Assembly (NCBI RefSeq): GCF_002873335.1
Contig: NZ_MCUW01000015.1
Span: 135,018 to 199,017 of the forward strand
Origin: Vibrio sp. 10N.286.49.B1
GTDB lineage: Bacteria; Pseudomonadota; Gammaproteobacteria; Enterobacterales; Vibrionaceae
Length of the DNA: 64,000 nucleotides
Direction of reading: 5' to 3'
Position 1 is the first letter of the stretch; the number at the start of each line of letters is the position of its first letter. The notes below the pieces were generated by a model. It was not told the origin of the DNA. It saw nothing but the letters and a program-made list of their open reading frames with translations, and made no database searches. A program made the translations under genes and the position numbers. Of this stretch, positions 1-64,000 are shown piece after piece.

Positions 1-21
1 AGGACCCAGGACCCAGGACCC
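1..21. repeat. Heptamer tandem repeat, AGGACCC x3
   Basis: The first 21 bases are three exact, head-to-tail copies of AGGACCC, ending two bases before the stop codon of the PhoH-family gene. The array may continue to the left of the window. No function is evident; it could be a replication-slippage tract or the end of a larger intergenic repeat. Confidence 0.8.
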
Positions 22-23
22 TG

Positions 24-1400
24 CTACAAATTTTCTTCCGCATATTCTGCCAATCGACTTCTCACCACGCCATTCAAATGAATGTTGGCACTGCCTGAAA
101 AGTTCTTAAACCGTTCAACCATATACGTTAATCCTGAAGTGACGGGCGTCAAATAATGAGAGTCGATTTGTGCGAGGTTCCCTGAGCAGACGATTTTTGT
201 CCCCTCGCCACAGCGAGTAATGATGGTCTTTATTTGAGAGGCTGTCAGGTTTTGGCATTCATCGAGCAATACAAAAGCATTTTGTATAGAGCGACCACGC
301 ATAAAGTTAATGGATTTAAATTGGATGTTGGCTTTATCGCAAATGTATTTTAGAGAGCCTTCTGTACAATGGTCGTGTTTATGCAGGGCCTCAAGTGTAT
401 CGGTGATAGCGGCCAACCATGGCATCATTTTCTCTTCTTCACTACCGGGAAGAAAACCAATGGATTCACCGATATCCGGGGTATTGCGCGTTACGATGAT
501 CTTATCAAACATACTACGCTCAATCGTCATTTCAAGAGCCGCGGCCATGGCGAGTAAGGTTTTACCACTACCGGCTGCACCCGTTAAGATGACGAGATCA
601 ATATCGGGATCAAGTAAGGCGTCCATCGCCATACCTTGGTAGATGTTTTTTGGTCGAATTCCCCAAGCCTGGCGAGTTAACATGCGCTCTTGGCTAAGGT
701 CTTTGATGGTGACATCCTCATCATGAAGGTCGGCAACTCGGCCCGCAAAGTCACTTTCTTCATCGATGATGTACTGATTGGCATAGGATGGATCGATGGC
801 GTGCTTTTCAAAGGTATGAAACGTTTTCCCACCTAATACGGCGGTTTCGACGTTATCAATACCGTCCCAAAATGCCCCGGGAACTTTTTGGAAACCTTTG
901 CTCAAATATTGGACATCATCGATGAGTTGATCGGTGCGATAGTCTTCAACATGCAAGACCCCAGCGCCTTTTGCTCGCAATCGCATGTTGATGTCTTTGG
1001 TGACTAAGATAATATCGCGCGGTGCCCGCTTGTTTTGCAAATAAAGCACCGCATTAAGGATTCGGTTATCCCCTTCTTTGTCGGCAAATGCCTTGAAGGT
1101 TTCTTGAAGCATATAGTCAGCGAGTATCGAAATGGTGCCTGTTGCTTGTTGATCATGAGAAAAAGGAATACCTTCGGATATTTCATCTGGCGTCGCATCT
1201 TTGAATATATTTTCAAGTGCACGAATAGCAACGCGGGCGTCACGAGCGACGTCTCGTTTGCTGTCTTTGATACGGTCGAGCTCTTCTAACACTGTCATCG
1301 GTATGACAACATCATGTTCTTTGAAAGAGTAGATAGCGAAGGGTTCGTGAAGAAGGATATTAGTGTCGAGAACAAAAAATTTACGGTCGGTGTCGCCCAT
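24..1400 (-). CDS. PhoH family protein: PIN domain plus PhoH-like ATPase
   Basis: The 458-residue protein joins an N-terminal PIN-type nuclease domain (acidic motif VLDTN near residue 10) to a PhoH-like P-loop ATPase. The Walker A motif GAAGSGKT lies near residues 274-281, and a Walker B-like LLDEC follows about 110 residues later. This PIN-PhoH architecture (YlaK/PhoH2 type) is known for RNA unwinding and cleavage, so a role in RNA metabolism is likely, but the substrate is not known. I chose the ATG at 1400 because AAGGAGA lies just upstream of it; an in-frame ATG 18 bases earlier lacks such a site. The gene is divergent from rapA. The family call is secure; the physiological role is inference. 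Confidence 0.9.
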   Translation of the reverse strand: MGDTDRKFFVLDTNILLHEPFAIYSFKEHDVVIPMTVLEELDRIKDSKRDVARDARVAIRALENIFKDATPDEISEGIPFSHDQQATGTISILADYMLQETFKAFADKEGDNRILNAVLYLQNKRAPRDIILVTKDINMRLRAKGAGVLHVEDYRTDQLIDDVQYLSKGFQKVPGAFWDGIDNVETAVLGGKTFHTFEKHAIDPSYANQYIIDEESDFAGRVADLHDEDVTIKDLSQERMLTRQAWGIRPKNIYQGMAMDALLDPDIDLVILTGAAGSGKTLLAMAAALEMTIERSMFDKIIVTRNTPDIGESIGFLPGSEEEKMMPWLAAITDTLEALHKHDHCTEGSLKYICDKANIQFKSINFMRGRSIQNAFVLLDECQNLTASQIKTIITRCGEGTKIVCSGNLAQIDSHYLTPVTSGLTYMVERFKNFSGSANIHLNGVVRSRLAEYAEENL

Positions 1401-1890
1401 AGAGTCTCCTTGTCGCATTCTGCGACTGTCCTGGCAAGTTGCTCACAGCTGAGACGAATCAGGCTTTGGATCCTCGCTGGCTCGTCTGTATTCACGGTGA
1501 GTCAACTTTGGTTGCTTCAATCAAAACAAAATCAGATTGAATCTCTTATCCTTGTATACGTTCAAAACATCAACTTTGGTTAACATTTATATAACGTTTA
1601 CATTTTGAGTATAAGCGAAAAAAATCACCTTACCGTTAACAAATGCCACTATTTTTTTTCAGTTTGATGTCAACGCGAATAAAACAAAAAAAAGTGCGCT
1701 TTTCCGTGCAATTGGCGTGACCTAAATCACGCCTTCAAGTAAGATTAGCGACCTTTCATCAAAGGGTAGAAATGCGCAATATTTGTGTCATCATCTACTA
1801 TTATTTGGGTGGTGTTATGTGCTCGATATTAATGCAGAGCTACCATCAAAATAACCGCAAAGACATCTAAAAGAGTGAGGTATTCGTTCT
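1401..1890. other. Intergenic region phoH/rapA with divergent promoters
   Basis: This gap of about 490 bases separates two divergent genes and must hold both promoters. It is AT-rich around 1580-1700 and contains one clear palindromic operator-like site at 1714-1733, listed separately. Short open frames here show no protein-like character. Confidence 0.6.
1714..1733. promoter_or_regulatory. CRP-like binding site upstream of rapA
   Basis: GGCGTGA and TCACGCC form a perfect 7-bp inverted repeat with a 6-bp spacer. The core GTGA-N6-TCAC matches the CRP consensus TGTGA-N6-TCACA. It lies about 160 bp upstream of the rapA start. Control by cAMP-CRP is inferred from the motif only. Confidence 0.6.
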
Positions 1891-4800
1891 ATGACATTTG
1901 CTTTAGGGCAGCGCTGGATTAGCGATACGGAAAGTGATTTAGGTTTGGGTACCATCGTCGCAATGGATGCGAGAACAGTATCAGTGATGTTTGCTGCATC
2001 AGAAGAAAATCGAGTTTATGCACGTAGTGATGCTCCGGTAACCCGAGTCATTTTTAATGTCGGCGATGTTATAGATAGCCAAGAAGGCTGGTCTTTAGAA
2101 GTTGCAGATGTGTCTGAAAATCAAGGTGTCTTGACGTACATGGGTACGCGACAAGATACGCAAGAAACAGACATTGCATTGCGTGAGATTTTTCTTAGCA
2201 ACCACATCCGTTTCAATAAGCCTCAGGATAAGTTATTTGCTGGTCAAATTGACCGCATGGACAATTTTGTGTTGCGTTATCGCGCATTGACTAATCAATA
2301 CCAGCAACATAAAAGCCCAATGCGCGGCCTTTGTGGAATGAGAGCTGGCCTGATTCCTCATCAACTCTTTATTGCTCATGAGGTCGGTCGTCGATACGCA
2401 CCTCGTGTACTATTAGCCGATGAAGTAGGACTGGGGAAAACAATTGAAGCCGGCATGATCATTCACCAACAGGTGTTATCGGGTCGCGCTGAACGTATTC
2501 TTATTGTGGTGCCAGAAACACTTCAACATCAATGGTTAGTTGAGATGATGCGTCGTTTCAATCTGCATTTCTCCATCTTTGATGAAGAGCGTTGTATTGA
2601 GGCATTTGCTGAGGCTGAAAACCCATTTGATACCCAACAATATGTCCTGTGCTCTCTCGATTTTTTACGTAAAAGTCGTAAGCGTTTTGAACAAGCGCTT
2701 GAGGGTGAGTGGGATCTACTCGTTGTTGATGAAGCGCACCATTTAGAATGGAGCCAAGACAAACCAAGCCGACAATATCAAGTCATTGAGGCATTGGCAG
2801 AGCAAACGCCGGGCGTTCTATTGCTCACCGCAACACCTGAGCAATTGGGGCGTGAAAGTCATTTTGCACGTTTACGCTTGCTCGACTCAGATCGCTTCTT
2901 TGACTACGACGCATTTGTTAAAGAAGAAGACCAATACGCGCCGGTAGCAGATGCCGTTACGGCATTATTTTCTGGTGAAAAACTGGCGAATGAAGCTAAG
3001 AATCAAATTACAGAATTATTGTCAGAACAAGACGCAGAGCCATTATTTAATGTGCTCGAGAGCGCCGCGGATGACACCGAGAAAGCCATTGCACGTCAAG
3101 AGCTTATTGATAATTTGATGGATCGCCATGGTACTGGGCGAGTATTGTTCCGAAATACGCGTGCTGCCATCAAAGGTTTTCCGACACGTAATGTCAACCT
3201 AGTTCCGATGCCGATCCCTCAGCAGTACACAACCTCTATGCGAGTGTCTGGCATGATCGGTGGCAAAATGGCACCTGAAGCTCGCGCAATGAAGATGCTG
3301 TATCCAGAAGAAATCTTCCAAGAATTTGAAGGCGAAGATTCTAGTTGGTGGCAGTTTGATTCACGTGTGAATTGGTTGATTGATAAGATCCAAGCCAAAC
3401 GTAGCGAGAAAATTCTAGTGATCGCTTCACGCTCAAGCACTGCGTTGCAACTTGAACAAGCTCTTCGTGAGCGAGAAGGCATTCGTGCTACGGTATTCCA
3501 CGAAGGCATGTCAATTTTAGAGCGCGATAAAGCCGCTGCTTATTTTGCACAAGAAGAAGGTGGGGCTCAGGTTCTTATCTGTAGCGAAATAGGCTCGGAA
3601 GGTCGTAACTTCCAGTTCGCTAATCAATTAGTGATGTTTGACCTGCCTTTCAACCCAGATTTGTTAGAGCAGCGTATAGGGCGCCTAGACCGTATTGGTC
3701 AAAGCCGCGATATTGATGTGCATGTTCCTTATCTTGAAGGGACATCGCAAGCGATTCTTGCGCGTTGGTTTGATGAAGGCTTGAATGCCTTTGCTGAGAC
3801 GTGCCCAACAGGCCGCATGGTCTACGATCGTTATCAGGACGCCATCGTTAATATGCTGGCATCGGGTGATGTGACTGAGTTAGACGAGGTCATTGAAGGA
3901 TCTCGACACTATAATCAAGAGCTGAAACACGAGCTAGAACAAGGGCGAGATCGTCTATTAGAGATGCACTCTAATGGTGGTGAGGCCGCGCAAAAAATTG
4001 CGGATGACATCATGGCAACCGATGGTGACACCAATCTGGTTACTTTTGCTTTGAGCTTGTTTGATACCATTGGGCTGAACCAAGATGACAAAGGTGAAAA
4101 TGCCCTTGTTGTCACACCGTCTGAGCATATGATGGTACCGAGTTACCCAGGTTTGCCTTATGAAGGGGCGACGATCACCTTCGATCGTGATACGGCGTTA
4201 TCTCGTGAAGACATGAATTTCATTAGTTGGGAGCACCCAATGATCCAAGGTGGCATTGACTTGGTGATGAGTGAGGGGGTGGGCGCGTGTGCTGTGTCTT
4301 TGTTGAAGAACAAGGCGTTGCCTGTCGGAACGATTTTACTTGAACTGGTTTACGTGGTTGATGCTCAAGCACCGAAACGCAGTGGTATCAGTCGTTTCTT
4401 GCCGCCGGCTCCGATCCGACTCATGATTGATGGCCGTGGTAACGATTTATCTGCTCAGGTCGAGTTTGAGGGCTTCAACCGTCAGCTCAGCCCGGTAAAC
4501 CGTCATCTTGCGAGCAAGCTGGTGACCTCGGTGCAGGCAGAGGTAGTACGCCTAATTGAAACCGGCAACGGTATGGTTGAATCTAAACTGACCGCAGCGA
4601 AAGAAGAAGCACACAAATCGATGTACAGCAGTTTGAATGGTGAGTTGGAACGCTTGCAGGCGCTTAAAGCGGTGAACCCAAACATTCGTGATGAAGAAAT
4701 TGAAGCGATTGATGCTCAAATTAAAGCATTGGATGGTTATATTAATAACGCTCAGCTTCAGCTAGATTCACTGCGTCTTATTGTTGTGAGTCATAACTAA
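1891..4800 (+). CDS. rapA: RNA polymerase-associated ATPase RapA
   Basis: This 969-residue Swi2/Snf2-family ATPase binds RNA polymerase and promotes its recycling after transcription. The N-terminal Tudor-like region begins [19 protein letters not shown], as in RapA. The ATPase part shows Walker [10 protein letters not shown] near residue 175, the DEAH box [10 protein letters not shown] near residue 280, and a helicase C-terminal half with the motif [11 protein letters not shown]. The length matches E. coli RapA (968 residues). It is monocistronic, with a GAGTGAGG ribosome-binding site and a stem-loop 60 bases after the stop. A CRP-like site lies upstream. Confidence 0.97.
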
Positions 4801-4857
4801 CGCTTAGTCAGCATAATGCGATGCTAAGGCGGCGCTGTGTATTTTTGGCTTTGTTAA

Positions 4858-4891
4858 AATGAAGGTAAACTGTAAAAGGTTTACCTTCATT
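4858..4891 (+). terminator. Stem-loop after rapA
   Basis: A perfect 13-bp stem (4858-4870 with 4879-4891) encloses an 8-base loop, 57 bases past the rapA stop. The 3' flank is only weakly T-rich, so termination may be partial. It lies just before rluA. Confidence 0.6.
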
Positions 4892-4923
4892 TATATCTAT
4901 CCCTTTTTGTTTTGGTATCCACT

Positions 4924-5661
4924 ATGGCTATGATCAGCTACACCCCCCCCACTGACCCTTGGATTGACATTGTCTATGAGGACGAGGATATCCTTGCCGT
5001 GAACAAACCATCAGGGTTGTTATCGGTACCAGGACGAGCAGAAGAACATTACGACAGCATGTGGAGTCGCTTACATGCCGAGTACCCTGATATTCAGGTG
5101 GTACACCGCTTAGACATGTCAACTTCTGGGTTGATGTTGTTGGCAAAAAACAAACCGGCAGAGCGGTCAATTAAGAAGCAATTTCAATACCGACTCACTC
5201 ACAAGGTGTATTATGCACGCGTTTGGGGAACCCCAGAAAACAGTCAGGGCCTGATTGATGAGCCGTTAATCTGTGATTGGCCAAATAGGCCAAGGCAGAA
5301 AGTCTGTTATCAAGATGGAAAGCCATCGCAGACGTATTACCAAGTGGTTGAGGTTGAAGATAAAACCAGTATTGTTCGCTTGTTTCCTATCACGGGTCGC
5401 TCCCATCAACTGCGTGTTCATTTATTGGCAATTGGGCATCCGATTGTGGGTGATGAATTTTACGCACATGAGGAAGCGATGCAGTTCTCAGAGACGTTGG
5501 GTCTACATGCCAGTGAGCTCTCCTTCTATCATCCAGAGAACTTAGAGCTGACGACTCTCTTTGTGCCTTGTGATTTTTACCCTCAAGCGACGGAAATGGT
5601 GATTGAACACTTTGACCCCGCACCGGTTTTACCGGATTATAAGACATTGCCTAAATGCTAA
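4924..5661 (+). CDS. rluA: Dual-specificity rRNA/tRNA pseudouridine synthase RluA
   Basis: RluA converts U746 of 23S rRNA and U32 of several tRNAs to pseudouridine. The protein is 245 residues and carries the family catalytic motif VHRLDMSTSG, in which the Asp is the nucleophile, near residue 65, and the later motif GRSHQLRVHL. There is no S4 domain, which fits RluA rather than RluC/RluD. I chose the ATG at 4924; an in-frame TTG at 4912 would add four residues and neither start has a strong ribosome-binding site. The dehydrogenase gene follows after 46 bases, so the two are probably co-transcribed. Confidence 0.93.
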   Translation: MAMISYTPPTDPWIDIVYEDEDILAVNKPSGLLSVPGRAEEHYDSMWSRLHAEYPDIQVVHRLDMSTSGLMLLAKNKPAERSIKKQFQYRLTHKVYYARVWGTPENSQGLIDEPLICDWPNRPRQKVCYQDGKPSQTYYQVVEVEDKTSIVRLFPITGRSHQLRVHLLAIGHPIVGDEFYAHEEAMQFSETLGLHASELSFYHPENLELTTLFVPCDFYPQATEMVIEHFDPAPVLPDYKTLPKC

Positions 5662-5707
5662 TACGGCCATAACAGTGTTGTCGGTCGTTGCTATTCGAGG
5701 AAAACCA

Positions 5708-6700
5708 ATGGCCGATAATCATCACTTGTTCGATACTAATACGCGAACTAGGATCGTATTTTTAGATCGCGACACGATACCTGCACATATTTCTATTTCT
5801 TCTCCATCGTTCCCGCATCAGTGGGTGTCATACCCTGAAACAGAATTGCCAGATCTGGTAGAGCGCATTGCCGATGCCGATATTATCGTCACGAATAAGG
5901 TATCCCTTAGCGCTGACGATTTATCCTGTGCGCAAAAGGTTAAGCACATCGCCGTCACCGCAACAGGCGTGAATAATATCGATTTAGCGTATTGTCAGTC
6001 TCGCGGGATCAGCGTGTCGAATATTCAAGGTTATGCGACACGTTCCGTACCAGAGCATGTTATTGCATTGCTGTTTACTTTGTTTAGAAACCTTCCTGCT
6101 TATCACAATGATATCGCTCAGGGTGAATGGCAAAAACAGGGTAAGTTCTGTTTTTTTACTCACCCAATTCAAGATGTAGCTGGAGCAACACTGGGTATCA
6201 TTGGTTCAGGCGCATTAGGTCAGGCAACCGCCAAATTGGCAAGCGCTATAGGGATGAAGGTTATCTTTTCTGAGCGAAAAAATGCGCCAACTACGCGTCA
6301 GGGGTATGTGGATTTTGAAACGGTTTTGCGACAATCCGATGCGGTGTGTTTGCTGTGCCCTTTGACGGAACTTACTCAGGGTCTAATTGCTGAAAATGAA
6401 CTCGCGTTAATGAAGTCGTCAGCGGTACTAATCAACACCGGGCGGGGAGGTTTAGTGGATGAACAAGCCTTGGTGGAGGCTCTTATTGCAGGGAGTATCG
6501 CGGGGGCTGGTGTGGATGTCTTTACGCAAGAGCCAGCATTACCGAGTAATCCTCTTATTGCCAATATACACTTGCCGAATTTAGTGTTGACGCCGCATGT
6601 TGCGTGGGGAAGTGATTCTTCTATCCAGCGACTCTGCGACATACTCATTGAGAATATAGACGCTTTTTGGCAAGGAAAAACCACCAATCATGTGGTTTAG
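5708..6700 (+). CDS. D-2-hydroxyacid dehydrogenase
   Basis: The protein (330 residues) is an NAD(P)-dependent D-isomer-specific 2-hydroxyacid dehydrogenase. The dinucleotide-binding motif GIIGSGALGQA is near residue 160, followed by the family signatures NTGRGGLVDEQAL and the catalytic-His region PHVAWGS. The closest family by eye is glycerate/hydroxypyruvate-type dehydrogenase, but the substrate cannot be told from sequence. The start at 5708 has CGAGGA 7 bases upstream; the reading frame stays open for 35 codons more and overlaps rluA, but that extension lacks family character. It ends before a strong terminator shared with the convergent uspA gene. Confidence 0.9.
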   Translation: MADNHHLFDTNTRTRIVFLDRDTIPAHISISSPSFPHQWVSYPETELPDLVERIADADIIVTNKVSLSADDLSCAQKVKHIAVTATGVNNIDLAYCQSRGISVSNIQGYATRSVPEHVIALLFTLFRNLPAYHNDIAQGEWQKQGKFCFFTHPIQDVAGATLGIIGSGALGQATAKLASAIGMKVIFSERKNAPTTRQGYVDFETVLRQSDAVCLLCPLTELTQGLIAENELALMKSSAVLINTGRGGLVDEQALVEALIAGSIAGAGVDVFTQEPALPSNPLIANIHLPNLVLTPHVAWGSDSSIQRLCDILIENIDAFWQGKTTNHVV

Positions 6701-6719
6701 TGAATAAGCTTGCAAATAG

Positions 6720-6748
6720 AAAAGGTAGCCTAAGGCTACCTTTTCTTC
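6720..6748. terminator. Bidirectional terminator, dehydrogenase/uspA
   Basis: An 11-bp stem AAAAGGTAGCC / GGCTACCTTTT with a 3-base TAA loop lies between convergent genes. A/T runs on both sides allow termination in both directions. Confidence 0.85.
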
Positions 6749-6786
6749 ATTACATGGTTGATGACAACGGTGGGAATGATTGTCAA

Positions 6787-7227
6787 TTAATCAGACTGTG
6801 GTTTCACAACTAAGACATTAATTGGTGAGTTTTGTACGACCTTACTCGCCACGGAACCTAAAACGACTTTATCGATCTTTGAGCGTTTATGGCTTGGCAT
6901 AACAATCAAGTCTGCACCTAACCGTTCTGCATAATCTAAGATGGTTGCATAAGGCTTGCCTTCAGCAACGTGGACTTTAAAGATCACTTCATCGTCAATA
7001 TGTTGATTAGCGAACGCTTTTAGCTGTGCCTTCACGTCGCTCTTCATCTTGGCAGCGGCATCTTTGGGAAAATAAGTGGCCACCATCGACATGTGAATGC
7101 CTGGCAGTACATTGAGAATATGAATCTCAGCGTTTGAATGCTTGGCGTGCCAGACCGCAATCTCGACGGCTTTATCAGAAAAGCCTTTATCATTTAGATC
7201 GACAGGAACAAGGATTTGTTTATACAT
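6787..7227 (-). CDS. Universal stress protein, UspA family
   Basis: The 146-residue protein is a single Usp domain, starting MYKQILVPVDLND with the typical first beta strand and conserved Asp. The C-terminal nucleotide region reads VMPSHKRSKID...LGSVASKVV, closer to the UspF/UspG group than to UspA; the first glycine of the ATP motif is replaced by Pro/Ser. The gene lies 81 bases downstream of the TRAP permease on the same strand. A UspA-like protein (TeaD) is encoded beside the TeaABC TRAP transporter of Halomonas and regulates it, so a similar accessory role is plausible here, but only inferred. Confidence 0.92.
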   Translation of the reverse strand: MYKQILVPVDLNDKGFSDKAVEIAVWHAKHSNAEIHILNVLPGIHMSMVATYFPKDAAAKMKSDVKAQLKAFANQHIDDEVIFKVHVAEGKPYATILDYAERLGADLIVMPSHKRSKIDKVVLGSVASKVVQNSPINVLVVKPQSD

Positions 7228-7276
7228 GTGATTTCTCTTCTTAATTCACGCGAGGTGAGGTCGCTTTATCCTTTTT

Positions 7277-7301
7277 AAGGCTCCACCACATGTGGAGCCT
7301 T
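7277..7301. other. Intercistronic hairpin, TRAP permease/uspA
   Basis: A perfect 10-bp stem (7277-7286 with 7292-7301) with a 5-base loop lies just after the permease stop codon. On the coding (minus) strand the stem is followed by A residues, not T residues, so it is not a typical intrinsic terminator in that direction. It may stabilise or separate the permease message from uspA. Confidence 0.6.
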
Positions 7302-7308
7302 ATCCGTC

Positions 7309-9888
7309 TTATGCGCTCAATGCTTCCCTACGAGCACGACGTTGTTGGTTCATGGCCATCGCAAGCAGGATGAGTAGGGCTGGAACAAACATCCACTCTT
7401 TCATTGGACGCTCTGCATCCTGGACAATGGATTTGATTTCCCAATCAAAATCTAAACCAGATGCCTCAGCTGGGCTGCCAAACTCCACCATATCGATGAT
7501 CATTTTACCGTCGTTTTCTGTCAGCATTAGGCCCATTGAAGCAATGCGATCTTCTGCTGTTACTGCGTCATCTTCAAATGGTAAACGTACCGCCTTCTCG
7601 AGGTATTTTCCCTCTAGCGTTTCACCTGCCACTCTTAATTCGATGGATTGTCCAACATTCAACGTCTTAGTGATTTGCGCTATCTCAACTCCTGGTGAGA
7701 AAACCTTGGCTGGATAGATCATATCCCACCAAAAACCTGGGCGGAAGAAGGTAAATGTTAAGACCAGCAGTAATACTGTTTCCCACCACTTATTTTTGGT
7801 GAACCACCATCCTTGCGTCGCTGCCGAGAATATCAGCATGGCTATAATGGAAGAAATCACCGTCAATGCGAGGTGCCACCAAGAATCAATTCCCATTAAT
7901 AATAATTGAGTATTGAAGATGAACATAAAGGGTAAAATGGCGGTACGAATATCGTACATAAAGCCTTGAATACCGGTTCTTATTGGATCCGATTTAGCGA
8001 TGGCTGCAGCAGCAAATGCGGCAAGTCCAACTGGCGGTGTATCATCGGCTAAAATACCGAAGTAGAACACAAAGAGGTGAACGGCAATTAATGGGATAAT
8101 TAGCCCGTGTGCGGCACCGAGGGTAACAATCACGGGAGCCATCAGCGTGGATACGACAATGTAGTTGGCCGTCGTTGGCAATCCCATCCCCAAGATAAGA
8201 CTGATAACCGCGGTAAACAACAACATAAGAATGATGCTGCCGCCTGATATAAACTCAACAAAATCAGTCATGACAAGGCCAATGCCCGTCAGTGTTACGA
8301 CGCCAACCACGATACCCGCTGCCGCTGTCGCCACACCAATGCCTATCATGTTACGCGCACCGGATACCAAGCTCTCAGCAAGATCATTAAAGCCGACTTT
8401 TGTTTGCTGTGCGACGTCACCGGATTGACTCATTAGTGCAATGAGAGGACGTTGGGTGATGAGAATAAAGATCATGAACACGGTTGCCCAAAAGGCGGAT
8501 AGGCCCGGAGAAAAGCGTTCGACCGTCAAGCACCATACCAAAACTACAATCGGTAATAAGAAGTGAAGACCTGACTTAATGGTTGGTCCCGGATCGGGTA
8601 CTTCTGTTAACTCTGCATCTATATTCATTCCGCCTTCTTTGGCATAGCGAGCGGAAATTCGTAATAGGGCCACGTAAGAGATCAGTAAGGCTACACCGAC
8701 GATAGGCGTTGCGGCTTCACCAAAGACGCCTTTAGTCCAACCCACACCGTAGTAGACCGCGGCGCTGATAACACATAAGCCGAGTATTGTGCCAGTAAAC
8801 GACAAGAGGCTTTGTACCAAGGTAGGATTATGACGACGCGGTAATCCGGTCATGCCTGCTTTACAAGCTTCTAGGTGAACAATGTAAATTAAGGCGATGT
8901 AAGAAATAAGAGCAGGAAGCAAGGCTGCTTTGATGACTTCAACGTAGGAGATGCCCACATACTCGACCATCAAGAAGGCCGCGGCTCCCATAATTGGTGG
9001 AGTAAGCTGACCGTTGGTCGAGGCTGCCACTTCGACTGCACCCGCTTTGGTTCCAGGGAAGCCAACACGCTTCATGAGAGGGATAGTGAATGTACCCGTG
9101 GTCACAACATTGGCAATGGATGAACCAGAAACCAGCCCTGATAGACCCGACGCAACAACGGCGGCTTTTGCTGGACCACCACGCATGTGTCCTAGCAGAG
9201 AAAAGGCGACTTTTATAAAATAAGCCCCTGCGCCAGCACGTTCTAGCATGGCTCCAAAGAGTACAAACAAGAAGACAAATGAGGTAGACACGCCAAGTGC
9301 AACACCAAATACACCTTCAGTGGTGAGCCAGAGGTGTGACATGGCTTTATTTAGGCTTGCTCCTTTGTGAGCGATAACGTCAGGCATGTGTGGACCACCA
9401 AACGTATACAGCAGAAATACAGCGGCAACCACCATAAGAGGTGGCCCTAATGCACGTCGTGTCGCCTCAAGTAATAGGATCATTCCAGTGACGGCTGCCA
9501 CAATATCCATGGTTGTAGGCGCACCAGAGCGCTCAGCAAGCTGGGTATAAAATAAATAGATGTAGGCGGCAGAAAAGCTACCTAGTAGTGCTAACACCCA
9601 ATCTACAGCAGGAATGCGATCTCTTGGTGATGATTTCATCGCAGGGTAAGCCGTGAATGCGAGGAAGATAGCAAACGTCAGGTGTATTGAGCGTGCCTCA
9701 GTGTCGTTTAGGACAGCAAAGTTGAAAATAAATGGTAGCGGAGAGGCGTACCAAAGCTGAAAAAGTGACCAACATAGTGGAACAAACCAGAGGATTTTTG
9801 CTGGTATTCCTTGAGGGCTTCGCGCTCCGGTATCGGATTGTGCGACCATTTCCTGCACATCTTGCGACGGTTGTGATGTCTGCGTCAT
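7309..9888 (-). CDS. TRAP transporter permease, fused 4TM/12TM (TAXI type)
   Basis: This 859-residue membrane protein fuses the small (DctQ-like, 4TM) and large (DctM-like, 12TM) TRAP subunits, as is usual in TAXI-type TRAP systems. Many hydrophobic segments run from residue 30 to about 740. The region GPAKAAVVASGLSGLVSGSS and the later GMGLPTTANYI are DctM family signatures. The last 140 residues are more polar and look like the DUF3394-type C-terminal extension found in some fused permeases, ending with a further hydrophobic helix. It imports a substrate, probably an organic acid, using an ion gradient with the binding protein encoded upstream. Substrate unknown. Confidence 0.93.
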   Translation of the reverse strand: MTQTSQPSQDVQEMVAQSDTGARSPQGIPAKILWFVPLCWSLFQLWYASPLPFIFNFAVLNDTEARSIHLTFAIFLAFTAYPAMKSSPRDRIPAVDWVLALLGSFSAAYIYLFYTQLAERSGAPTTMDIVAAVTGMILLLEATRRALGPPLMVVAAVFLLYTFGGPHMPDVIAHKGASLNKAMSHLWLTTEGVFGVALGVSTSFVFLFVLFGAMLERAGAGAYFIKVAFSLLGHMRGGPAKAAVVASGLSGLVSGSSIANVVTTGTFTIPLMKRVGFPGTKAGAVEVAASTNGQLTPPIMGAAAFLMVEYVGISYVEVIKAALLPALISYIALIYIVHLEACKAGMTGLPRRHNPTLVQSLLSFTGTILGLCVISAAVYYGVGWTKGVFGEAATPIVGVALLISYVALLRISARYAKEGGMNIDAELTEVPDPGPTIKSGLHFLLPIVVLVWCLTVERFSPGLSAFWATVFMIFILITQRPLIALMSQSGDVAQQTKVGFNDLAESLVSGARNMIGIGVATAAAGIVVGVVTLTGIGLVMTDFVEFISGGSIILMLLFTAVISLILGMGLPTTANYIVVSTLMAPVIVTLGAAHGLIIPLIAVHLFVFYFGILADDTPPVGLAAFAAAAIAKSDPIRTGIQGFMYDIRTAILPFMFIFNTQLLLMGIDSWWHLALTVISSIIAMLIFSAATQGWWFTKNKWWETVLLLVLTFTFFRPGFWWDMIYPAKVFSPGVEIAQITKTLNVGQSIELRVAGETLEGKYLEKAVRLPFEDDAVTAEDRIASMGLMLTENDGKMIIDMVEFGSPAEASGLDFDWEIKSIVQDAERPMKEWMFVPALLILLAMAMNQQRRARREALSA

Positions 9889-10103
9889 GTACTTTATCCT
9901 TTATTATTAATGGTCCAATGTTTCCCAACAACGGATTAAAACCATAATTCGCATTTAACAGTGTAGTCAATGTCTGCGAAGGAATGGTTGTTGTTGTGTT
10001 TAGTTTGGCTCGAAAATCGTGGGCTGTGAACGGTGAGCCCAAATAGCCTCACCAGATAAGAAAATCTGGTGTCTGTTAAGTCTTTGTATATGGTCTAGAA
10101 AGT

Positions 10104-10128
10104 AGTAGGGAAGCAATGCTTCCCTACT
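10104..10128 (-). other. Stem-loop between TAXI binding protein and permease
   Basis: An 11-bp stem AGTAGGGAAGC / GCTTCCCTACT with a 3-base loop lies 8 bases past the binding-protein stop codon. A second 8-bp hairpin (CACCAGAT/ATCTGGTG) follows at 10050-10071. Such hairpins often protect the upstream message or give partial termination, so that binding protein is made in excess over permease; that role is inferred. Confidence 0.65.
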
Positions 10129-10135
10129 CGGTATG

Positions 10136-11104
10136 TTACTTAAGAAGACCGACTTCTTTGTAGTACTTTTCAGCACCTGGGTGAAGAGGAATCGAGATTC
10201 CAGCTTTTACCATGTCTTCTTTCTTCAGGTTTGCGAATGCTGGATGCAGACGCTTGAAGGTGTCAAAGTTTTCAAATACCGCTTTTGCCACGTTGTAAGC
10301 CACTTCATCTGAAACATCAGAGTTTGTCACCATTGTTGCCGCTACACCGAAGCTTTTTACGTCTTCATCCGAACCGCGGTACATGCCAGCTGGTACTGAA
10401 GTGTATGCATAGTAAGGATTAGCCGCTACGATCTCATCGACTTCAACGCCAGTAGCAGGGATCAGGCGAGCATCACAAGATGTTGTTGCTTCTTTGATGG
10501 ATCCGTTTGGATGTCCAACCACATACACGAATGCGTCAATCTTGTTATCACAAAGTGCTTGTGAGCGTTCTGAACCTTTAAGCTCAGAGGCAAGTTTAAA
10601 GTCATCGTTAGTCCAACCCATTGCGTCCATAACAACGCCCATTGTTGCGCGGTCACCTGAGCCTGGATTACCAATATTGACTCGTTTGCCCTTTAGGTCT
10701 GTCACGTTTTCAATGCCAGAATCAGCACGAGCAATGATGTTGAAAGGTTCGGTATGCAGCGAGAACATAGCACGAAGTTTTTTGTAAGGACCTTGGTCTG
10801 CAAATTTACTGGTACCGTTATAACCATGATATTGCCAATCAGATTGAACAACACCAAAATCTAGTTCACCAGCACGCATGGTGTTCACGTTATAAATTGA
10901 ACCGCCAGTAGATTCGACAGAACAACGAATGTTGTGATCCTTACGACCTTTATTTACAAGCTTACAAATTGCACCACCAGTAGGGTAATAAACACCGGTT
11001 ACAGAGCCTGTACCTATTGTGATGAATTCTTGAGCCTGAACTGTGCCAGCGCCCATGACGACGGCTGCAATTGCGCCGACTTTAATTAGTTTCTTCAATG
11101 CCAT
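10136..11104 (-). CDS. TRAP transporter solute-binding protein, TAXI family
   Basis: This 322-residue periplasmic protein starts with a signal peptide (KK, hydrophobic GAIAAVVMGAGTV, cleavage likely after AQA). The mature start FITIGTGSVTGVYYPTGGAIC is the hallmark of the TAXI family, where the early G-T-G region contacts the ligand. It delivers substrate to the permease encoded 247 bases downstream on the same strand. Ligands known for the family include glutamate and other dicarboxylates, but this one cannot be named. Two Cys (near residues 47 and 60) may pair in the periplasm. Confidence 0.94.
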   Translation of the reverse strand: MALKKLIKVGAIAAVVMGAGTVQAQEFITIGTGSVTGVYYPTGGAICKLVNKGRKDHNIRCSVESTGGSIYNVNTMRAGELDFGVVQSDWQYHGYNGTSKFADQGPYKKLRAMFSLHTEPFNIIARADSGIENVTDLKGKRVNIGNPGSGDRATMGVVMDAMGWTNDDFKLASELKGSERSQALCDNKIDAFVYVVGHPNGSIKEATTSCDARLIPATGVEVDEIVAANPYYAYTSVPAGMYRGSDEDVKSFGVAATMVTNSDVSDEVAYNVAKAVFENFDTFKRLHPAFANLKKEDMVKAGISIPLHPGAEKYYKEVGLLK

Positions 11105-11374
11105 GAATTTCCCTTCCTTTATTCATTACTAACTCTGCATAACTATAGTCGTCTTCAGAGGCTTCCTATGCGGAAACGGCATCTTTTTCAATCCGTTTGT
11201 TGAAAAAGTAGCGCAATCATACCAAATAAATTGGAAGAAAATTATCATATTGTTAATAAAGATAGGTGATTTGTCTGTGCTAGAAGGTGAGGTGGGAATT
11301 ATTGATGTAATATGTGTATGTTTTAAAACAATGACTTAAGTTATTTTTTGGGAGGAAAATCAGATTTTTAAAGA

Positions 11375-11390
11375 TGTGATGTGTATCACG
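11375..11390. promoter_or_regulatory. CRP-like site upstream of the TRAP operon
   Basis: TGTGA-TGTGTA-TCACG matches the CRP core TGTGA-N6-TCACA at 9 of 10 positions. It lies about 270 bp upstream of the binding-protein start and overlaps the 5' edge of the argR stem-loop. Catabolite control of a carboxylate importer would make sense, but the distance is long, so this is tentative. Confidence 0.4.
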
Positions 11391-11413
11391 GACCAGGGGG
11401 TTCCGTGATACAT
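11381..11413 (-). terminator. Stem-loop after argR
   Basis: An 11-bp stem (GTATCACGGA / TCCGTGATAC plus flanking pairs) with a 9-base loop begins 24 bases after the argR stop codon. The following minus-strand sequence is only partly T-rich, so this is a likely but not ideal terminator. Confidence 0.55.
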
Positions 11414-11437
11414 TATTCTGAATGTTACCGTTTGAAA

Positions 11438-11908
11438 TTACCCAGCGTACTCAAATAAATCACAGACAGAATCAAATAATTGTTCAGTGGTGATATTCAA
11501 AGTCGGGGTGATAAAAATGGTGTCATCACCAGCTACAACACCGAGGATACCTTCGGCTTTCCCTAGAGAATCTAACAATCTTGCGATAAGTTGTGCAGCC
11601 CCTGGCCCGGTATGAATTACCACAATGGCATTGTTATGATCAATATCTAGAACCAATTCACGTAATGAGCTCGATACGGTGGGAACACCGAGTTCTGCGG
11701 GTAAGCAGTACACCATTTCCATTTTGGCATTTCGTGTTCTCACTGCGCCGAACTTTGTGAGCATGCGTGACACCTTTGACTGGTTGATGTTTTCAAACCC
11801 TTCAATTTTTAGTGCATCGACGATCTCACCTTGTGAGCCGAAACGCTCTTCTTTTAGGAGTGCTTTAAAGGCACGAATGAGCGTATCTTGTTTATCATTA
11901 TTGCGCAT
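11438..11908 (-). CDS. argR: Arginine repressor ArgR
   Basis: ArgR is the hexameric, arginine-responsive repressor of arginine biosynthesis and also acts in cer-type recombination. At 156 residues it has the E. coli length. The N-terminal winged helix contains [33 protein letters not shown], and the C-terminal oligomerisation/arginine-binding domain ends with [11 protein letters not shown], containing the Asp pair that binds arginine. The gene is divergent from mdh, the same neighbourhood as in E. coli. Autoregulation through ARG boxes in the shared intergenic region is expected, but I did not find a convincing box. Confidence 0.96.
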
Positions 11909-12244
11909 AAACGCCTCTTAATTTTGTCCGACAAGCAGTGATCCATCTATTGTTGCACAGAACCCGTTTATTGACCAAATAATCCAGAGTTTCTGTCGAC
12001 AATATCACGATAATATATTGTCGAATTAAGCGTTATAACCTCATAAAAACCAAGAAGAAAAGAAGGTTATTATCGAGAACGATTCATGCTAATTTAGTAG
12101 CACGTATTTAGTGAGGTGCGCGACCTCGCAAAGCTGAGGTTAATTGATTGTAATCAATTGGTGAATATTATAGATTTTCTCTAATTGATGAAAAATTACC
12201 CTACAAAACTATTAATAAGAGATTTCGTCTCAAGGAGAACGCCC
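11909..12244. other. argR-mdh intergenic region with palindrome
   Basis: The 336-base divergent region contains an exact 18-base inverted repeat, AATTGATT-GT-AATCAATT, at 12142-12159, about 90 bp upstream of the mdh start, and a GC-rich hairpin (about 7 bp) at 12111-12129. The palindrome has the size of an ARG box but not its TGAAT...ATTCA sequence. Which regulator uses it is unknown. Confidence 0.55.
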
Positions 12245-13180
12245 ATGAAAGTAGCTGTCATTGGTGCCGCAGGTGGCATCGGCCAAGCTTTAGCCCTTCT
12301 ATTGAAAAACCGCCTCCCTGCTGGTTCTGATTTAGCCCTTTACGACATTGCACCGGTCACCCCAGGCGTTGCTGCTGACTTAAGTCACATCCCAACTCCT
12401 GTCTCTATTAAAGGCTATGCGGGTGAAGACCCAACTCCGGCTCTTGAAGGTGCTGACGTGGTACTTATTTCTGCTGGCGTCGCTCGTAAACCTGGTATGG
12501 ATCGCTCAGACTTATTTAATGTGAACGCAGGCATTGTCAAATCGCTGGCCGAACGTATCGCGGTAGTATGTCCTACTGCATGTGTTGGTATTATTACCAA
12601 CCCTGTTAATACCACGGTTCCTATTGCTGCCGAAGTACTTAAAAAAGCGGGTGTTTATAACAAGCGTAAGCTGTTCGGTATTACGACATTAGATGTGATT
12701 CGTTCAGAGACATTCGTTGCTGGTTTGAAAGACAAAGATCCGGGTGATATCCGTGTTCCTGTTATTGGTGGTCACTCTGGCGTAACTATTCTCCCGTTGT
12801 TGTCTCAGGTTGAAGGCGTTGAGTTTACTGCTGATGAAGTGGAAGCGCTAACGAAGCGAATTCAAAACGCAGGGACTGAAGTGGTTGAAGCGAAAGCCGG
12901 TGGTGGTTCAGCAACGTTATCGATGGGCCAAGCTGCATGCCGTTTCGGTTTAGCATTGGTGAAAGGCCTGCAAGGTGAAGAGAACGTTATTGAATGCGCT
13001 TATGTAGAAGGCGAGGGCGAACATGCTCCGTTCTTCGCACAACCCGTTAAATTGGGTAAAGATGGCGCTGAGGCGGTGTTAGGCTATGGCGAATTAAGTG
13101 ACTACGAAAAAGCAGCGCTGGATGGCATGCTCGAAACACTGAATAAAGATATTGAGCTTGGTATCGAATTTGCCAAATAA
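12245..13180 (+). CDS. mdh: Malate dehydrogenase
   Basis: Mdh interconverts malate and oxaloacetate with NAD in the TCA cycle. The 311-residue protein starts [20 protein letters not shown] (Rossmann GAAGGIG motif), has the substrate-binding arginines in [10 protein letters not shown], and the catalytic His in [15 protein letters not shown]. Length and sequence are those of the E. coli/Vibrio type. I chose the ATG at 12245, which has CAAGGAGA eight bases upstream; an in-frame start 60 bases earlier adds residues absent from the family. A strong terminator follows. Confidence 0.97.
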
Positions 13181-13275
13181 GCTTTTAGCGTTGGTATATG
13201 TGTAACGCTATGATAAATATCTATAAAGTAATGACCGTAGCAATATAATAATATTGTTGCAGAGTCATATTAATG

Positions 13276-13304
13276 AAAACCGATCTTTTTAAGGTCGGTT
13301 TTTT
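13276..13304 (+). terminator. Intrinsic terminator after mdh
   Basis: A 12-bp stem (AAAACCGATCTT / AAGGTCGGTTTT with one G-U pair), TTT loop and a T run end transcription about 95 bases after the mdh stop. Confidence 0.88.
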
Positions 13305-13360
13305 GATCTATACCCTAACTATCTCGGTATACATGACTACGACAAGAGCGAGGGATGATC

Positions 13361-13552
13361 ATGGATATAAAAGATGTTTCACGAGGCATGTGGGTTGAGT
13401 CTCAACACGGTGTAGGAAAAGTACTTGTTGTAGACGAGGTATCGGGGTCTGTGTTGGTCGCACCGACAGGTACTGAACTGCAGTGGGCGTTATCTGTTGA
13501 TGAAATAAATGAAAATCTTCAACTTCATAATGGTTGCGATCAGTATTATTAG
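13361..13552 (+). CDS. Small protein of unknown function, 63 residues
   Basis: I do not recognise this protein. It is short, acidic and without signal peptide or membrane segment. The pattern GMWVESQHGVGKVLVVDEVSGSVLVAPTGTELQWALSVDEI suggests a small all-beta, SH3- or Tudor-like barrel, in which a hydrophobic strand pattern alternates with turns at Gly. The ATG at 13361 is preferred since GAGGG lies 6 bases before it; another ATG at 13355 abuts that site. The gene stands alone between the mdh terminator and a long hairpin, with its own space for a promoter. It looks like a real gene on codon use and ribosome-binding site. Confidence 0.7.
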   Translation: MDIKDVSRGMWVESQHGVGKVLVVDEVSGSVLVAPTGTELQWALSVDEINENLQLHNGCDQYY

Positions 13553-13615
13553 GGCTGATAGACATCATTACTGGGATGACGCAACGGTGCTCGCTCTCGA
13601 GCGCTAGAGTCGAAA

Positions 13616-13670
13616 ATAAACACATAGAGCGACACTTAATTAGTTTTTGAGCGTCGCTCTGTGTGTTTAT
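13616..13670. terminator. Bidirectional long stem-loop before ispB end
   Basis: An 18-bp stem (about 13616-13633 with 13653-13670, one G-U pair) with a 19-base loop separates the small unknown gene from convergent ispB. AT-rich ends on both sides fit termination in both directions. Confidence 0.75.
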
Positions 13671-13708
13671 CTGATGTGCTGATTACAAGCCAGCACGCCT
13701 GTAAAGCT

Positions 13709-14680
13709 CTACGCGGTTCTTTTGACCGCCATATAAGCAAGTGCAATAAGGGCATCTTTATATATGCTTTCAGGCAGTATATCGAGCTCAGCAATCGCTT
13801 TGTCCGCTTCTCTGTACGCTTGCTCTTCGGTGTAGACTAATGAGCCGACACGCTTCATTGTCGCGAGAATAGCGTCAATTTTATCAATACCGTTAGATTT
13901 CTCAATCGCCTCTCTAATCATCGCCGTTTCTTCGGGCTCACCATGTTGCATGGCATGGATGAGAGGCAGTGTTGGTTTCCCTTCTGCGAGGTCATCGCCA
14001 ACATTTTTACCCATATCGTCACCGGATGACGTGTAATCCATTACGTCATCGATCAGCTGAAATGCGGTACCTAAGTATTTGCCGTAGTTTTGTAAGGCGA
14101 GCTCGGTTTCAGGTGAAGCCTCGTTGAGAATGGCACCGACTTGAGTTGCCGCTTCGAATAATCGAGCGGTTTTTGAGTAGATGACCTGCATGTAACTGGC
14201 TTCGGTAGTATTGGGGTCATTACAGTTAATTAACTGTTGCACTTCGCCTTCAGCGATCACATTCACCGCGTCACTCATCAATTCTAGGATTCGCAACGAA
14301 CCAAGCCCAGTCATCATTTGGAAAGAGCGAGTGTAGATATAATCACCTACTAGGACGCTGGCGGCGTTACCAAAGGCGGCATTTGCCGTCGCTTTCCCAC
14401 GGCGCATATCTGATTCATCAACCACATCATCATGCAATAAGGTTGCAGTATGAATGAATTCGATAAAGGCTGCGGCCGTCGTGTGAGCTTGTCCTTCATA
14501 GCCTAAGGCTTTTGCTGATAATATCGCCAACAGAGGTCTAATGCGCTTTCCGCCACTGTTGACAATGTAGAAGCCCAATTGATTGATAAGGCTAACCTCA
14601 GAATTCAATTGAGCTTGAATCGTTTCGTTCACTTTTACCATGTCACTAGCAGTTAGTGATTGGATAGCTTTAAAATCCAT
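13709..14680 (-). CDS. ispB: Octaprenyl diphosphate synthase
   Basis: IspB extends farnesyl diphosphate to the C40 chain used for ubiquinone and menaquinone side chains. The 323-residue protein has both aspartate-rich motifs of trans-prenyltransferases: LLHDDVVDESDMRRG (FARM) near residue 83 and QLIDDVMDY (SARM) near residue 210. The motif GGKRIRP lies near residue 43. It is divergent from rplU-rpmA, the same arrangement as in E. coli. Confidence 0.97.
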   Translation of the reverse strand: MDFKAIQSLTASDMVKVNETIQAQLNSEVSLINQLGFYIVNSGGKRIRPLLAILSAKALGYEGQAHTTAAAFIEFIHTATLLHDDVVDESDMRRGKATANAAFGNAASVLVGDYIYTRSFQMMTGLGSLRILELMSDAVNVIAEGEVQQLINCNDPNTTEASYMQVIYSKTARLFEAATQVGAILNEASPETELALQNYGKYLGTAFQLIDDVMDYTSSGDDMGKNVGDDLAEGKPTLPLIHAMQHGEPEETAMIREAIEKSNGIDKIDAILATMKRVGSLVYTEEQAYREADKAIAELDILPESIYKDALIALAYMAVKRTA

Positions 14681-14952
14681 TACGTACCCGGTTGAGCATA
14701 GAGCCTATAAGGCTTAGTCGATTATTATAATTTGTGAATAATACACTAAAAAACGTTGATTAATACATGCTTAAAAGGCATTATTGCCGCACTTTTCTTT
14801 GGCGATTAGCTTTTCGCCAAAATTTTTAAAATATGGCTTGTCATAGGATAATGGTTCGCGTAGAATCTGCGCCCTATTGATGATTAGTTTAGCGCACACC
14901 CTCATTGTTCAAATAACAATCAAAAGGCTGTGCGGAAAAAGCGGAGTAAAAT
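14681..14952. promoter_or_regulatory. Divergent promoter region ispB/rplU with hairpin
   Basis: This 272-base region includes an 8-bp hairpin TTTGGCGA / TCGCCAAA (14798-14821) followed by a short T run toward rplU. The segment at 14850-14880, GGTTCGCGTAGAATCTGCGC, resembles the region upstream of E. coli rplU. The hairpin plus T run could be a weak attenuator, but it may lie upstream of the transcription start. No gene is visible. Confidence 0.5.
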
Positions 14953-15264
14953 ATGTACGCTGTTTTCCAATCTGGTGGCAAACAACACCGAGTAAGCGAA
15001 GGTCAAACCCTTCGTTTAGAGAAATTAGACGTTGAAACGGGCGCAACTGTAGAATTTGATAAAGTTCTTCTTGTTGCTAACGGCGAAGAGATCCAAGTTG
15101 GCGCACCTCTTGTTGAGGGCGGTAAAGTGGTTGCTGAAGTAGTACAACACGGTCGTGGCGATAAAGTTAAAATCGTTAAGTTCCGTCGTCGTAAGCACTC
15201 ACGTAAGCAACAAGGTCACCGTCAGTGGTTCACAGAAGTGAAGATCACTGGTATCAACGCTTAA
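14953..15264 (+). CDS. rplU: 50S ribosomal protein L21
   Basis: L21 binds 23S rRNA in the large subunit near L20. The 103-residue sequence starts [18 protein letters not shown] and has the basic RNA-binding stretch [19 protein letters not shown] near residue 75. It is the first gene of rplU-rpmA, with GGAGT upstream of the ATG, and is followed 20 bases later by rpmA. Confidence 0.98.
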
Positions 15265-15284
15265 TCGATTAGGAGAGTTTAACA

Positions 15285-15539
15285 ATGGCACACAAAAAAG
15301 CTGGTGGTTCTACTCGTAACGGCCGCGATTCAGAAAGCAAACGCCTAGGTGTTAAGCGTTTTGGTGGTGAAGCTGTTCTTGCAGGTAACATCATCGTTCG
15401 TCAACGTGGTACTAAGTTCCACGCTGGCACAAACGTTGGCATCGGTAAAGACCATACTCTTTTCGCTCTTACTGAAGGTAAAGTGAAATTTGAAGTTAAA
15501 GGTCCTAAAAACCGTAAGTTTGTAAGCATCGAAGCTTAA
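15285..15539 (+). CDS. rpmA: 50S ribosomal protein L27
   Basis: L27 reaches toward the peptidyl-transferase centre with its N-terminal tail. The 84-residue protein starts [20 protein letters not shown], the conserved tail, and contains [14 protein letters not shown]. The ribosome-binding site AGGAG is 8 bases before the ATG. A strong terminator follows, so obgE, the next gene in the usual order, is probably transcribed from its own promoter or by readthrough. Confidence 0.98.
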
Positions 15540-15587
15540 TAATTACGCCTAGCGCCTAATTATTAATTAGCTTTTAGCTGAATTCAA

Positions 15588-15616
15588 AAGCCCTGCCGAT
15601 TCGGCAGGGTTTTTTA
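15588..15616 (+). terminator. Intrinsic terminator after rpmA
   Basis: CCCTGCCG / CGGCAGGG with an ATT loop, extended by A-T and G-U pairs and followed by TTTTTT. It is a textbook intrinsic terminator about 50 bases past the rpmA stop. Confidence 0.93.
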
Positions 15617-15629
15617 TTTATAGGCAGTC

Positions 15630-15690
15630 GATAGAGACGAAGCTCTCCTTACTATTATCATAATAGGTTCAGTGGGGAATCGTCTCTGTC
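15630..15690. repeat. 61-nt imperfect hairpin between rpmA and obgE
   Basis: Arms GATAGAGACGA (15630-15640) and TCGTCTCTGTC (15680-15690) pair over 11 bp with one G-U. Inside sits a smaller perfect hairpin CTATTA-TCA-TAATAG at 15652-15666, with partial pairing between. It lies between the rpmA terminator and obgE. It could be a miniature repeat element or a structured 5' leader; no second copy occurs in this window. Confidence 0.5.
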
Positions 15691-15807
15691 ATCTGCTAAA
15701 ATGTAGTGATAATTGTTTTAGCTTAGAGGAATGTTGATGCGCAGTTGTATTATGCAAATCAACCGATGAGACTCTAAGATATACACGCGAAGAAGTAGTC
15801 GGAGTAA

Positions 15808-16983
<1,176 letters not shown>

Positions 16984-17035
16984 ATAATCGCCGTTGTTTG
17001 TCTCGCTCTAAAATGCGCCGACAGTTGAACGTGAT

Positions 17036-17066
17036 AAAGCCGCAATGTTATGTTGCGGCTTTTTTG
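17036..17066 (+). terminator. Intrinsic terminator after obgE
   Basis: A 10-bp stem AAAGCCGCAA / TTGCGGCTTT with a 7-base loop and a T run, about 55 bases past the obgE stop. Confidence 0.92.
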
Positions 17067-17188
17067 TGCCTGTAGCATTGGAGACGACGTATTTATCAGG
17101 CAAACTCAACAAGAGAGAATTAATATTAGCAATTAGCAATTAGTAAGTTATAACTAAACACTCGTCATTAATAAGGAATACGGAATCA

Positions 17189-18244
17189 ATGGATTTGAAC
17201 CGTAAAATATCAACAGCAGATGCGTTTATTTTTAAATACTATCGTGCAGTTCACGGACTTCGTATTTCGACGGCGTTCGTTATCACGCTCATCGCCACGA
17301 CATATCTAGACTTGCCAGAAAGTACTTGGGTTCTCATTACGCTCGTGGTTGTCATTGGTCCTATATCTTACCTTGGTAATGTTTTGCCTCGGGCTTGGCA
17401 TAGAACCTTAGGCACATTAATCGGTGCAGTCTCCGGTGTGCTTGCAATATATTTAGGGCAGTGGTCGCTGGGGCTTATGTATCTTTGGTGCGGTGCTGTG
17501 ATGTTTATGAGTGCTTACTTTGCGCTAGGAAAACGACCCTATGTTGGCTTGTTGGTTGGTATTACGTTGGCCGTCACCATAGGGGCGAGTAACCATGATA
17601 TTGAGATTGCACTGTGGCGAGGCTTAGATGTCACGCTAGGTTGTGCATTAGCGGTGCTCTTTTGTTTTATTTACCCTCAGCGAGCATTTATACATTGGCG
17701 TATGCGACTCGGAGGGGCACTCAATAGCTTTTCAACGATTTATCAGCTTTCCTCTTCGCCAAATGTGGTAGAAAAACCCAATATTGAGCGCTACCAAAAG
17801 CATCTAATGAAAGAGATGGTGACGCTACGAAGCTTGATTTCTCCATCAGTCAAAGAGTCAAAACTGAACGCTCAGTTGCTTGAAGCTATTCAGGTTTATC
17901 TCCGAAATATGGTGTATGCCCTTGAGTTATTGCATACCTCCTACTGGAGTGACCGGAATAGCCATTTAAACATGCTTTGGTCAAAGGAGCTAACGCAATG
18001 CCAGAAAGTCATACACACAGAGATTAAAGCCTTGTCCAATCTTGTGATCACGGGAGAATTGGTTTCTGATTTTTCAGGCCAAGAGCTTCAGGATCTAATG
18101 AATGAGCTTAAGCGAAGTATGCCGACGATTGCGGGAGATGAGATAAGTATTAATGGTTATTTGTGGTTGAATATAAAAGTGATGGAGGACTTGGTGAACT
18201 TAAGGCGCCTAATTATTTATTCTCTTAACTTGTCCCAGGAATAA
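17189..18244 (+). CDS. FUSC-family inner-membrane protein
   Basis: The 351-residue protein has six or so hydrophobic segments in residues 20-165 (such as AFVITLIATTYLDL and LITLVVVIGPIS), followed by a soluble region of about 180 residues rich in helices. The motif NVLPRAWHRTLGTLIGAVSGVL is the FUSC (fusaric acid resistance-like) signature. Homologues such as YccS and AaeB act in export of aromatic acids or in envelope processes; the role here is unknown. At 351 residues it is about half the length of AaeB/YccS. It precedes the YjjP/YjjB exporter genes by 106 bases. Confidence 0.82.
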   Translation: MDLNRKISTADAFIFKYYRAVHGLRISTAFVITLIATTYLDLPESTWVLITLVVVIGPISYLGNVLPRAWHRTLGTLIGAVSGVLAIYLGQWSLGLMYLWCGAVMFMSAYFALGKRPYVGLLVGITLAVTIGASNHDIEIALWRGLDVTLGCALAVLFCFIYPQRAFIHWRMRLGGALNSFSTIYQLSSSPNVVEKPNIERYQKHLMKEMVTLRSLISPSVKESKLNAQLLEAIQVYLRNMVYALELLHTSYWSDRNSHLNMLWSKELTQCQKVIHTEIKALSNLVITGELVSDFSGQELQDLMNELKRSMPTIAGDEISINGYLWLNIKVMEDLVNLRRLIIYSLNLSQE

Positions 18245-18246
18245 GG

Positions 18247-18272
18247 AAATTGATGATTATAATCATCAATTT
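18247..18272. repeat. Perfect 26-bp palindrome after FUSC gene
   Basis: The sequence from 18247 to 18272 equals its own reverse complement, with arms of 13 bases (AAATTGATGATTA) and no spacer. It starts two bases past the FUSC stop and ends about 80 bases before yjjP. It could be a terminator stem or an operator for the downstream genes. Confidence 0.75.
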
Positions 18273-18350
18273 TGGCGAAAATTCACATACTATGTATCTA
18301 AATCACTTTAAAATAAACGTCTTATCTTTTATCAAGAATGTGAAGTTGGA

Positions 18351-19118
18351 ATGGACTCTAAGCAACGTGCTGTATCACGTTTAATTGCTCAATCAGGGCA
18401 AATGTTATTAGCGCATGGTGCGGAAAGCACCCTAGTGGGGCATATCACATACCGTATTGGTATTGCGGCGGGTATGGATGAAGTCGAAGTATCATTGTCG
18501 GCAAGTTCAATAGTGGTCACGACGGTTTATCAAGAACATTGTGTGACGACCGTGAGAAGAAGCCCTGATAAAGGGCTAAATATGCGAGTGGTAACCCAAA
18601 TCCAACGGATTTGTATCATGATGGAAAAAGGTATTCTTGATTATGAGCTAGCCCAGAAAAAGCTTCATGCGATTAGCCCTGAGCGCTACAATCGTTGGAT
18701 TGTCGTGGTAATGATAGGCCTTTCGTGTGCGGCATTTAGTCGATTGGCTGGTGGGGATTGGCCAGCATTTATGATGACATTCTTAGCCGCTTCTGTCGGA
18801 ATGATAGTTAGGCAAGAGATTGGGCATCGTCACTTCAACCCACTATTGAATTTTTCAGCCACGGCTTTTGTCACCACATTAATTTCTGCGCAAGCGGTGT
18901 TGTATGATGTTGGCGATCACCCTCAGTTGGTTATGGCCTCTTCTGTACTTATGTTGGTACCGGGCTTTCCCTTAATCAATGCGGTTGCTGATATGCTCAA
19001 GGGATACATCAACATGGGGATTGCCCGCTTTGTTATGGCGAGCCTACTTACACTCGCAACTTGCCTTGGCATTATTGGTGCAATGAGTTTGACGAACGTT
19101 TTAGGGTGGGTTCAATAA
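18351..19118 (+). CDS. yjjP: ThrE-family exporter subunit YjjP
   Basis: YjjP is the long half of a split ThrE-type exporter. The 255-residue protein begins with a soluble ThrE domain (QMLLAHGAESTLVGHITYRIG; ASSIVVT) and then has about five hydrophobic helices from residue 115 onward. Corynebacterial ThrE exports threonine and serine as one chain; the E. coli YjjP/YjjB pair has been linked to succinate export. The stop codon overlaps the yjjB start, showing translational coupling. Confidence 0.9.
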   Translation: MDSKQRAVSRLIAQSGQMLLAHGAESTLVGHITYRIGIAAGMDEVEVSLSASSIVVTTVYQEHCVTTVRRSPDKGLNMRVVTQIQRICIMMEKGILDYELAQKKLHAISPERYNRWIVVVMIGLSCAAFSRLAGGDWPAFMMTFLAASVGMIVRQEIGHRHFNPLLNFSATAFVTTLISAQAVLYDVGDHPQLVMASSVLMLVPGFPLINAVADMLKGYINMGIARFVMASLLTLATCLGIIGAMSLTNVLGWVQ

Positions 19119-19597
19119 TGGAGCTTATTGGATTCAACCTTTTTATCGCGTTGCTCAATGACATGTTTTTCGCCGCGATACCCGCGGTGGGGTTTGCTTT
19201 AGTGTTTAATGTGCCCCAAGGCGCTTTGGCTTATTGCGCGATTGGCGGAGCCATTGGGCATGGTTGTCGTTTCCTCATGATGCACTATGGTATGCCGATT
19301 GAATGGGCCACATTTTTTGCAGCGACAATAGTGGGGTGCATCGGGGTCCATTGGTCGCATAAGTTTTTGGCTCATCCGAAAGTATTCACGGTCGCTGCTA
19401 TGATCCCTATGATCCCTGGCGTATTTGCTTTCAAGGCGATGATCGCCATGGTCGAGATTAATCACCTCGGCTTTACCCCTGAATTGCTCGCGACCTTGAT
19501 GGAGAATTTTTTAAAGGCGATGTTTATTATCGCCGGGCTTGCTATTGGCTTAGCGATACCAGGGCTGCTATTCTACCGTCGCCGTTCAGTAGTGTGA
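19118..19597 (+). CDS. yjjB: ThrE-family exporter subunit YjjB
   Basis: The short membrane half of the split ThrE exporter has 159 residues and five likely membrane helices, with the family motif MIPMIPGVFAFKAMIAM. I start it at 19118, where its ATG overlaps the yjjP TAA by one base; the frame is open 19 codons further upstream, but that part lies inside yjjP. It works with YjjP, presumably exporting an organic acid or amino acid. Confidence 0.9.
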   Translation: MELIGFNLFIALLNDMFFAAIPAVGFALVFNVPQGALAYCAIGGAIGHGCRFLMMHYGMPIEWATFFAATIVGCIGVHWSHKFLAHPKVFTVAAMIPMIPGVFAFKAMIAMVEINHLGFTPELLATLMENFLKAMFIIAGLAIGLAIPGLLFYRRRSVV

Positions 19598-19690
19598 GCA
19601 CAAAGAACTCAGTCGAGAGTCATTGAGTGAATCATGGCTCAGGGGGCCTTTGGCTTTCTTGTTATTTACTTCACCGCGTATTGATTGGCT

Positions 19691-19722
19691 CAAGGTTTAT
19701 AGCTCACAAGGTTTATAGCTCA
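19691..19722 (+). repeat. Tandem 16-bp duplication in the folA leader
   Basis: CAAGGTTTATAGCTCA occurs twice back to back, at 19691-19706 and 19707-19722, with no mismatch. The second copy ends 16 bases before the folA start codon. Each copy contains TTTATA, which could serve as part of a -10 element. It may duplicate a promoter element or alter spacing of the ribosome-binding region. Confidence 0.85.
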
Positions 19723-19738
19723 ATAGGATAAAGCAACA

Positions 19739-20221
19739 ATGATCATCAGTATGATAGCTGCCATGGCAGACAACCGAATTATTGGTAAAGAGAATCAAAT
19801 GCCTTGGCATCTGCCCGCCGATTTTATGTGGTTTAAGAAATGTACCATGGGTAAACCTGTGATTATGGGAAGAAAAACCTATGACTCAATTGGTCGCGCC
19901 CTTCCTGGCAGGCGTAATATTGTCGTGAGCCGAGATGCAAACCTGGCCATCGAAGGTGTCGATACGGTCACCTCGCTAGAGGAAGGTATTGCATTAGTCA
20001 GTGATGAAATTGAGGTTATGATCATTGGTGGTGGTTCGTTTTATTCACATTGCCTGCCGCTAGCAACGAAGCTTTATTTGACCTTTATTGACGCAGAGAT
20101 TGATGGGGATACTCAATTTCCACAATGGGGCGAGGATTGGATACAAACCTATAATGAGCCGTTTACTGCCAATGAAAAGAATCGCTACAACATGAATTTT
20201 GTGGTGCTTGAAAAACAATAG
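19739..20221 (+). CDS. folA: Dihydrofolate reductase
   Basis: FolA reduces dihydrofolate to tetrahydrofolate and is the trimethoprim target. The 160-residue protein starts MIISMIAAMADNRIIGKENQMPWHLPAD; the Asp of LPAD is the catalytic acid. NADPH-binding signatures KPVIMGRKTYDSIGRALPGR and MIIGGGSFY are present. The ribosome-binding site AGGA is 10 bases before the ATG, after a 16-bp tandem duplication. It is convergent with apaH. Confidence 0.97.
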   Translation: MIISMIAAMADNRIIGKENQMPWHLPADFMWFKKCTMGKPVIMGRKTYDSIGRALPGRRNIVVSRDANLAIEGVDTVTSLEEGIALVSDEIEVMIIGGGSFYSHCLPLATKLYLTFIDAEIDGDTQFPQWGEDWIQTYNEPFTANEKNRYNMNFVVLEKQ

Positions 20222-20253
20222 TAACGTATTACTAAAGCAGTAGTATTGATACG

Positions 20254-20277
20254 CTCGACGACAACATTGTCGTCGAG
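20254..20277. terminator. Stem-loop between folA and apaH
   Basis: CTCGACGACAA / TTGTCGTCGAG form an 11-bp near-perfect inverted repeat with a 2-base centre between convergent genes. No long T run follows, so termination strength is uncertain. Confidence 0.65.
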
Positions 20278-20298
20278 TCTCCTACATAGATTTAGATT

Positions 20299-21102
20299 TC
20301 ATAGCGCAGCTTGAGAAAATAGTGTTTTGTCTTCCCAGCGAATCATGGTGAGAGTCCCTCCCCAAACGCATCCAGTATCTAAGCCAATCACATCGTCACT
20401 CATGTAACCACCTAGTGCGGCCCAATGTCCAAACAGTACTGTCTTTTCAAGTGGTTGCCTTGCCGGAACCTTAAACCAAGGAATGAGTTCATTCGCTGGC
20501 ATGTCTTCAGGTGGTAATTTACAAGCCATATCTAAGCGGCCATCGTATGAGCAGAAACGCATACGTGTAAAGGCGTTGATGATGTACCTATCACGCTCTA
20601 TACCCGCTAGTTTAGAATGCCATTTATCAGGTTCATTGCTGTACATGTTTCTTATGAGAGTTTCCCAGTGGTCACTGGCCAGTTTGTCTTCAATTTCTTG
20701 TGAACACTCACGCGCGATGGGAAGGGTCCAGTCTGGAGAAATACCCGCATGACAAACAACAAAATCATCATGCTCGATAAGCAGCGGTTGCTGACGTAGC
20801 CAAGTGAGCAACTCGGTACAATCCTCCGCTTCTAATATTGGTCGTGTCTTATCTTTTGATTTAACTCGATGAACCCCCAAAGAAACCGCGAGTAGGTGAA
20901 GATCATGATTGCCAAGGCAAATCTTTGCGGAGTCGCCAAGACTTTTTAGGAAGCGCAGAGTTTCAAGGGACTTATTCCCTCTTGCGACTAAATCTCCTGC
21001 GACCCAAAGGGTGTCAAGGCTGCTATTAAACGAAACGGTAGAAAGAAGTTGTTTGAGCTCATCGAAACAACCCTGAATATCACCGACAATATAATTGGCC
21101 AC
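20299..21102 (-). CDS. apaH: Diadenosine tetraphosphatase ApaH
   Basis: ApaH cleaves Ap4A symmetrically to two ADP and also removes NpnN caps from RNA. The 267-residue metallophosphatase has the motifs YIVGDIQGCFDELKQLL, VAGDLVARG, GNHDLHLL and VCHAG. The metal-binding order is that of the PPP family (GDxxG, GDxxxRG, GNHD). It is 49 bases downstream of apaG and is usually co-transcribed with it. Confidence 0.96.
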   Translation of the reverse strand: MANYIVGDIQGCFDELKQLLSTVSFNSSLDTLWVAGDLVARGNKSLETLRFLKSLGDSAKICLGNHDLHLLAVSLGVHRVKSKDKTRPILEAEDCTELLTWLRQQPLLIEHDDFVVCHAGISPDWTLPIARECSQEIEDKLASDHWETLIRNMYSNEPDKWHSKLAGIERDRYIINAFTRMRFCSYDGRLDMACKLPPEDMPANELIPWFKVPARQPLEKTVLFGHWAALGGYMSDDVIGLDTGCVWGGTLTMIRWEDKTLFSQAAL

Positions 21103-21151
21103 ACATTACCTATAGATATTGAAAATAAAAAGAAAACAACAATGAGCAGTA

Positions 21152-21532
21152 CTAGTTAAGAATATTGGGAAGCGCTAGGCGAAAGGGCTCAACTTCGGCC
21201 GTAAATTCATGGCCTTTTTCATCTAACATAATGTAATGACCCTGCATTACACCCACGGGGGTTTCTATTGCAGTACCGCTGCTGTAGGTGTATTCGTCAT
21301 AACCTGCAATCATAGGTTGCTGACCGACGACACCTTCGCCCTCTACGGTCATTTGCTTCCCATTAGCATCGGTGATAAGCCATCGGCGACTGATCAGCTG
21401 GACGGTTTCTTTGCTGAGATTTTTGATGGTTATGATATAAGCGAAGACATAGCGATGATGATCAGGATCCGATTGTTCGGCAATATACTTAGTGTGTACT
21501 TGGCATTTTATACAAGGGGAAGAAGTGTCCAT
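21152..21532 (-). CDS. apaG: ApaG protein, Co2+/Mg2+ efflux-associated fold
   Basis: ApaG is a 126-residue fibronectin type III-like beta protein. The start [23 protein letters not shown] and the middle [20 protein letters not shown] and GVVGQQP match the family closely. Its biochemical function is not well defined; the link to cobalt/magnesium resistance comes from Salmonella genetics. It sits between rsmA, from which it is separated by a terminator, and apaH. Confidence 0.96.
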
Positions 21533-21549
21533 ATATCTTTCCTTTACCT

Positions 21550-21579
21550 AAAAAAACGCCCAGCACAATGTGCTAGGCG
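21550..21579 (-). terminator. Intrinsic terminator after rsmA
   Basis: On the minus strand an 11-bp stem with one mismatch (CGCC-T-AGCACA / TGTGCT-G-GGCG) is followed by seven T residues, just past the rsmA stop. It separates the lptD-surA-pdxA-rsmA run from apaGH. Confidence 0.9.
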
Positions 21580-21585
21580 AGGGGA

Positions 21586-22395
21586 TTAGTTTGTATGGTT
21601 GTCTTCAAGCCAGTTTGCCATCGCAACAAATTGCTCAAGCGTCAGGTTTTCTGGTCGCATACTTGGGTTGACACCCAACTCTTCCAGAACCTCTATGGAT
21701 AATAACGAGCGATAACAGTTTCGCACAGTTTTACGACGCTGGTTAAAGCCTTCTCTGCACACACGCTCTAGCCATTTAATGTTCTTTGCTGGGTGAGGGA
21801 GAACCTCATAAGGCATCAAGCGAACAACAGCGGAATCAACCTTTGGTGGCGGTACAAATGCAGTTGGTGGAACCTCTAGAACAGGAACAATCTTGCAGTA
21901 GTATTGTGCCATAACGGTTAAACGACCATAGGCTTTACTACCAGGGCCTGCCGCAAGACGGTTGACGACTTCTTTCTGCAGCATGAAGTGCATGTCTTGA
22001 ATGTCTTTATGAAATTCAAAAAGATGGAACATCAGCGGCGTTGAGATATTGTATGGTAGATTACCGAATATACGCAGCTTGTTGTTTGGCTTCACTAATT
22101 GGTTGAAGTCGAAACGCATTGCGTCGCCTTCATGTATCGTGAGCTTATCAGCAAGTTCTGGGTGATTACGGAGTCGCGCAGCCAAGTCACGGTCGAGCTC
22201 AATAACAGTGAACTTATCGACTTCTCTACCAACGGGTTCTGTAATTGCGCCAAGACCAGGGCCAATCTCAACCAAGTTTTGTCCTGGTCGCGGATTGATC
22301 GATGATACGATACCGTCAATGATGTACGGGTCGTTCAAAAAGTTCTGACCAAAACGCTTTTTCGCTTTGTGCCCTAAGTGGACATCATTTTTCAT
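21586..22395 (-). CDS. rsmA: 16S rRNA dimethyladenosine transferase RsmA (KsgA)
   Basis: RsmA dimethylates A1518 and A1519 in the 3' end of 16S rRNA using S-adenosylmethionine. The 269-residue protein starts [22 protein letters not shown], has the SAM-binding motif [13 protein letters not shown], and the catalytic NLPYNIST motif near residue 115. It overlaps the pdxA stop codon by four bases (ATGA), showing coupling. Confidence 0.97.
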
Positions 22396-23417
22396 TGTCT
22401 GCTCTCTACTAATTCTATCGCGTATGCTAATGCTGTCTCAAAGCTGCCAAAATCTGCAAGGCCTGTGCCTGCGAGATCTAAAGCAGTGCCATGATCAACC
22501 GACGTCCTTATAAAGGGTAGACCAAGTGTGATATTAACTGAACGACCAAAGCCCTTGTATTTAAGTACTGGGAGGACTTGATCGTGATACATACCTAAAA
22601 CAGCGTCTGCATCGCGTAAGTATTTGTCATTAAAAATCGTATCGGCGGGTAATGGGCCAATAAGATTGTAACCTTTTTCCGTACGAAGGCTTTCTAAGGT
22701 CGGTGTGATCGTATCGATCTCTTCTGAGCCAAGAACGCCATCTTCACCAGCGTGAGGGTTTAATCCACACACGTAGATGGTTGGGTGATCAATACCAAAT
22801 TTGTTGACAAGGTCGTGATGTAAAATATCAACGATACTTGCCACGCGCTCTTCGGTTATTGCGGCTGGAACCTCACTCAAAGGCAGATGGGTTGTTACTA
22901 ATGCCGTTCGTAGACCTTCAGTCGCGAGCATCATAACAACAAGCGGTGTATTTGACACCTCTGCAAAGAACTCAGTATGACCACTAAAACTCACGCCAGC
23001 GCGGTTGATCACCCCCTTATGCACAGGGCCGGTGACAATAGCATCAAATTCCCCGTTCATACAGCCTTTTGCTGCTTTTTCTAGCGTATTTAATACGTAT
23101 TGGCCGTTTGACGGATCAAGCTTTCCTGCTTGAACGGAAGTAGCAAGTGGTTCATGCAAAACGACCAGGGTTCCCGCTTTATGCGTATCATGACAAGCTG
23201 GGTTGTAGTCGAGAAGCTCGAGTGGTGTCCCTAACTGCTTGGCGCGTTCTGCAATGAGGGTTTTATCCGCACAGATGACGATCTGATAGGGCCATTCTCT
23301 TTGAGATAAAGCGACCACGAGGTCGGGACCAATCCCGGCAGGTTCACCTGCCGTGACAAGGATTCGTTTTGTCTCGCGCAACGTGGTACTCACTTCGCTA
23401 GTTGCTGGCATCGTCAT
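22392..23417 (-). CDS. pdxA: 4-hydroxythreonine-4-phosphate dehydrogenase PdxA
   Basis: PdxA makes 3-amino-1-hydroxyacetone phosphate for pyridoxal phosphate synthesis. The 341-residue protein carries [13 protein letters not shown] at the start, the metal- and substrate-binding [13 protein letters not shown] and [15 protein letters not shown], and the late [14 protein letters not shown] and [14 protein letters not shown]. Its start overlaps the surA end by 20 bases; a second ATG six bases in would shorten that to 14. The overlap suggests translation coupled to surA. Confidence 0.96.
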
Positions 23418-24702
23418 CTTCCTCGTCCGTAATCATCTCAACAAATGCACTGGCTCGGATCTCTTGCATCCAAGCGGAGGCTTCTTCATTAAATTTACGA
23501 TTGAATAAGATGCGATACGCTCGGTTTTGCATTGCTGAACCTGTTTTGTCTACGTCACGTCGGTCAAGGACTTCAACAATATGCCAGCCATGTACCGTTT
23601 TAAATGGAGCGCTAATTTGACCAATAGGCAGTGTTTCTACTTGGTGTTTAAACTCAGGTACATACAACTCTGGGGTTTGGTAACCTAACTCACCACCTTG
23701 TGCTGCAGAGCCCGGGTCAGCACTGTATTGCTCTGCTAATTCGGCAAATGTGGCCTCACCGGATTGAATCTTCTGGATATAGCTGTTGAGGGCACGCTTG
23801 ACGCCTTCGTCACTTAAAATAACGGTCGGTTTGATCAGGATATGGCGTGCATTAACCTCAGTAACCGACACGGTTTCTAAGCCTTTGACATCTTCAATCT
23901 TTAAGATGTGGAAACCGACACCACTGCGAAATGGACCAATGATGCTACCTTTTGTCTGCATTTTGATTTGATCCGCAAAAATGGTGGGCATCTCTTCTTT
24001 ACGCATCCAGCCCCAATCACCACCCTCAAGTGCTTTTGGGCCTTTTGAGTAGGTATAAGCCATGGTTGAAAAATCTTCACCATTATTGAGTTTGGCCACG
24101 ATATCTTTGGCTTGTGCTTCGACTTCGTTTTTATCTTCGCCATCGTTAAAACGTAGTTGGATATGACGAATTTTATAGGTTACTGTGGCGTTGCTTTCTT
24201 GCGCTAAGATTTCAGCGAGGTTATCCACCTCTGCTGGTAAAATATTAATACGTTGCCTGACCATCGCGTTGCGAGCCTCACTGGCAGCAATCTCATCACG
24301 AATCTGTTCACGAAAAGAGCCCCAACTTAACCCCTCTTCAGTGACAGTTTGACGTAACTCTTCTACGGTTTGTTTGTTGTTTTTAGCGATGTCTTTGAGG
24401 GTATCCTCAAGGCGATTATCGTCAATCCGAACACCAATTCGTTCTGCTTCTTGAAGTTGAAGTTTCTCAAGAATCAATTTATCTAGGATTTGTTCTTGTA
24501 TGATGTCTTGTGACGGCAATTCTTGATTATTTTTCTTCGCATTGGCGAAGAGCGTTTTAGTCGCTGAATCAATGTCGCTTTGTAAAATTACGCCATCGTT
24601 AACTACGATACGCACTCGATCTAGTTCTACTGGTGCAGCAAAGGCGCTCAGCGTCACGGCTGCGAGTAAAAGGGAAGAGAGAATCTTACTTGTTAATTTC
24701 AT
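23398..24702 (-). CDS. surA: Periplasmic chaperone and peptidyl-prolyl isomerase SurA
   Basis: SurA escorts outer-membrane beta-barrel proteins, including LptD, across the periplasm. The 434-residue protein has a signal peptide ([22 protein letters not shown]) and two parvulin domains, of which the second contains the typical [15 protein letters not shown] and [13 protein letters not shown] chose the ATG at 24702, with TAGGAA 7 bases upstream, since a later-starting signal peptide there is standard; nine further codons upstream lack signal-peptide character. It lies 108 bases downstream of lptD. Confidence 0.95.
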
Positions 24703-24810
24703 CGATATTCCTAATGTAAACTTCACCAACTGTCGTTATGTGACTAAGAGTCGATGAAGCGTATAAAGTTCCTAGCATGACTTTGTTACGTGATCACTCG
24801 TGAGTGAGGC

Positions 24811-27132
24811 TTAGTCATTTAGAATAAATGGTCGGCCATACTTCAGGGCGTTACCGTCAGGTGGCTCAGGTGCTTTTGAACTGCCGCCAAGTCCGGTAAT
24901 ACCAAAGCTCAAGCGAACATTGTCTTCGAAGTTTGCACCGCCGATACCAACAATGCCTGACTCCCAACTTCTTAATTGTCGGCTGTAGTCTACACCGAGA
25001 TACCAACAGTCGGAGTGGTATTCGAGTTTCGCTAGCCATTCGACGGACACTTTTTCGGTCATGTCGTAGTAATACTGTCCGGTTGCTATCCAGTTTTTAT
25101 TCACTTGATAGCCGCCCATCAGGCCAACTTGGTTAATGCCGCTTCTTGTCAGTTTATCAAGTTCATCCGTGGTATAGCTATTAACACTCTCGATATATTC
25201 TTTGGTGACATAACGGTAGTTCGCTTGAATAAAGTCATCTTGAATGCGGTATTCAATCGCACTATTGGCGAGGGACACGGCTGAAGAGTCGATATCGTAT
25301 TGGACGCCTCCATGGTAGGAGATGCGGTCATTGTAGATAAAGTCTGTTTCTACCGCCCACGATGAGTAGTTCGAATTGGCATCATCATTAGAGGTGTTTG
25401 GATTTTTATTGGCCACGTCTAGGTAATAAATCTGACCAAATGAGATAGCAAGGCGTTCTTTTTGTCCATCATCATAAAAACGCGATGTTGCACCGTAGCT
25501 GATCTGATTGGCCGCTGCAATCTTATCGACACCACTGTATCGGCGACTACGGAACAAGCCATAGTAATCGGTTTGAAGCAAGGTGGTATCGTAGTTGTAG
25601 ATGTTACTTTGATCAACCTCAGGTACATACAGGTACTGAATTTGCGGTTCTAGGGTTTGTGTATAGCCTTTTACAAAGGCCGTATCACGCTCGAGCACCA
25701 CCCCTGCATGAGTTCTAAATTCAGGAAGCGACCGCGTGACCGTTTCGTCTAAGTCGGCGACAATCGTGGGGTCACGACCGTCTAGATCTTGTTGATAATG
25801 AGTCAGCAGGTAGCGCGCTTCTGTGGTCCATGTGCCCCAGGTGTTTGATAAAGGCAGCGTGAAGCCTGGCTCCACGTGCACACGTGTTGCAGACGGTTTG
25901 TCTTCGTCGTCTGTCTCAAACCTAGAAATATGGCTCACCATGTCAAAGTTGACGGTGCTGTAAATATCGGGACGATAGTAGTTAAACTCGAATTGAGGCA
26001 TCAATTGGTAAGGCTTGGTGTCGTCAACCAGAATTTGGAAATCTTGCACGGTGAGCGCCGCATCCCAATACTTGTCACGGTAACCGAGACTGCCCTTTTG
26101 AGATAGCTGCCCTTCAGAGCGACTACCTACGCTGGAGTCTAAGTCCTGAAAGTAGTCGTTGTCACTGACTTGGGAGTAGTCAAGGTCTAGCTTCCAATGC
26201 TCACCAAAACGACTGTTATTTTTATACTGGACAGCCCAGCGATCACCATATTCAGGGTATTTGTCATCGTTCGCTAAATATTCGGCATCCAGTGTTCCAT
26301 TACTGGTTCCGGTGAGATAGCGAAGATTACCTTTGAGTTGGAGTCCACGTGTCTGCATATAGTGGAACGTGGTCAGTAGGTCGTAGTTTGGTGCAAGATT
26401 CCAATAGACCGGAACCTGTAATTCAAGACCGTTTTTTGACCCCAAAGATAACGATGGGAACAAGACGCCGGTCTTTCGTTTACCACTGATTGGCATGCTC
26501 ATATAAGGCATATAGAAGATAGGGACATCCTTCACTTCTACACGGCTGCCGTATAGGGTTGCGACCTCAGCTTCTTGGTCGACTTTTATATCGTCAGCAA
26601 GAAATCGCCAAGAATTGTCATCCTCTGGACAGGTAGTAATTGAGCCGTCCTCGATTTGATACATCGATTTGCCCGTTTTAGAGACATAGACTGCTTCACC
26701 ACGGCCGCCGCCACATAGCATTTTATAGGTGCTATTTTCAGCTGTGATTTCATCTTTGTTGAGATTGTTGGTGATTTTATCGGAGACGGTTTTTAGTTGC
26801 CCGTCTTCTAGGGTGACGTTTCCTTCCGCCACGACGATATTTTCATCCTGATGCAGCGTCACGCTGTCGGCAGTAATGGTTTTATTGCCCTGAACCACCA
26901 CAACGTCACCTTTATAGGTCGCACGTTTGCCATTGATCGCCTCTAATGAGTTTGCTTCAATGTTGATTGGCTCTTGATTGGAGTCGGAACTTTGGGCAGT
27001 ATCAACAGAGCACTGGTCTGTTGGTGGCATACTTTGCCCTTTATTTGTCGATGTATCTTCGGCGTGTGCGTAAGACGCGAGCAGCGCAGCAGCAATAGAG
27101 GCCGCTAGATATGAGCGTGAATAACGTGACAT
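24811..27132 (-). CDS. lptD: LPS-assembly outer-membrane protein LptD
   Basis: LptD inserts lipopolysaccharide into the outer leaflet together with LptE. The 773-residue protein has a signal peptide (cleavage near SYAHAED), an N-terminal OstA/LptA-like domain with NIEANSLEAINGKRATYKGDVVV, and a C-terminal beta barrel. Cysteines lie near residues 41, 140 and 169 and one near 716 in HSDCWYLGVDY. E. coli LptD has two adjacent C-terminal cysteines for its disulfides, so the single one here suggests a simpler disulfide pattern. It is divergent from djlA and begins the lptD-surA-pdxA-rsmA run. Confidence 0.96.
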   Translation of the reverse strand: MSRYSRSYLAASIAAALLASYAHAEDTSTNKGQSMPPTDQCSVDTAQSSDSNQEPINIEANSLEAINGKRATYKGDVVVVQGNKTITADSVTLHQDENIVVAEGNVTLEDGQLKTVSDKITNNLNKDEITAENSTYKMLCGGGRGEAVYVSKTGKSMYQIEDGSITTCPEDDNSWRFLADDIKVDQEAEVATLYGSRVEVKDVPIFYMPYMSMPISGKRKTGVLFPSLSLGSKNGLELQVPVYWNLAPNYDLLTTFHYMQTRGLQLKGNLRYLTGTSNGTLDAEYLANDDKYPEYGDRWAVQYKNNSRFGEHWKLDLDYSQVSDNDYFQDLDSSVGSRSEGQLSQKGSLGYRDKYWDAALTVQDFQILVDDTKPYQLMPQFEFNYYRPDIYSTVNFDMVSHISRFETDDEDKPSATRVHVEPGFTLPLSNTWGTWTTEARYLLTHYQQDLDGRDPTIVADLDETVTRSLPEFRTHAGVVLERDTAFVKGYTQTLEPQIQYLYVPEVDQSNIYNYDTTLLQTDYYGLFRSRRYSGVDKIAAANQISYGATSRFYDDGQKERLAISFGQIYYLDVANKNPNTSNDDANSNYSSWAVETDFIYNDRISYHGGVQYDIDSSAVSLANSAIEYRIQDDFIQANYRYVTKEYIESVNSYTTDELDKLTRSGINQVGLMGGYQVNKNWIATGQYYYDMTEKVSVEWLAKLEYHSDCWYLGVDYSRQLRSWESGIVGIGGANFEDNVRLSFGITGLGGSSKAPEPPDGNALKYGRPFILND

Positions 27133-27291
27133 CGAGTTGTACTATCCTGTTTAACTTGATTCATTCTATTGAATTCGATTGATATTGAATCGTATATAAG
27201 ACGGTTCCTATCATAAAGGAAATTGACCTTACAGACACTAGTAGACTGCGAATCAACGCAAAAATTCATAGATAGAGAGCACATAATACAA

Positions 27292-28125
27292 ATGATTGGA
27301 AAAATTTTAGGTGTATTCTTTGGCATGCTGTTCGGCGGAGCACTGGGTGCTTTGTTTGGATTGTTTCTGGGGCATCAGTTTGATAAAGCCAGGCGAATCA
27401 ACCGTGGCGGGTTTAATCGCGGGGGCTTTGGCGGTGTCAACCAAGAAGAGCGCCAACAAGAGTTTCTGAATTCGGCGTACTCCGTCATGGGGCATGTTGC
27501 TAAAGCTAAAGGCCAGGTTACGGCCGAGGAGATTCAGCTTGCGACCATCATGATGGATCGCATGAACCTTAATAGTGAGCAAAAAAAACAAGCTCAGAAT
27601 GCCTTTAGAGAAGGTAAAGAAGCCGACTTTCCTCTCGACCGTATTCTCGACAAGGTCAGGATCTCGTCTGGCGGTCGCCATGATTTATTGCAATTCTTTT
27701 TAGAGCTGCAGATATCAGCCGCGTTTGCTGATGGCAGTATTCATCCGAGCGAGCGAGACGTACTGCATCGAATTGCAAAAGGATTAGGTTTTTCTGCTGA
27801 GCAGCTGGAACAACGACTGCGCATGCAAGAGGCGGCATTTCGTTTCCAACAAGGGGGCGGCCAATATCAAGGCGGTCAATCCGGCGGTTGGCAACAAGCG
27901 AGCAGTGCTTCTCAGCTCTCTGATGCCTATAATGTACTTGGCGTAGATGAATCGGCGGATGCGAAAACGTTAAAACGTGCTCACCGCAAGCTAATGAATG
28001 AACATCACCCCGATAAGCTTATGGCTAAAGGCTTGCCACCAGAAATGATGAATGTGGCAAAAGAAAAATCGCAAGAAATTCAAACGGCCTATGACTTAAT
28101 TAAAAAAGCGAAAGGGTTTAAATAA
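27292..28125 (+). CDS. djlA: Membrane-anchored co-chaperone DjlA
   Basis: DjlA is a DnaJ-like partner of DnaK at the inner membrane. The 277-residue protein has an N-terminal membrane helix (IGKILGVFFGMLFGGALGAL) with Gly repeats, a central TerB-like helical domain (residues 60-175), a Gln/Gly-rich linker near 190, and a C-terminal J domain with the HPD triad in NEHHPDKLM. I start at 27292, where the membrane segment begins; the frame is open 23 codons upstream without family character. The stop codon overlaps the next gene by one base. Confidence 0.95.
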   Translation: MIGKILGVFFGMLFGGALGALFGLFLGHQFDKARRINRGGFNRGGFGGVNQEERQQEFLNSAYSVMGHVAKAKGQVTAEEIQLATIMMDRMNLNSEQKKQAQNAFREGKEADFPLDRILDKVRISSGGRHDLLQFFLELQISAAFADGSIHPSERDVLHRIAKGLGFSAEQLEQRLRMQEAAFRFQQGGGQYQGGQSGGWQQASSASQLSDAYNVLGVDESADAKTLKRAHRKLMNEHHPDKLMAKGLPPEMMNVAKEKSQEIQTAYDLIKKAKGFK

Positions 28126-28667
28126 TGATGGAATACAAGGATGTATTATCGTTTTGGTTTGAAGAACTTAGTGCAAGTGATTGGTTTTCGGGAGCGAGCG
28201 AGATTGATAGTTTGATCGCGGATCGATTTAGCCATACTCATACCATAGCGGCGGCGGGCGGGCTGCATTCATGGCGCACCAACGCTCAAGGCCGTCTGGC
28301 AGAGATCATCGTCTTAGATCAGTTCTCTCGAAACTTGTATCGAGGGAAGCCGGGGGCTTTTTCTTCTGACACGGTCGCGTTGGTGCTTGCTCAGGAGTGC
28401 ATTGCATTAGGGGTAGATAAAGACCTTCCCGCCAACGAACGTACGTTTCTTTACATGCCTTTCATGCACAGTGAGTCGTTAAAGATTCACGAGCATGCGG
28501 TACGACTGTTTACCGACAATGGCGTAGAATCTACTCTCGATTTTGAATTGCGCCACAAAGCGATTATTGAGCAGTTTGGTCGTTACCCGCACCGTAATGA
28601 GATCTTGGGACGGGAGTCGACCTCGAAAGAACGGGCGTTTTTGACACAACCGGGATCAAGCTTTTAA
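28125..28667 (+). CDS. DUF924 family protein
   Basis: This 180-residue protein belongs to DUF924, a soluble helical family with a TPR-like fold. Recognisable features are FWFEELSASDWF near the start, the conserved LAEIIVLDQFSRNLYRG near residue 65, and FLYMPFMHSESL near 110. No biochemical function is known to me. Its start codon overlaps the djlA stop, so the two are translated from one message; an ATG three bases later is equally possible as the start. Confidence 0.88.
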   Translation: MMEYKDVLSFWFEELSASDWFSGASEIDSLIADRFSHTHTIAAAGGLHSWRTNAQGRLAEIIVLDQFSRNLYRGKPGAFSSDTVALVLAQECIALGVDKDLPANERTFLYMPFMHSESLKIHEHAVRLFTDNGVESTLDFELRHKAIIEQFGRYPHRNEILGRESTSKERAFLTQPGSSF

Positions 28668-28755
28668 TCTATCCGCTTACTAAAACGGCAGCGCTAAGAT
28701 GCGATATTGAGTCTATCCGCTTTGTGCTGCCTGCTCCGTACGGTGTGGGATGAGG

Positions 28756-29535
28756 CTATTTAGCATTGAGATCCCAATTATAGTCGTAATCAACCTTTCC
28801 CCTATAAGCGTCAAACTCCGGTCGATACTGACTGATGTGTGCGTTCACACCACCATCAGCGGCAAAGTCACTCGCAAACCATTCATAAATAGAAGAGAGC
28901 GTCGCCTTGCTTGATTGTAGGTTGACGCCTTTGTCGCTGTTGATAAATTGCGTTGCCGCTTGTTCGAGAAGTACATCCGTATTCATAGAAGTAAACGCTT
29001 GTGGTTGAAGGTTTGGGCAACCGAGACTGGCACAATTCACCGCGTAATGCGTGCGTGGGTCATTCCATATTGGGCGAAGGATTCGATGTTCAATATCATT
29101 TAGCGTGAGTGCCTTACCTGAGATGGTGACGACATCATCTCCCCATGGTCCAAAGCTAAACAGTCCACCGAGCTTGGTAATCGATTTGGTTGGATAATTA
29201 TCAAGGATAAGGTCAACGGTAATCGCGTTATATAAATTCACCCAGTACGCATATTGCTCGGCTTTGTTTAGCTGCTTGGGATCCGTTTCCGCTAATTGTG
29301 CAATGTATTGCTTGAGATTTTGCTTGTCATTGGAAGACACTCGAACGTAACGCAGCAGTGTATTGTCGCCCTCGCTAACGAGATAACGGTCCAAAAACGT
29401 TTGCCATTGTTGATGAGAAACCACTTGGCTATTGGCTTCATTACTGACATTCCAGAATGCCCAAAGTTCGGACTTGGGTGCGGCGATCACATTAGTGGCA
29501 AGGAAAAGAATAAGAAGCGATAACAGTCGAGTCAT
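28756..29535 (-). CDS. DUF547 domain protein, exported
   Basis: The 259-residue protein has a signal peptide (MTRLLSLLILFLATNVIAAP) and a DUF547 domain with AYWVNLYNAITVDLILDNYP near 105-125 and HYAVNCASLGCPNL with a Cys pair near residue 170. DUF547 is widespread in bacteria and plants but its activity is not defined. It stands between the DUF924 gene (convergent) and the leu operon. A periplasmic location is likely. Confidence 0.85.
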   Translation of the reverse strand: MTRLLSLLILFLATNVIAAPKSELWAFWNVSNEANSQVVSHQQWQTFLDRYLVSEGDNTLLRYVRVSSNDKQNLKQYIAQLAETDPKQLNKAEQYAYWVNLYNAITVDLILDNYPTKSITKLGGLFSFGPWGDDVVTISGKALTLNDIEHRILRPIWNDPRTHYAVNCASLGCPNLQPQAFTSMNTDVLLEQAATQFINSDKGVNLQSSKATLSSIYEWFASDFAADGGVNAHISQYRPEFDAYRGKVDYDYNWDLNAK

Positions 29536-29710
29536 AGTCAGTATGTCCGTATTGAGAGCGATATTTTAAAAGACCCAATTTAAAGCGATTTTCTTTCAAT
29601 GTGAGTAAAAAAACACTCAAATTAAATGGAGTCACGTTGATAGTTTTAGTCGTACAGAGAGGAGTTTAGACGCTGAAAGGGTAATGTGATGATAGCGTTT
29701 TTATTCGTAT

Positions 29711-29737
29711 AAAAAATCCCGGCATAAGGGCCGGGAT
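29711..29737 (-). terminator. Intrinsic terminator of the leu operon
   Basis: On the minus strand the stem ATCCCGGC / GCCGGGAT with a 6-base loop is followed by six T residues, about 25 bases after the leuD stop. Confidence 0.92.
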
Positions 29738-29761
29738 AATAAGCGGTTAATGGCTGATAAA

Positions 29762-30364
29762 TTACTTCAAAAAACTCGGGATCTGAGCTTCGTACGCCGC
29801 TATTTTATCAGCGTGTTGAAGGGTTAAGCCAATATTATCAAGGCCGTTGAGTAGGCAGTGACGACGGAACTCGTCAATCTCAAATTGGTATACTTTGCCG
29901 TCGGCCTTAACTGTCATAGATTCAAGGTCAACGGTGATCTCTGCACCTTCATTGTTGGCAACAAAAGTGAATAACTCATCCACTTCTTGTTCCGTAAGGC
30001 GAACAGGGATCATCTGATTGTTGATCGAGTTGCCATAAAAAATATCGGCAAAACTTGGGGCTATCATGACTTGAATACCATAATCGGCTAGCGCCCATGG
30101 AGCATGCTCTCGAGATGAACCACAGCCAAAGTTTTCGCGTGCAAGTAAAATACTCGCACCTTGGTAGCGAGGGGCATTCATGATGAATTCAGGGTTTGGT
30201 TGCTGACCTGCATTATCGAGGAAGCGCCAGTCGTTGAAGAGGTGCTGGCCAAATCCAGTACGCGTCACTTTTTGTAGAAATTGCTTCGGAATGATCGCAT
30301 CGGTATCAATATTCGCGATATCCAAAGGGACGACTAATCCGGTGTGCTGTTTAAAACCTGTCAT
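29762..30364 (-). CDS. leuD: 3-isopropylmalate dehydratase small subunit
   Basis: LeuD pairs with LeuC to isomerise 2-isopropylmalate to 3-isopropylmalate in leucine synthesis. The 200-residue protein starts [22 protein letters not shown] and has the swivel-domain signature [13 protein letters not shown]. The ATG at 30364 lies 13 bases after the leuC stop and has AAGGAA upstream; a 17-codon upstream extension overlaps leuC and is not family-like. It is the last gene of leuLABCD. Confidence 0.97.
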
Positions 30365-30377
30365 GTGTAATTCCTTA

Positions 30378-31778
30378 TTAGTCCAATTCTCTGATATCAA
30401 CAAAATGACCAGCAATCGCAGCGGCAGCAGCCATTGCCGGGCTAACTAGGTGCGTACGACCATCTCGGCCTTGACGGCCTTCAAAGTTGCGGTTACTGGT
30501 TGAGGCGCAGCGCTCTTGAGGACCTAGACGGTCGTTGTTCATCGCTAAACACATGGAACATCCTGGTAAGCGCCATTCAAAGCCAGCTTCTTTAAAGATT
30601 ACATCCAAGCCTTCTGCTTCTGCTTGTGCTTTTACCTGTTCCGAACCCGGTACAATCAGTGCTTGAACATGAGAGGCGACACTACGTCCCTTAGCTATCG
30701 CAGCAGCGGCACGCATATCTTCGATACGAGAGTTAGTACATGAACCGACAAAGACCTTATCGACGTTGTAATCGGTCAATGACTTACCGGCTTCTAGGCC
30801 CATATAGGCGAGTGCTTTTTCTGCGGATATTTTTTCAACTGGATCCGCAAAATTACTAGGGTCAGGGATAGGTTGATCAACGGCGATCACTTGACCCGGG
30901 TTGGTGCCCCAAGTTACTTGCGGTTTGATATCGGCACCGTTTAGGGTGACCACGGCATCGAATGTCGCATCGTCGTCGGTTTTAAACGTATTCCAGTACT
31001 CGACTGCCGCGTCCCAATCTGCGCCTTGAGGGGCAAATTTACGGCCTTTGATGTAGTTTAGTGTCGTCTCGTCAGGCGCAATAAGACCGGCTTTTGCGCC
31101 GAGTTCAATTGCCATATTACACACGGTCATACGGCCTTCCATTGAAAGGTCGGTAATCGCTTCACCACAGAATTCTACAACGTAGCCAGTGCCACCTGCT
31201 GCTGTCGTTTTGCCAATGATGGCCAAGACGATGTCTTTTGCCGTCACGCCGGGCACAACCTTACCTTTAACTTCAATCTTCATTGTCTTAGCACGAGATT
31301 GTTTTAGGGTTTGTGTTGCCAGTACGTGTTCAACCTCAGAGGTACCAATACCGAACGCAAGGGAACCAAATGCACCATGCGTTGCTGTGTGCGAGTCACC
31401 ACAAACAATAGTCATAGCGGGTAAGGTAATACCAAGCTCAGGCCCCATGACATGCACAATACCTTGGTATTTGTGGTTTAGATCATACAGAGTGACCCCA
31501 AACTCTTCACAGTTTTTAGATAGCGTCTCCATCTGGATTCGAGCCATCTCACCTGAGGCGTTAATGTCTTTTGTCGTGGTCGAGACGTTGTGATCCATGG
31601 TCGCAAAAGTCTTACCGACTTGACGAACTTGACGGCCTTTTTCACGCAACCCATCAAAGGCTTGTGGTGAGGTCACTTCGTGTACTAAGTGGCGATCGAT
31701 ATAAAGGATTGGGTTTTCACCTTCGGCTTCTACGGCGATGTGCGCATCGTAGACTTTTTCGTAAAGTGTTTTCGACAT
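30378..31778 (-). CDS. leuC: 3-isopropylmalate dehydratase large subunit
   Basis: LeuC carries the [4Fe-4S] cluster of isopropylmalate isomerase. The 466-residue, aconitase-family protein shows [16 protein letters not shown] and GCSMCLAMN, which supply the three cluster cysteines, and [13 protein letters not shown] near residue 127. The leuB gene is 81 bases upstream, with a hairpin between them. Confidence 0.97.
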
Positions 31779-31800
31779 TGCTCAATTCCTTGCTGTTGGT

Positions 31801-31827
31801 CTTGCGCTAATAATGGCTTAGCGCAAG
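31801..31827. other. Intercistronic hairpin, leuB/leuC
   Basis: CTTGCGCTAA and TTAGCGCAAG pair perfectly (10 bp) around a 7-base loop in the leuB-leuC gap. No T run follows on the minus strand, so it is more likely a message-processing or stabilising element than a terminator. Confidence 0.7.
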
Positions 31828-31859
31828 CAGGGTATTCTTATTATGTGTCAGGTCGTTAC

Positions 31860-32984
<1,125 letters not shown>

Positions 32985-33029
32985 TTATTTATTTTCAATA
33001 TGTTGTGTTTTCTAGAGAGCGCCTAATAA

Positions 33030-34577
33030 TTACACAGTCTCTACTTTTTTCTGTTTGATTTCTTCTACTTGGTTCGCACGGTGGATACTGTTGATAACGT
33101 GCAGTAAGGCTTGACCTGATGCCTCTACAATGTCGGTTGATACACCGGTTCCGTGGTATTTTCGACCCTTGTAATTCGCAATGATGTCAGCTTGACCTAA
33201 GCCGTCCTCGCCTTCACCTTTTGCCGTCAAATCAAATTTGTCTAGAACAATATCGTATCCAGTTACACGGTAAATGCATTGGTAAAGAGCGTCAACCGGA
33301 CCATTGCCCACAGCCGCTTCACATTGCTCTTCTTCGCCACACTGAATCTTGATGCTGGTGGTTGCCATCACGCTACCAGATTGCACGCTTAGATAGTTCA
33401 ATTTATAGAAATCATCTTCTTCGCGCAGATTAGAAAAATGCATTAGGGCTTCTAAGTCATAATCAAAGACCTGGCCCTTACGGTCCGCAAGTTTCAAGAA
33501 ATCAGCATATAAAGCGTCTAAGTTGTATTCTTCTGGGTTGTAGCCCATTGAATCCATGTGACTCTTAACCGCTGCGCGACCGCTGCGACTGGTTAGGTTT
33601 AGCGCTTTGTTTTTAAGACCAATAGACTCAGGTGTCATGATCTCGTAGGTGTTTTTGTTCTTCAACATGCCATCTTGGTGGATGCCTGAGGAGTGGCTAA
33701 ATGCGTTTGCACCGACAATCGCTTTGTTGTCTTGAATAGGCATATTACACAATTGGCTTACTAGCTTACTGGTACGGTGAAGCTCTTGATGATTAAGTCC
33801 AGTATGCACACCTAGTAACTCTTGGCGCGTTTTGATGATCATTGCAACTTCTTCAAGAGAGCAGTTACCAGCGCGTTCGCCTATGCCATTGATGGTGCCC
33901 TCAATTTGACGTGCTCCTGCCTGAACGGCGGCAATGGAGTTAGCAACGGACATTCCTAAATCATCGTGGCAGTGCACAGAAATGATGGCTTTATCGATGT
34001 TTGGCACGCGATTAAATAGGGTTTGGATAATGCCGCCAAACTCATTCGGTACGGTGTAGCCAACCGTGTCTGGAATATTAATCGTTTTAGCGCCGGCATT
34101 GATGGCGGCTTCAACCATGCGACATAGGTTGTCGATAGGGGTACGACCCGCATCTTCACAAGAAAACTCAACGTCATCGGTGTAGTTACGTGCATGCTTT
34201 ACGGCTTGTACCGCCATTTCAACCACATCATCATAGCTGCGGCGCAGCTTGTCTTGAACATGTACAGTAGACGTAGAGATAAACGTGTGAATACGGAAGG
34301 CGTCAGCAACTTTTAATGCCTCTGCTGCAGCATCAATGTCTTTGGCTACCGCTCGCGATAGCGCGCAAATGCGACTGTTTTTGATGTGTTTCGCGATGGT
34401 CTGTACAGACTCAAAATCACCTGGCGATGAAATTGGGAAGCCTGCCTCGATAACATCGACACCTAAACGTTCGAGAGCGAAAGCGATTTGCAGTTTTTCT
34501 TTTACTGTCAAGCTTGCTGAAAGCGCTTGTTCGCCGTCACGCAACGTAGTGTCAAAGATAATTACCTGGTCATTCAT
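33030..34577 (-). CDS. leuA: 2-isopropylmalate synthase
   Basis: LeuA condenses 2-ketoisovalerate with acetyl-CoA, the committed step of leucine synthesis. The 515-residue protein has the start [20 protein letters not shown], the metal-binding [15 protein letters not shown] near residue 200, and the regulatory LeuA dimerisation domain from about residue 390, which binds leucine for feedback inhibition. It is the first structural gene after the leader and attenuator. Confidence 0.98.
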
Positions 34578-34629
34578 ATTTGCTTCCTCTCTGTACAGGT
34601 TAATCGTTTACGTCCTGTTCGATTGATAT

Positions 34630-34658
34630 AAAAAAGCCCGCATCTCGATGCGGGCTTT
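34630..34658 (-). terminator. leu operon attenuator terminator
   Basis: The minus strand forms an 11-bp stem (AAAGCCCGCAT / ATGCGGGCTTT) with a tetraloop, followed by six T residues, between the leader peptide and leuA. This is the terminator half of a transcription attenuator. Confidence 0.92.
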
Positions 34659-34692
34659 AAGAAAATTCTTAGTGGTGTTTTTCAGACACTGG

Positions 34693-34755
34693 CTACCCGC
34701 GCGTTTTGTTCACGATAAGGAGGAGGCTCAGCAGGAGAGAAAAACGTAATGTCAT
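34693..34755 (-). CDS. leuL: leu operon leader peptide
   Basis: A 20-codon open frame on the minus strand encodes a peptide with seven leucines, at positions 3, 7-9 and 11-13, including two runs of three. The codons are TTA, then CTC-CTG-CTG, then CTC-CTC-CTT. It ends 35 bases before the attenuator stem and about 115 bases before leuA. When leucyl-tRNA is scarce, the ribosome would stall on the Leu runs and favour an antiterminator. The gene is too short for routine gene finders. Its composition and position make the call strong. Confidence 0.93.
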   Translation of the reverse strand: MTLRFSLLLSLLLIVNKTRG

Positions 34756-34869
34756 TGTTATGCATTCCACAAAATTTGGTTAACAAATTAGTACCGCACT
34801 CACACTTTCCCGTCAAGTCTTTCCTGATATTTTTATGGTTATCGGAGGAGTTTGTGTGAAAATCATTAA

Positions 34870-34885
34870 TTAATCATTTGATTAA
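34870..34885. promoter_or_regulatory. Palindromic operator candidate 1 upstream of tetR
   Basis: TTAATCA-TT-TGATTAA is a perfect 7-bp inverted repeat about 80 bp upstream of the TetR start. It shares TTAATC...GATTAA with the second site, which suggests binding of the same dimeric regulator. Confidence 0.5.
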
Positions 34886-34933
34886 ATAATGATGAATTTA
34901 AAGGCTCATCTTATGCTGCCAATTCATTCTATA

Positions 34934-34950
34934 ATTAATCGATGATTAAT
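34934..34950. promoter_or_regulatory. Palindromic operator candidate 2 at tetR start
   Basis: ATTAATC-GAT-GATTAAT is an inverted repeat with 7-bp arms, ending 14 bases before the tetR ATG. It is the position expected for autorepression by a TetR protein. Confidence 0.55.
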
Positions 34951-34964
34951 AAGTGAGATAAGCA

Positions 34965-35615
34965 ATGCATGATGATGAATCGTCGATCAAAAGAAAGGTT
35001 GGGCGACCGAAACAACAAACAGACACGAGAGATAAACTGTTGACTCATGCGCGCGACCTTTTTGTCGTTATGCCCTATGACAAGGTGTCGACTCGTCTCA
35101 TTGCTCAACGAGCGGGGGTCAATATTGCCATGATCCGGTATTATTTTGGCAATAAAGAAGGCCTGTTTGAAAACATGATTCGTGAAACCGTGCGACCGAT
35201 CAAGCAAAAAATGAACGATATTTTTGAGCGAGATGATCATAAAAACGTATTTGAGTTCATGCGAATCTATTATCAAGAAATGAACAAGGTTCCTCAATTC
35301 CCTAGGTTGATGTCTCAGGTTATGCACATGCCGCCATCGACGACGCAACGGCGGTTGTTTGAGAAAGTATTTTCTGATCTAGGCCGCCCTAATCATGACA
35401 TGATGTTCGGCAGATTACAGGCTGCAGGGTACCTTCGTGAAGGTCTTGACCCTAAGTTATGTAAGCTCTCACTTATTGCTTTGATGGTGTTTCCTTTTAT
35501 GGCACCTCCCGCCATGTTGCAATTGCATGGTATTGAATTAACCGAGTCTTTTCTCGATGAATTACTTGAGCACAATATCCAGCTCCTGACGCGTGGTTTA
35601 CTGCACGATAACTAA
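34965..35615 (+). CDS. TetR-family transcriptional regulator
   Basis: This 216-residue protein has a basic N-terminal arm (SIKRKVGRPKQQTDTRDKLL) and a TetR helix-turn-helix: STRLIAQRAGVNIAMIRYYFGNKEGLFENM. The ligand domain is not recognisable by eye. It is 30 bases upstream of an RND efflux adaptor on the same strand, so it probably represses the efflux genes and itself, with operator candidates just upstream. The inducer is unknown. Confidence 0.9.
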   Translation: MHDDESSIKRKVGRPKQQTDTRDKLLTHARDLFVVMPYDKVSTRLIAQRAGVNIAMIRYYFGNKEGLFENMIRETVRPIKQKMNDIFERDDHKNVFEFMRIYYQEMNKVPQFPRLMSQVMHMPPSTTQRRLFEKVFSDLGRPNHDMMFGRLQAAGYLREGLDPKLCKLSLIALMVFPFMAPPAMLQLHGIELTESFLDELLEHNIQLLTRGLLHDN

Positions 35616-35645
35616 ATATAAATCAGAATGATAAAGATTAAATCT

Positions 35646-36974
35646 ATGACAAATATAAACAAGAAACTGCTGTTTTTTCCTGCACTCGCTGTGGGTGTTG
35701 TTGCGCTAATCGCCGCCATTAATTTACGACCAGACATTCCGACTAAGCCTGCTGGGGATCGTGCTCGAGTGGTCGAAACTCTAACCATGCAGCCACAATT
35801 TTCCGCCCCCCTTGCTGTTGGTTTCGGCCGTGTTACCCCAAAACTTGAGTGGAAAGCGATCTCCGAGGTTTCTGGGGAGGTCGTGTATAAGCACCCTAAT
35901 TTAGAGAAAGGGAATATTGTGAGCGCGGGGACAGAAGTGCTTCGAATCGACCCCCTCGATTATGAACTTAAGGTCTCCCAAGCGATTGCTGATCTTAAAT
36001 CGAGCGAGACACAGCTAGCTCGCATTGATCAAGAAGAAATTAATTTAAAGCAAACCCTTACCATTGAACTTAATCGCTTGAAGCTGGCGCGAAGTGAGTA
36101 CCAACGCCGCGCCGATCTCAATAAACGAGGTTTGTCGTCACAGTCTGATGTGGATACGCAAAAGCAGAACATGCTGTCACAGCAAAAGTTGGTTCAAGAA
36201 CTTGAGAACCAAATGGCGCTGCTCCCTGATGAAAGAGATGTCGCGTTGGCTGTGGTGAACGTCAATAAGGCCAAAGAGCAAGAAGCTCAACGCTTGTTAG
36301 CTAAAACCATTATCTACCTGCCAGAAACTTTGCGTATCGCGGAGGTTGATGCGGAAATTAACCAAGTAGTGAACCTACAGCAGGCTATGGTAACAGCGCA
36401 TGGTACCGAAATGATGGAGGTGGAGGCTCAGCTTTCGATTCATGATTTACAGCTTATTGCAGACACGCTGAATAGTTCAGCACGCAATAGTGGTAGCAAC
36501 AACGAATTGCAAGCCCTTAGTGCATCGATAGAGTTGAGTAGCGGTAGCTTGCAATCGTCTTGGCCAGCGAAGGTTGTGCGTGTGAGTGAGACCGTGGATC
36601 CCAATCAAGCGACAGCGGGTGTGATTTTGGAGATCGCGCAGTCTACGACAGGTAACGGTCTATCTGATACGCCATTGTTGGTGAACGGAATGTTTGTTAA
36701 AGCAAAGATTGAAGGTCAACCTCAGCAGGCTTGGTTGATTCCAGAGCGTGCCTTGCATGGTGATAAAGTGTATTTGATGAGCGTGGATAACACATTGCAG
36801 ATTAAACCGGTCGTTGTTGAGTACCGCCGAGACAATCAAGTAGCGGTTCGGGGGGAATTTCAACAAGGGGACAAACTGGTATTGAATGATTTGCTGCCTG
36901 CGATAGAAGGAATGCTGTTACGAGATATCAGCGTAGCCAAAGATGGCATGAGTGAAGAAGGTGACGAGTCATGA
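35646..36974 (+). CDS. RND efflux periplasmic adaptor (membrane fusion protein)
   Basis: The adaptor links an RND pump to an outer-membrane channel. The protein has an N-terminal membrane anchor (LLFFPALAVGVVALIAAI), a lipoyl/barrel-sandwich part from about residue 60 (ISEVSGEVVYKHPNLEKGNIVSAGTEVLRID), a coiled-coil hairpin at about 105-180 and beta-barrel domains after. I prefer the ATG at 35646; one at 35628 would add six residues and neither has a strong ribosome-binding site. Its end overlaps the pump gene by four bases (ATGA). Confidence 0.9.
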   Translation: MTNINKKLLFFPALAVGVVALIAAINLRPDIPTKPAGDRARVVETLTMQPQFSAPLAVGFGRVTPKLEWKAISEVSGEVVYKHPNLEKGNIVSAGTEVLRIDPLDYELKVSQAIADLKSSETQLARIDQEEINLKQTLTIELNRLKLARSEYQRRADLNKRGLSSQSDVDTQKQNMLSQQKLVQELENQMALLPDERDVALAVVNVNKAKEQEAQRLLAKTIIYLPETLRIAEVDAEINQVVNLQQAMVTAHGTEMMEVEAQLSIHDLQLIADTLNSSARNSGSNNELQALSASIELSSGSLQSSWPAKVVRVSETVDPNQATAGVILEIAQSTTGNGLSDTPLLVNGMFVKAKIEGQPQQAWLIPERALHGDKVYLMSVDNTLQIKPVVVEYRRDNQVAVRGEFQQGDKLVLNDLLPAIEGMLLRDISVAKDGMSEEGDES

Positions 36975-39900
36975 TTCGTTTTTTCTCCAAACACCCCACG
37001 GCGGCCAATTTATTGATGCTTGCCTTGGTTATTCTCGGCGTTTCGTCGCTCTCGACGATAAAACGAGAAACCTTTCCAGAATTTAGCCCACCATACATCA
37101 TGGCGGCGATTACTTATCCTGGGGCTTCCCCACAGGAAGTGGAAGAAAGCCTGTGTATTCGAATGGAAGACGCCGTCGATGGCCTAGCGAATATTGAAGA
37201 AACGAAATGTGAGGCGATTGAAGGTTCAGCTCGCTTAACCCTCAAACTCTCTGAAAAAGCCGATATTGGCCGCATGCTGGTGGATGTTCAGACTCAGATT
37301 AATTCCATTAACGACTTCCCTGATGAGATAGAGTCACCAGTGGTCCAAGAGTTAGATTGGAACGAGCCTGTTGTCGACATTGCTATTACCGCGGATACCG
37401 GTTGGCCTGAACTGAAAGCGTATGCCGAACAGCTCAAACGTACCTTAAAGTTGGACTATGACGTCTCACTTGTGGAGGTGAGTGGTTTCTCTGATCACCA
37501 ATATCGAGTGGAACTCGACACGCAAGTTATGCGTCAACTTGGGCTTAGCGTGAACGATATTGCCTCTAAAATTGGCAAACAGAATGTAAAACTACCCAGT
37601 GGCAATGTCGAAACGCCGGATAAAAACTTCTTGATTCGATTCGATGAACGTCGAGTAACACCACAAGAATTGGAGTCTATGGTCATTGGCGCTAGCTCAT
37701 CTGGGGCATTAATCCGCCTTAATGACGTGGCAACGATCACCGATAGGTTTGAGTTGGATGAACAAAAAGTACTGTTCAATGACAAGCCCTCAGCCGTACT
37801 AAAAATCAGTAAAAATAAAGAAGACGATGCACTGCGGATCAAGGAAAATGTGGTTCGATTTGTCGATGATCAGCGCGCCATCGCTCCAGATGGCGTGACA
37901 TTGGAAATGACCAACGACCTCTCGTCTGTATTGTGGGATCGTCTGACCATGATGCTGAAAAATGGCTGGCAAGGGATTGTTCTGGTGTTTGCCACCATGT
38001 GGTTGTTCTTTAGTTTTCGTTATTCGTTTTGGGTGGCTGCCGGCCTGCCTGTTGCCTTCTTAGGTGGGCTATTTTTAATGGCCAATTTAGGGTTGTCGAT
38101 CAATATCATGTCCCTGGTCGGGCTTTTGATGGCGATTGGGATCATGATGGATGACGCGATTGTGATTGCCGAGTCGATCGCCTCGCACCTTGATCGAGGG
38201 CAGAAGATTGATGATGCTGTGATAAACGGAGTACAAAAGGTATTGCCGGGGGTCATTTCGTCTTTCTTAACGACCGTCTGTATCTTTGGTAGCTTGTTGT
38301 TTTTAGATGGTGAAATGGGAGCGGTGCTTAAAGCTGTCCCGCAGGTGCTTATTCTCGTATTGTCATTGAGTTTAATTGAGGCGTTCTTGATCTTGCCGAG
38401 CCACCTTTCTCATTCACTGCATAAACAGAAAAAAGAAAAACCACCGATTAAGTTCAAGCGAGTCTTACTTGAGCGCTTTGAAAATTTTAGAAATACCACC
38501 CTTGTTAATGCTGTTGACCGTGTCGTGTCGCATCGTTATGCCTTCATGGGGGGCGTCTTGTCGCTACTGCTCGTTTCGGTCGCATTGATTGCTGGAGGCG
38601 CGGTGAAGTTTGTCCCGTTTCCTGAATTGGATGGCGATACGGCTGAAGTGAGGATTATATTGCCTCCTGGCTCATCCCTATCTCAAACCGAGCGAGTCGT
38701 GGATCACGTTGTCGCCTCGGCGAAAAAACTTAACGTTGAGTGGAGTGAGGATGTTGAAGGGGGTCGAACGCTAGTCGAGCAGATCACCAGCCAGTTCAAC
38801 ACCAATCAGGATGCCAATGAATCTGGCCCTCACCTTGCTACCGTGAGGCTCGATCTGCTAGGCGCAGAAGAACGTAACACCTTAATTGATGATTTTGTTG
38901 ATGCTTGGCGAGACGATGTGGGTGAGATGGCTGATCCTATTTCATTGGTTTTTAAGCAGCCGACGATGGGCCCTGGTGGCCGCGCGATAGAGATTCGCAT
39001 TAAACATGACGATCTTGAACAGCTAAAAGCCGCATCGATAGACATCCAACAATATCTAAACGAGTTTGATGGCGTAACGGGCGTGCTCGATGATATGCGA
39101 TTAGGTAAAGAAGAGATCCTAGTCAAGCTTCGACCAGGCGCGGAGACATATGGTGTTGATGGCCAGCTGATCGCCAATCAGTTAAGAGGCGCTTTCTTTG
39201 GGCAAACAGCAGATGAGATACAGTTGGGTGTCGAAAATATCAAGATTGAGGTCAAGTTAAACAAAGAAGACATTGCTGATATTCAACAACTGGCAAACTT
39301 TCCTATTATGCTCGCTGATGGATCTCAGCTGCCACTTGGCGCGGTTGCTACCATGGATTTTCAACGTAACTATGTCAGGATCCAGCGTATCGATGGCCTA
39401 AGAACCGTCAGTGTATTTGGTGATATTGATAATAGTAAAGCGAGCTCTTCTGAGATTATTCGTCAGTTCCAAGTTGATGAAGCGCCAGTACTTGAAGAGA
39501 AATACCCAGGTCTACGTTTTGATTTTGAAGGTGAGGCAAAAGACACCGCTAAAACAGGCGCTTCAATGGGTAAAGGCTTCTTATTGGGATTGTTTGGTGT
39601 GTTCTGTATTTTGAGCTACCAGTTCCGCAGTTATTTAGAACCCTTTGTCGTCATGCTGGCTATTCCACTGGCGTTTATTGGGGTGGTGTGGGGGCACTTA
39701 CTGCTTGGTCACTCGCTGAGCATGCCGAGTATCATGGGATTCGTTTCATTGGCGGGCATCGTGGTCAATGATTCTATCTTGTTGGTGCAATATATCCGGC
39801 ATCATGTGGATGAAGGAGAGTCGGTACATGACTCCGTCGTGAAAGCCAGTCGTGAGCGATTTAGAGCGGTATTTTTGACGTCAATGACAACGGCTGCAGG

Positions 39901-40072
39901 ATTGCTTCCTTTATTGACGGAAACCAGCTTACAGGCTCAGGTGATTCAGCCTCTCGTTATCTCGATTGTGTTTGGCATCTTTGCGTCCACATTATTGGTA
40001 CTGTTCATGATTCCATCCGCCTACGCCATATTAGCGGACTGGGGGTTAGTGCATAAACACGAAGAGATTTAG
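36971..40072 (+). CDS. RND efflux pump, inner-membrane permease
   Basis: The 1033-residue protein is a full-length RND transporter with 12 expected membrane helices and two large periplasmic loops. The start FFSKHPTAANLLMLALVILG and the TM4 region AIGIMMDDAIVIAESIA, with the paired Asp of the proton relay, are typical. It works as a trimer with the adaptor encoded just upstream. No outer-membrane factor is encoded here, so a TolC-type channel from elsewhere is probably used. The substrate is unknown; several related Vex systems exist in Vibrio, so I give no symbol. Confidence 0.94.
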   Translation: MIRFFSKHPTAANLLMLALVILGVSSLSTIKRETFPEFSPPYIMAAITYPGASPQEVEESLCIRMEDAVDGLANIEETKCEAIEGSARLTLKLSEKADIGRMLVDVQTQINSINDFPDEIESPVVQELDWNEPVVDIAITADTGWPELKAYAEQLKRTLKLDYDVSLVEVSGFSDHQYRVELDTQVMRQLGLSVNDIASKIGKQNVKLPSGNVETPDKNFLIRFDERRVTPQELESMVIGASSSGALIRLNDVATITDRFELDEQKVLFNDKPSAVLKISKNKEDDALRIKENVVRFVDDQRAIAPDGVTLEMTNDLSSVLWDRLTMMLKNGWQGIVLVFATMWLFFSFRYSFWVAAGLPVAFLGGLFLMANLGLSINIMSLVGLLMAIGIMMDDAIVIAESIASHLDRGQKIDDAVINGVQKVLPGVISSFLTTVCIFGSLLFLDGEMGAVLKAVPQVLILVLSLSLIEAFLILPSHLSHSLHKQKKEKPPIKFKRVLLERFENFRNTTLVNAVDRVVSHRYAFMGGVLSLLLVSVALIAGGAVKFVPFPELDGDTAEVRIILPPGSSLSQTERVVDHVVASAKKLNVEWSEDVEGGRTLVEQITSQFNTNQDANESGPHLATVRLDLLGAEERNTLIDDFVDAWRDDVGEMADPISLVFKQPTMGPGGRAIEIRIKHDDLEQLKAASIDIQQYLNEFDGVTGVLDDMRLGKEEILVKLRPGAETYGVDGQLIANQLRGAFFGQTADEIQLGVENIKIEVKLNKEDIADIQQLANFPIMLADGSQLPLGAVATMDFQRNYVRIQRIDGLRTVSVFGDIDNSKASSSEIIRQFQVDEAPVLEEKYPGLRFDFEGEAKDTAKTGASMGKGFLLGLFGVFCILSYQFRSYLEPFVVMLAIPLAFIGVVWGHLLLGHSLSMPSIMGFVSLAGIVVNDSILLVQYIRHHVDEGESVHDSVVKASRERFRAVFLTSMTTAAGLLPLLTETSLQAQVIQPLVISIVFGIFASTLLVLFMIPSAYAILADWGLVHKHEEI

Positions 40073-40147
40073 TCACACGCGTCAATAAATGCGGCTTTTA
40101 GCCACAACACAATCTATAGGGCTGCACCATCTAAAGCTCGCCAACAA

Positions 40148-40175
40148 TTAGTGAGGTAGATACCTACCTCACTAA
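40148..40175 (+). terminator. Stem-loop after the RND pump
   Basis: A perfect 12-bp stem TTAGTGAGGTAG / CTACCTCACTAA with a 4-base loop, about 75 bases past the stop codon. No T run follows, so the strength is uncertain. Confidence 0.6.
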
Positions 40176-40268
40176 GCTTCATCATTTCTCCAATAATTCG
40201 TCACCTAATTGTCATGCAATCTGGCTACTTTTTGATCATACGAGATTATCAATGACAAGGAGTAGGTC

Positions 40269-40802
40269 ATGCGCACTATTGAACCGATTGCTCGTTTCGA
40301 TCTGGCATTTTCATTATTTTGTTTGGATCATCGATTTAATGCCCAAGTAGCGAAGCTGAGTCGCCTGATATCGAGAAGTGGAGATGGCCCTCTATATGCG
40401 TGCTTAGGCGTGCTCATTTGGTTGTTTGACGATAGGGTTGGCGGGGCTTTTCTTGCTGCTGGCTTACTTGCTTTTGTCATCGAATTGCCCATTTATTGGT
40501 TGGCAAAAAATGGTTTTAAGCGTCGACGTCCTCAAGAGCTTTCGCAATTCGTGCAGCCTTTCATTACCCCCTCAGATCGCTATAGCCTGCCGTCCGGTCA
40601 TACCGCAGCAGCGTTTTTGATGGCGACCGTCATCGGTCATTTTTATCCTGAGCTGCATTTATTTTCAATCGTATGGGCGATGCTGATCGGATTTTCTCGT
40701 GTGCTTCTTGGGGTGCATTTTCTAACAGATATTGTGATTGGTGCGCTACTTGGTATTTCGTGTGCGACGTATGCGATAAATTTTGTAGGATCGATGGTGT
40801 AG
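40269..40802 (+). CDS. PAP2-family phosphatase
   Basis: The 177-residue membrane protein has all three PAP2 motifs: KNGFKRRRP (K-x6-RP) near residue 80, PSGH in LPSGHTAAAF near 115, and SRVLLGVHFLTD (SR-x5-H-x3-D) near 145. Members remove phosphate from lipid phosphates such as phosphatidic acid or undecaprenyl diphosphate. The glycosyltransferase gene follows after only 9 bases, hinting at a shared lipid-linked pathway. The exact substrate is unknown. The ribosome-binding site is AAGGAGTAGG. Confidence 0.92.
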   Translation: MRTIEPIARFDLAFSLFCLDHRFNAQVAKLSRLISRSGDGPLYACLGVLIWLFDDRVGGAFLAAGLLAFVIELPIYWLAKNGFKRRRPQELSQFVQPFITPSDRYSLPSGHTAAAFLMATVIGHFYPELHLFSIVWAMLIGFSRVLLGVHFLTDIVIGALLGISCATYAINFVGSMV

Positions 40803-40811
40803 GGAGAGCGT

Positions 40812-41855
40812 GTGAAAATACTTTATGGGGTTCAAGGAACGGGTAATGGCCATATCGCGAGAGCGCGAGCAATGAGTCAAGCGCTGAGTTCTCATGATGT
40901 TGATGTGGATTTTTTGTTTTCGGGGCGCGACAAAAATAAGTACTTCTCGATGGAAATGTTTGGCGACTATCAAACGCGACGAGGGTTCAGCTTCGTGACG
41001 AAAAATGGCAAGGTTGACTATTTTCAAACGGCAACCGACAACAACCTATTGAGTTTTATGCAAGAAACCCGAGATCTTGATGTGAGTCATTACGATGTCG
41101 TGGTCAACGATTTTGAGCCTATCTCAGCGTGGGCGGCAAAGCGTCAAAAAGTCCCGACCGTAAGCATTAGTCATCAAAATGCTTTTCGTTTTGATGTTCC
41201 GCAAAAAGGCTCAAGTTGGCTCGATAACCAAATTATTCATCGCTTTGCACCATCGGATCATCAGCTTGGACTGCATTGGTACCATTTTGACCAACCGATC
41301 CTTCCTCCTATTGTTCATACTCAAGGGCACTGCGTGACATCAGAAGCCATGGTGTTGGTTTATCTGCCCTTTGAGAGTATTAATGCCATCATCGATTTGC
41401 TGATTCGTTTTGTCAATCAACCTTTCACTTGTTATCACCCAGAAATCGTTGAAGAAGAAAAGATTGAAAACATCACGATGAAGCCGTTAAGCCATTTGGG
41501 GTTTCAGGTTGATCTGCATCGATGTGCGGGTGTGATTGCTAATGGGGGATTTGAATTACCTTCTGAAGCGCTGAGCTTAGGGAAAAAACTGCTTGTTAAG
41601 CCACTTGAGGGGCAATTTGAGCAGCAAAGCAATGCCGCAACGTTGGACAGCTTGGGGCTTGCTCATAGCATGGACTCTCTTGATGCGGCCGTGGTTCGAG
41701 ACTGGCTTGATGAAAAACAAGCTGAGCGTGTCATATACCCAGATGTGGCGAGTGAGATTGCGGATTGGTTAGTGTCGGGTGAATGGCATTGCAGCCAAGC
41801 CTTACGGAAGCGATTGTGGGCAAAGGTCGACTTTCCTAGTTACGCTTCTATGTAG
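40812..41855 (+). CDS. Glycosyltransferase-like protein, MJ1255/VC2487 family
   Basis: The 347-residue protein starts at a GTG with AGGGAGAG upstream. It begins MKILYGVQGTGNGHIARARAMSQAL, a GT-B-type nucleotide-sugar fold start, and has the late acceptor-like region GVIANGGFELPSEALSLGKKLLVKP, similar to MurG/UDP-glycosyltransferase C-termini. This matches the conserved family represented by MJ1255 and V. cholerae VC2487. Activity is not known. It is coupled to the PAP2 gene upstream and ends before a strong terminator. Confidence 0.85.
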   Translation: MKILYGVQGTGNGHIARARAMSQALSSHDVDVDFLFSGRDKNKYFSMEMFGDYQTRRGFSFVTKNGKVDYFQTATDNNLLSFMQETRDLDVSHYDVVVNDFEPISAWAAKRQKVPTVSISHQNAFRFDVPQKGSSWLDNQIIHRFAPSDHQLGLHWYHFDQPILPPIVHTQGHCVTSEAMVLVYLPFESINAIIDLLIRFVNQPFTCYHPEIVEEEKIENITMKPLSHLGFQVDLHRCAGVIANGGFELPSEALSLGKKLLVKPLEGQFEQQSNAATLDSLGLAHSMDSLDAAVVRDWLDEKQAERVIYPDVASEIADWLVSGEWHCSQALRKRLWAKVDFPSYASM

Positions 41856-41871
41856 CCTGGAGACAAGCGGC

Positions 41872-41910
41872 AATGCAAAAAAGGCTACGTTTGGTAGCCT
41901 TTTTTGCATT
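41872..41910. terminator. Strong terminator after glycosyltransferase
   Basis: A 17-bp stem (41872-41888 with 41894-41910) with a 5-base loop includes A and T runs on both sides, 16 bases past the stop codon. It could work in both directions. Confidence 0.92.
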
Positions 41911-42024
41911 TTGGGGTTAATTGGTATTCTTATTATGTATTGATTCGCAGGCTCATATCGGGTTGATGTATTGGTTTTTTCAATGGGTTGGCGAGTGAAC
42001 CATATACGAGGTAATGGGATAAAC

Positions 42025-42102
42025 ATGACAGGATTTAACAGTGTTATATCTTACGTCTATCTTTTTAGGGATTATTTGCAACAAAAGTTATTAAAAATAT
42101 AA
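42025..42102 (+). CDS. Possible 25-residue peptide upstream of leuO
   Basis: An ATG at 42025 with GGGATAA upstream opens 25 codons, with four Leu and a basic end. It sits about 245 bases before leuO. It could be a leader peptide or a chance frame in AT-rich DNA; there is no independent support. Confidence 0.2.
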   Translation: MTGFNSVISYVYLFRDYLQQKLLKI

Positions 42103-42346
42103 TTTATCTTTTTTTACATTAGATGTAAGCTACTGTTGTTTATCGATATTGCATATTTACCGGTAAAATATACTGATTCTTTATCAAACTTGTTGGTGTC
42201 GAAGTTATTATTAGTGGATAGTTTGCTTCGTCCTCGAACTATGCAGAGGATTAATAGAACATTGTAGGGTACAGAAATGACGTTAATGATTTTCTGATTA
42301 ATCCTTGCCCACATATTCGAGATTGATTTTAAACGAGGCTTACTAA

Positions 42347-43306
42347 ATGTTAGACAAAAAAGATGCTATGAGCGCAATCGCTAGCTACCGCATGGAAAGC
42401 ACATTACGTGGCGTAGATCTAAACCTATTAACCGTATTTGACGCGGTAATGCAGGAGCAAAACATTACCCGTGCTGCGCACAACTTAGGGATGTCACAGC
42501 CAGCAGTTAGTAACGCCGTTGCGCGTTTAAAAGTGATGTTCAATGATGAATTGTTTATGCGTCAAGGCCGTGGTATTCAACCAACACAGCGTGCTCGTCA
42601 ATTATTTGGCCCAGTTCGTCAAGCGTTACAGTTGATTCGTAATGAACTGCCAAGCTCTATTTTTACACCTGAGACATCAACTCGCCTGTTTAAAATGGCG
42701 ATCTGCTCGCCATGTGATATGCGATTTGCACCAAAGATCATGCAAAGCATCTCAGGACAAGCTCCCCATGTACAATTGCATCTTGATGCGGAAGCCGACC
42801 GTCAACTTGCGGATCGTATGCGTTACCAAGAAATCGATTTTGTTATTGATTACGCTCGTTATGATGCACAAGGTTTCTCAAGTACTGAGATCTTCCAAGA
42901 TGAGCTTGTCGTTGTCGCGTCGAAAAACCACCCACGTATTCACAATGCGGTAAGTGTTGCTCAACTTAGTCACGAGAAACATGCAAAATTGTCAAAAGTA
43001 CACGGTGTACGCAGCTTCTCTGAGCATGCTTATAAAGACCTAGATTGCCAAGCATCTTATGAAGGCACTAGCCTAAGCAATGTGCTTTACGTTGTTGGCC
43101 AGTCTGAACTGGTTACGATTGCACCACGCTGGATGGTAGAAAACGCGGTCAATAAAGATCAGCTACAAGTGCTTTCATTGCCATTTGACAATGCCATGAT
43201 CAGTGGATTTTTAAGCTGGCATGAATCAAGCGAAAAAGATAAGGGTCACATCTGGCTGCGTGATCAGTTAATGATGATCTGCGGTGAAGTCGTCGCATTC
43301 GCGTAA
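42347..43306 (+). CDS. leuO: LysR-type regulator LeuO
   Basis: LeuO is a global LysR-family regulator that counteracts H-NS in enteric bacteria and in Vibrio responds to stress and ToxR. The 319-residue protein has an N-terminal winged helix: VDLNLLTVFDAVMQEQNITRAAHNLGMSQPAVSNAVARLK, which is the LeuO signature. A substrate-binding domain follows. The start at 42347 has GAGG upstream; an ATG seven codons later is possible. It lies 7.8 kb from leuA, whereas in E. coli it adjoins the leu operon. Confidence 0.92.
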   Translation: MLDKKDAMSAIASYRMESTLRGVDLNLLTVFDAVMQEQNITRAAHNLGMSQPAVSNAVARLKVMFNDELFMRQGRGIQPTQRARQLFGPVRQALQLIRNELPSSIFTPETSTRLFKMAICSPCDMRFAPKIMQSISGQAPHVQLHLDAEADRQLADRMRYQEIDFVIDYARYDAQGFSSTEIFQDELVVVASKNHPRIHNAVSVAQLSHEKHAKLSKVHGVRSFSEHAYKDLDCQASYEGTSLSNVLYVVGQSELVTIAPRWMVENAVNKDQLQVLSLPFDNAMISGFLSWHESSEKDKGHIWLRDQLMMICGEVVAFA

Positions 43307-43324
43307 TTCACAGCCAATGAGAAT

Positions 43325-43373
43325 AAGCCCTCACAACTAAGTCTTTGATACTTCGTTGTGGGGGCTTTTTTCG
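43325..43373 (+). terminator. Intrinsic terminator after leuO
   Basis: A 13-bp stem AAGCCCTCACAAC / GTTGTGGGGGCTT, with one G-U pair and a short inner helix, is followed by a T run. It begins about 20 bases past the leuO stop. Confidence 0.9.
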
Positions 43374-43484
43374 TTACATTATTTAGCCATAAGTTTGATT
43401 TGGGTCTGTTGCCTTTTCTATCATCATAGGTACACTTGTGCGCTCAAATGGCTTACGCGTGTACGCTTAAAGGTAAGATAGAAC

Positions 43485-45332
43485 ATGGCTAATTTAGAAT
43501 TCCATATTGTAAAAAAGATTCGTGAACGAATCCTAAAAGGTGGCGATAAGATCGCCTTAAGACATAAGATCGACAATGTGTGGCAAGGGATTAGCTGGAA
43601 AGAGTTTGGTGCAAACCTTGATGCACTGTCTCTTGCCTTGTTGAGTCGAGGTATTCAACCTCAAGACAAGATAGGCATTATCTCAAATAACATGCCTAAA
43701 TGGACGATCGCTGATTTTGCATCCTTGCAAATCCGTGCGGTGACTGTCCCTCTTTACCCAACGAATACGGCTGCTCAAACGAGCTACATTCTTCAAAATG
43801 CCGATGTACGCATTCTTTTCGTTGGTGAACAAGACCAACTTGATGCGGCGTTGTCTATTTATGATGAATGTCCACAACTGGAATGCATTGTCACTATGTG
43901 TGACAGCATTGCTGCGTCAGACGAGTCGTTTGTGATGACTTGGGATGATTTCATCGCGGGTGATCATAGCCAGCAGCAACCAGAGTTCTTGGCTCGACTT
44001 GAGCAGGCCAACTTTGAAGACTTGCTGACGTTTATCTATACCTCTGGTACAACCGGTCAGCCCAAAGGTGTGATGTTGGACTACCAGAACATTGGTGCAC
44101 AACTGAAAGGGCATGATGAGCGCCTGAGCTTGTCTGAAAGTGATGTATCACTGTGCTTCTTGCCTCTGTCTCACGTATTTGAGCGTGCTTGGACGTTTTA
44201 CGTCCTCTATAAAGGGGCAACCAACTGTTACTTGCAAGACACGATGCAAGTGCGTGATGCCTTGGGCGAGATTCGCCCAACGGTCATGAGTGCGGTGCCG
44301 CGCTTCTATGAGAAAATATTTTCTGCTATCCATGAGCGTGTTTCTAAGGCGCCAGTACACCGCAAGGTGCTCTTTACTTGGGCGGTAAACATGGGAGCGA
44401 AAACGGCCCAATGTCGTCAAGACAATGTTCAGCCCTCTTTCATGCTCAAAAAGAGTCATGCATTAGCCGATAAAATTGTCTTGAGTAAGCTACGTGAATT
44501 GCTCGGTGGCAACATCAACTTTATGCCATGTGGTGGCGCGAAGCTTGATGAGACGATTGGCCGCTTTTTCCAAGCGATTGGCATTAATGTCAAGCTAGGC
44601 TACGGCATGACAGAAACGACGGCGACCGTATCGTGCTGGGATGACACCTGTTACAACCCTGATTCTATTGGCATGCCGATGCCTGGCGCCGAAGTGAAAA
44701 TTGGTGAGAATAGCGAGATACTGGTGCGCGGTCCAATGGTGATGCGTGGCTACTATAAAATGCCAGAAGAGACGGCCAAAACGTTTGATGCTGACGGCTT
44801 CTTAAAGACTGGTGACGCCGGTGAATTTGATGCCAATGGAAATTTATTCATTACTGACCGCATTAAAGAGCTAATGAAAACGTCAAATGGTAAATACATT
44901 GCTCCTCAAGCGATTGAGGGCACCATTGGTAAAGACCATTACATCGAACAAATCGCGGTTATCGCGGACACTCGCAAATTTGTCTCAGCGCTTATTGTGC
45001 CATGCTTTGACACACTCGAAGAGTATGCCAAAGAACTCAATATCAAATACCATGATCGCTTAGAGTTGATTAAACATAACGAAGTTGTCGAAATGTTTGA
45101 GAAGCGAGTGTTTGAATTGCAAAAAGGCTTAGCAAAATTTGAACAAGTTAAGAAGTTCAAATTACTGCCTCGTGGCTTTTCTATGGACAAAGGTGAGCTT
45201 ACACCCACTCAAAAATTACGTCGTAAGGTGATCAATGATCGTTACCAAGATGAAATTGAAGAGATGTATAGCGACAAGCACCATAAAAAAGACTCGAAAA
45301 AGAAAGATATCAAAGAGAACAACGATAAATAA
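43485..45332 (+). CDS. Long-chain acyl-CoA synthetase, AMP-binding family
   Basis: The 615-residue protein activates fatty acids to acyl-CoA through an acyl-adenylate. The AMP-binding P-loop [16 protein letters not shown] lies near residue 180, [11 protein letters not shown] near 225, and [12 protein letters not shown] near 375. The late motif [32 protein letters not shown] is the adenylate-forming hinge. The C-terminus ends in a Lys/Asp-rich tail. Similar genes (FAA1/FadD15-like, V. cholerae VC2484 type) are distinct from FadD. No FadD partner operon is visible; substrate chain length is unknown. Confidence 0.92.
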
Positions 45333-45385
45333 TTGGCTTTCAGTGTGTCATCACATGTGATGGTACTAAATAAGTCATTGATGAT

Positions 45386-45424
45386 AAAAAGCCCCCTTGA
45401 GATTTATTCAAGGGGGCTTTTTTA
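45386..45424. terminator. Bidirectional terminator after acyl-CoA synthetase
   Basis: A perfect 15-bp stem (45386-45400 with 45408-45422) with A and T runs lies between two convergent genes. Confidence 0.95.
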
Positions 45425-45473
45425 ATGGCGGCCAATCATGAGCAAACACTGAGCACGCTAAGCGGCTTTGACG

Positions 45474-46763
45474 CTAGGGCTTAGCAAATAACAATTGGCT
45501 GTAGCGATTCATCTTGGTGAGGCGGATCTCCGCATTAGCAAGGAAGGTTTGCTTTGCTTTGCCTGTAAGAGACTTAGACTGCGGCAGCTTAACCGTCCTC
45601 GCATTCTTATGAACGCCATTAACCAAAAATTCATAATGCAAATGTGGACCGGTCACGCGTCCTGTCCCACCAAGTGTACCAATGGTTTGTCCTTGCTTAA
45701 CACGTTGCCCCGTTTTGACGGTGCGTTTAGTTAGGTGCAAGTATTTGGTGATATAGGTGTTGCTGTGTTTGATGAAAACGTAGTTACCGTTAAATTGGTT
45801 ATACCCTGACTTTTGAACCGTGCCATCACCTGCGGCCCAAATAGGAGTGCCTACTGGTGCCGCATAATCAGTGCCACGGTGAGCACGAACTTTCCCGGTC
45901 ACGGGGTGGCGTCGATTAGGGTTGAAATTGGAGGTAACTCGTCGGAAATCAAGTGGTGAGCGTAGAAATGCTTTTTTCATGGCTCGGCCATTTTCGTCAT
46001 AATAGCTGTTGGTATTATCATCTAGAATGGCTTTAAATGTATCACCTTGGTTTTTAAACACCGCCGCGATGATTTTACCTCTGCCAATGACTTCACCCTC
46101 GACCACTTTTTCTTGATAGAGCAACTCAAAGTGATCACCTGAACGGATGTCTAATGCGAAATCGATATCCCAACCAAAAATACCGGCGAGCTCCATGATC
46201 TGATTCGCCGTTAGGCCGGCGCCTATTCCTGCATTCCAGAAGTTAGAGGTAATATCGGCCTCGGCATAGTTGTATTGGTAGTCGATGTCTTTCTTGTCGA
46301 ACTGAGAGGTAAAGCCGTCATCGGTACGAGTAATCAGGAAGGTCTCGTAGTCATTCATTCTCCGCTTCAGTTGCAATAAGTCATTATGCTCATCAAAGCC
46401 AAATATCAGTGTATCACCAGGTCGAAGGCGTGACAGTTGTTGTTCGATGTCTTTATTGGTATTCACTAGGTCATAGAGCAAGCGAGCAGACAATCCCACA
46501 CGTTGAAATAATATTGCAGCGCTTTCGCCAGAACGCACAGAATGTTCTTCCCAATTAAGGACAACCGTTGGCGGTGGTTCGTTGGCAATGTTCAATGAAG
46601 ACGCATTAATTGTCAGTGGATAATATTTACCTATCTCGAGTTTATTCGGGTCATCGTGAAGCTCTGCGGCGTCGGGTAAGAACAGAGCGACGACAATCAG
46701 CGCGGTGAAAAATGCGATCAGAGCTCGATGAAGCCAAGGGAGGCGCTTAAAAACAGATACCAT
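45474..46763 (-). CDS. LytM/M23 cell-wall endopeptidase (MepM/Shy-like)
   Basis: This 429-residue periplasmic hydrolase cuts peptidoglycan cross-links. An N-terminal membrane anchor or signal (LIAFFTALIVVALFLP) precedes an OapA/LysM-like region, and the C-terminal LytM domain shows Zn motifs HRGTDYAAPVGTPIWA (HxxxD) and GPHLHYEF (HxH). Position divergent from tyrS matches V. cholerae ShyC (as I recall VC0630-VC0631), but I give no symbol because paralogues ShyA/ShyB are similar. Because both zinc-binding motifs are complete, it is likely active. Confidence 0.92.
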   Translation of the reverse strand: MVSVFKRLPWLHRALIAFFTALIVVALFLPDAAELHDDPNKLEIGKYYPLTINASSLNIANEPPPTVVLNWEEHSVRSGESAAILFQRVGLSARLLYDLVNTNKDIEQQLSRLRPGDTLIFGFDEHNDLLQLKRRMNDYETFLITRTDDGFTSQFDKKDIDYQYNYAEADITSNFWNAGIGAGLTANQIMELAGIFGWDIDFALDIRSGDHFELLYQEKVVEGEVIGRGKIIAAVFKNQGDTFKAILDDNTNSYYDENGRAMKKAFLRSPLDFRRVTSNFNPNRRHPVTGKVRAHRGTDYAAPVGTPIWAAGDGTVQKSGYNQFNGNYVFIKHSNTYITKYLHLTKRTVKTGQRVKQGQTIGTLGGTGRVTGPHLHYEFLVNGVHKNARTVKLPQSKSLTGKAKQTFLANAEIRLTKMNRYSQLLFAKP

Positions 46764-46892
46764 GAGTGATTAATTCAACATTATTTTTTAAATTTCCTGA
46801 ACCAATTAGTCTAACTGGTTTCAAAAAACATCGCTATTCAAGTAAGATGTCTAACTATTATATTTTTGCCAAATCTGTGGGAGTGAACAAGA

Positions 46893-48080
46893 ATGGCGAG
46901 CCTAGAAGCTGCATTAGCTGAGATTAAACGTGGTGTCGATGAGTTGATTCCAGAAGAAGAACTCATTGCGAAACTTAAAGAAAACCGTCCTCTACGTATT
47001 AAGCTAGGTGCCGATCCGACTGCGCCGGATATTCACTTAGGCCACACGGTCATTTTAAACAAGCTACGTACGTTCCAAGATTTAGGTCATGACGTGACGT
47101 TTTTGATTGGTGATTTCACAGGTATGGTGGGTGACCCAACGGGTAAAAACACCACTCGACCGCCACTGACTCGTGAAGACGTACTTCGTAACGCCGACAC
47201 TTACAAGGAGCAGGTGTTTAAAATCTTAGATCCTGCAAAGACCAAAATTCAGTTTAACTCTGAATGGCTGTCAGACCTTGGAGCAGAAGGTATGATCCGC
47301 CTTGCTGCTAACCAAACGGTTGCACGCATGTTAGAGCGTGATGACTTCAAGAAGCGTTATAGCAACGGTCAACCTATTGCGATCCATGAATTCATGTACC
47401 CGTTACTGCAAGGCTATGATTCTGTTGCGATGGAAACCGACGTTGAGTTGGGTGGTACTGACCAAAAATTCAACCTCTTAATGGGCCGAGAACTACAAAA
47501 GTCGCATGGTCAGAAGCCACAAGTCATATTAACAATGCCACTTCTCGTTGGACTTGACGGTGAGAAGAAAATGTCCAAATCCGCGCATAACTATATTGGT
47601 GTGAGTGAAGTACCAACAGAGATGTTTGGTAAAATCATGTCGATCTCAGACGTGCTGATGTGGAGTTACTACGAGTTACTGTCTTTCCGTCCGCTAGAAG
47701 AAATCGCACAATTTAAAGCCGATGTAGAAGCGGGTAAAAACCCTCGAGACGTTAAGATTCTGCTGGCGAAAGAAATCATTGCGCGCTTCCACTCACAAGC
47801 AGATGCGGACGCGGCAGAGCAAGAGTTTATCAATCGCTTCCAAAAAGGCGCAATGCCTGACGAGATGCCTGAATTTGAGTTTGAAGCGGGTATTGCCATC
47901 AACAACTTGCTGAAAGAAGCGGGTCTTGTCGGTTCAACCTCCGATGCGATGCGAATGATTCGTCAAGGTGCGGTGAAAATCGATGGCGATAAAGTCGAAG
48001 ATACAAAACTCGTTCCTGCTGTAGGACAAGCCGTGTACCAGGTTGGTAAGCGTAAGTTTGCTCGTGTGACACTTAAGTAG
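46893..48080 (+). CDS. tyrS: Tyrosyl-tRNA synthetase
   Basis: TyrS charges tRNA-Tyr with tyrosine. The 395-residue class I enzyme has the HIGH-like HLGHTV in [15 protein letters not shown] near residue 47, the KMSKS loop in [12 protein letters not shown] near 230, and a C-terminal S4 RNA-binding domain. It is the TyrRS type of about 400 residues (TyrZ-like) rather than the E. coli type of 424. It is divergent from the LytM endopeptidase; Vibrio often has a second TyrRS elsewhere. Confidence 0.96.
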
Positions 48081-48128
48081 ACTCGTTTCTTTACCGCCTT
48101 ATGGCGTATGTTGAGTCATGACAGAATG

Positions 48129-48153
48129 AAAACCTCTTTCGGGAGGTTTTTTT
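48129..48153 (+). terminator. Intrinsic terminator after tyrS
   Basis: AAAACCTC / GAGGTTTT with a 6-base loop and a run of seven T residues, about 50 bases past the tyrS stop. Confidence 0.88.
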
Positions 48154-48188
48154 GTATCTGATACGTTTGAGGGGAGCCTTAAGCAAAA

Positions 48189-48216
48189 AAAAACAGACGC
48201 GATCGCGTCTGTTTTT
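48189..48216. terminator. Palindromic terminator between tyrS and grcA
   Basis: A perfect 28-bp palindrome with 14-base arms (AAAAACAGACGCGA) and flanking A/T runs lies 25 bases from the grcA stop. It is likely the grcA terminator and acts in both directions. Confidence 0.88.
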
Positions 48217-48241
48217 ATATTTTGATTACTTATATTCTAAA

Positions 48242-48619
48242 TTATAGAGATTCAGTAAACGTACGTGCGATTACGTCACGTTGTTGCTCTACTGTTAGAG
48301 AGTTAAAACGCACAGCGTAGCCAGAAACACGGATAGTAAGCTGTGGGTAGTTCTCTGGGTGAGCAACAGCATCTTCTAGCGTTTCACGCTTAAGAACGTT
48401 AACGTTTAGGTGTTGGCCACCTTCGATGCGAGGTGCCGTTTCAATGGCAACTTCACGGCTTTCGTATTCACCTAGATCGCTGATTGCAACTACTTGGTCT
48501 GCTTCAAAACCTGTCGCGGCAGCAACGCAGCGCGCTTCGTTTTTCTCGCCATCTAGCAACCAGATTGAATTGAGTAGGTCGTCGTTTGCTGCTTGAGTAA
48601 TTTGGATACCTTGAATCAT
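48242..48619 (-). CDS. grcA: Autonomous glycyl radical cofactor GrcA (YfiD)
   Basis: GrcA replaces the glycyl radical domain of pyruvate formate-lyase after oxygen damage. The 125-residue protein ends with [25 protein letters not shown], in which Gly near residue 100 carries the radical after activation by PflA. I start at 48619, where IQGIQIT begins like E. coli YfiD; eight upstream codons are in frame but not family-like. Two FNR-type sites lie upstream at the spacing recalled for E. coli yfiD, so strong anaerobic induction is expected. Confidence 0.96.
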
Positions 48620-48719
48620 CACTATCTCCTGAACCACTTTCATAGCGGTATTGTTGTGGTGTTAAATTTCAAATTTTATTGAGCTGAGCTATATATACCT
48701 AATAATGGGTATTCTAGTA

Positions 48720-48733
48720 TTGATTTAGATCAA
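48720..48733 (-). promoter_or_regulatory. FNR site I of grcA
   Basis: TTGAT-TTAG-ATCAA is a perfect match to the FNR consensus TTGAT-N4-ATCAA. On the minus strand it lies about 100 bases before the grcA start and about 35 bases upstream of a TATATA -10 candidate, fitting a class II activation position. Confidence 0.85.
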
Positions 48734-48772
48734 ATTACAACAAATAACATTAATTAATGTAAGGCTGATTTC

Positions 48773-48786
48773 TTGACCTATATCAA
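48773..48786 (-). promoter_or_regulatory. FNR site II of grcA
   Basis: TTGAC-CTAT-ATCAA differs from the FNR consensus at one position. Its centre is exactly 53 bp upstream of site I, which equals the spacing I recall for the two FNR sites of E. coli yfiD (-40.5 and -93.5), where the upstream site tunes expression. Confidence 0.75.
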
Positions 48787-48989
48787 CTAAGCCTCTTAAA
48801 ATGGCGCCTTAAATAATATTTTATACATTAAAAATTATTTGAAAGAGATAAATGTAGTAATAAAACTACATTTTGGTGTTTTTGAGAGAACGGTGTACCA
48901 AGAAACAAGGGCTTCAATAGTTAAAGCTGAAAGTATAAGATCGCTAAATAACAGTTTTTAAAATGTGATATAGATCGGGTTGTTAAGGT

Positions 48990-49841
48990 ATGAATAAGTT
49001 TATAGGTGCACATTTATCAGCAGCCGGTGGGGTGGATAATGTGCCACAACGAGCGTCAGAAATTGGAGCAAACGCATTTGCGCTGTTCACAAAGAATCAA
49101 AGGCAATGGGTGGCGAAGCCGCTAACACAAGAAACCATTATTCGTTTTAAGGAAGAATGTGAAAAATACCAGTTTCTTCCGGAACAAATACTTCCGCACG
49201 ATTCCTACCTGATTAACTTAGGTGCACCTGAATTAGAGAAGCTTGAAAAATCGAGAGCGGCATTTATTGATGAAATGGAGCGCTGCGAGCAGCTGGGTTT
49301 AACGTTATTGAATTTTCATCCGGGTAGCCACCTCAAAAAAATCACAGAAGATGAGTGTTTGGATCGCATTGCGGAGTCCATCAATATCGCTCATCAAGCG
49401 GTGCCTAACGTCGTGGCAGTGATCGAAAATACTGCCGGGCAGGGCACGAACCTTGGCTGGCGATTTGAGCACCTTGCTCATATTATTGCCAAAGTTGAAG
49501 ATAAAAGTCGTGTCGGAGTGTGTCTTGATACTTGCCACACATTCACGGCTGGCTATGACCTGCGAACTAGGGAAGCCTGTGAGGCGACATTTTCAGAGTT
49601 TGATAACATTGTTGGGATGCACTATTTGCGAGCAATGCACCTCAACGATTCAAAGATAGCATTAGGTGACAGGGTTGACCGCCACCAATCTTTGGGGAAA
49701 GGAGAGATTGGCTGGGACTGTTTTGAGTTCATCATGAAAGATCGTAGATTTGATTCTATCCCATTGATTTTAGAAACTATTGAGCCAGGTATTTGGATTG
49801 ATGAAATCCAACAACTGAGACACTTAGCAATAAAAAGTTAA
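48990..49841 (+). CDS. nfo: Endonuclease IV
   Basis: Nfo cleaves DNA at abasic sites and 3' blocking groups in base excision repair. The 283-residue TIM-barrel protein retains the metal ligands seen in E. coli Nfo: [16 protein letters not shown] (Glu), [13 protein letters not shown] (Asp and His), [19 protein letters not shown] and LILETIEPG. All three zinc sites appear complete. The next strong gene, ung, is also a base-excision repair enzyme. Confidence 0.97.
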
Positions 49842-49967
49842 TTTTTTTTGTGACAACATGGATCTTTGGCATCTTTCTTTCATAATTGATTACATGCACG
49901 TTGCATAAAAGTGTGATTTTGAAAATATCACGAACCATCGTAGTGTAAGAATTAGGTAGGTGTCATT

Positions 49968-50087
49968 ATGTCTCGAACTGTCGCTCCACGACCAAATACC
50001 ATGCGTTCTAGTCGTTTCCCTGTTCCAAATCGTCATGTGACGGGACAAGGGCACCATCGAGCGCCACAACATAAAAGTAATCATTAA
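49968..50087 (+). CDS. Possible small basic protein, 39 residues
   Basis: An ATG at 49968 with TTAGGTAGG 6 bases upstream opens 39 codons. The product has six Arg, five His and five Pro and no acidic residue, so it is strongly basic. It has no membrane segment. It lies in a region long enough for its own promoter and ends 60 bases before the ung hairpin. I do not recognise it. The good ribosome-binding site and unusual composition make it more likely real than a chance frame, but there is no independent proof. Confidence 0.4.
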   Translation: MSRTVAPRPNTMRSSRFPVPNRHVTGQGHHRAPQHKSNH

Positions 50088-50146
50088 TTGAACCCTATAA
50101 AACTGGTATTAAATCGGTAGTGGTGGTGACTTTTGAGATGCTAAAC

Positions 50147-50171
50147 TCCCCAGAGTTTCAAACTCTGGGGA
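50147..50171 (+). promoter_or_regulatory. Hairpin that buries the ung ribosome-binding site
   Basis: A near-perfect inverted repeat TCCCCAGAGTTT / AAACTCTGGGGA (12 pairs around one central base, about a 5-base loop) ends six bases before the ung start. The 3' arm includes GGGGA, the only Shine-Dalgarno-like sequence, so the stem would block ribosome binding. It may also end the upstream small gene, although no T run follows. Confidence 0.6.
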
Positions 50172-50177
50172 ATCATA

Positions 50178-50864
50178 ATGACAACACTGACATGGCATGA
50201 CGTCATTGAAAAAGAGAAACAACAGGCGTACTTTCAGCAGACGCTTTCGTTTGTAGAAAATGAAAGAGAATCTGGCAAGACCGTTTACCCTCCCGCCAGC
50301 GATGTATTTAACGCATTCAAATTTACTGAGTTTAGTCATACAAAGGTAGTGATACTTGGGCAAGACCCTTATCATGGCCCTCATCAAGCCCATGGCTTGT
50401 GCTTTTCGGTGCTACCTAGTGTAAAAAAGCCGCCGTCTCTTGTGAATATCTATAAAGAATTGGCGCAAGATATCGATGGTTTTGAGATTCCTTCTCATGG
50501 CTTTTTGAAAAGCTGGGCCGATCAAGGCGTATTATTACTGAATACAGTGCTTACCGTGGAGCAAGGCCAGGCTCATTCTCATTCGAAAGCGGGCTGGGAA
50601 ACCTTCACTGATCATGTGATTGAATCGCTCAACACCGATGGAGAGAATATTATTTTCTTGCTGTGGGGAGCACATGCACAGAAAAAAGGCATGATAATCG
50701 ATCGACAGCGGCACCATGTGCTGACTGCGCCACATCCGTCTCCGTTGTCGGCACGTCGTGGTTTTTTTGGTTGCCAACATTTTTCTCAAACGAATCAACT
50801 ACTGAGTTCGATGGGTAAAGATCCAATTAATTGGCAGCCTAACCTGGTTGGTAGTGAGGGGTAA
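50178..50864 (+). CDS. ung: Uracil-DNA glycosylase
   Basis: Ung removes uracil from DNA. The 228-residue protein has the catalytic water-activating motif [21 protein letters not shown] near residue 60, [17 protein letters not shown] near 120, and the His motif [15 protein letters not shown] near 185. Length and motifs are those of family 1 enzymes. Its start lies next to a hairpin that could restrict translation. Confidence 0.97.
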
Positions 50865-50950
50865 TCGCTGGTTTTTCGAGCATAGTCAAAGCATGAACTT
50901 GGAAACTCTTATACACTTATTAAGAATGTGGAATTAAGGGAGAGAAGGCG

Positions 50951-51502
50951 ATGATGATCGAAAGGATAAGACGCGAGCACGGCTATATGGTCCGTTTGCT
51001 CGCCATATTGAATCGTAAATTACATTTGTTAGAGCGCGAAGAGCCCATCAATTACTCTCTGATCAAAGAGATAGTGACCTACCTAACCGTGCATTCAGAG
51101 AAAGTGCATCATCCTAAAGAAGATATTCTTTACCGCTATTTCATTGAGCATTACGGACATCAGGGCACCATATCGAATCTTGAGGCAGAGCATCATGATC
51201 TGTCGGAGAAAACGCATGATTTCCTCGATATCGTTGAAATGATCTTGCAAGATGCGGTCGTGCCACATGAGATTTTTGCCAATCGCTTGTCTGAATTTAT
51301 TCGTAACCAAAAGCAGCATTTAGACCTTGAAGAACAATCAGTATTGCCACTCATCGATAAGATGTTTTCAACAGAGGATTGGCAAGTGGTTGAAGCGTTG
51401 TGGACCGACGCTGATGATGACCCCGTGTTTGGTGACACTATTGCTGACCGATACAAGCAATTGGCTGAACGGGTGCGACAGAATGAGTTTGAAAGCGTGT
51501 AG
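50951..51502 (+). CDS. Hemerythrin-like (HHE) domain protein
   Basis: The 183-residue helical protein has the HHE cation-binding pattern: IRREHGYMVRLL (His near residue 7), YLTVHSEKVHHPKEDILY, LEAEHHDLSEKTHDF and QKQHLDLEEQSVLPLIDK. These His/Glu residues are placed like those that bind a di-iron centre in hemerythrins, so iron or oxygen/NO sensing is likely. The exact function is unknown. The ribosome-binding site is AAGGGAGAGAAGG. Next to it is the TonB2 operon on the opposite strand. Confidence 0.85.
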   Translation: MMIERIRREHGYMVRLLAILNRKLHLLEREEPINYSLIKEIVTYLTVHSEKVHHPKEDILYRYFIEHYGHQGTISNLEAEHHDLSEKTHDFLDIVEMILQDAVVPHEIFANRLSEFIRNQKQHLDLEEQSVLPLIDKMFSTEDWQVVEALWTDADDDPVFGDTIADRYKQLAERVRQNEFESV

Positions 51503-51554
51503 CTTAGGTATCGAGATCTGAAAGTAGCGGTATTGATAATAATAAGATCATCGT

Positions 51555-51592
51555 AAACGACAAAGGCATCGCTAGCGATGCCTTTGTCGTTT
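51555..51592. terminator. Perfect 38-bp palindrome between hemerythrin and TonB2 operon
   Basis: The sequence equals its reverse complement with 19-base arms and no spacer, between two convergent genes. It should form a strong stem at the 3' end of either message. A TTT run follows on one strand. Confidence 0.85.
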
Positions 51593-51617
51593 CGGTAGGT
51601 TTTTATAATGATTGAAT

Positions 51618-52805
51618 CTATTGAGTCATTTGATCCAGATAGTTGAGCCAATCTGCTGTTTGCGTCGTTGGTTTTGCTTTATGGGCGCTTTCGGCAAGTG
51701 TCTTCGCAGTAGCGTATTGTTTCAATCCCACATAGGCACGGATTTGCAGCAATTGCTTTTCTTGCAACGTAAGCCCTTTGACTTTATCTAACGATTGTAA
51801 GGCTTGCTTAAAATCACCCTGTTGCATTTCTAGTCGTGATACTTGTTCATAGTATTTAGCATTGAGACGAGCGGCTGCTAACCATGAGGTCTGTGCGTGC
51901 GTCCATTCTCTCGCCATTTGCCAATGTGTCGCTTGTTTGACGATGGTATCGACGTCAGTGTCACTGAGTTGTAGATCGCGATAGAGGTGTGCTGATTTCT
52001 CAGGGATCCCTTGCTGAGCATAAAGCTGCGCCATACTAAGTTGCATCGTATCCGGAATGTCAATGCCTGCTCGCTTGGCGGAAACGAGCGTGGCGAGAGC
52101 CAGCTTATATTGCTTGGTTTGCATGTAAAGCGCACTCAGTTGTTGCCACCACATCATTTTTTCGGGTTGCAAGGCAAGCAGCTTTTGACTCGTAATGATT
52201 GCGCTTTTTAGGCGAGATAGTTGCAGCTCGGCACTGAGTTGTAAGCTAAGAGGTTGCAGCTTTGGCGTGCTATCTAGGCGATGATATTGATTAATCGCGG
52301 CCAGTAGTGGCGTCCACTGTTGCAGCAAGTAATGGGCTCGAGCCTTGTTAAGCCAAGCCGTTGTTACCTGTGCCTTTGGGATATCAAATGTATCTGCCGA
52401 TCTGACCAAGCGCTCAAAATGAACTAACGATTGCTCTGCCTTGGTTTCCGACAATAACAATTCGGCTAACATACGCTCGGTTTGCCAGCCTTGATCGTCC
52501 TTAAAAGCTTGCGTGTTCACGGCGATTTGCAATTGCTTGATCGCAAGGTCGGTTTTATCAGCTTGCCAATAATAGATACCGAGCATCCTTGCGACGTAAG
52601 CCTTATCGTAACTTGCTGATGGTTTGAGTTTTTCGAGTAACGCGATAGCCTCTGTAAGCTTTTCTTGTTGCTCAAGTTCATAAGCCTTGGAGACTTGGGT
52701 TGCCGTTCGCATACCAAGCTCTTGTTTTGCCACTGCCACTTGGCTAAACGAAAATGATAAGCAGCATGTAAGGAGGAGGCTTAAATGAGTCAGTCGTTTT
52801 TTCAT
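51618..52805 (-). CDS. TPR-repeat protein of the TonB2 operon
   Basis: This 395-residue exported protein (signal MKKRLTHLSLLLTCCLSFSFSQVAVA) is built of helical tetratricopeptide-like repeats such as LTEAIALLEKLKPSASYDKAYVARMLGIYYW. It is the last gene of the TonB2 cluster and starts within four bases of the tonB2 stop. A TPR gene at the end of the operon is also found in V. cholerae (VC1543 type). Its role in iron uptake is not known; a periplasmic adaptor is possible. Confidence 0.85.
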   Translation of the reverse strand: MKKRLTHLSLLLTCCLSFSFSQVAVAKQELGMRTATQVSKAYELEQQEKLTEAIALLEKLKPSASYDKAYVARMLGIYYWQADKTDLAIKQLQIAVNTQAFKDDQGWQTERMLAELLLSETKAEQSLVHFERLVRSADTFDIPKAQVTTAWLNKARAHYLLQQWTPLLAAINQYHRLDSTPKLQPLSLQLSAELQLSRLKSAIITSQKLLALQPEKMMWWQQLSALYMQTKQYKLALATLVSAKRAGIDIPDTMQLSMAQLYAQQGIPEKSAHLYRDLQLSDTDVDTIVKQATHWQMAREWTHAQTSWLAAARLNAKYYEQVSRLEMQQGDFKQALQSLDKVKGLTLQEKQLLQIRAYVGLKQYATAKTLAESAHKAKPTTQTADWLNYLDQMTQ

Positions 52806-53428
52806 TGGTTTAACTTAAACTCCAATTTGACCGTTTGCCCAACTCTTGGTTGTGCATTGCCATTGACCATCATTGGCTGATATTTCCATTGTTTCAGCGC
52901 TACCATCGCTTCTCGTTCGAACATCCGCTTTGGATTGGCCTCAACGACTTCGATATCACTTGGACGACCATTGACGTCAATGGTGAATGACATCACAACA
53001 TAACCTTCAACATTGCGCTGTATCGCACGACGTGGGTAGCGTGGCTCTTTCCGATGCAACGGCATGACCTGCTGGTTACGACCAATATCCGGTACGCTAG
53101 GGGCGTTCATTGCCACACCCGCAACCTGAGTTGATATGGCAATATTAGGCAGTTGAGGTGACGTCGGGGTTTGCACACTCGAGCTTTGTGAGCTTTGCTC
53201 TACCACTGCCGCTGAAGGTGGTGTCGCCGGCATCTTTGGCGGTTCAGGCAAAAGACGAGTGCGTCGTGCCGTTTCGCTATCCGGTTCAGTCATGACTAGA
53301 TCGTAACTTAGCCTTGCTGATTCTTCAGGTTTAGACTTTGGACCGATGTCGATCATCCAGCTCATAAAAGAGAACAGAGTGAAGGCCAGCGACATTGCTA
53401 AGGGGATACTCAACAAAATGCGAAGCAT
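52802..53428 (-). CDS. tonB2: TonB2 energy transducer
   Basis: TonB2 transmits the proton-motive force to outer-membrane receptors. The 208-residue protein has an N-terminal membrane anchor (LLSIPLAMSLAFTLFSFMSWMI), a Pro-containing linker and a C-terminal TonB domain with EPRYPRRAIQRNVEGYVVMSFTIDVNGRPS. It is shorter than TonB1, as usual for TonB2, and sits in the conserved order ttpC-exbB2-exbD2-tonB2. It overlaps the next gene by four bases. Confidence 0.93.
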   Translation of the reverse strand: MLRILLSIPLAMSLAFTLFSFMSWMIDIGPKSKPEESARLSYDLVMTEPDSETARRTRLLPEPPKMPATPPSAAVVEQSSQSSSVQTPTSPQLPNIAISTQVAGVAMNAPSVPDIGRNQQVMPLHRKEPRYPRRAIQRNVEGYVVMSFTIDVNGRPSDIEVVEANPKRMFEREAMVALKQWKYQPMMVNGNAQPRVGQTVKLEFKLNQ

Positions 53429-53832
53429 TACGGGCTCTCCGTTGCGAGGGCTATCTTGGTTACCCCGGCACCTTTTGCGCTGTCCATGACCTGTACAACG
53501 GTACCATTGAAGGCATGTTTATCGGCTTGAATGACCATTGACGCATTAGGTTGTTCAAGCAATAGTTTTTCGATAGTCGCTTGCACGCGTTCTACATCCA
53601 CGCGACGTTTATCAATGAATACATCGTTATTCGCGGTAATGGCGACAAATATCCCTGCATCCTTTTGACTAACCGCATGGCTGGCTTGTGGACGATTCAC
53701 GTCCACGCCTGATTCACGGACAAAAGAGCTAGTGACAATGAAAAAGATCAGCATGATGAACACAATGTCGAGCATTGAGGTCATATCAATGTTGGCTTCT
53801 TCTTGTTGTTTTTTTCGGTGGCCAAGTCTCAT
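53428..53832 (-). CDS. exbD2: ExbD2 proton-channel subunit
   Basis: ExbD2 forms the proton channel with ExbB2. The 134-residue protein has a single membrane helix MLDIVFIMLIFFIVTSSF, starting with the essential Asp, and a periplasmic domain (residues 45-134). It overlaps exbB2 by four bases and tonB2 by one base, so the operon is tightly coupled. Confidence 0.93.
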   Translation of the reverse strand: MRLGHRKKQQEEANIDMTSMLDIVFIMLIFFIVTSSFVRESGVDVNRPQASHAVSQKDAGIFVAITANNDVFIDKRRVDVERVQATIEKLLLEQPNASMVIQADKHAFNGTVVQVMDSAKGAGVTKIALATESP

Positions 53833-54404
53833 GTATTATTCCTTATGGGATGATGGCTTCCCATGTGTTGGTCACTTCTTAATAGTTGCTCTAACTGAAA
53901 CAAATTCTTGTTGCTCCATTTCTGGATGCGAGAAAACGCGAGCATGCCCGATAGGGCGGCAACCATACCGGCCATAGTTGGAATCGTCGCCATGGAGATG
54001 CCCGCCGCCATGAGGCGTGGTTGAGCGCTACCTTGTGCAGCCAGTGTGTCAAAAACAGTGATCATACCGGTGACTGTGCCTAAAAGACCTAGCATTGGGC
54101 ACAGCGCTAGTAAGCATTTTAGAAGGTTAAGGTTCTGCTTCAGTTGGTTTTCTGCATCACTTAGGATCGCATCTCGCTGCATGCGAGCGTACCAAGAAAA
54201 ATGGTCAGTACGTTGCGACCACTTTTTTGTCCAATCGCGTTTTTGTACTGGGAACGCTCGCGAAAAATAGATAATTCGCTCAAAGGCGACGACCCAAAAG
54301 ACCACGACAACAGCCGCTAGCCACCAAAGAATGGGGCCACCTTGGTTCATAAACTGGCTCAGGTGTTCTGAGCCAGGAAGCCAATTGGTCAGATTATGCA
54401 GCAT
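53829..54404 (-). CDS. exbB2: ExbB2 proton-channel subunit
   Basis: The 191-residue MotA/TolQ/ExbB-family protein has three membrane segments, including ILWWLAAVVVVFWVVAFERIIYF and the double stretch LLGTVTGMITVFDTLAAQG with MAAGISMATIPTMAGMVAALSG. It works with ExbD2 and TtpC. The start overlaps the ttpC end by 11 bases, showing close coupling. Confidence 0.93.
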   Translation of the reverse strand: MLHNLTNWLPGSEHLSQFMNQGGPILWWLAAVVVVFWVVAFERIIYFSRAFPVQKRDWTKKWSQRTDHFSWYARMQRDAILSDAENQLKQNLNLLKCLLALCPMLGLLGTVTGMITVFDTLAAQGSAQPRLMAAGISMATIPTMAGMVAALSGMLAFSRIQKWSNKNLFQLEQLLRSDQHMGSHHPIRNNT

Positions 54405-55737
54405 AGCTCGCTCTCTGTTCGGTAGAGTGGACTTCTGCTTGCTCAGCGACTAAACCGACACTTTGGCGTTCCAATATATTCCGAATAGACTCTGATTTTG
54501 AGCTCAGAAGGTTATGAGCCAGTAACAGTGGCATCGCTGTGATCAAGCCGAGAACGGTCGTTACAAGCGCCATTGAGATACCGCCAGCCATGACACGCGG
54601 TTCGGCATTACCAAACTGAGTGATCACTTGGAAGGTTTCAATCATACCGGTTACGGTACCCAGTAAACCAAGCATTGGTGCAAGTGCCGCAATCAGTTTT
54701 AGCATACTTAAGCCACGCTCTAGGTGCTGCTGTTCATCCATAATGGATTCCAGAAGGCGGAGCTCTAGTGCCTCGACGTTCATCTTTTTATCGCGATTGT
54801 AAACACTTAACACGCGGCCCAGCGGGTTGTCGGTCGGTGTCTCGGGACTTTTTAGTTGTTTGCTAATTTGTTGCTCAATTCGAACTAATACGACCGCGCG
54901 ATATAACGCGATGATCAAACCAACAAGGAATAATCCCGCAATAATCTTACCGACAATGCCACCGTGCTCAAATCGTTGAGCTAGGGTTGGATTTTCGGCT
55001 AATTGCTTGTAGATATCCCCGCGGCTTGGATCGATCACGACAGGGATTTGGCCATTGACGATACTCTCGGCGTTATCAATGGTTGAAACCGAGCTAGGGA
55101 GTCGAGGGAAGTCGCTTGCAAGTTGACCGTCCCAATCAATAGGGCCCTGTTTAGCTAGCAATGCGAAGTTACCAAGGCGGAGCGCTTTTATCGTGGTAAT
55201 TTCACCGTTACCAGTGACAAATGGAACATCAATATTGGCATAGGTGCCACTGCTGGCTATCTGAGCATTAAATGCTTGCCATAATGCGGTGAGTTCTTGG
55301 ATTGACGGTAGTGTTTTCGCCGCAACAATGTTCTCAATATCGGCACGTTGTGGTGCTTGTTCACTGTTGGCGACGGACGTTTCCAACTCAAGTTGCAGCT
55401 CTTTTGCTGATTGACGAACGACACCAAACAGTTCACCTAAGCTGCCCGTTTCAAGGTGTAGCTGTTTTTGTTTTTCCGCCAGTGTCTTTTCATTATTTGA
55501 AAACTGCGTACTGAGAGACTCAATAGATGCATCGAGCTGGCGCTTACGTTCAGTAAGCTGTTTGCGTTTGGCTGTAAGCGTTTGCTCGTCTTTCTTAAAC
55601 TGAGCTTCACGTGCGGCATTGTGTTGTTGCTCTTGCTTTTGGGCTGTCTTAGCATCACTTGTTAGCGTATTAGCAGCGAAAGTAAGGTGTGAGACGCTGA
55701 ATGAAAACAGCGCAATCAATAAGGTCAGGTAACGCAT
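54394..55737 (-). CDS. ttpC: TtpC, TonB2-associated ExbB-like protein
   Basis: TtpC is required for TonB2-dependent iron transport in Vibrio. The 447-residue protein has a signal peptide, a long coiled-coil periplasmic region (residues 30-110, heptad-like EEKK patterns), and a C-terminal MotA/TolQ/ExbB domain with LLGTVTGMIETFQVITQFG and GISMALVTTVLGLITAMPLLL. Its order between DUF3450 and exbB2 matches V. cholerae and V. vulnificus. It overlaps the DUF3450 stop by one base. Confidence 0.93.
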   Translation of the reverse strand: MRYLTLLIALFSFSVSHLTFAANTLTSDAKTAQKQEQQHNAAREAQFKKDEQTLTAKRKQLTERKRQLDASIESLSTQFSNNEKTLAEKQKQLHLETGSLGELFGVVRQSAKELQLELETSVANSEQAPQRADIENIVAAKTLPSIQELTALWQAFNAQIASSGTYANIDVPFVTGNGEITTIKALRLGNFALLAKQGPIDWDGQLASDFPRLPSSVSTIDNAESIVNGQIPVVIDPSRGDIYKQLAENPTLAQRFEHGGIVGKIIAGLFLVGLIIALYRAVVLVRIEQQISKQLKSPETPTDNPLGRVLSVYNRDKKMNVEALELRLLESIMDEQQHLERGLSMLKLIAALAPMLGLLGTVTGMIETFQVITQFGNAEPRVMAGGISMALVTTVLGLITAMPLLLAHNLLSSKSESIRNILERQSVGLVAEQAEVHSTEQRASYAA

Positions 55738-56504
55738 TAGCTAGGATCCTTGGCAAGAGAAACCGGAAGTGTCATCAGGCTTGGTGAGGCTTGTTTGTTC
55801 GCGATTGCAAACGCTTGGTCGATATGTGAAGCAAGTGAGGCATCAGTGCTGACCCAAGTGCGTTGACGATTGTCCCATGACCAATATTGATTCCTATCCA
55901 GGCTACGGGCGACTAATGATAAGCGACCTAGATAAAGCTGCTCGGCTTCGATGCCATCGCCGACATTGATGCGTGAACGATAGCTGCCCAGTTTAATGCC
56001 ATAATCCATCTCGATCTGATAAGCCTCTAAGATGCGACGATACTTTTCTGCATCGCTGACATCCGCTTGGGGCATAAGAGACTTTAATTCTTCTAAGCGC
56101 GCTAAGCGGGCGTCAATACGAATGGGTTTATCTTGTTGGATGTGAGTCTCTAACCCACTAAGCATTTTGTACATTAGTGGTACAACACCTTGGCGGGTAT
56201 CACTGATTTGCACGAGTTGTGTGTTGATACTTGTCAGTTCTTGTTGTTGGTTATCGACGACGGATTGCAAGTGACGCTCGTATACTTCAAGGTTGGCGAT
56301 CTCTTGCTCAAGAGCGGCAATTTCAGAGCTCAGCTCAAACGCCTTGTCGCTACTGGTATTGATGCGTTTTTGGCTTTGTGTGCCTTGAGTAATAGTTTGA
56401 GCCTCAACATTTCTTGCGGTGTTGAGATCATTGGCCAAAGCTTGCCCATTGATAGCGACCAATGATAAGGAGCACAATGCGGCGTGAACGAGCGTTTTGT
56501 TCAT
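55737..56504 (-). CDS. DUF3450 protein at the head of the TonB2 operon
   Basis: The 255-residue exported protein (signal ALCSLSLVAINGQALA) has a long coiled coil at residues 45-125, then a mixed C-terminal domain with YRILEAYQIEMDYGIKLGSYR. DUF3450 is commonly encoded first in TonB2-type operons next to TtpC, but its function is not defined. It is likely a periplasmic partner of TtpC. Confidence 0.9.
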   Translation of the reverse strand: MNKTLVHAALCSLSLVAINGQALANDLNTARNVEAQTITQGTQSQKRINTSSDKAFELSSEIAALEQEIANLEVYERHLQSVVDNQQQELTSINTQLVQISDTRQGVVPLMYKMLSGLETHIQQDKPIRIDARLARLEELKSLMPQADVSDAEKYRRILEAYQIEMDYGIKLGSYRSRINVGDGIEAEQLYLGRLSLVARSLDRNQYWSWDNRQRTWVSTDASLASHIDQAFAIANKQASPSLMTLPVSLAKDPS

Positions 56505-56931
56505 TTCAATAACCTGTTGCTTTCGAATAGAAAGGGAAAATGAAAAATAAAGTTACGGATTTTATGTCGTCTAACACATAAAACTAAAATAATGGCCGTA
56601 CCGACAACATGCATTTAGACCTTTATGTCTAATCGAGATGAATGGATTGTCGTCAGTAACGTAATCAAAAAATGAAATACGGCCTCTCAATTACAGTGCA
56701 TACAGTAATTTATGTATGATTTTATACAATTACATTCTTCATGGTTACTGTCAGCCTAGGACAATAACATGAGTGCACTTGTGGTTAAAATTGAGAGCTC
56801 ACATTGTATGGCAAATTGGGTGATAAATACAATGCAAATGAGAGTGATACTCAATCATAATGTGTATGTGGCGCTCATTCTTATTTTAAATGGGTATGCG
56901 TGCACGGTACAAAGGTTTGTTCGGTATGCCG
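56505..56931. other. Long upstream region of the TonB2 operon
   Basis: This 427-base gap carries the promoter region of the TonB2 operon. A Fur-box candidate lies at 56836-56855 and an 18-base inverted repeat (TTAGAC-N6-GTCTAA) at 56615-56632. If transcription starts near the Fur box the 5' leader would be about 330 bases. An open frame on the plus strand at 56769-57020 runs into the reductase gene antisense and is not supported. Confidence 0.55.
56836..56855 (-). promoter_or_regulatory. Fur-box candidate upstream of the TonB2 operon
   Basis: Read on the minus strand, ATTGAGTATCACTCTCATTT matches the Vibrio Fur pattern AATGANAATNATTNTCATTT at 14 of 17 defined positions. The long distance to the first gene (about 330 bases) is unusual. 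Confidence 0.55.
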
Positions 56932-57681
56932 CTAAGTACGACTTTTATTCTGAGGGCAGCCCTGACAATAGGAACCATCACGTCGTCGATAGTGCATGCA
57001 GCATGAACGACGCTGAATGAATAACTCGCCATCATGGGATACATCAAGGCGGCCAAACCGAGATAGAGGAAGGGCGAGTAATTGCTGCCAATGCGCAAGT
57101 TCGTGAGCAAAGGTGGCATGCAGTTTATTTGAGGCGAGCCGGTTTGACCCTACCCTATGTTTGAGACCACGAAGCAGCATCTCCATTACGGTGTCAGCGA
57201 GCAGTTTCTCTCTGGTTGCAGGGCTCATTCGACAGACCTCGCCCAATTGATCGGCTAGATTGCTTAACAACTTGGTCAACTCCTGGGCCGCGAGTTGTTG
57301 ACGTTGGTGTTGGTCGCCGGCTGTCCACTCATCCTCTACGAAGTCAAAGGTGCCGACGACACCAGATTCGGTGTTTAACCCCTGCTTCATGCTGCTTAGT
57401 TTAGGAACGACATCTGAATAATAGGTTGCGATAAGGGCAATCGTGACAGGCTGCCAGGTGAGCATAGCCCACGTTCGAGTTTGCCAATAAATGGCACCGG
57501 CTTCAGGGTGGGCCTGCTGCCAATAAGAGTAGAGCGTAAGAATCTCAGTACTTGATTCAGAGTCGGGTCTTATCGCATTAACACCCTCGCTCAATGGTAT
57601 GAGCAAAGGGGAGACTTGTTGTGAGATATGTGTCAGGCCTTGTAGGTGTGACACATTTTCAATGGTGAGTGAGCTATGCAT
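56932..57681 (-). CDS. Ferric-siderophore reductase, FhuF-like
   Basis: The 249-residue protein ends with the FhuF-type iron-sulfur motif C-C-x10-C-x2-C: Cys at about 227, 228, 239 and 242 in RRSCCMHYRRRDGSYCQGCPQ. This binds a [2Fe-2S] cluster used to reduce ferric iron from hydroxamate siderophores in the cytosol. The rest is FhuF-like by eye, with weak similarity. It follows the siderophore receptor gene by 55 bases on the same strand, so both are probably one transcript. The substrate siderophore is unknown. Confidence 0.85.
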   Translation of the reverse strand: MHSSLTIENVSHLQGLTHISQQVSPLLIPLSEGVNAIRPDSESSTEILTLYSYWQQAHPEAGAIYWQTRTWAMLTWQPVTIALIATYYSDVVPKLSSMKQGLNTESGVVGTFDFVEDEWTAGDQHQRQQLAAQELTKLLSNLADQLGEVCRMSPATREKLLADTVMEMLLRGLKHRVGSNRLASNKLHATFAHELAHWQQLLALPLSRFGRLDVSHDGELFIQRRSCCMHYRRRDGSYCQGCPQNKSRT

Positions 57682-57736
57682 TCTTCCCCTAAACTAAAGT
57701 ACTCCAACCGCTGTTGACGTACTTTTCTATGATTGA

Positions 57737-59866
57737 TTACAGGTCAAACTTTACGTTCAGCTGAACCGTCTGCTGTTGTCCATACCAGCAATAACTCTCG
57801 TTCCAACAGGTGTAGTATTCTTTGTTAAACAGGTTATTCGCAATTAAGTTTGCTGATGCGCCTTTTAGCGAAGAGCTGACTTGACCTAAGTCGTAGCCAA
57901 TAGAAAGGTCGACCAAGGTGTAAGACGGTAAAGTGCCTGCATTTTTGTTGGACGCATCATTGCGGACAGTGTTACCCACATAACGAACCCCACCACCGAC
58001 TCTTAAACCACGCATTGTGCCTTCATGAACCGTGTAGTTAGCCCATAGGTTGGCGGCATGATCAGGCACGTAAATGAATTGTTGGCCCACATTAGACTGG
58101 TCTTCATCTTCTGTGATTTCCATGTTGGTATAGGTATAGTTAGCGATGATATCGAGGTTGTCATTGATTAACGTCTTACCTTCAACCTCAAGGCCCTGCG
58201 AGCGAACTTCACCAATGGCTTCATAAGGCGATGCACCGTCTTTACGCACTCCAACATTACGTTTTTTGATATGGAACAGCGATGCCGACCCTGACGTGGT
58301 TTTGTCGTAAGAGGTGTATTTGACCCCAGCTTCAACTTGTTCACCCTTTTCAGGTTCTAGGTTATTGCCATTGGCATCAAGTTTCGCATTGGGTTCAAAG
58401 CTGGTCGCAAAGTTGGCAAATGGCGATAGGCCGTTGTCGAACTGATACATTGAGCCGAAGCGATACGAGAAATTATTATCACGGGTTGTTGTGTTGTTGG
58501 GTGCTCCGCCGCCAACCGAAGCCTTAGTCGTCGACTCCACGATGTCATAGCGACCGCCGGCGATAAAGACCCAATTATCAATCAACATTTGATCTTGGAA
58601 ATATCCACCAAGCTGTTTCATTGACACATCGGTGTTGGACCAATAATTTTTATTAAAATCATTAGGATTGAGCTGATTGTTGTCTGGGTTATATAAGTTA
58701 ATGCTGCCCACATTATCAAACGAATCGTAAGCGGCAGAGCCTTCTATTGTGCGATAGTCGACACCGAACAATAGATAGTGGTCAAGGCTTCCGGTATTGA
58801 CGAAGCCCGACAATTGGTTGTCGACACTGACGCCATTGGAGTTTTCATCCGTGCTGTAAGCGGTACGTTGCAGCTCACCCGTTTGAGCGTTGAACGCGCC
58901 GCTATTGGTGCTCTTTTGGCCAAATTTAGTGGTCATATAGCGAAAGTTTTGGAAGAAAGACCAATCGTTATTAAAGTCATGTTTGACCTTATAGCCCGTG
59001 AGTAAAAACTCACGATTGATATCGTTGTAATTCACATCGCCTGCAAAAGTTGAGGGCGAAATTTTTCCTGACTCGATGGCCGCTAATGGCACCGTGGCAT
59101 TTTGTCCTAGTGCTGGGTCGTTCTGATAGTAAAGGTTGAAGTTAACGAAAGTGTTATCAGATACGTTCCAATCAATAGAGGGCGCGATGAGATAGCGTTC
59201 TTCTTTCACGTGATCAACTTGTGTGTCTTTTTTTCGGCCAAGAGCAATAAGTCGATAAGAAACGTTGTCGCTGAGTGCACCCGTTTTATCAATCGAGGCT
59301 TCCATTAGGTTGTCGAGACCTGTCGCGACCTTAACCGAGGTTTTTTCTTCAAAGCTCGGAGCCTTAGCGATAATGTTAACCATGCCTCCTGGAGGCATAG
59401 TGCCGTAAAGCACCGACGTAGGGCCTTTGAATATTTCTAGGCGCTCCATGGCTATCGCGTCAATTTGTGGCTTCGCGTTCCATCCTGGCAACCCTGGTAG
59501 CATCAAGCCATCATAATAATTATTCGATGAACTAAAACCGCGGATATTTACCCAATCCGTTAAGACGACTGCGCCGCCTTTATTTTCGGTTGATACACCG
59601 GGTGCATAGCGTAGAGCCTGCATGACAGATTGAACACCGCGCTGTTCCATTTGTTTGCTTTCAATGACATTGAGCGTTTGTGGTGTCTCTTCAGGAGATA
59701 GCGAGGTCTTGGTGGCTGTGTTTCGATAGGTTTTGCCTAACACCGTCATTTGTTCATCGGTTTGTGGTGATGAATGCTTGGCCTCAGTTTGTTCGGCAAG
59801 GACGGATTGAGAAGATAGCGTGATTGATACGATTACTGCTATTGGGCTGATTTTTATAGTTAACAT
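57737..59866 (-). CDS. TonB-dependent siderophore receptor
   Basis: The 709-residue outer-membrane receptor has a signal peptide (SPIAVIVSITLSSQSVLAEQ), a TonB box-like DEQMTVLG near residue 40, a plug domain with TPQTLNVI and the sequence VNIRGFSSSNNYYDG, and a long beta barrel. The C-terminal end NKEYYTCWNESYCWYGQQQTV with two Cys resembles FhuA/FoxA/DesA-type hydroxamate receptors. It ends in Asp-Leu rather than the usual Phe. With FhuF-like downstream and Fur and AraC upstream, it is likely an iron-regulated hydroxamate siderophore receptor. Confidence 0.93.
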   Translation of the reverse strand: MLTIKISPIAVIVSITLSSQSVLAEQTEAKHSSPQTDEQMTVLGKTYRNTATKTSLSPEETPQTLNVIESKQMEQRGVQSVMQALRYAPGVSTENKGGAVVLTDWVNIRGFSSSNNYYDGLMLPGLPGWNAKPQIDAIAMERLEIFKGPTSVLYGTMPPGGMVNIIAKAPSFEEKTSVKVATGLDNLMEASIDKTGALSDNVSYRLIALGRKKDTQVDHVKEERYLIAPSIDWNVSDNTFVNFNLYYQNDPALGQNATVPLAAIESGKISPSTFAGDVNYNDINREFLLTGYKVKHDFNNDWSFFQNFRYMTTKFGQKSTNSGAFNAQTGELQRTAYSTDENSNGVSVDNQLSGFVNTGSLDHYLLFGVDYRTIEGSAAYDSFDNVGSINLYNPDNNQLNPNDFNKNYWSNTDVSMKQLGGYFQDQMLIDNWVFIAGGRYDIVESTTKASVGGGAPNNTTTRDNNFSYRFGSMYQFDNGLSPFANFATSFEPNAKLDANGNNLEPEKGEQVEAGVKYTSYDKTTSGSASLFHIKKRNVGVRKDGASPYEAIGEVRSQGLEVEGKTLINDNLDIIANYTYTNMEITEDEDQSNVGQQFIYVPDHAANLWANYTVHEGTMRGLRVGGGVRYVGNTVRNDASNKNAGTLPSYTLVDLSIGYDLGQVSSSLKGASANLIANNLFNKEYYTCWNESYCWYGQQQTVQLNVKFDL

Positions 59867-59903
59867 AATTTATAAGTAGTCTTAACGAGTATGCAAATGT
59901 TAT

Positions 59904-59918
59904 TGATAATTAATTTCA
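59904..59918 (-). promoter_or_regulatory. Fur box upstream of the siderophore receptor
   Basis: TGATAAT-T-AATTTCA matches the Fur 7-1-7 consensus TGATAAT-N-ATTATCA at 12 of 14 positions. It lies 38-52 bases upstream of the receptor start and is framed by the exact 9-bp inverted repeat ATGCAAATG / CATTTGCAT at 59891-59925, which would widen a Fur operator. Confidence 0.75.
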
Positions 59919-59997
59919 TTTGCATTCTAGCGATTATATTATCGAGATACTTAACAATTTGGTGCAAGTTTTTTGAAAAGGTCGAGGGAAAGAGCCT

Positions 59998-60894
59998 TTA
60001 TGGGGTGCCGATGGCGCTAATAGGGAGCCAAAACTCCATTTTAGCGTCAGGTTTGAGTGGATCGTAGTAGCTAGGGTAGCATTCTAGCTCATAGCCTTCT
60101 TCGCCGTGAAAACCGGATTGCGGTAGCCAATGGTAGAGTACCCATTCTAAGGTTTGAGGGAAGTTTGCTACAGGACCAATATGCGTGATGACGGCATAGG
60201 TTTGTTTTGGAATATTCAAGCTTTGTAATGAGTCCAGTTGACTCAGACAATCTTGAGTACCGGCTGCCCAATAGATAACTTGTGCGTTCGGAAGTACATG
60301 GTTCGTATCAATGACCCCGAAGTAGTGTTCGCCATTGGAGATAGGGTGAGCGTCTAAGCATTGAGCGAACTGGTGCCAAATATTGCGCACTTGAGTACTA
60401 AACTGGGGATCACTTGAGTGAAGACTATCGATGGGAGTATGGATGCCCCAAAACTGGCTAGGTGTACGCGTTTCGATACGCACCATCTGGCTCGCGCTTT
60501 GTTCAAGTGGCAGCTCGGGACTCATGGTCAGTGGTAAACGGATACCTTTAAGAATACCTTGTTGTTTATACTGGCGGGGTGAAACGCCAAAGAGTTGCTT
60601 GAAGGCGCGGCTAAAGCTTACCTCGGAATTGAAACCAAACTCTAAAGCGATATCCGTAATTTTAGAGGTGCTAGCTAATAAGTGTTCAGCGGCACGGCTG
60701 AGTTTTTGTTGGCGAACATATTGCGCTAAATTTTGATTCGTTTGTTCTTGAAAGACTCTCTGAAGCTGCCAGCGTGACCAGCAACTTATTTCTGCAAGTT
60801 CCGACACCGTCAGGGGTTTATCCAAATTTTGATTGATGTAGTCGACCACTCTTTCCACTCGGTTGAGGTGAGTTGGTTTTCTTTTGGAGACCAT
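59998..60894 (-). CDS. AraC-family regulator with GyrI-like effector domain
   Basis: The 298-residue protein has an N-terminal AraC DNA-binding domain (residues 10-110): PLTVSELAEISCWSRWQLQRVFQEQ and TDIALEFGFNSEVSFSRAFKQLFGVSPRQYK, the two helix-turn-helix units. The C-terminal half (from about residue 130) looks like a GyrI/BmrR effector-binding domain, as in E. coli Rob (same order). It is upstream of the siderophore receptor on the same strand, with 131 bases between. It may activate the receptor in response to a ligand, but this is inferred from position. Confidence 0.9.
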   Translation of the reverse strand: MVSKRKPTHLNRVERVVDYINQNLDKPLTVSELAEISCWSRWQLQRVFQEQTNQNLAQYVRQQKLSRAAEHLLASTSKITDIALEFGFNSEVSFSRAFKQLFGVSPRQYKQQGILKGIRLPLTMSPELPLEQSASQMVRIETRTPSQFWGIHTPIDSLHSSDPQFSTQVRNIWHQFAQCLDAHPISNGEHYFGVIDTNHVLPNAQVIYWAAGTQDCLSQLDSLQSLNIPKQTYAVITHIGPVANFPQTLEWVLYHWLPQSGFHGEEGYELECYPSYYDPLKPDAKMEFWLPISAIGTP

Positions 60895-61025
60895 ATATCA
60901 AGAGACTTTATTGATGGTTCGGTGGCAACATTTTGGCATTTTTCATAACAGGCGTCGAATTAATAAACGGTTGGATGGTCGTCTATTGAGAAAGGTGAGA
61001 GGAGCTCTGGGTCAATACCCGATAA

Positions 61026-61053
61026 AATAACACCCTCATATGAGGGCGTTATA
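61026..61053 (-). terminator. Stem-loop after DUF3545 gene
   Basis: CCCTCATATGAGGG with outer pairs AATAAC / GTTAT, one mismatch, forms a hairpin 50 bases after the DUF3545 stop. The minus-strand flank is T-rich (TTATTTTATC). Confidence 0.65.
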
Positions 61054-61104
61054 TTAATTTTAGCAAAGAAGGTTCAGGCACCCTCATCACCAAAAACTAG
61101 TGAA

Positions 61105-61290
61105 TTAAAGCTTGATATCTTCAATCGCGAAATCAAGACCAATGTCCATATCGTTGAGTTCTTTTTGTAAACGTCGTTTGTCTTTTATTGCTTCTATTTC
61201 GCGCCATTTACGCTTTAGCGGTTTTGATCGAGCTGCTCTTGTCCGGGGAGCATCCATTTCCATTATGTCGTTTAGTTCAAAGCCATCCAT
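61105..61290 (-). CDS. DUF3545 small protein
   Basis: The 61-residue protein matches the DUF3545 family, with the conserved block MDAPRTRAARSKPLKRKWREIEAIKDKRRLQKEL. It is basic and probably helical; no membrane segment. The function is unknown; the family seems restricted to Vibrio and relatives. Confidence 0.85.
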   Translation of the reverse strand: MDGFELNDIMEMDAPRTRAARSKPLKRKWREIEAIKDKRRLQKELNDMDIGLDFAIEDIKL

Positions 61291-61990
61291 AAGCTACCTC
61301 TTAGTATTAATCTCCTTGCGGAGCCTTTTAAGTACCATATTCCAAGGCAGCATAACTATGATTTGTTTCTCATTTGTTTCGTTAGCATGAATGTTTTATG
61401 CCAAATTGAACTCAATCTCACAGTTTTAATTTATTGAGTTGTTTAAAAAATAATCGTTTAACTCACATAATGAAAAAGAATTGTCTTAGCAAGATTGTTA
61501 ACGTGGATGGCGGGATGATGGATGGGTGTGCCGAATACGCTGAGCGAAACATTCTCATTCGCCAAGAATGATTAAAAAACATGTGATGCCGTAAAATTCA
61601 CTCGACCTCCGATGGACAAAGGTTTACTAGGAAATGTCAGTATAAAATCAGGTTTGATTGCTATGCTTACTAATTGTTACTGGTAAGCAGCGTTTTTGAT
61701 GATAGTTGGTAGTGCAATTGTTGCGGCAACTGTTAAGGGAACGTGATGTTAAGGTGAAATAAAGGCAGATATAAGTGCAGTTGCGTATTGATTTTTGCTG
61801 AGCATCCCTGCAAAATCCGCTCCGTCAAATACGATGTCGAATTGTATTTCGTTCCTAATGGGTGAGAAATACAAGCTAAGTTGCCGTGAAAAACAGTGAA
61901 TTAATCAAAACCACACGGATGGGTATAACCTCAGCAACTTAGTCAGTACAGGAAGTACTGCCGACGCTCTAATTTTAAAGAGGTTTTAAA
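61291..61990. other. 700-base region upstream of the Na+/alanine symporter
   Basis: The gap has no recognised gene. The 5' part (61291-61500) contains the DUF3545 promoter. The last 200 bases hold a chain of helices ending at the symporter start, listed as a separate candidate leader. An 11-nt-loop hairpin TTTTGC/GCAAAA at 61793-61815 may add to it. Confidence 0.55.
61842..61984 (+). promoter_or_regulatory. Structured leader, candidate riboswitch of the symporter
   Basis: Three perfect helices lie in a row: TTGTATTTC/GAAATACAA (61842-61850 with 61866-61874), CTAAGTTGC/GCAACTTAG (61876-61884 with 61934-61942, enclosing CGTG/CACG and a GGGT/ACCT hairpin), and CAGTAC/GTACTG (61944-61960). The segment AACCTC (61927-61932), inside the second domain, is exactly complementary to the Shine-Dalgarno region GAGGTT at 61980-61985, so it could switch between the hairpin and ribosome-site blocking. 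It does not match the glycine-riboswitch pattern. The class is unknown to me. Confidence 0.45.
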
Positions 61991-63433
61991 GTGACAGACG
62001 TAATTAGTTTAATGAACGATCTTCTTTGGGGATCGATTCTGGTTTATCTACTCGTAGGCGTAGGGATATATTTTACAGTTCGCCTTGGGTTCATTCAGTT
62101 CCGCCATTTTGGTCACATGTTTAGTGTGCTAAAAAATAGCCGAAAATCCGATGCTGCTGGTATCTCATCTTTCCAAGCACTTTGTACTAGTTTAGCAGCA
62201 CGTGTGGGCACCGGTAACATGGCTGGTGTCGCCGTTGCCTTGACATTTGGTGGCCCTGGTGCAATTTTCTGGATGTGGTTAATCGCGATGCTTGGTATGG
62301 CAACGTCATTTGCAGAAAGCACATTGGCACAGCTGTACAAGACTCGTGATGATGACGGTAACTACCGTGGTGGTCCGGCGTACTATATGGAGAAAGGCCT
62401 GGGGATGCGCTGGATGGGCGTATTGTTCTCAGTGTTCTTGATTGTCGCTTTTGGTCTTGTGTTCAATGCGGTTCAAGCCAACGCCATTGCGAATGCCATG
62501 CAAACGGCATTTGGTTTTGAGCCTCTGTACGTGGGCATTGTTATTGCTCTGATTTCTGCGTTCGTCATCTTTGGTGGCATTCGCAAGATTGCCCGTACGG
62601 CTGAACTGATTGTTCCAGTGATGGCGCTTGCCTACCTTGTGCTGGCTTTTTACGTTGTTTTCATGAACATCGAGAAAGTGCCAGAGATTCTGGCGTACAT
62701 TTTTAAGAGTGCGTTTGGTCTGCAAGAAGCCGCTGCTGGTGGCGTGGGTTATGCCATTGCACAGGCGATGATTCAAGGCATTAAGCGTGGCTTGTTCTCA
62801 AATGAAGCCGGTATGGGTTCTGCGCCTAATGCGGCAGCGTCGGCAACACCATATCCACCACACCCTGCGTCACAAGGTTACGTGCAAATGTTGGGTGTCT
62901 TTGTGGATACCATTGTCATTTGTTCTGCAACGGTTGCTATCATCTTGATGTCTGGTGAATATGTTCCTCACGGTGAGGTCACTGGTATTGAACTGACACA
63001 GCGTGCATTGAGCTCACAAGTGGGCGATTGGGGCGGCATTTTTATTGCGGTCGCGATTTTCTTCTTCGCCTTTACTTCAATCATTGCTAACTATTCTTAT
63101 GCAGAGACGAACTTGATCTTCTTAGAGCACAATCATAAAGCAGGACTCGGTCTATTCCGTCTTGTTGTGCTAGGTATGGTACTGTTTGGTTCGGTGGCTA
63201 CGCTTCCTATGATTTGGGCGCTCGCCGATGTCTCGATGGGATTGATGGCGTTAGTTAACTTGGTCGCCATCATTTTGTTGTCGGGCATTGTGGTTAAGCT
63301 TGCGAAAGACTACAACCAACAGCTTAAAGCAGGCAAGGTACCGACCTTCAATGCTGATGAATACCCTGAGTTGAAATCTCAGTTAGAACCAGGGATCTGG
63401 GATAGCAGAGAGAGCGCTGATAAGACGAAATAG
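61991..63433 (+). CDS. Na+/alanine symporter, AGCS family
   Basis: The 480-residue protein has about ten membrane helices and the AGCS signature GTGNMAGVAVALTFGGPGAIFWMWLIAMLGMATSFAESTLAQ near residues 75-115, with GGVGYAIAQAMIQGIKRGLFSNEAGMGSAPNAAASA near 255. It imports alanine and perhaps glycine with Na+. The start is GTG with AAAGAGG 6 bases upstream. A structured leader precedes it, so control in cis is likely. Confidence 0.93.
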   Translation: MTDVISLMNDLLWGSILVYLLVGVGIYFTVRLGFIQFRHFGHMFSVLKNSRKSDAAGISSFQALCTSLAARVGTGNMAGVAVALTFGGPGAIFWMWLIAMLGMATSFAESTLAQLYKTRDDDGNYRGGPAYYMEKGLGMRWMGVLFSVFLIVAFGLVFNAVQANAIANAMQTAFGFEPLYVGIVIALISAFVIFGGIRKIARTAELIVPVMALAYLVLAFYVVFMNIEKVPEILAYIFKSAFGLQEAAAGGVGYAIAQAMIQGIKRGLFSNEAGMGSAPNAAASATPYPPHPASQGYVQMLGVFVDTIVICSATVAIILMSGEYVPHGEVTGIELTQRALSSQVGDWGGIFIAVAIFFFAFTSIIANYSYAETNLIFLEHNHKAGLGLFRLVVLGMVLFGSVATLPMIWALADVSMGLMALVNLVAIILLSGIVVKLAKDYNQQLKAGKVPTFNADEYPELKSQLEPGIWDSRESADKTK

Positions 63434-63467
63434 TCTTAATAGCTACCTTCTATCTCAGAAATAGACG

Positions 63468-63512
63468 AAGCCATGCAGGATTTCATTGAAGTTCATGCGT
63501 GGCTTTTTTTAT
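63468..63512 (+). terminator. Intrinsic terminator after the symporter
   Basis: AAGCCATGC / GCGTGGCTT (one G-U pair) around a 20-base loop, followed by seven T residues, ends transcription about 35 bases past the symporter stop. Confidence 0.88.
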
Positions 63513-63546
63513 ACTGGTCACAAATAATCATGATAAGAGTAAAGTT

Positions 63547-64000
63547 ATGCTAATTGTTGTCTCACCTGCCAAGACGCTGGATTATGAATCCCCTTTGGCA
63601 ACTGAACGTTTTACCCAGCCTGAATTTATTGAGCAGTCGGCTGAGCTGATTGAAGTATGCCGTAAGCTTACCCCAGCCGACGTGTCTGCGTTGATGAAGG
63701 TGAGTGACAAAATCGCAGGGTTGAATGTGGCACGCTTTGCGCAGTGGGATACGACGTTTACACCCTCGAATGCACGTCAGGCTATCTTGGCATTTAAAGG
63801 TGACGTGTACACAGGGTTGGCTGCTGAAACGATGTCTGAGCAAGATTTTGATTATGCTCAGTCACACCTCCGCATGTTGTCTGGCCTTTATGGATTGCTA
63901 AAGCCGTTAGATTTGATGCAGCCTTATCGTTTAGAAATGGGCACAAAGCTCGCTAACGAACGTGGCAGTAATCTTTACCAGTTTTGGGGGGATATTATCA
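63547..64000 (+). CDS. yaaA: Peroxide stress protein YaaA (partial at window end)
   Basis: The first 151 codons of YaaA are present; the rest lies past the window. It starts [20 protein letters not shown] and includes [23 protein letters not shown] and the conserved [28 protein letters not shown]. coli YaaA (258 residues) binds DNA and lowers free iron under peroxide stress. The frame is open to the last base. Confidence 0.95.

Follow-up and report, generated by a model that had tools for sequence, protein, structure and literature searches.

A conserved structured leader RNA upstream of the symporter gene agcS in Vibrio, a candidate cis-regulatory element

Introduction

Genes of the sodium/alanine symporter family can be preceded by regulatory RNA. 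The available part of PMC5829553 describes a glycine riboswitch in Streptococcus that lies upstream of a gene from this family and regulates it, shut-off occurring through transcription termination and mRNA stability. The agcS locus of Vibrio sp. 10N.286.49.B1 raises the question of what kind of RNA stands in front of such a gene there. A sequence-only reading of the window (the whole stretch of DNA analysed, 64,000 nucleotides) had proposed a new cis-acting RNA upstream of the symporter gene, and this proposal is supported both by covariation in relatives and by absence from Rfam. We describe the agcS leader as a real and conserved candidate for a cis-regulatory RNA, absent from Rfam and from the literature searched.

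The agcS locus

The general features of the locus are shown in Table 1. The AgcS protein has a solved relative, 6cse, which is named sodium/alanine symporter AgcS (E 2.6e-94), and its nearest named orthologues among the best 80 of 536 are those of V. methylphosphonaticus and V. qingdaonensis, with 97% protein identity. The window genome contains four matches to the protein, the remaining three sharing 39–47% identity with it. A paralogous symporter gene in the same genome (40% identity) carries a glycine riboswitch aptamer (L003, positions 1263–1362; RF00504, 72.3 bits).

Three features go beyond the sequence-only reading: the closing helix P1, a predicted hairpin over the Shine-Dalgarno (SD) sequence, and the probable promoter at 61788–61816. 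The word TTGATTT is present within 300 bases upstream of agcS in 79 of the 80 orthologues (best 80 of 536), L017 having TTGCTTT in its place; the −10 element, compared by eye, is CAAAAT in the window versus CATTAT in most relatives. The GTCAAA at the inferred transcript start is common to nearly all leaders of the window type.

Upstream of the promoter, at 61731–61763, three direct repeats follow one another every 11 bases (TGTTAAGGGAA, CGTGATGTTAA and GGTGAAATAAA), and relatives appear by eye to be similarly arranged; we take this spacing to be reminiscent of ArcA sites. At the other end of the gene, a terminator-like hairpin with a T run can be seen at approximately 63470–63510, and the gene that follows it presumably resembles yaaA.

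Table 1. Features of the agcS locus, in window coordinates.
Feature	Coordinates	Strand	Details
Probable sigma-70-type promoter	61788..61816	+	TTGATT, 17-base spacer, CAAAAT
Inferred transcript 5' end, unpaired, GTCAAA...	61824..61834	+	7 bases 3' of the -10 element; start site inferred
Match to model R2	61829..61967	+	99.2 bits, E 4.3e-23; window outside the R2 seed
P1, 5' strand (predicted)	61835..61839	+	R2 helix 1; minimum free energy (MFE) fold of the leader from inferred start to start codon
P2 hairpin	61842..61874	+	TTGTATTTC 61842-61850 with GAAATACAA 61866-61874, 9 bp
P3 arm	61875..61943	+	CTAAGTTGC 61876-61884 with GCAACTTAG 61934-61942, 9 bp
P4 hairpin, GGA in loop	61944..61960	+	CAGTAC 61944-61949 with GTACTG 61955-61960, 6 bp
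P1, 3' strand (predicted); alternatively lengthens the SD hairpin	61962..61966	+	Pair probabilities
Predicted SD-sequestering hairpin	61963..61985	+	Core CTCT 61967-61970 with AGAG 61979-61982; SD GAGG 61980-61983
agcS, sodium/alanine (amino acid) symporter	61991..63433	+	GTG start; TIGR00835 536.9 bits, cut-off 272.65

Predicted structure of the leader

Three perfect helices had been described as lying back to back at 61842–61960, and all three were found there; they are P2, the P3 arm and P4 of Table 1. P1 is predicted to close them into a four-way junction just upstream of the agcS SD, and 98.3% of its cells are paired in the combined alignment of the two leader types R1 and R2 introduced below. 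Several unpaired positions are conserved across the 12 window-type leaders: GTTC..AA in the P2 loop is unchanged, TGAAAA in the interior of the P3 arm is invariant, and the GGA of the P4 loop is kept in 11 of the 12. P4 itself shows a compensatory change: where the window has GTAC/GTAC, L012 and L013 both have GCAC/GTGC.

The span proposed in the sequence-only reading folds with an MFE of −40.3 kcal/mol versus −27.9±3.7 for shuffled sequences (z −3.36; one of 200 shuffles as low), and the window leader taken from its inferred start gives z −2.9. Folding energies are mostly ordinary, with z at or below −2 in 15 of 80 distinct leaders. The case for the structured leader is one of covariation and conservation, not of folding energy.

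Orthologous leaders and covariance models

Orthologous loci were taken from named genomes, using the best 80 of 536. Their leaders fall into types, and 42 of these 80 (best 80 of 536) belong by motif to a single one, R1, the commonest in Vibrio. Misaligned loops caused a first automatic consensus fold to miss most of the helices. The seed of model R1 consists of 26 leaders, nine of the 35 rows of alignment A3 having been dropped with the P3 region judged misaligned; these nine later matched R1 in an alignment fitted to that model. All 40 leaders given to R1 were matched, the other two of the 42, L028 and L029, standing outside that set. Two further leaders, L145 and L146, are divergent R1 members scoring 51.6 and 44.7 bits. 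The P1 letters of L145 differ yet pair (CGCAGTA/TACTGCG), and its P2 is ATAAA/TTTAT.

Model R2 represents the window type and was built on nine leaders. Its seed excluded the window, L012 and L013 (gap shift) as well as L017, and all four matched it nonetheless. Six named relatives, L012 to L017, are matched by R2, with L014 to L016 in the seed and L017 the weakest (E 1.8e-5). The R2 run left out L081, L083, L086 and L088, four leaders that were covered by R1 and by the joint model R3. Alignment A7 was fitted to R2, and 10 of the 35 sources given to it, all R1-type, had no match.

R2 also reaches into the R1 type. Among 23 R1-type leaders given to it, none of them in its seed, it matched 13, all at the homologous place, and missed 10. 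Eight of these matches have E < 0.001 (L027, 29.9 bits; L084, 29.7; L072, 27.7; L034, 26.7; L049, 26.3; L048, 25.1; L038, 24.5; L021, 23.9), and five further ones score 16.7–20.1 bits; matches at other places reach at most 12.7 bits. In the reverse direction R1, run with filters off, gives the window 5.3 bits only (E 0.079 in 301 bases); this match is correctly placed and ranks first of four. These cross-matches suggest that R1 and R2 leaders constitute one family.

Beyond the two types the models reach less far. R3 extends to V. anguillarum, V. ordalii and V. maerlii with E values of 2e-4 to 6e-4. Applied to 33 divergent loci, it gave E < 0.001 at the right place in three (L088, L076 and L075), was at the right place with E 0.45 in L039, and found nothing at the right place in the remaining 29, among them L010, which is not from the 80. 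Twenty-nine of the 80 orthologue leaders (best 80 of 536) have no match to any model at E < 0.001. The Aliivibrio orthologues L053, L057, L068, L080, L081, L083 and L086 have leaders of a different make-up, in which one can see by eye a 3' hairpin and a long outer helix, formed in several of them by CTAATCTT/AAGATTAG; none of the seven is matched by R3. Another leader type of its own, with a GAATGGT/ACCATTC-like helix, is seen in L044, L047, L078, L087 and L091, a group formed by V. comitans, V. breoganii, V. ezurae, V. inusitatus and V. halioticoli.

Covariation and conserved unpaired bases

Compensatory changes in orthologous leaders, which the sequence-only reading had named as a check, are present in the R1 seed, in the enlarged R1 set and in the combined set. 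In the R1 seed 98.3% of 754 cells are paired and 11 of 29 pairs show double changes; none of 500 shuffles equals it in any of the five covariation measures, and sliding the partner strands by one to three bases leaves only 27–36% paired. With the R1 set enlarged to 42 distinct leaders, 96.3% of cells remain paired, 17 of 29 pairs change on both sides (0/500 shuffles), and double changes occur in 134 cells versus 35.8±5.4 in shuffles. P2 is near-constant in these 42 leaders, four of its six pairs never varying, and covariation therefore says nothing about it.

For the window type the covariation is thin, because P1 and P4 are constant within the R2 seed: 95.0% of cells are paired, and the double changes at 2 of 25 pairs are reached by 53 of 500 shuffles. 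When R1 and R2 leaders are combined (n=25), 90.5% of cells are paired, 20 of 25 pairs are double-changed, and the covariation score is reached by none of 500 shuffles; this alignment was fitted to R2 and leans towards it. The number of pair types in the combined set is not above shuffles (124/500), and P2 pairs in 81.7% only.

Four unpaired elements show no variation, or conservation of at least 90%, across the 42 distinct R1 leaders: TTGAC in the loop of P3b, and GGA at three places, namely in the interior of P2, upstream of P4 and within the loop of P4. P1, P3 and P3b vary in their letters while these stay fixed, a pattern that looks aptamer-like. The loop word TTGAC might form a pseudoknot with GTCAA at the 5' end, both words being present in 40 of 41 R1 leaders, where the strands are near-constant; TTGAC occurs in none of 7 R2 leaders and in 5 of 32 others. 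The agcS leader thus has the conserved, covarying structure in a 5' leader that a riboswitch calls for, weakly so in the window type alone. A conserved unpaired core is likewise found in R1 and in the window type, with cores that differ between the two, which is odd for one ligand.

Genomic distribution

R1 matches 102 of 196 Vibrio genomes and R2 matches 11 of the 196, always once per genome, and none of the R2 genomes is in the R1 list. All 46 genome matches that were checked (35 of the 102 for R1 and all 11 for R2) end 20–24 bases upstream of an agcS start codon. The structure, its position and its link to a single gene are all conserved. R2 and R3 were searched within Vibrio and R1 more widely: across the family it was found in 32 of 150 genomes, exclusively in its own genus out of 13 genera, and across the order in 16 of 295, of which 15 are of its own genus and one is a chance match. 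The latter (G037, 28.2 bits), the R1 match outside Vibrio, was rejected; it lies inside a 555-residue frame that by eye has the look of a sensor kinase with a receiver domain. Linkage to one gene and restriction to Vibrio among 150 family genomes make for a narrow distribution for a riboswitch.

Comparison with Rfam and the literature

Comparison with the Rfam covariance models, also suggested in the sequence-only reading, yields no family for this leader. The window has no match in Rfam 15 at the gathering threshold. With E values up to 10 allowed, positions 61400–62100 give only the snoRNA-family HgcG on the opposite strand (E 3.1), and the V. harveyi leader gives only the unrelated Afu_298, also snoRNA-family and on the opposite strand (E 6.5). 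For 19 orthologue loci at the gathering threshold the only match is V_AS5, downstream of the gene in L039; this is an antisense RNA (5373–5497, minus strand, 100 bits) lying 3' of agcS in V. aestuarianus.

The signatures of the glycine riboswitch had been reported as absent from the leader, and this agrees with the model RF00504, which matches neither the window leader nor that of V. harveyi (E up to 10) nor any of the 19 orthologue loci (gathering threshold) and does match the paralogue in the same genome. The two systems are alike in being leader RNAs in front of sodium/alanine symporter genes, as seen in that paralogue and, in the available part of PMC5829553, in Streptococcus. They differ in that the agcS leader has no Rfam match, is organised as one predicted four-way junction and has other conserved bases. 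A leader that senses the co-transported ion is conceivable in principle, by analogy with the Na+ riboswitch (DUF1646 motif) described in the available part of PMC9337991; unlike that motif, the window and V. harveyi leaders have no corresponding Rfam match at E up to 10, and a term search of the main text of PMC9337991 returned neither symporter nor alanine. The symporter is likewise not mentioned in PMC2864571, as far as a term search of that source extends. No description of an agcS leader RNA and no alanine riboswitch were found in the literature searched, outside which lie subscription journals and a 2017 survey. The survey reportedly presents 224 candidate structured RNAs.

A predicted hairpin over the Shine-Dalgarno sequence

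The segment AACCTC at 61927–61932 had been read as an anti-SD element opposite GAGGTT at 61980–61985. The two are indeed exact complements, but a role as a conserved SD switch was rejected, AACCTC being present in 3 of 12 window-type leaders and its pairing with GAGGTT having a probability of 0.0 in the predicted ensemble. The SD is instead predicted to lie in the local hairpin of Table 1, which in the window can be extended by GAC 61963–61965 pairing with GTT 61983–61985. The CTC and GAGG of this hairpin are invariant in all 35 aligned R1 leaders. The SD region as a whole has a mean paired probability of only 0.42–0.57.

The extended hairpin and P1 compete for the same bases, and the predicted outcome in the window depends on the length of the RNA. 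When it ends at the start codon, P1 pairs have probabilities of 0.67–0.98. With 15–60 coding bases added P1 falls to 0.02–0.07, and the SD hairpin reaches 0.93–0.96 in its core and 0.70–0.86 in its extension (0.93–0.94 and 0.70–0.81 with 30 coding bases). With three coding bases an alternative hairpin, 61972–61979/61985–61992, prevails at 0.64–0.71.

For RNA that stops at the start codon, prediction gives a P1 of at least 3 expected bp in 40 of 41 leaders of type R1 and in all 7 of type R2. When coding sequence is added, P1 is predicted to be lost in the window and L012, and partly in L013, among the 7 of type R2, and in one of the 41 of type R1; loss in so few argues that a P1/SD switch is not a rule of the family. 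L079 and L089 are examples of R1 leaders whose P1 3' strand could pair with bases downstream of the SD. When P1 pairing was simply compared with shuffles, 38 of the 80 distinct leaders reached p ≤ 0.05, and the 5-bp window-type P1 was not singled out.

Function of the leader and alternatives

We favor, with about an even chance of being right, the explanation that the agcS leader is a new structured cis-regulatory RNA restricted to Vibrio, most likely an orphan riboswitch that controls translation in response to a substrate of AgcS. The four-way junction would begin approximately 10 bases downstream of the inferred transcript start and end at the SD region. The ligand would be a small molecule, probably one of the amino acids that AgcS transports (alanine or glycine, for example), and its binding would stabilise the junction together with P1; P1 so stabilised would set whether the hairpin holds the SD, with control presumably exerted on translation. 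Physiologically, one would expect the substrate of an importer to switch the importer off. For the window, such an OFF direction is not supported by the predicted competition: P1 and the extended SD hairpin are mutually exclusive there, so a ligand stabilising P1 would free the SD. A more specific proposal, which we put forward tentatively and think rather unlikely, is a new class of amino-acid riboswitch, possibly the first for alanine, that is confined to Vibrio and evolves fast, the cores of sister clades differing on the same four-way scaffold in front of the same gene.

The same conservation has been weighed against other functions. CsrA represses translation through GGA near the SD, and mRNA leaders repressed by it carry GGA in hairpin loops near the SD, as the agcS leader does; the leader could therefore be a folded RNA to which a protein binds, with CsrA the first candidate. 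The three GGA sites of R1 (in the P2 and P4 loops and upstream of P4) are invariant or nearly so, the P4-loop GGA is present in 11 of 12 window-type leaders, and R1 leaders average 3.8 GGA versus 2.9 in shuffles. Conservation of GGA throughout the orthologues, as expected of a CsrA target, was not found, extending to R1 and 11 of 12 R2 leaders only, and the other 32 leaders have no excess (mean 1.5 versus 1.89 in shuffles). Conserved bases also go well beyond GGA, with TTGAC in R1, GTTC..AA and TGAAAA in the window type, and the junction itself, unlike in CsrA-repressed leaders; we consider a CsrA site improbable. A leader-peptide attenuator, encoded by AUG-GAN-GCN-UGA in R1 and by a 13-codon frame in the window, is hardly credible. 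Of the 42 distinct R1 leaders, 31 have the short frame, which includes an alanine codon, intact and 11 have it broken; that of the window type is present in only 4 of 12, and neither appears by eye to be preceded by an SD. Neither frame is conserved throughout its type, and upstream peptides were rejected.

It is also conceivable, if somewhat doubtful, that the leader is conserved and binds no ligand, its structure serving stability or handling by Hfq or RNase, so that it protects the mRNA or acts as a source or target of small RNAs. Fast divergence, seen in the 29 of 80 leaders (best 80 of 536) that match no model, and linkage to one gene only would fit this, and a small RNA from the malK 5' UTR is known in Vibrio according to the available part of PMC8265627. 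Fixed unpaired bases and compensatory helices directly upstream of the SD suit a sensor better. We give very little credence to a highly diverged glycine riboswitch. It would be in keeping with the shared symporter family and the RF00504 match (72.3 bits) at the paralogue in the same genome, and the available part of PMC6944388 gives transport proteins as the targets of every one of the 37 tandem glycine riboswitches that one study covered in Vibrionaceae; the missing RF00504 matches in the window, V. harveyi and the 19 orthologue loci, and an architecture of one four-way junction, argue against it.

Implications

If the riboswitch explanation is correct, an RNA responding to alanine, or to a different substrate of AgcS, would be new. 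With more than a hundred natural variants of the leader available, the idea of a sensor is directly testable. The agcS locus also shows clearly how the core of a structured leader turns over within one genus, with the promoter, the position and the target gene remaining fixed.
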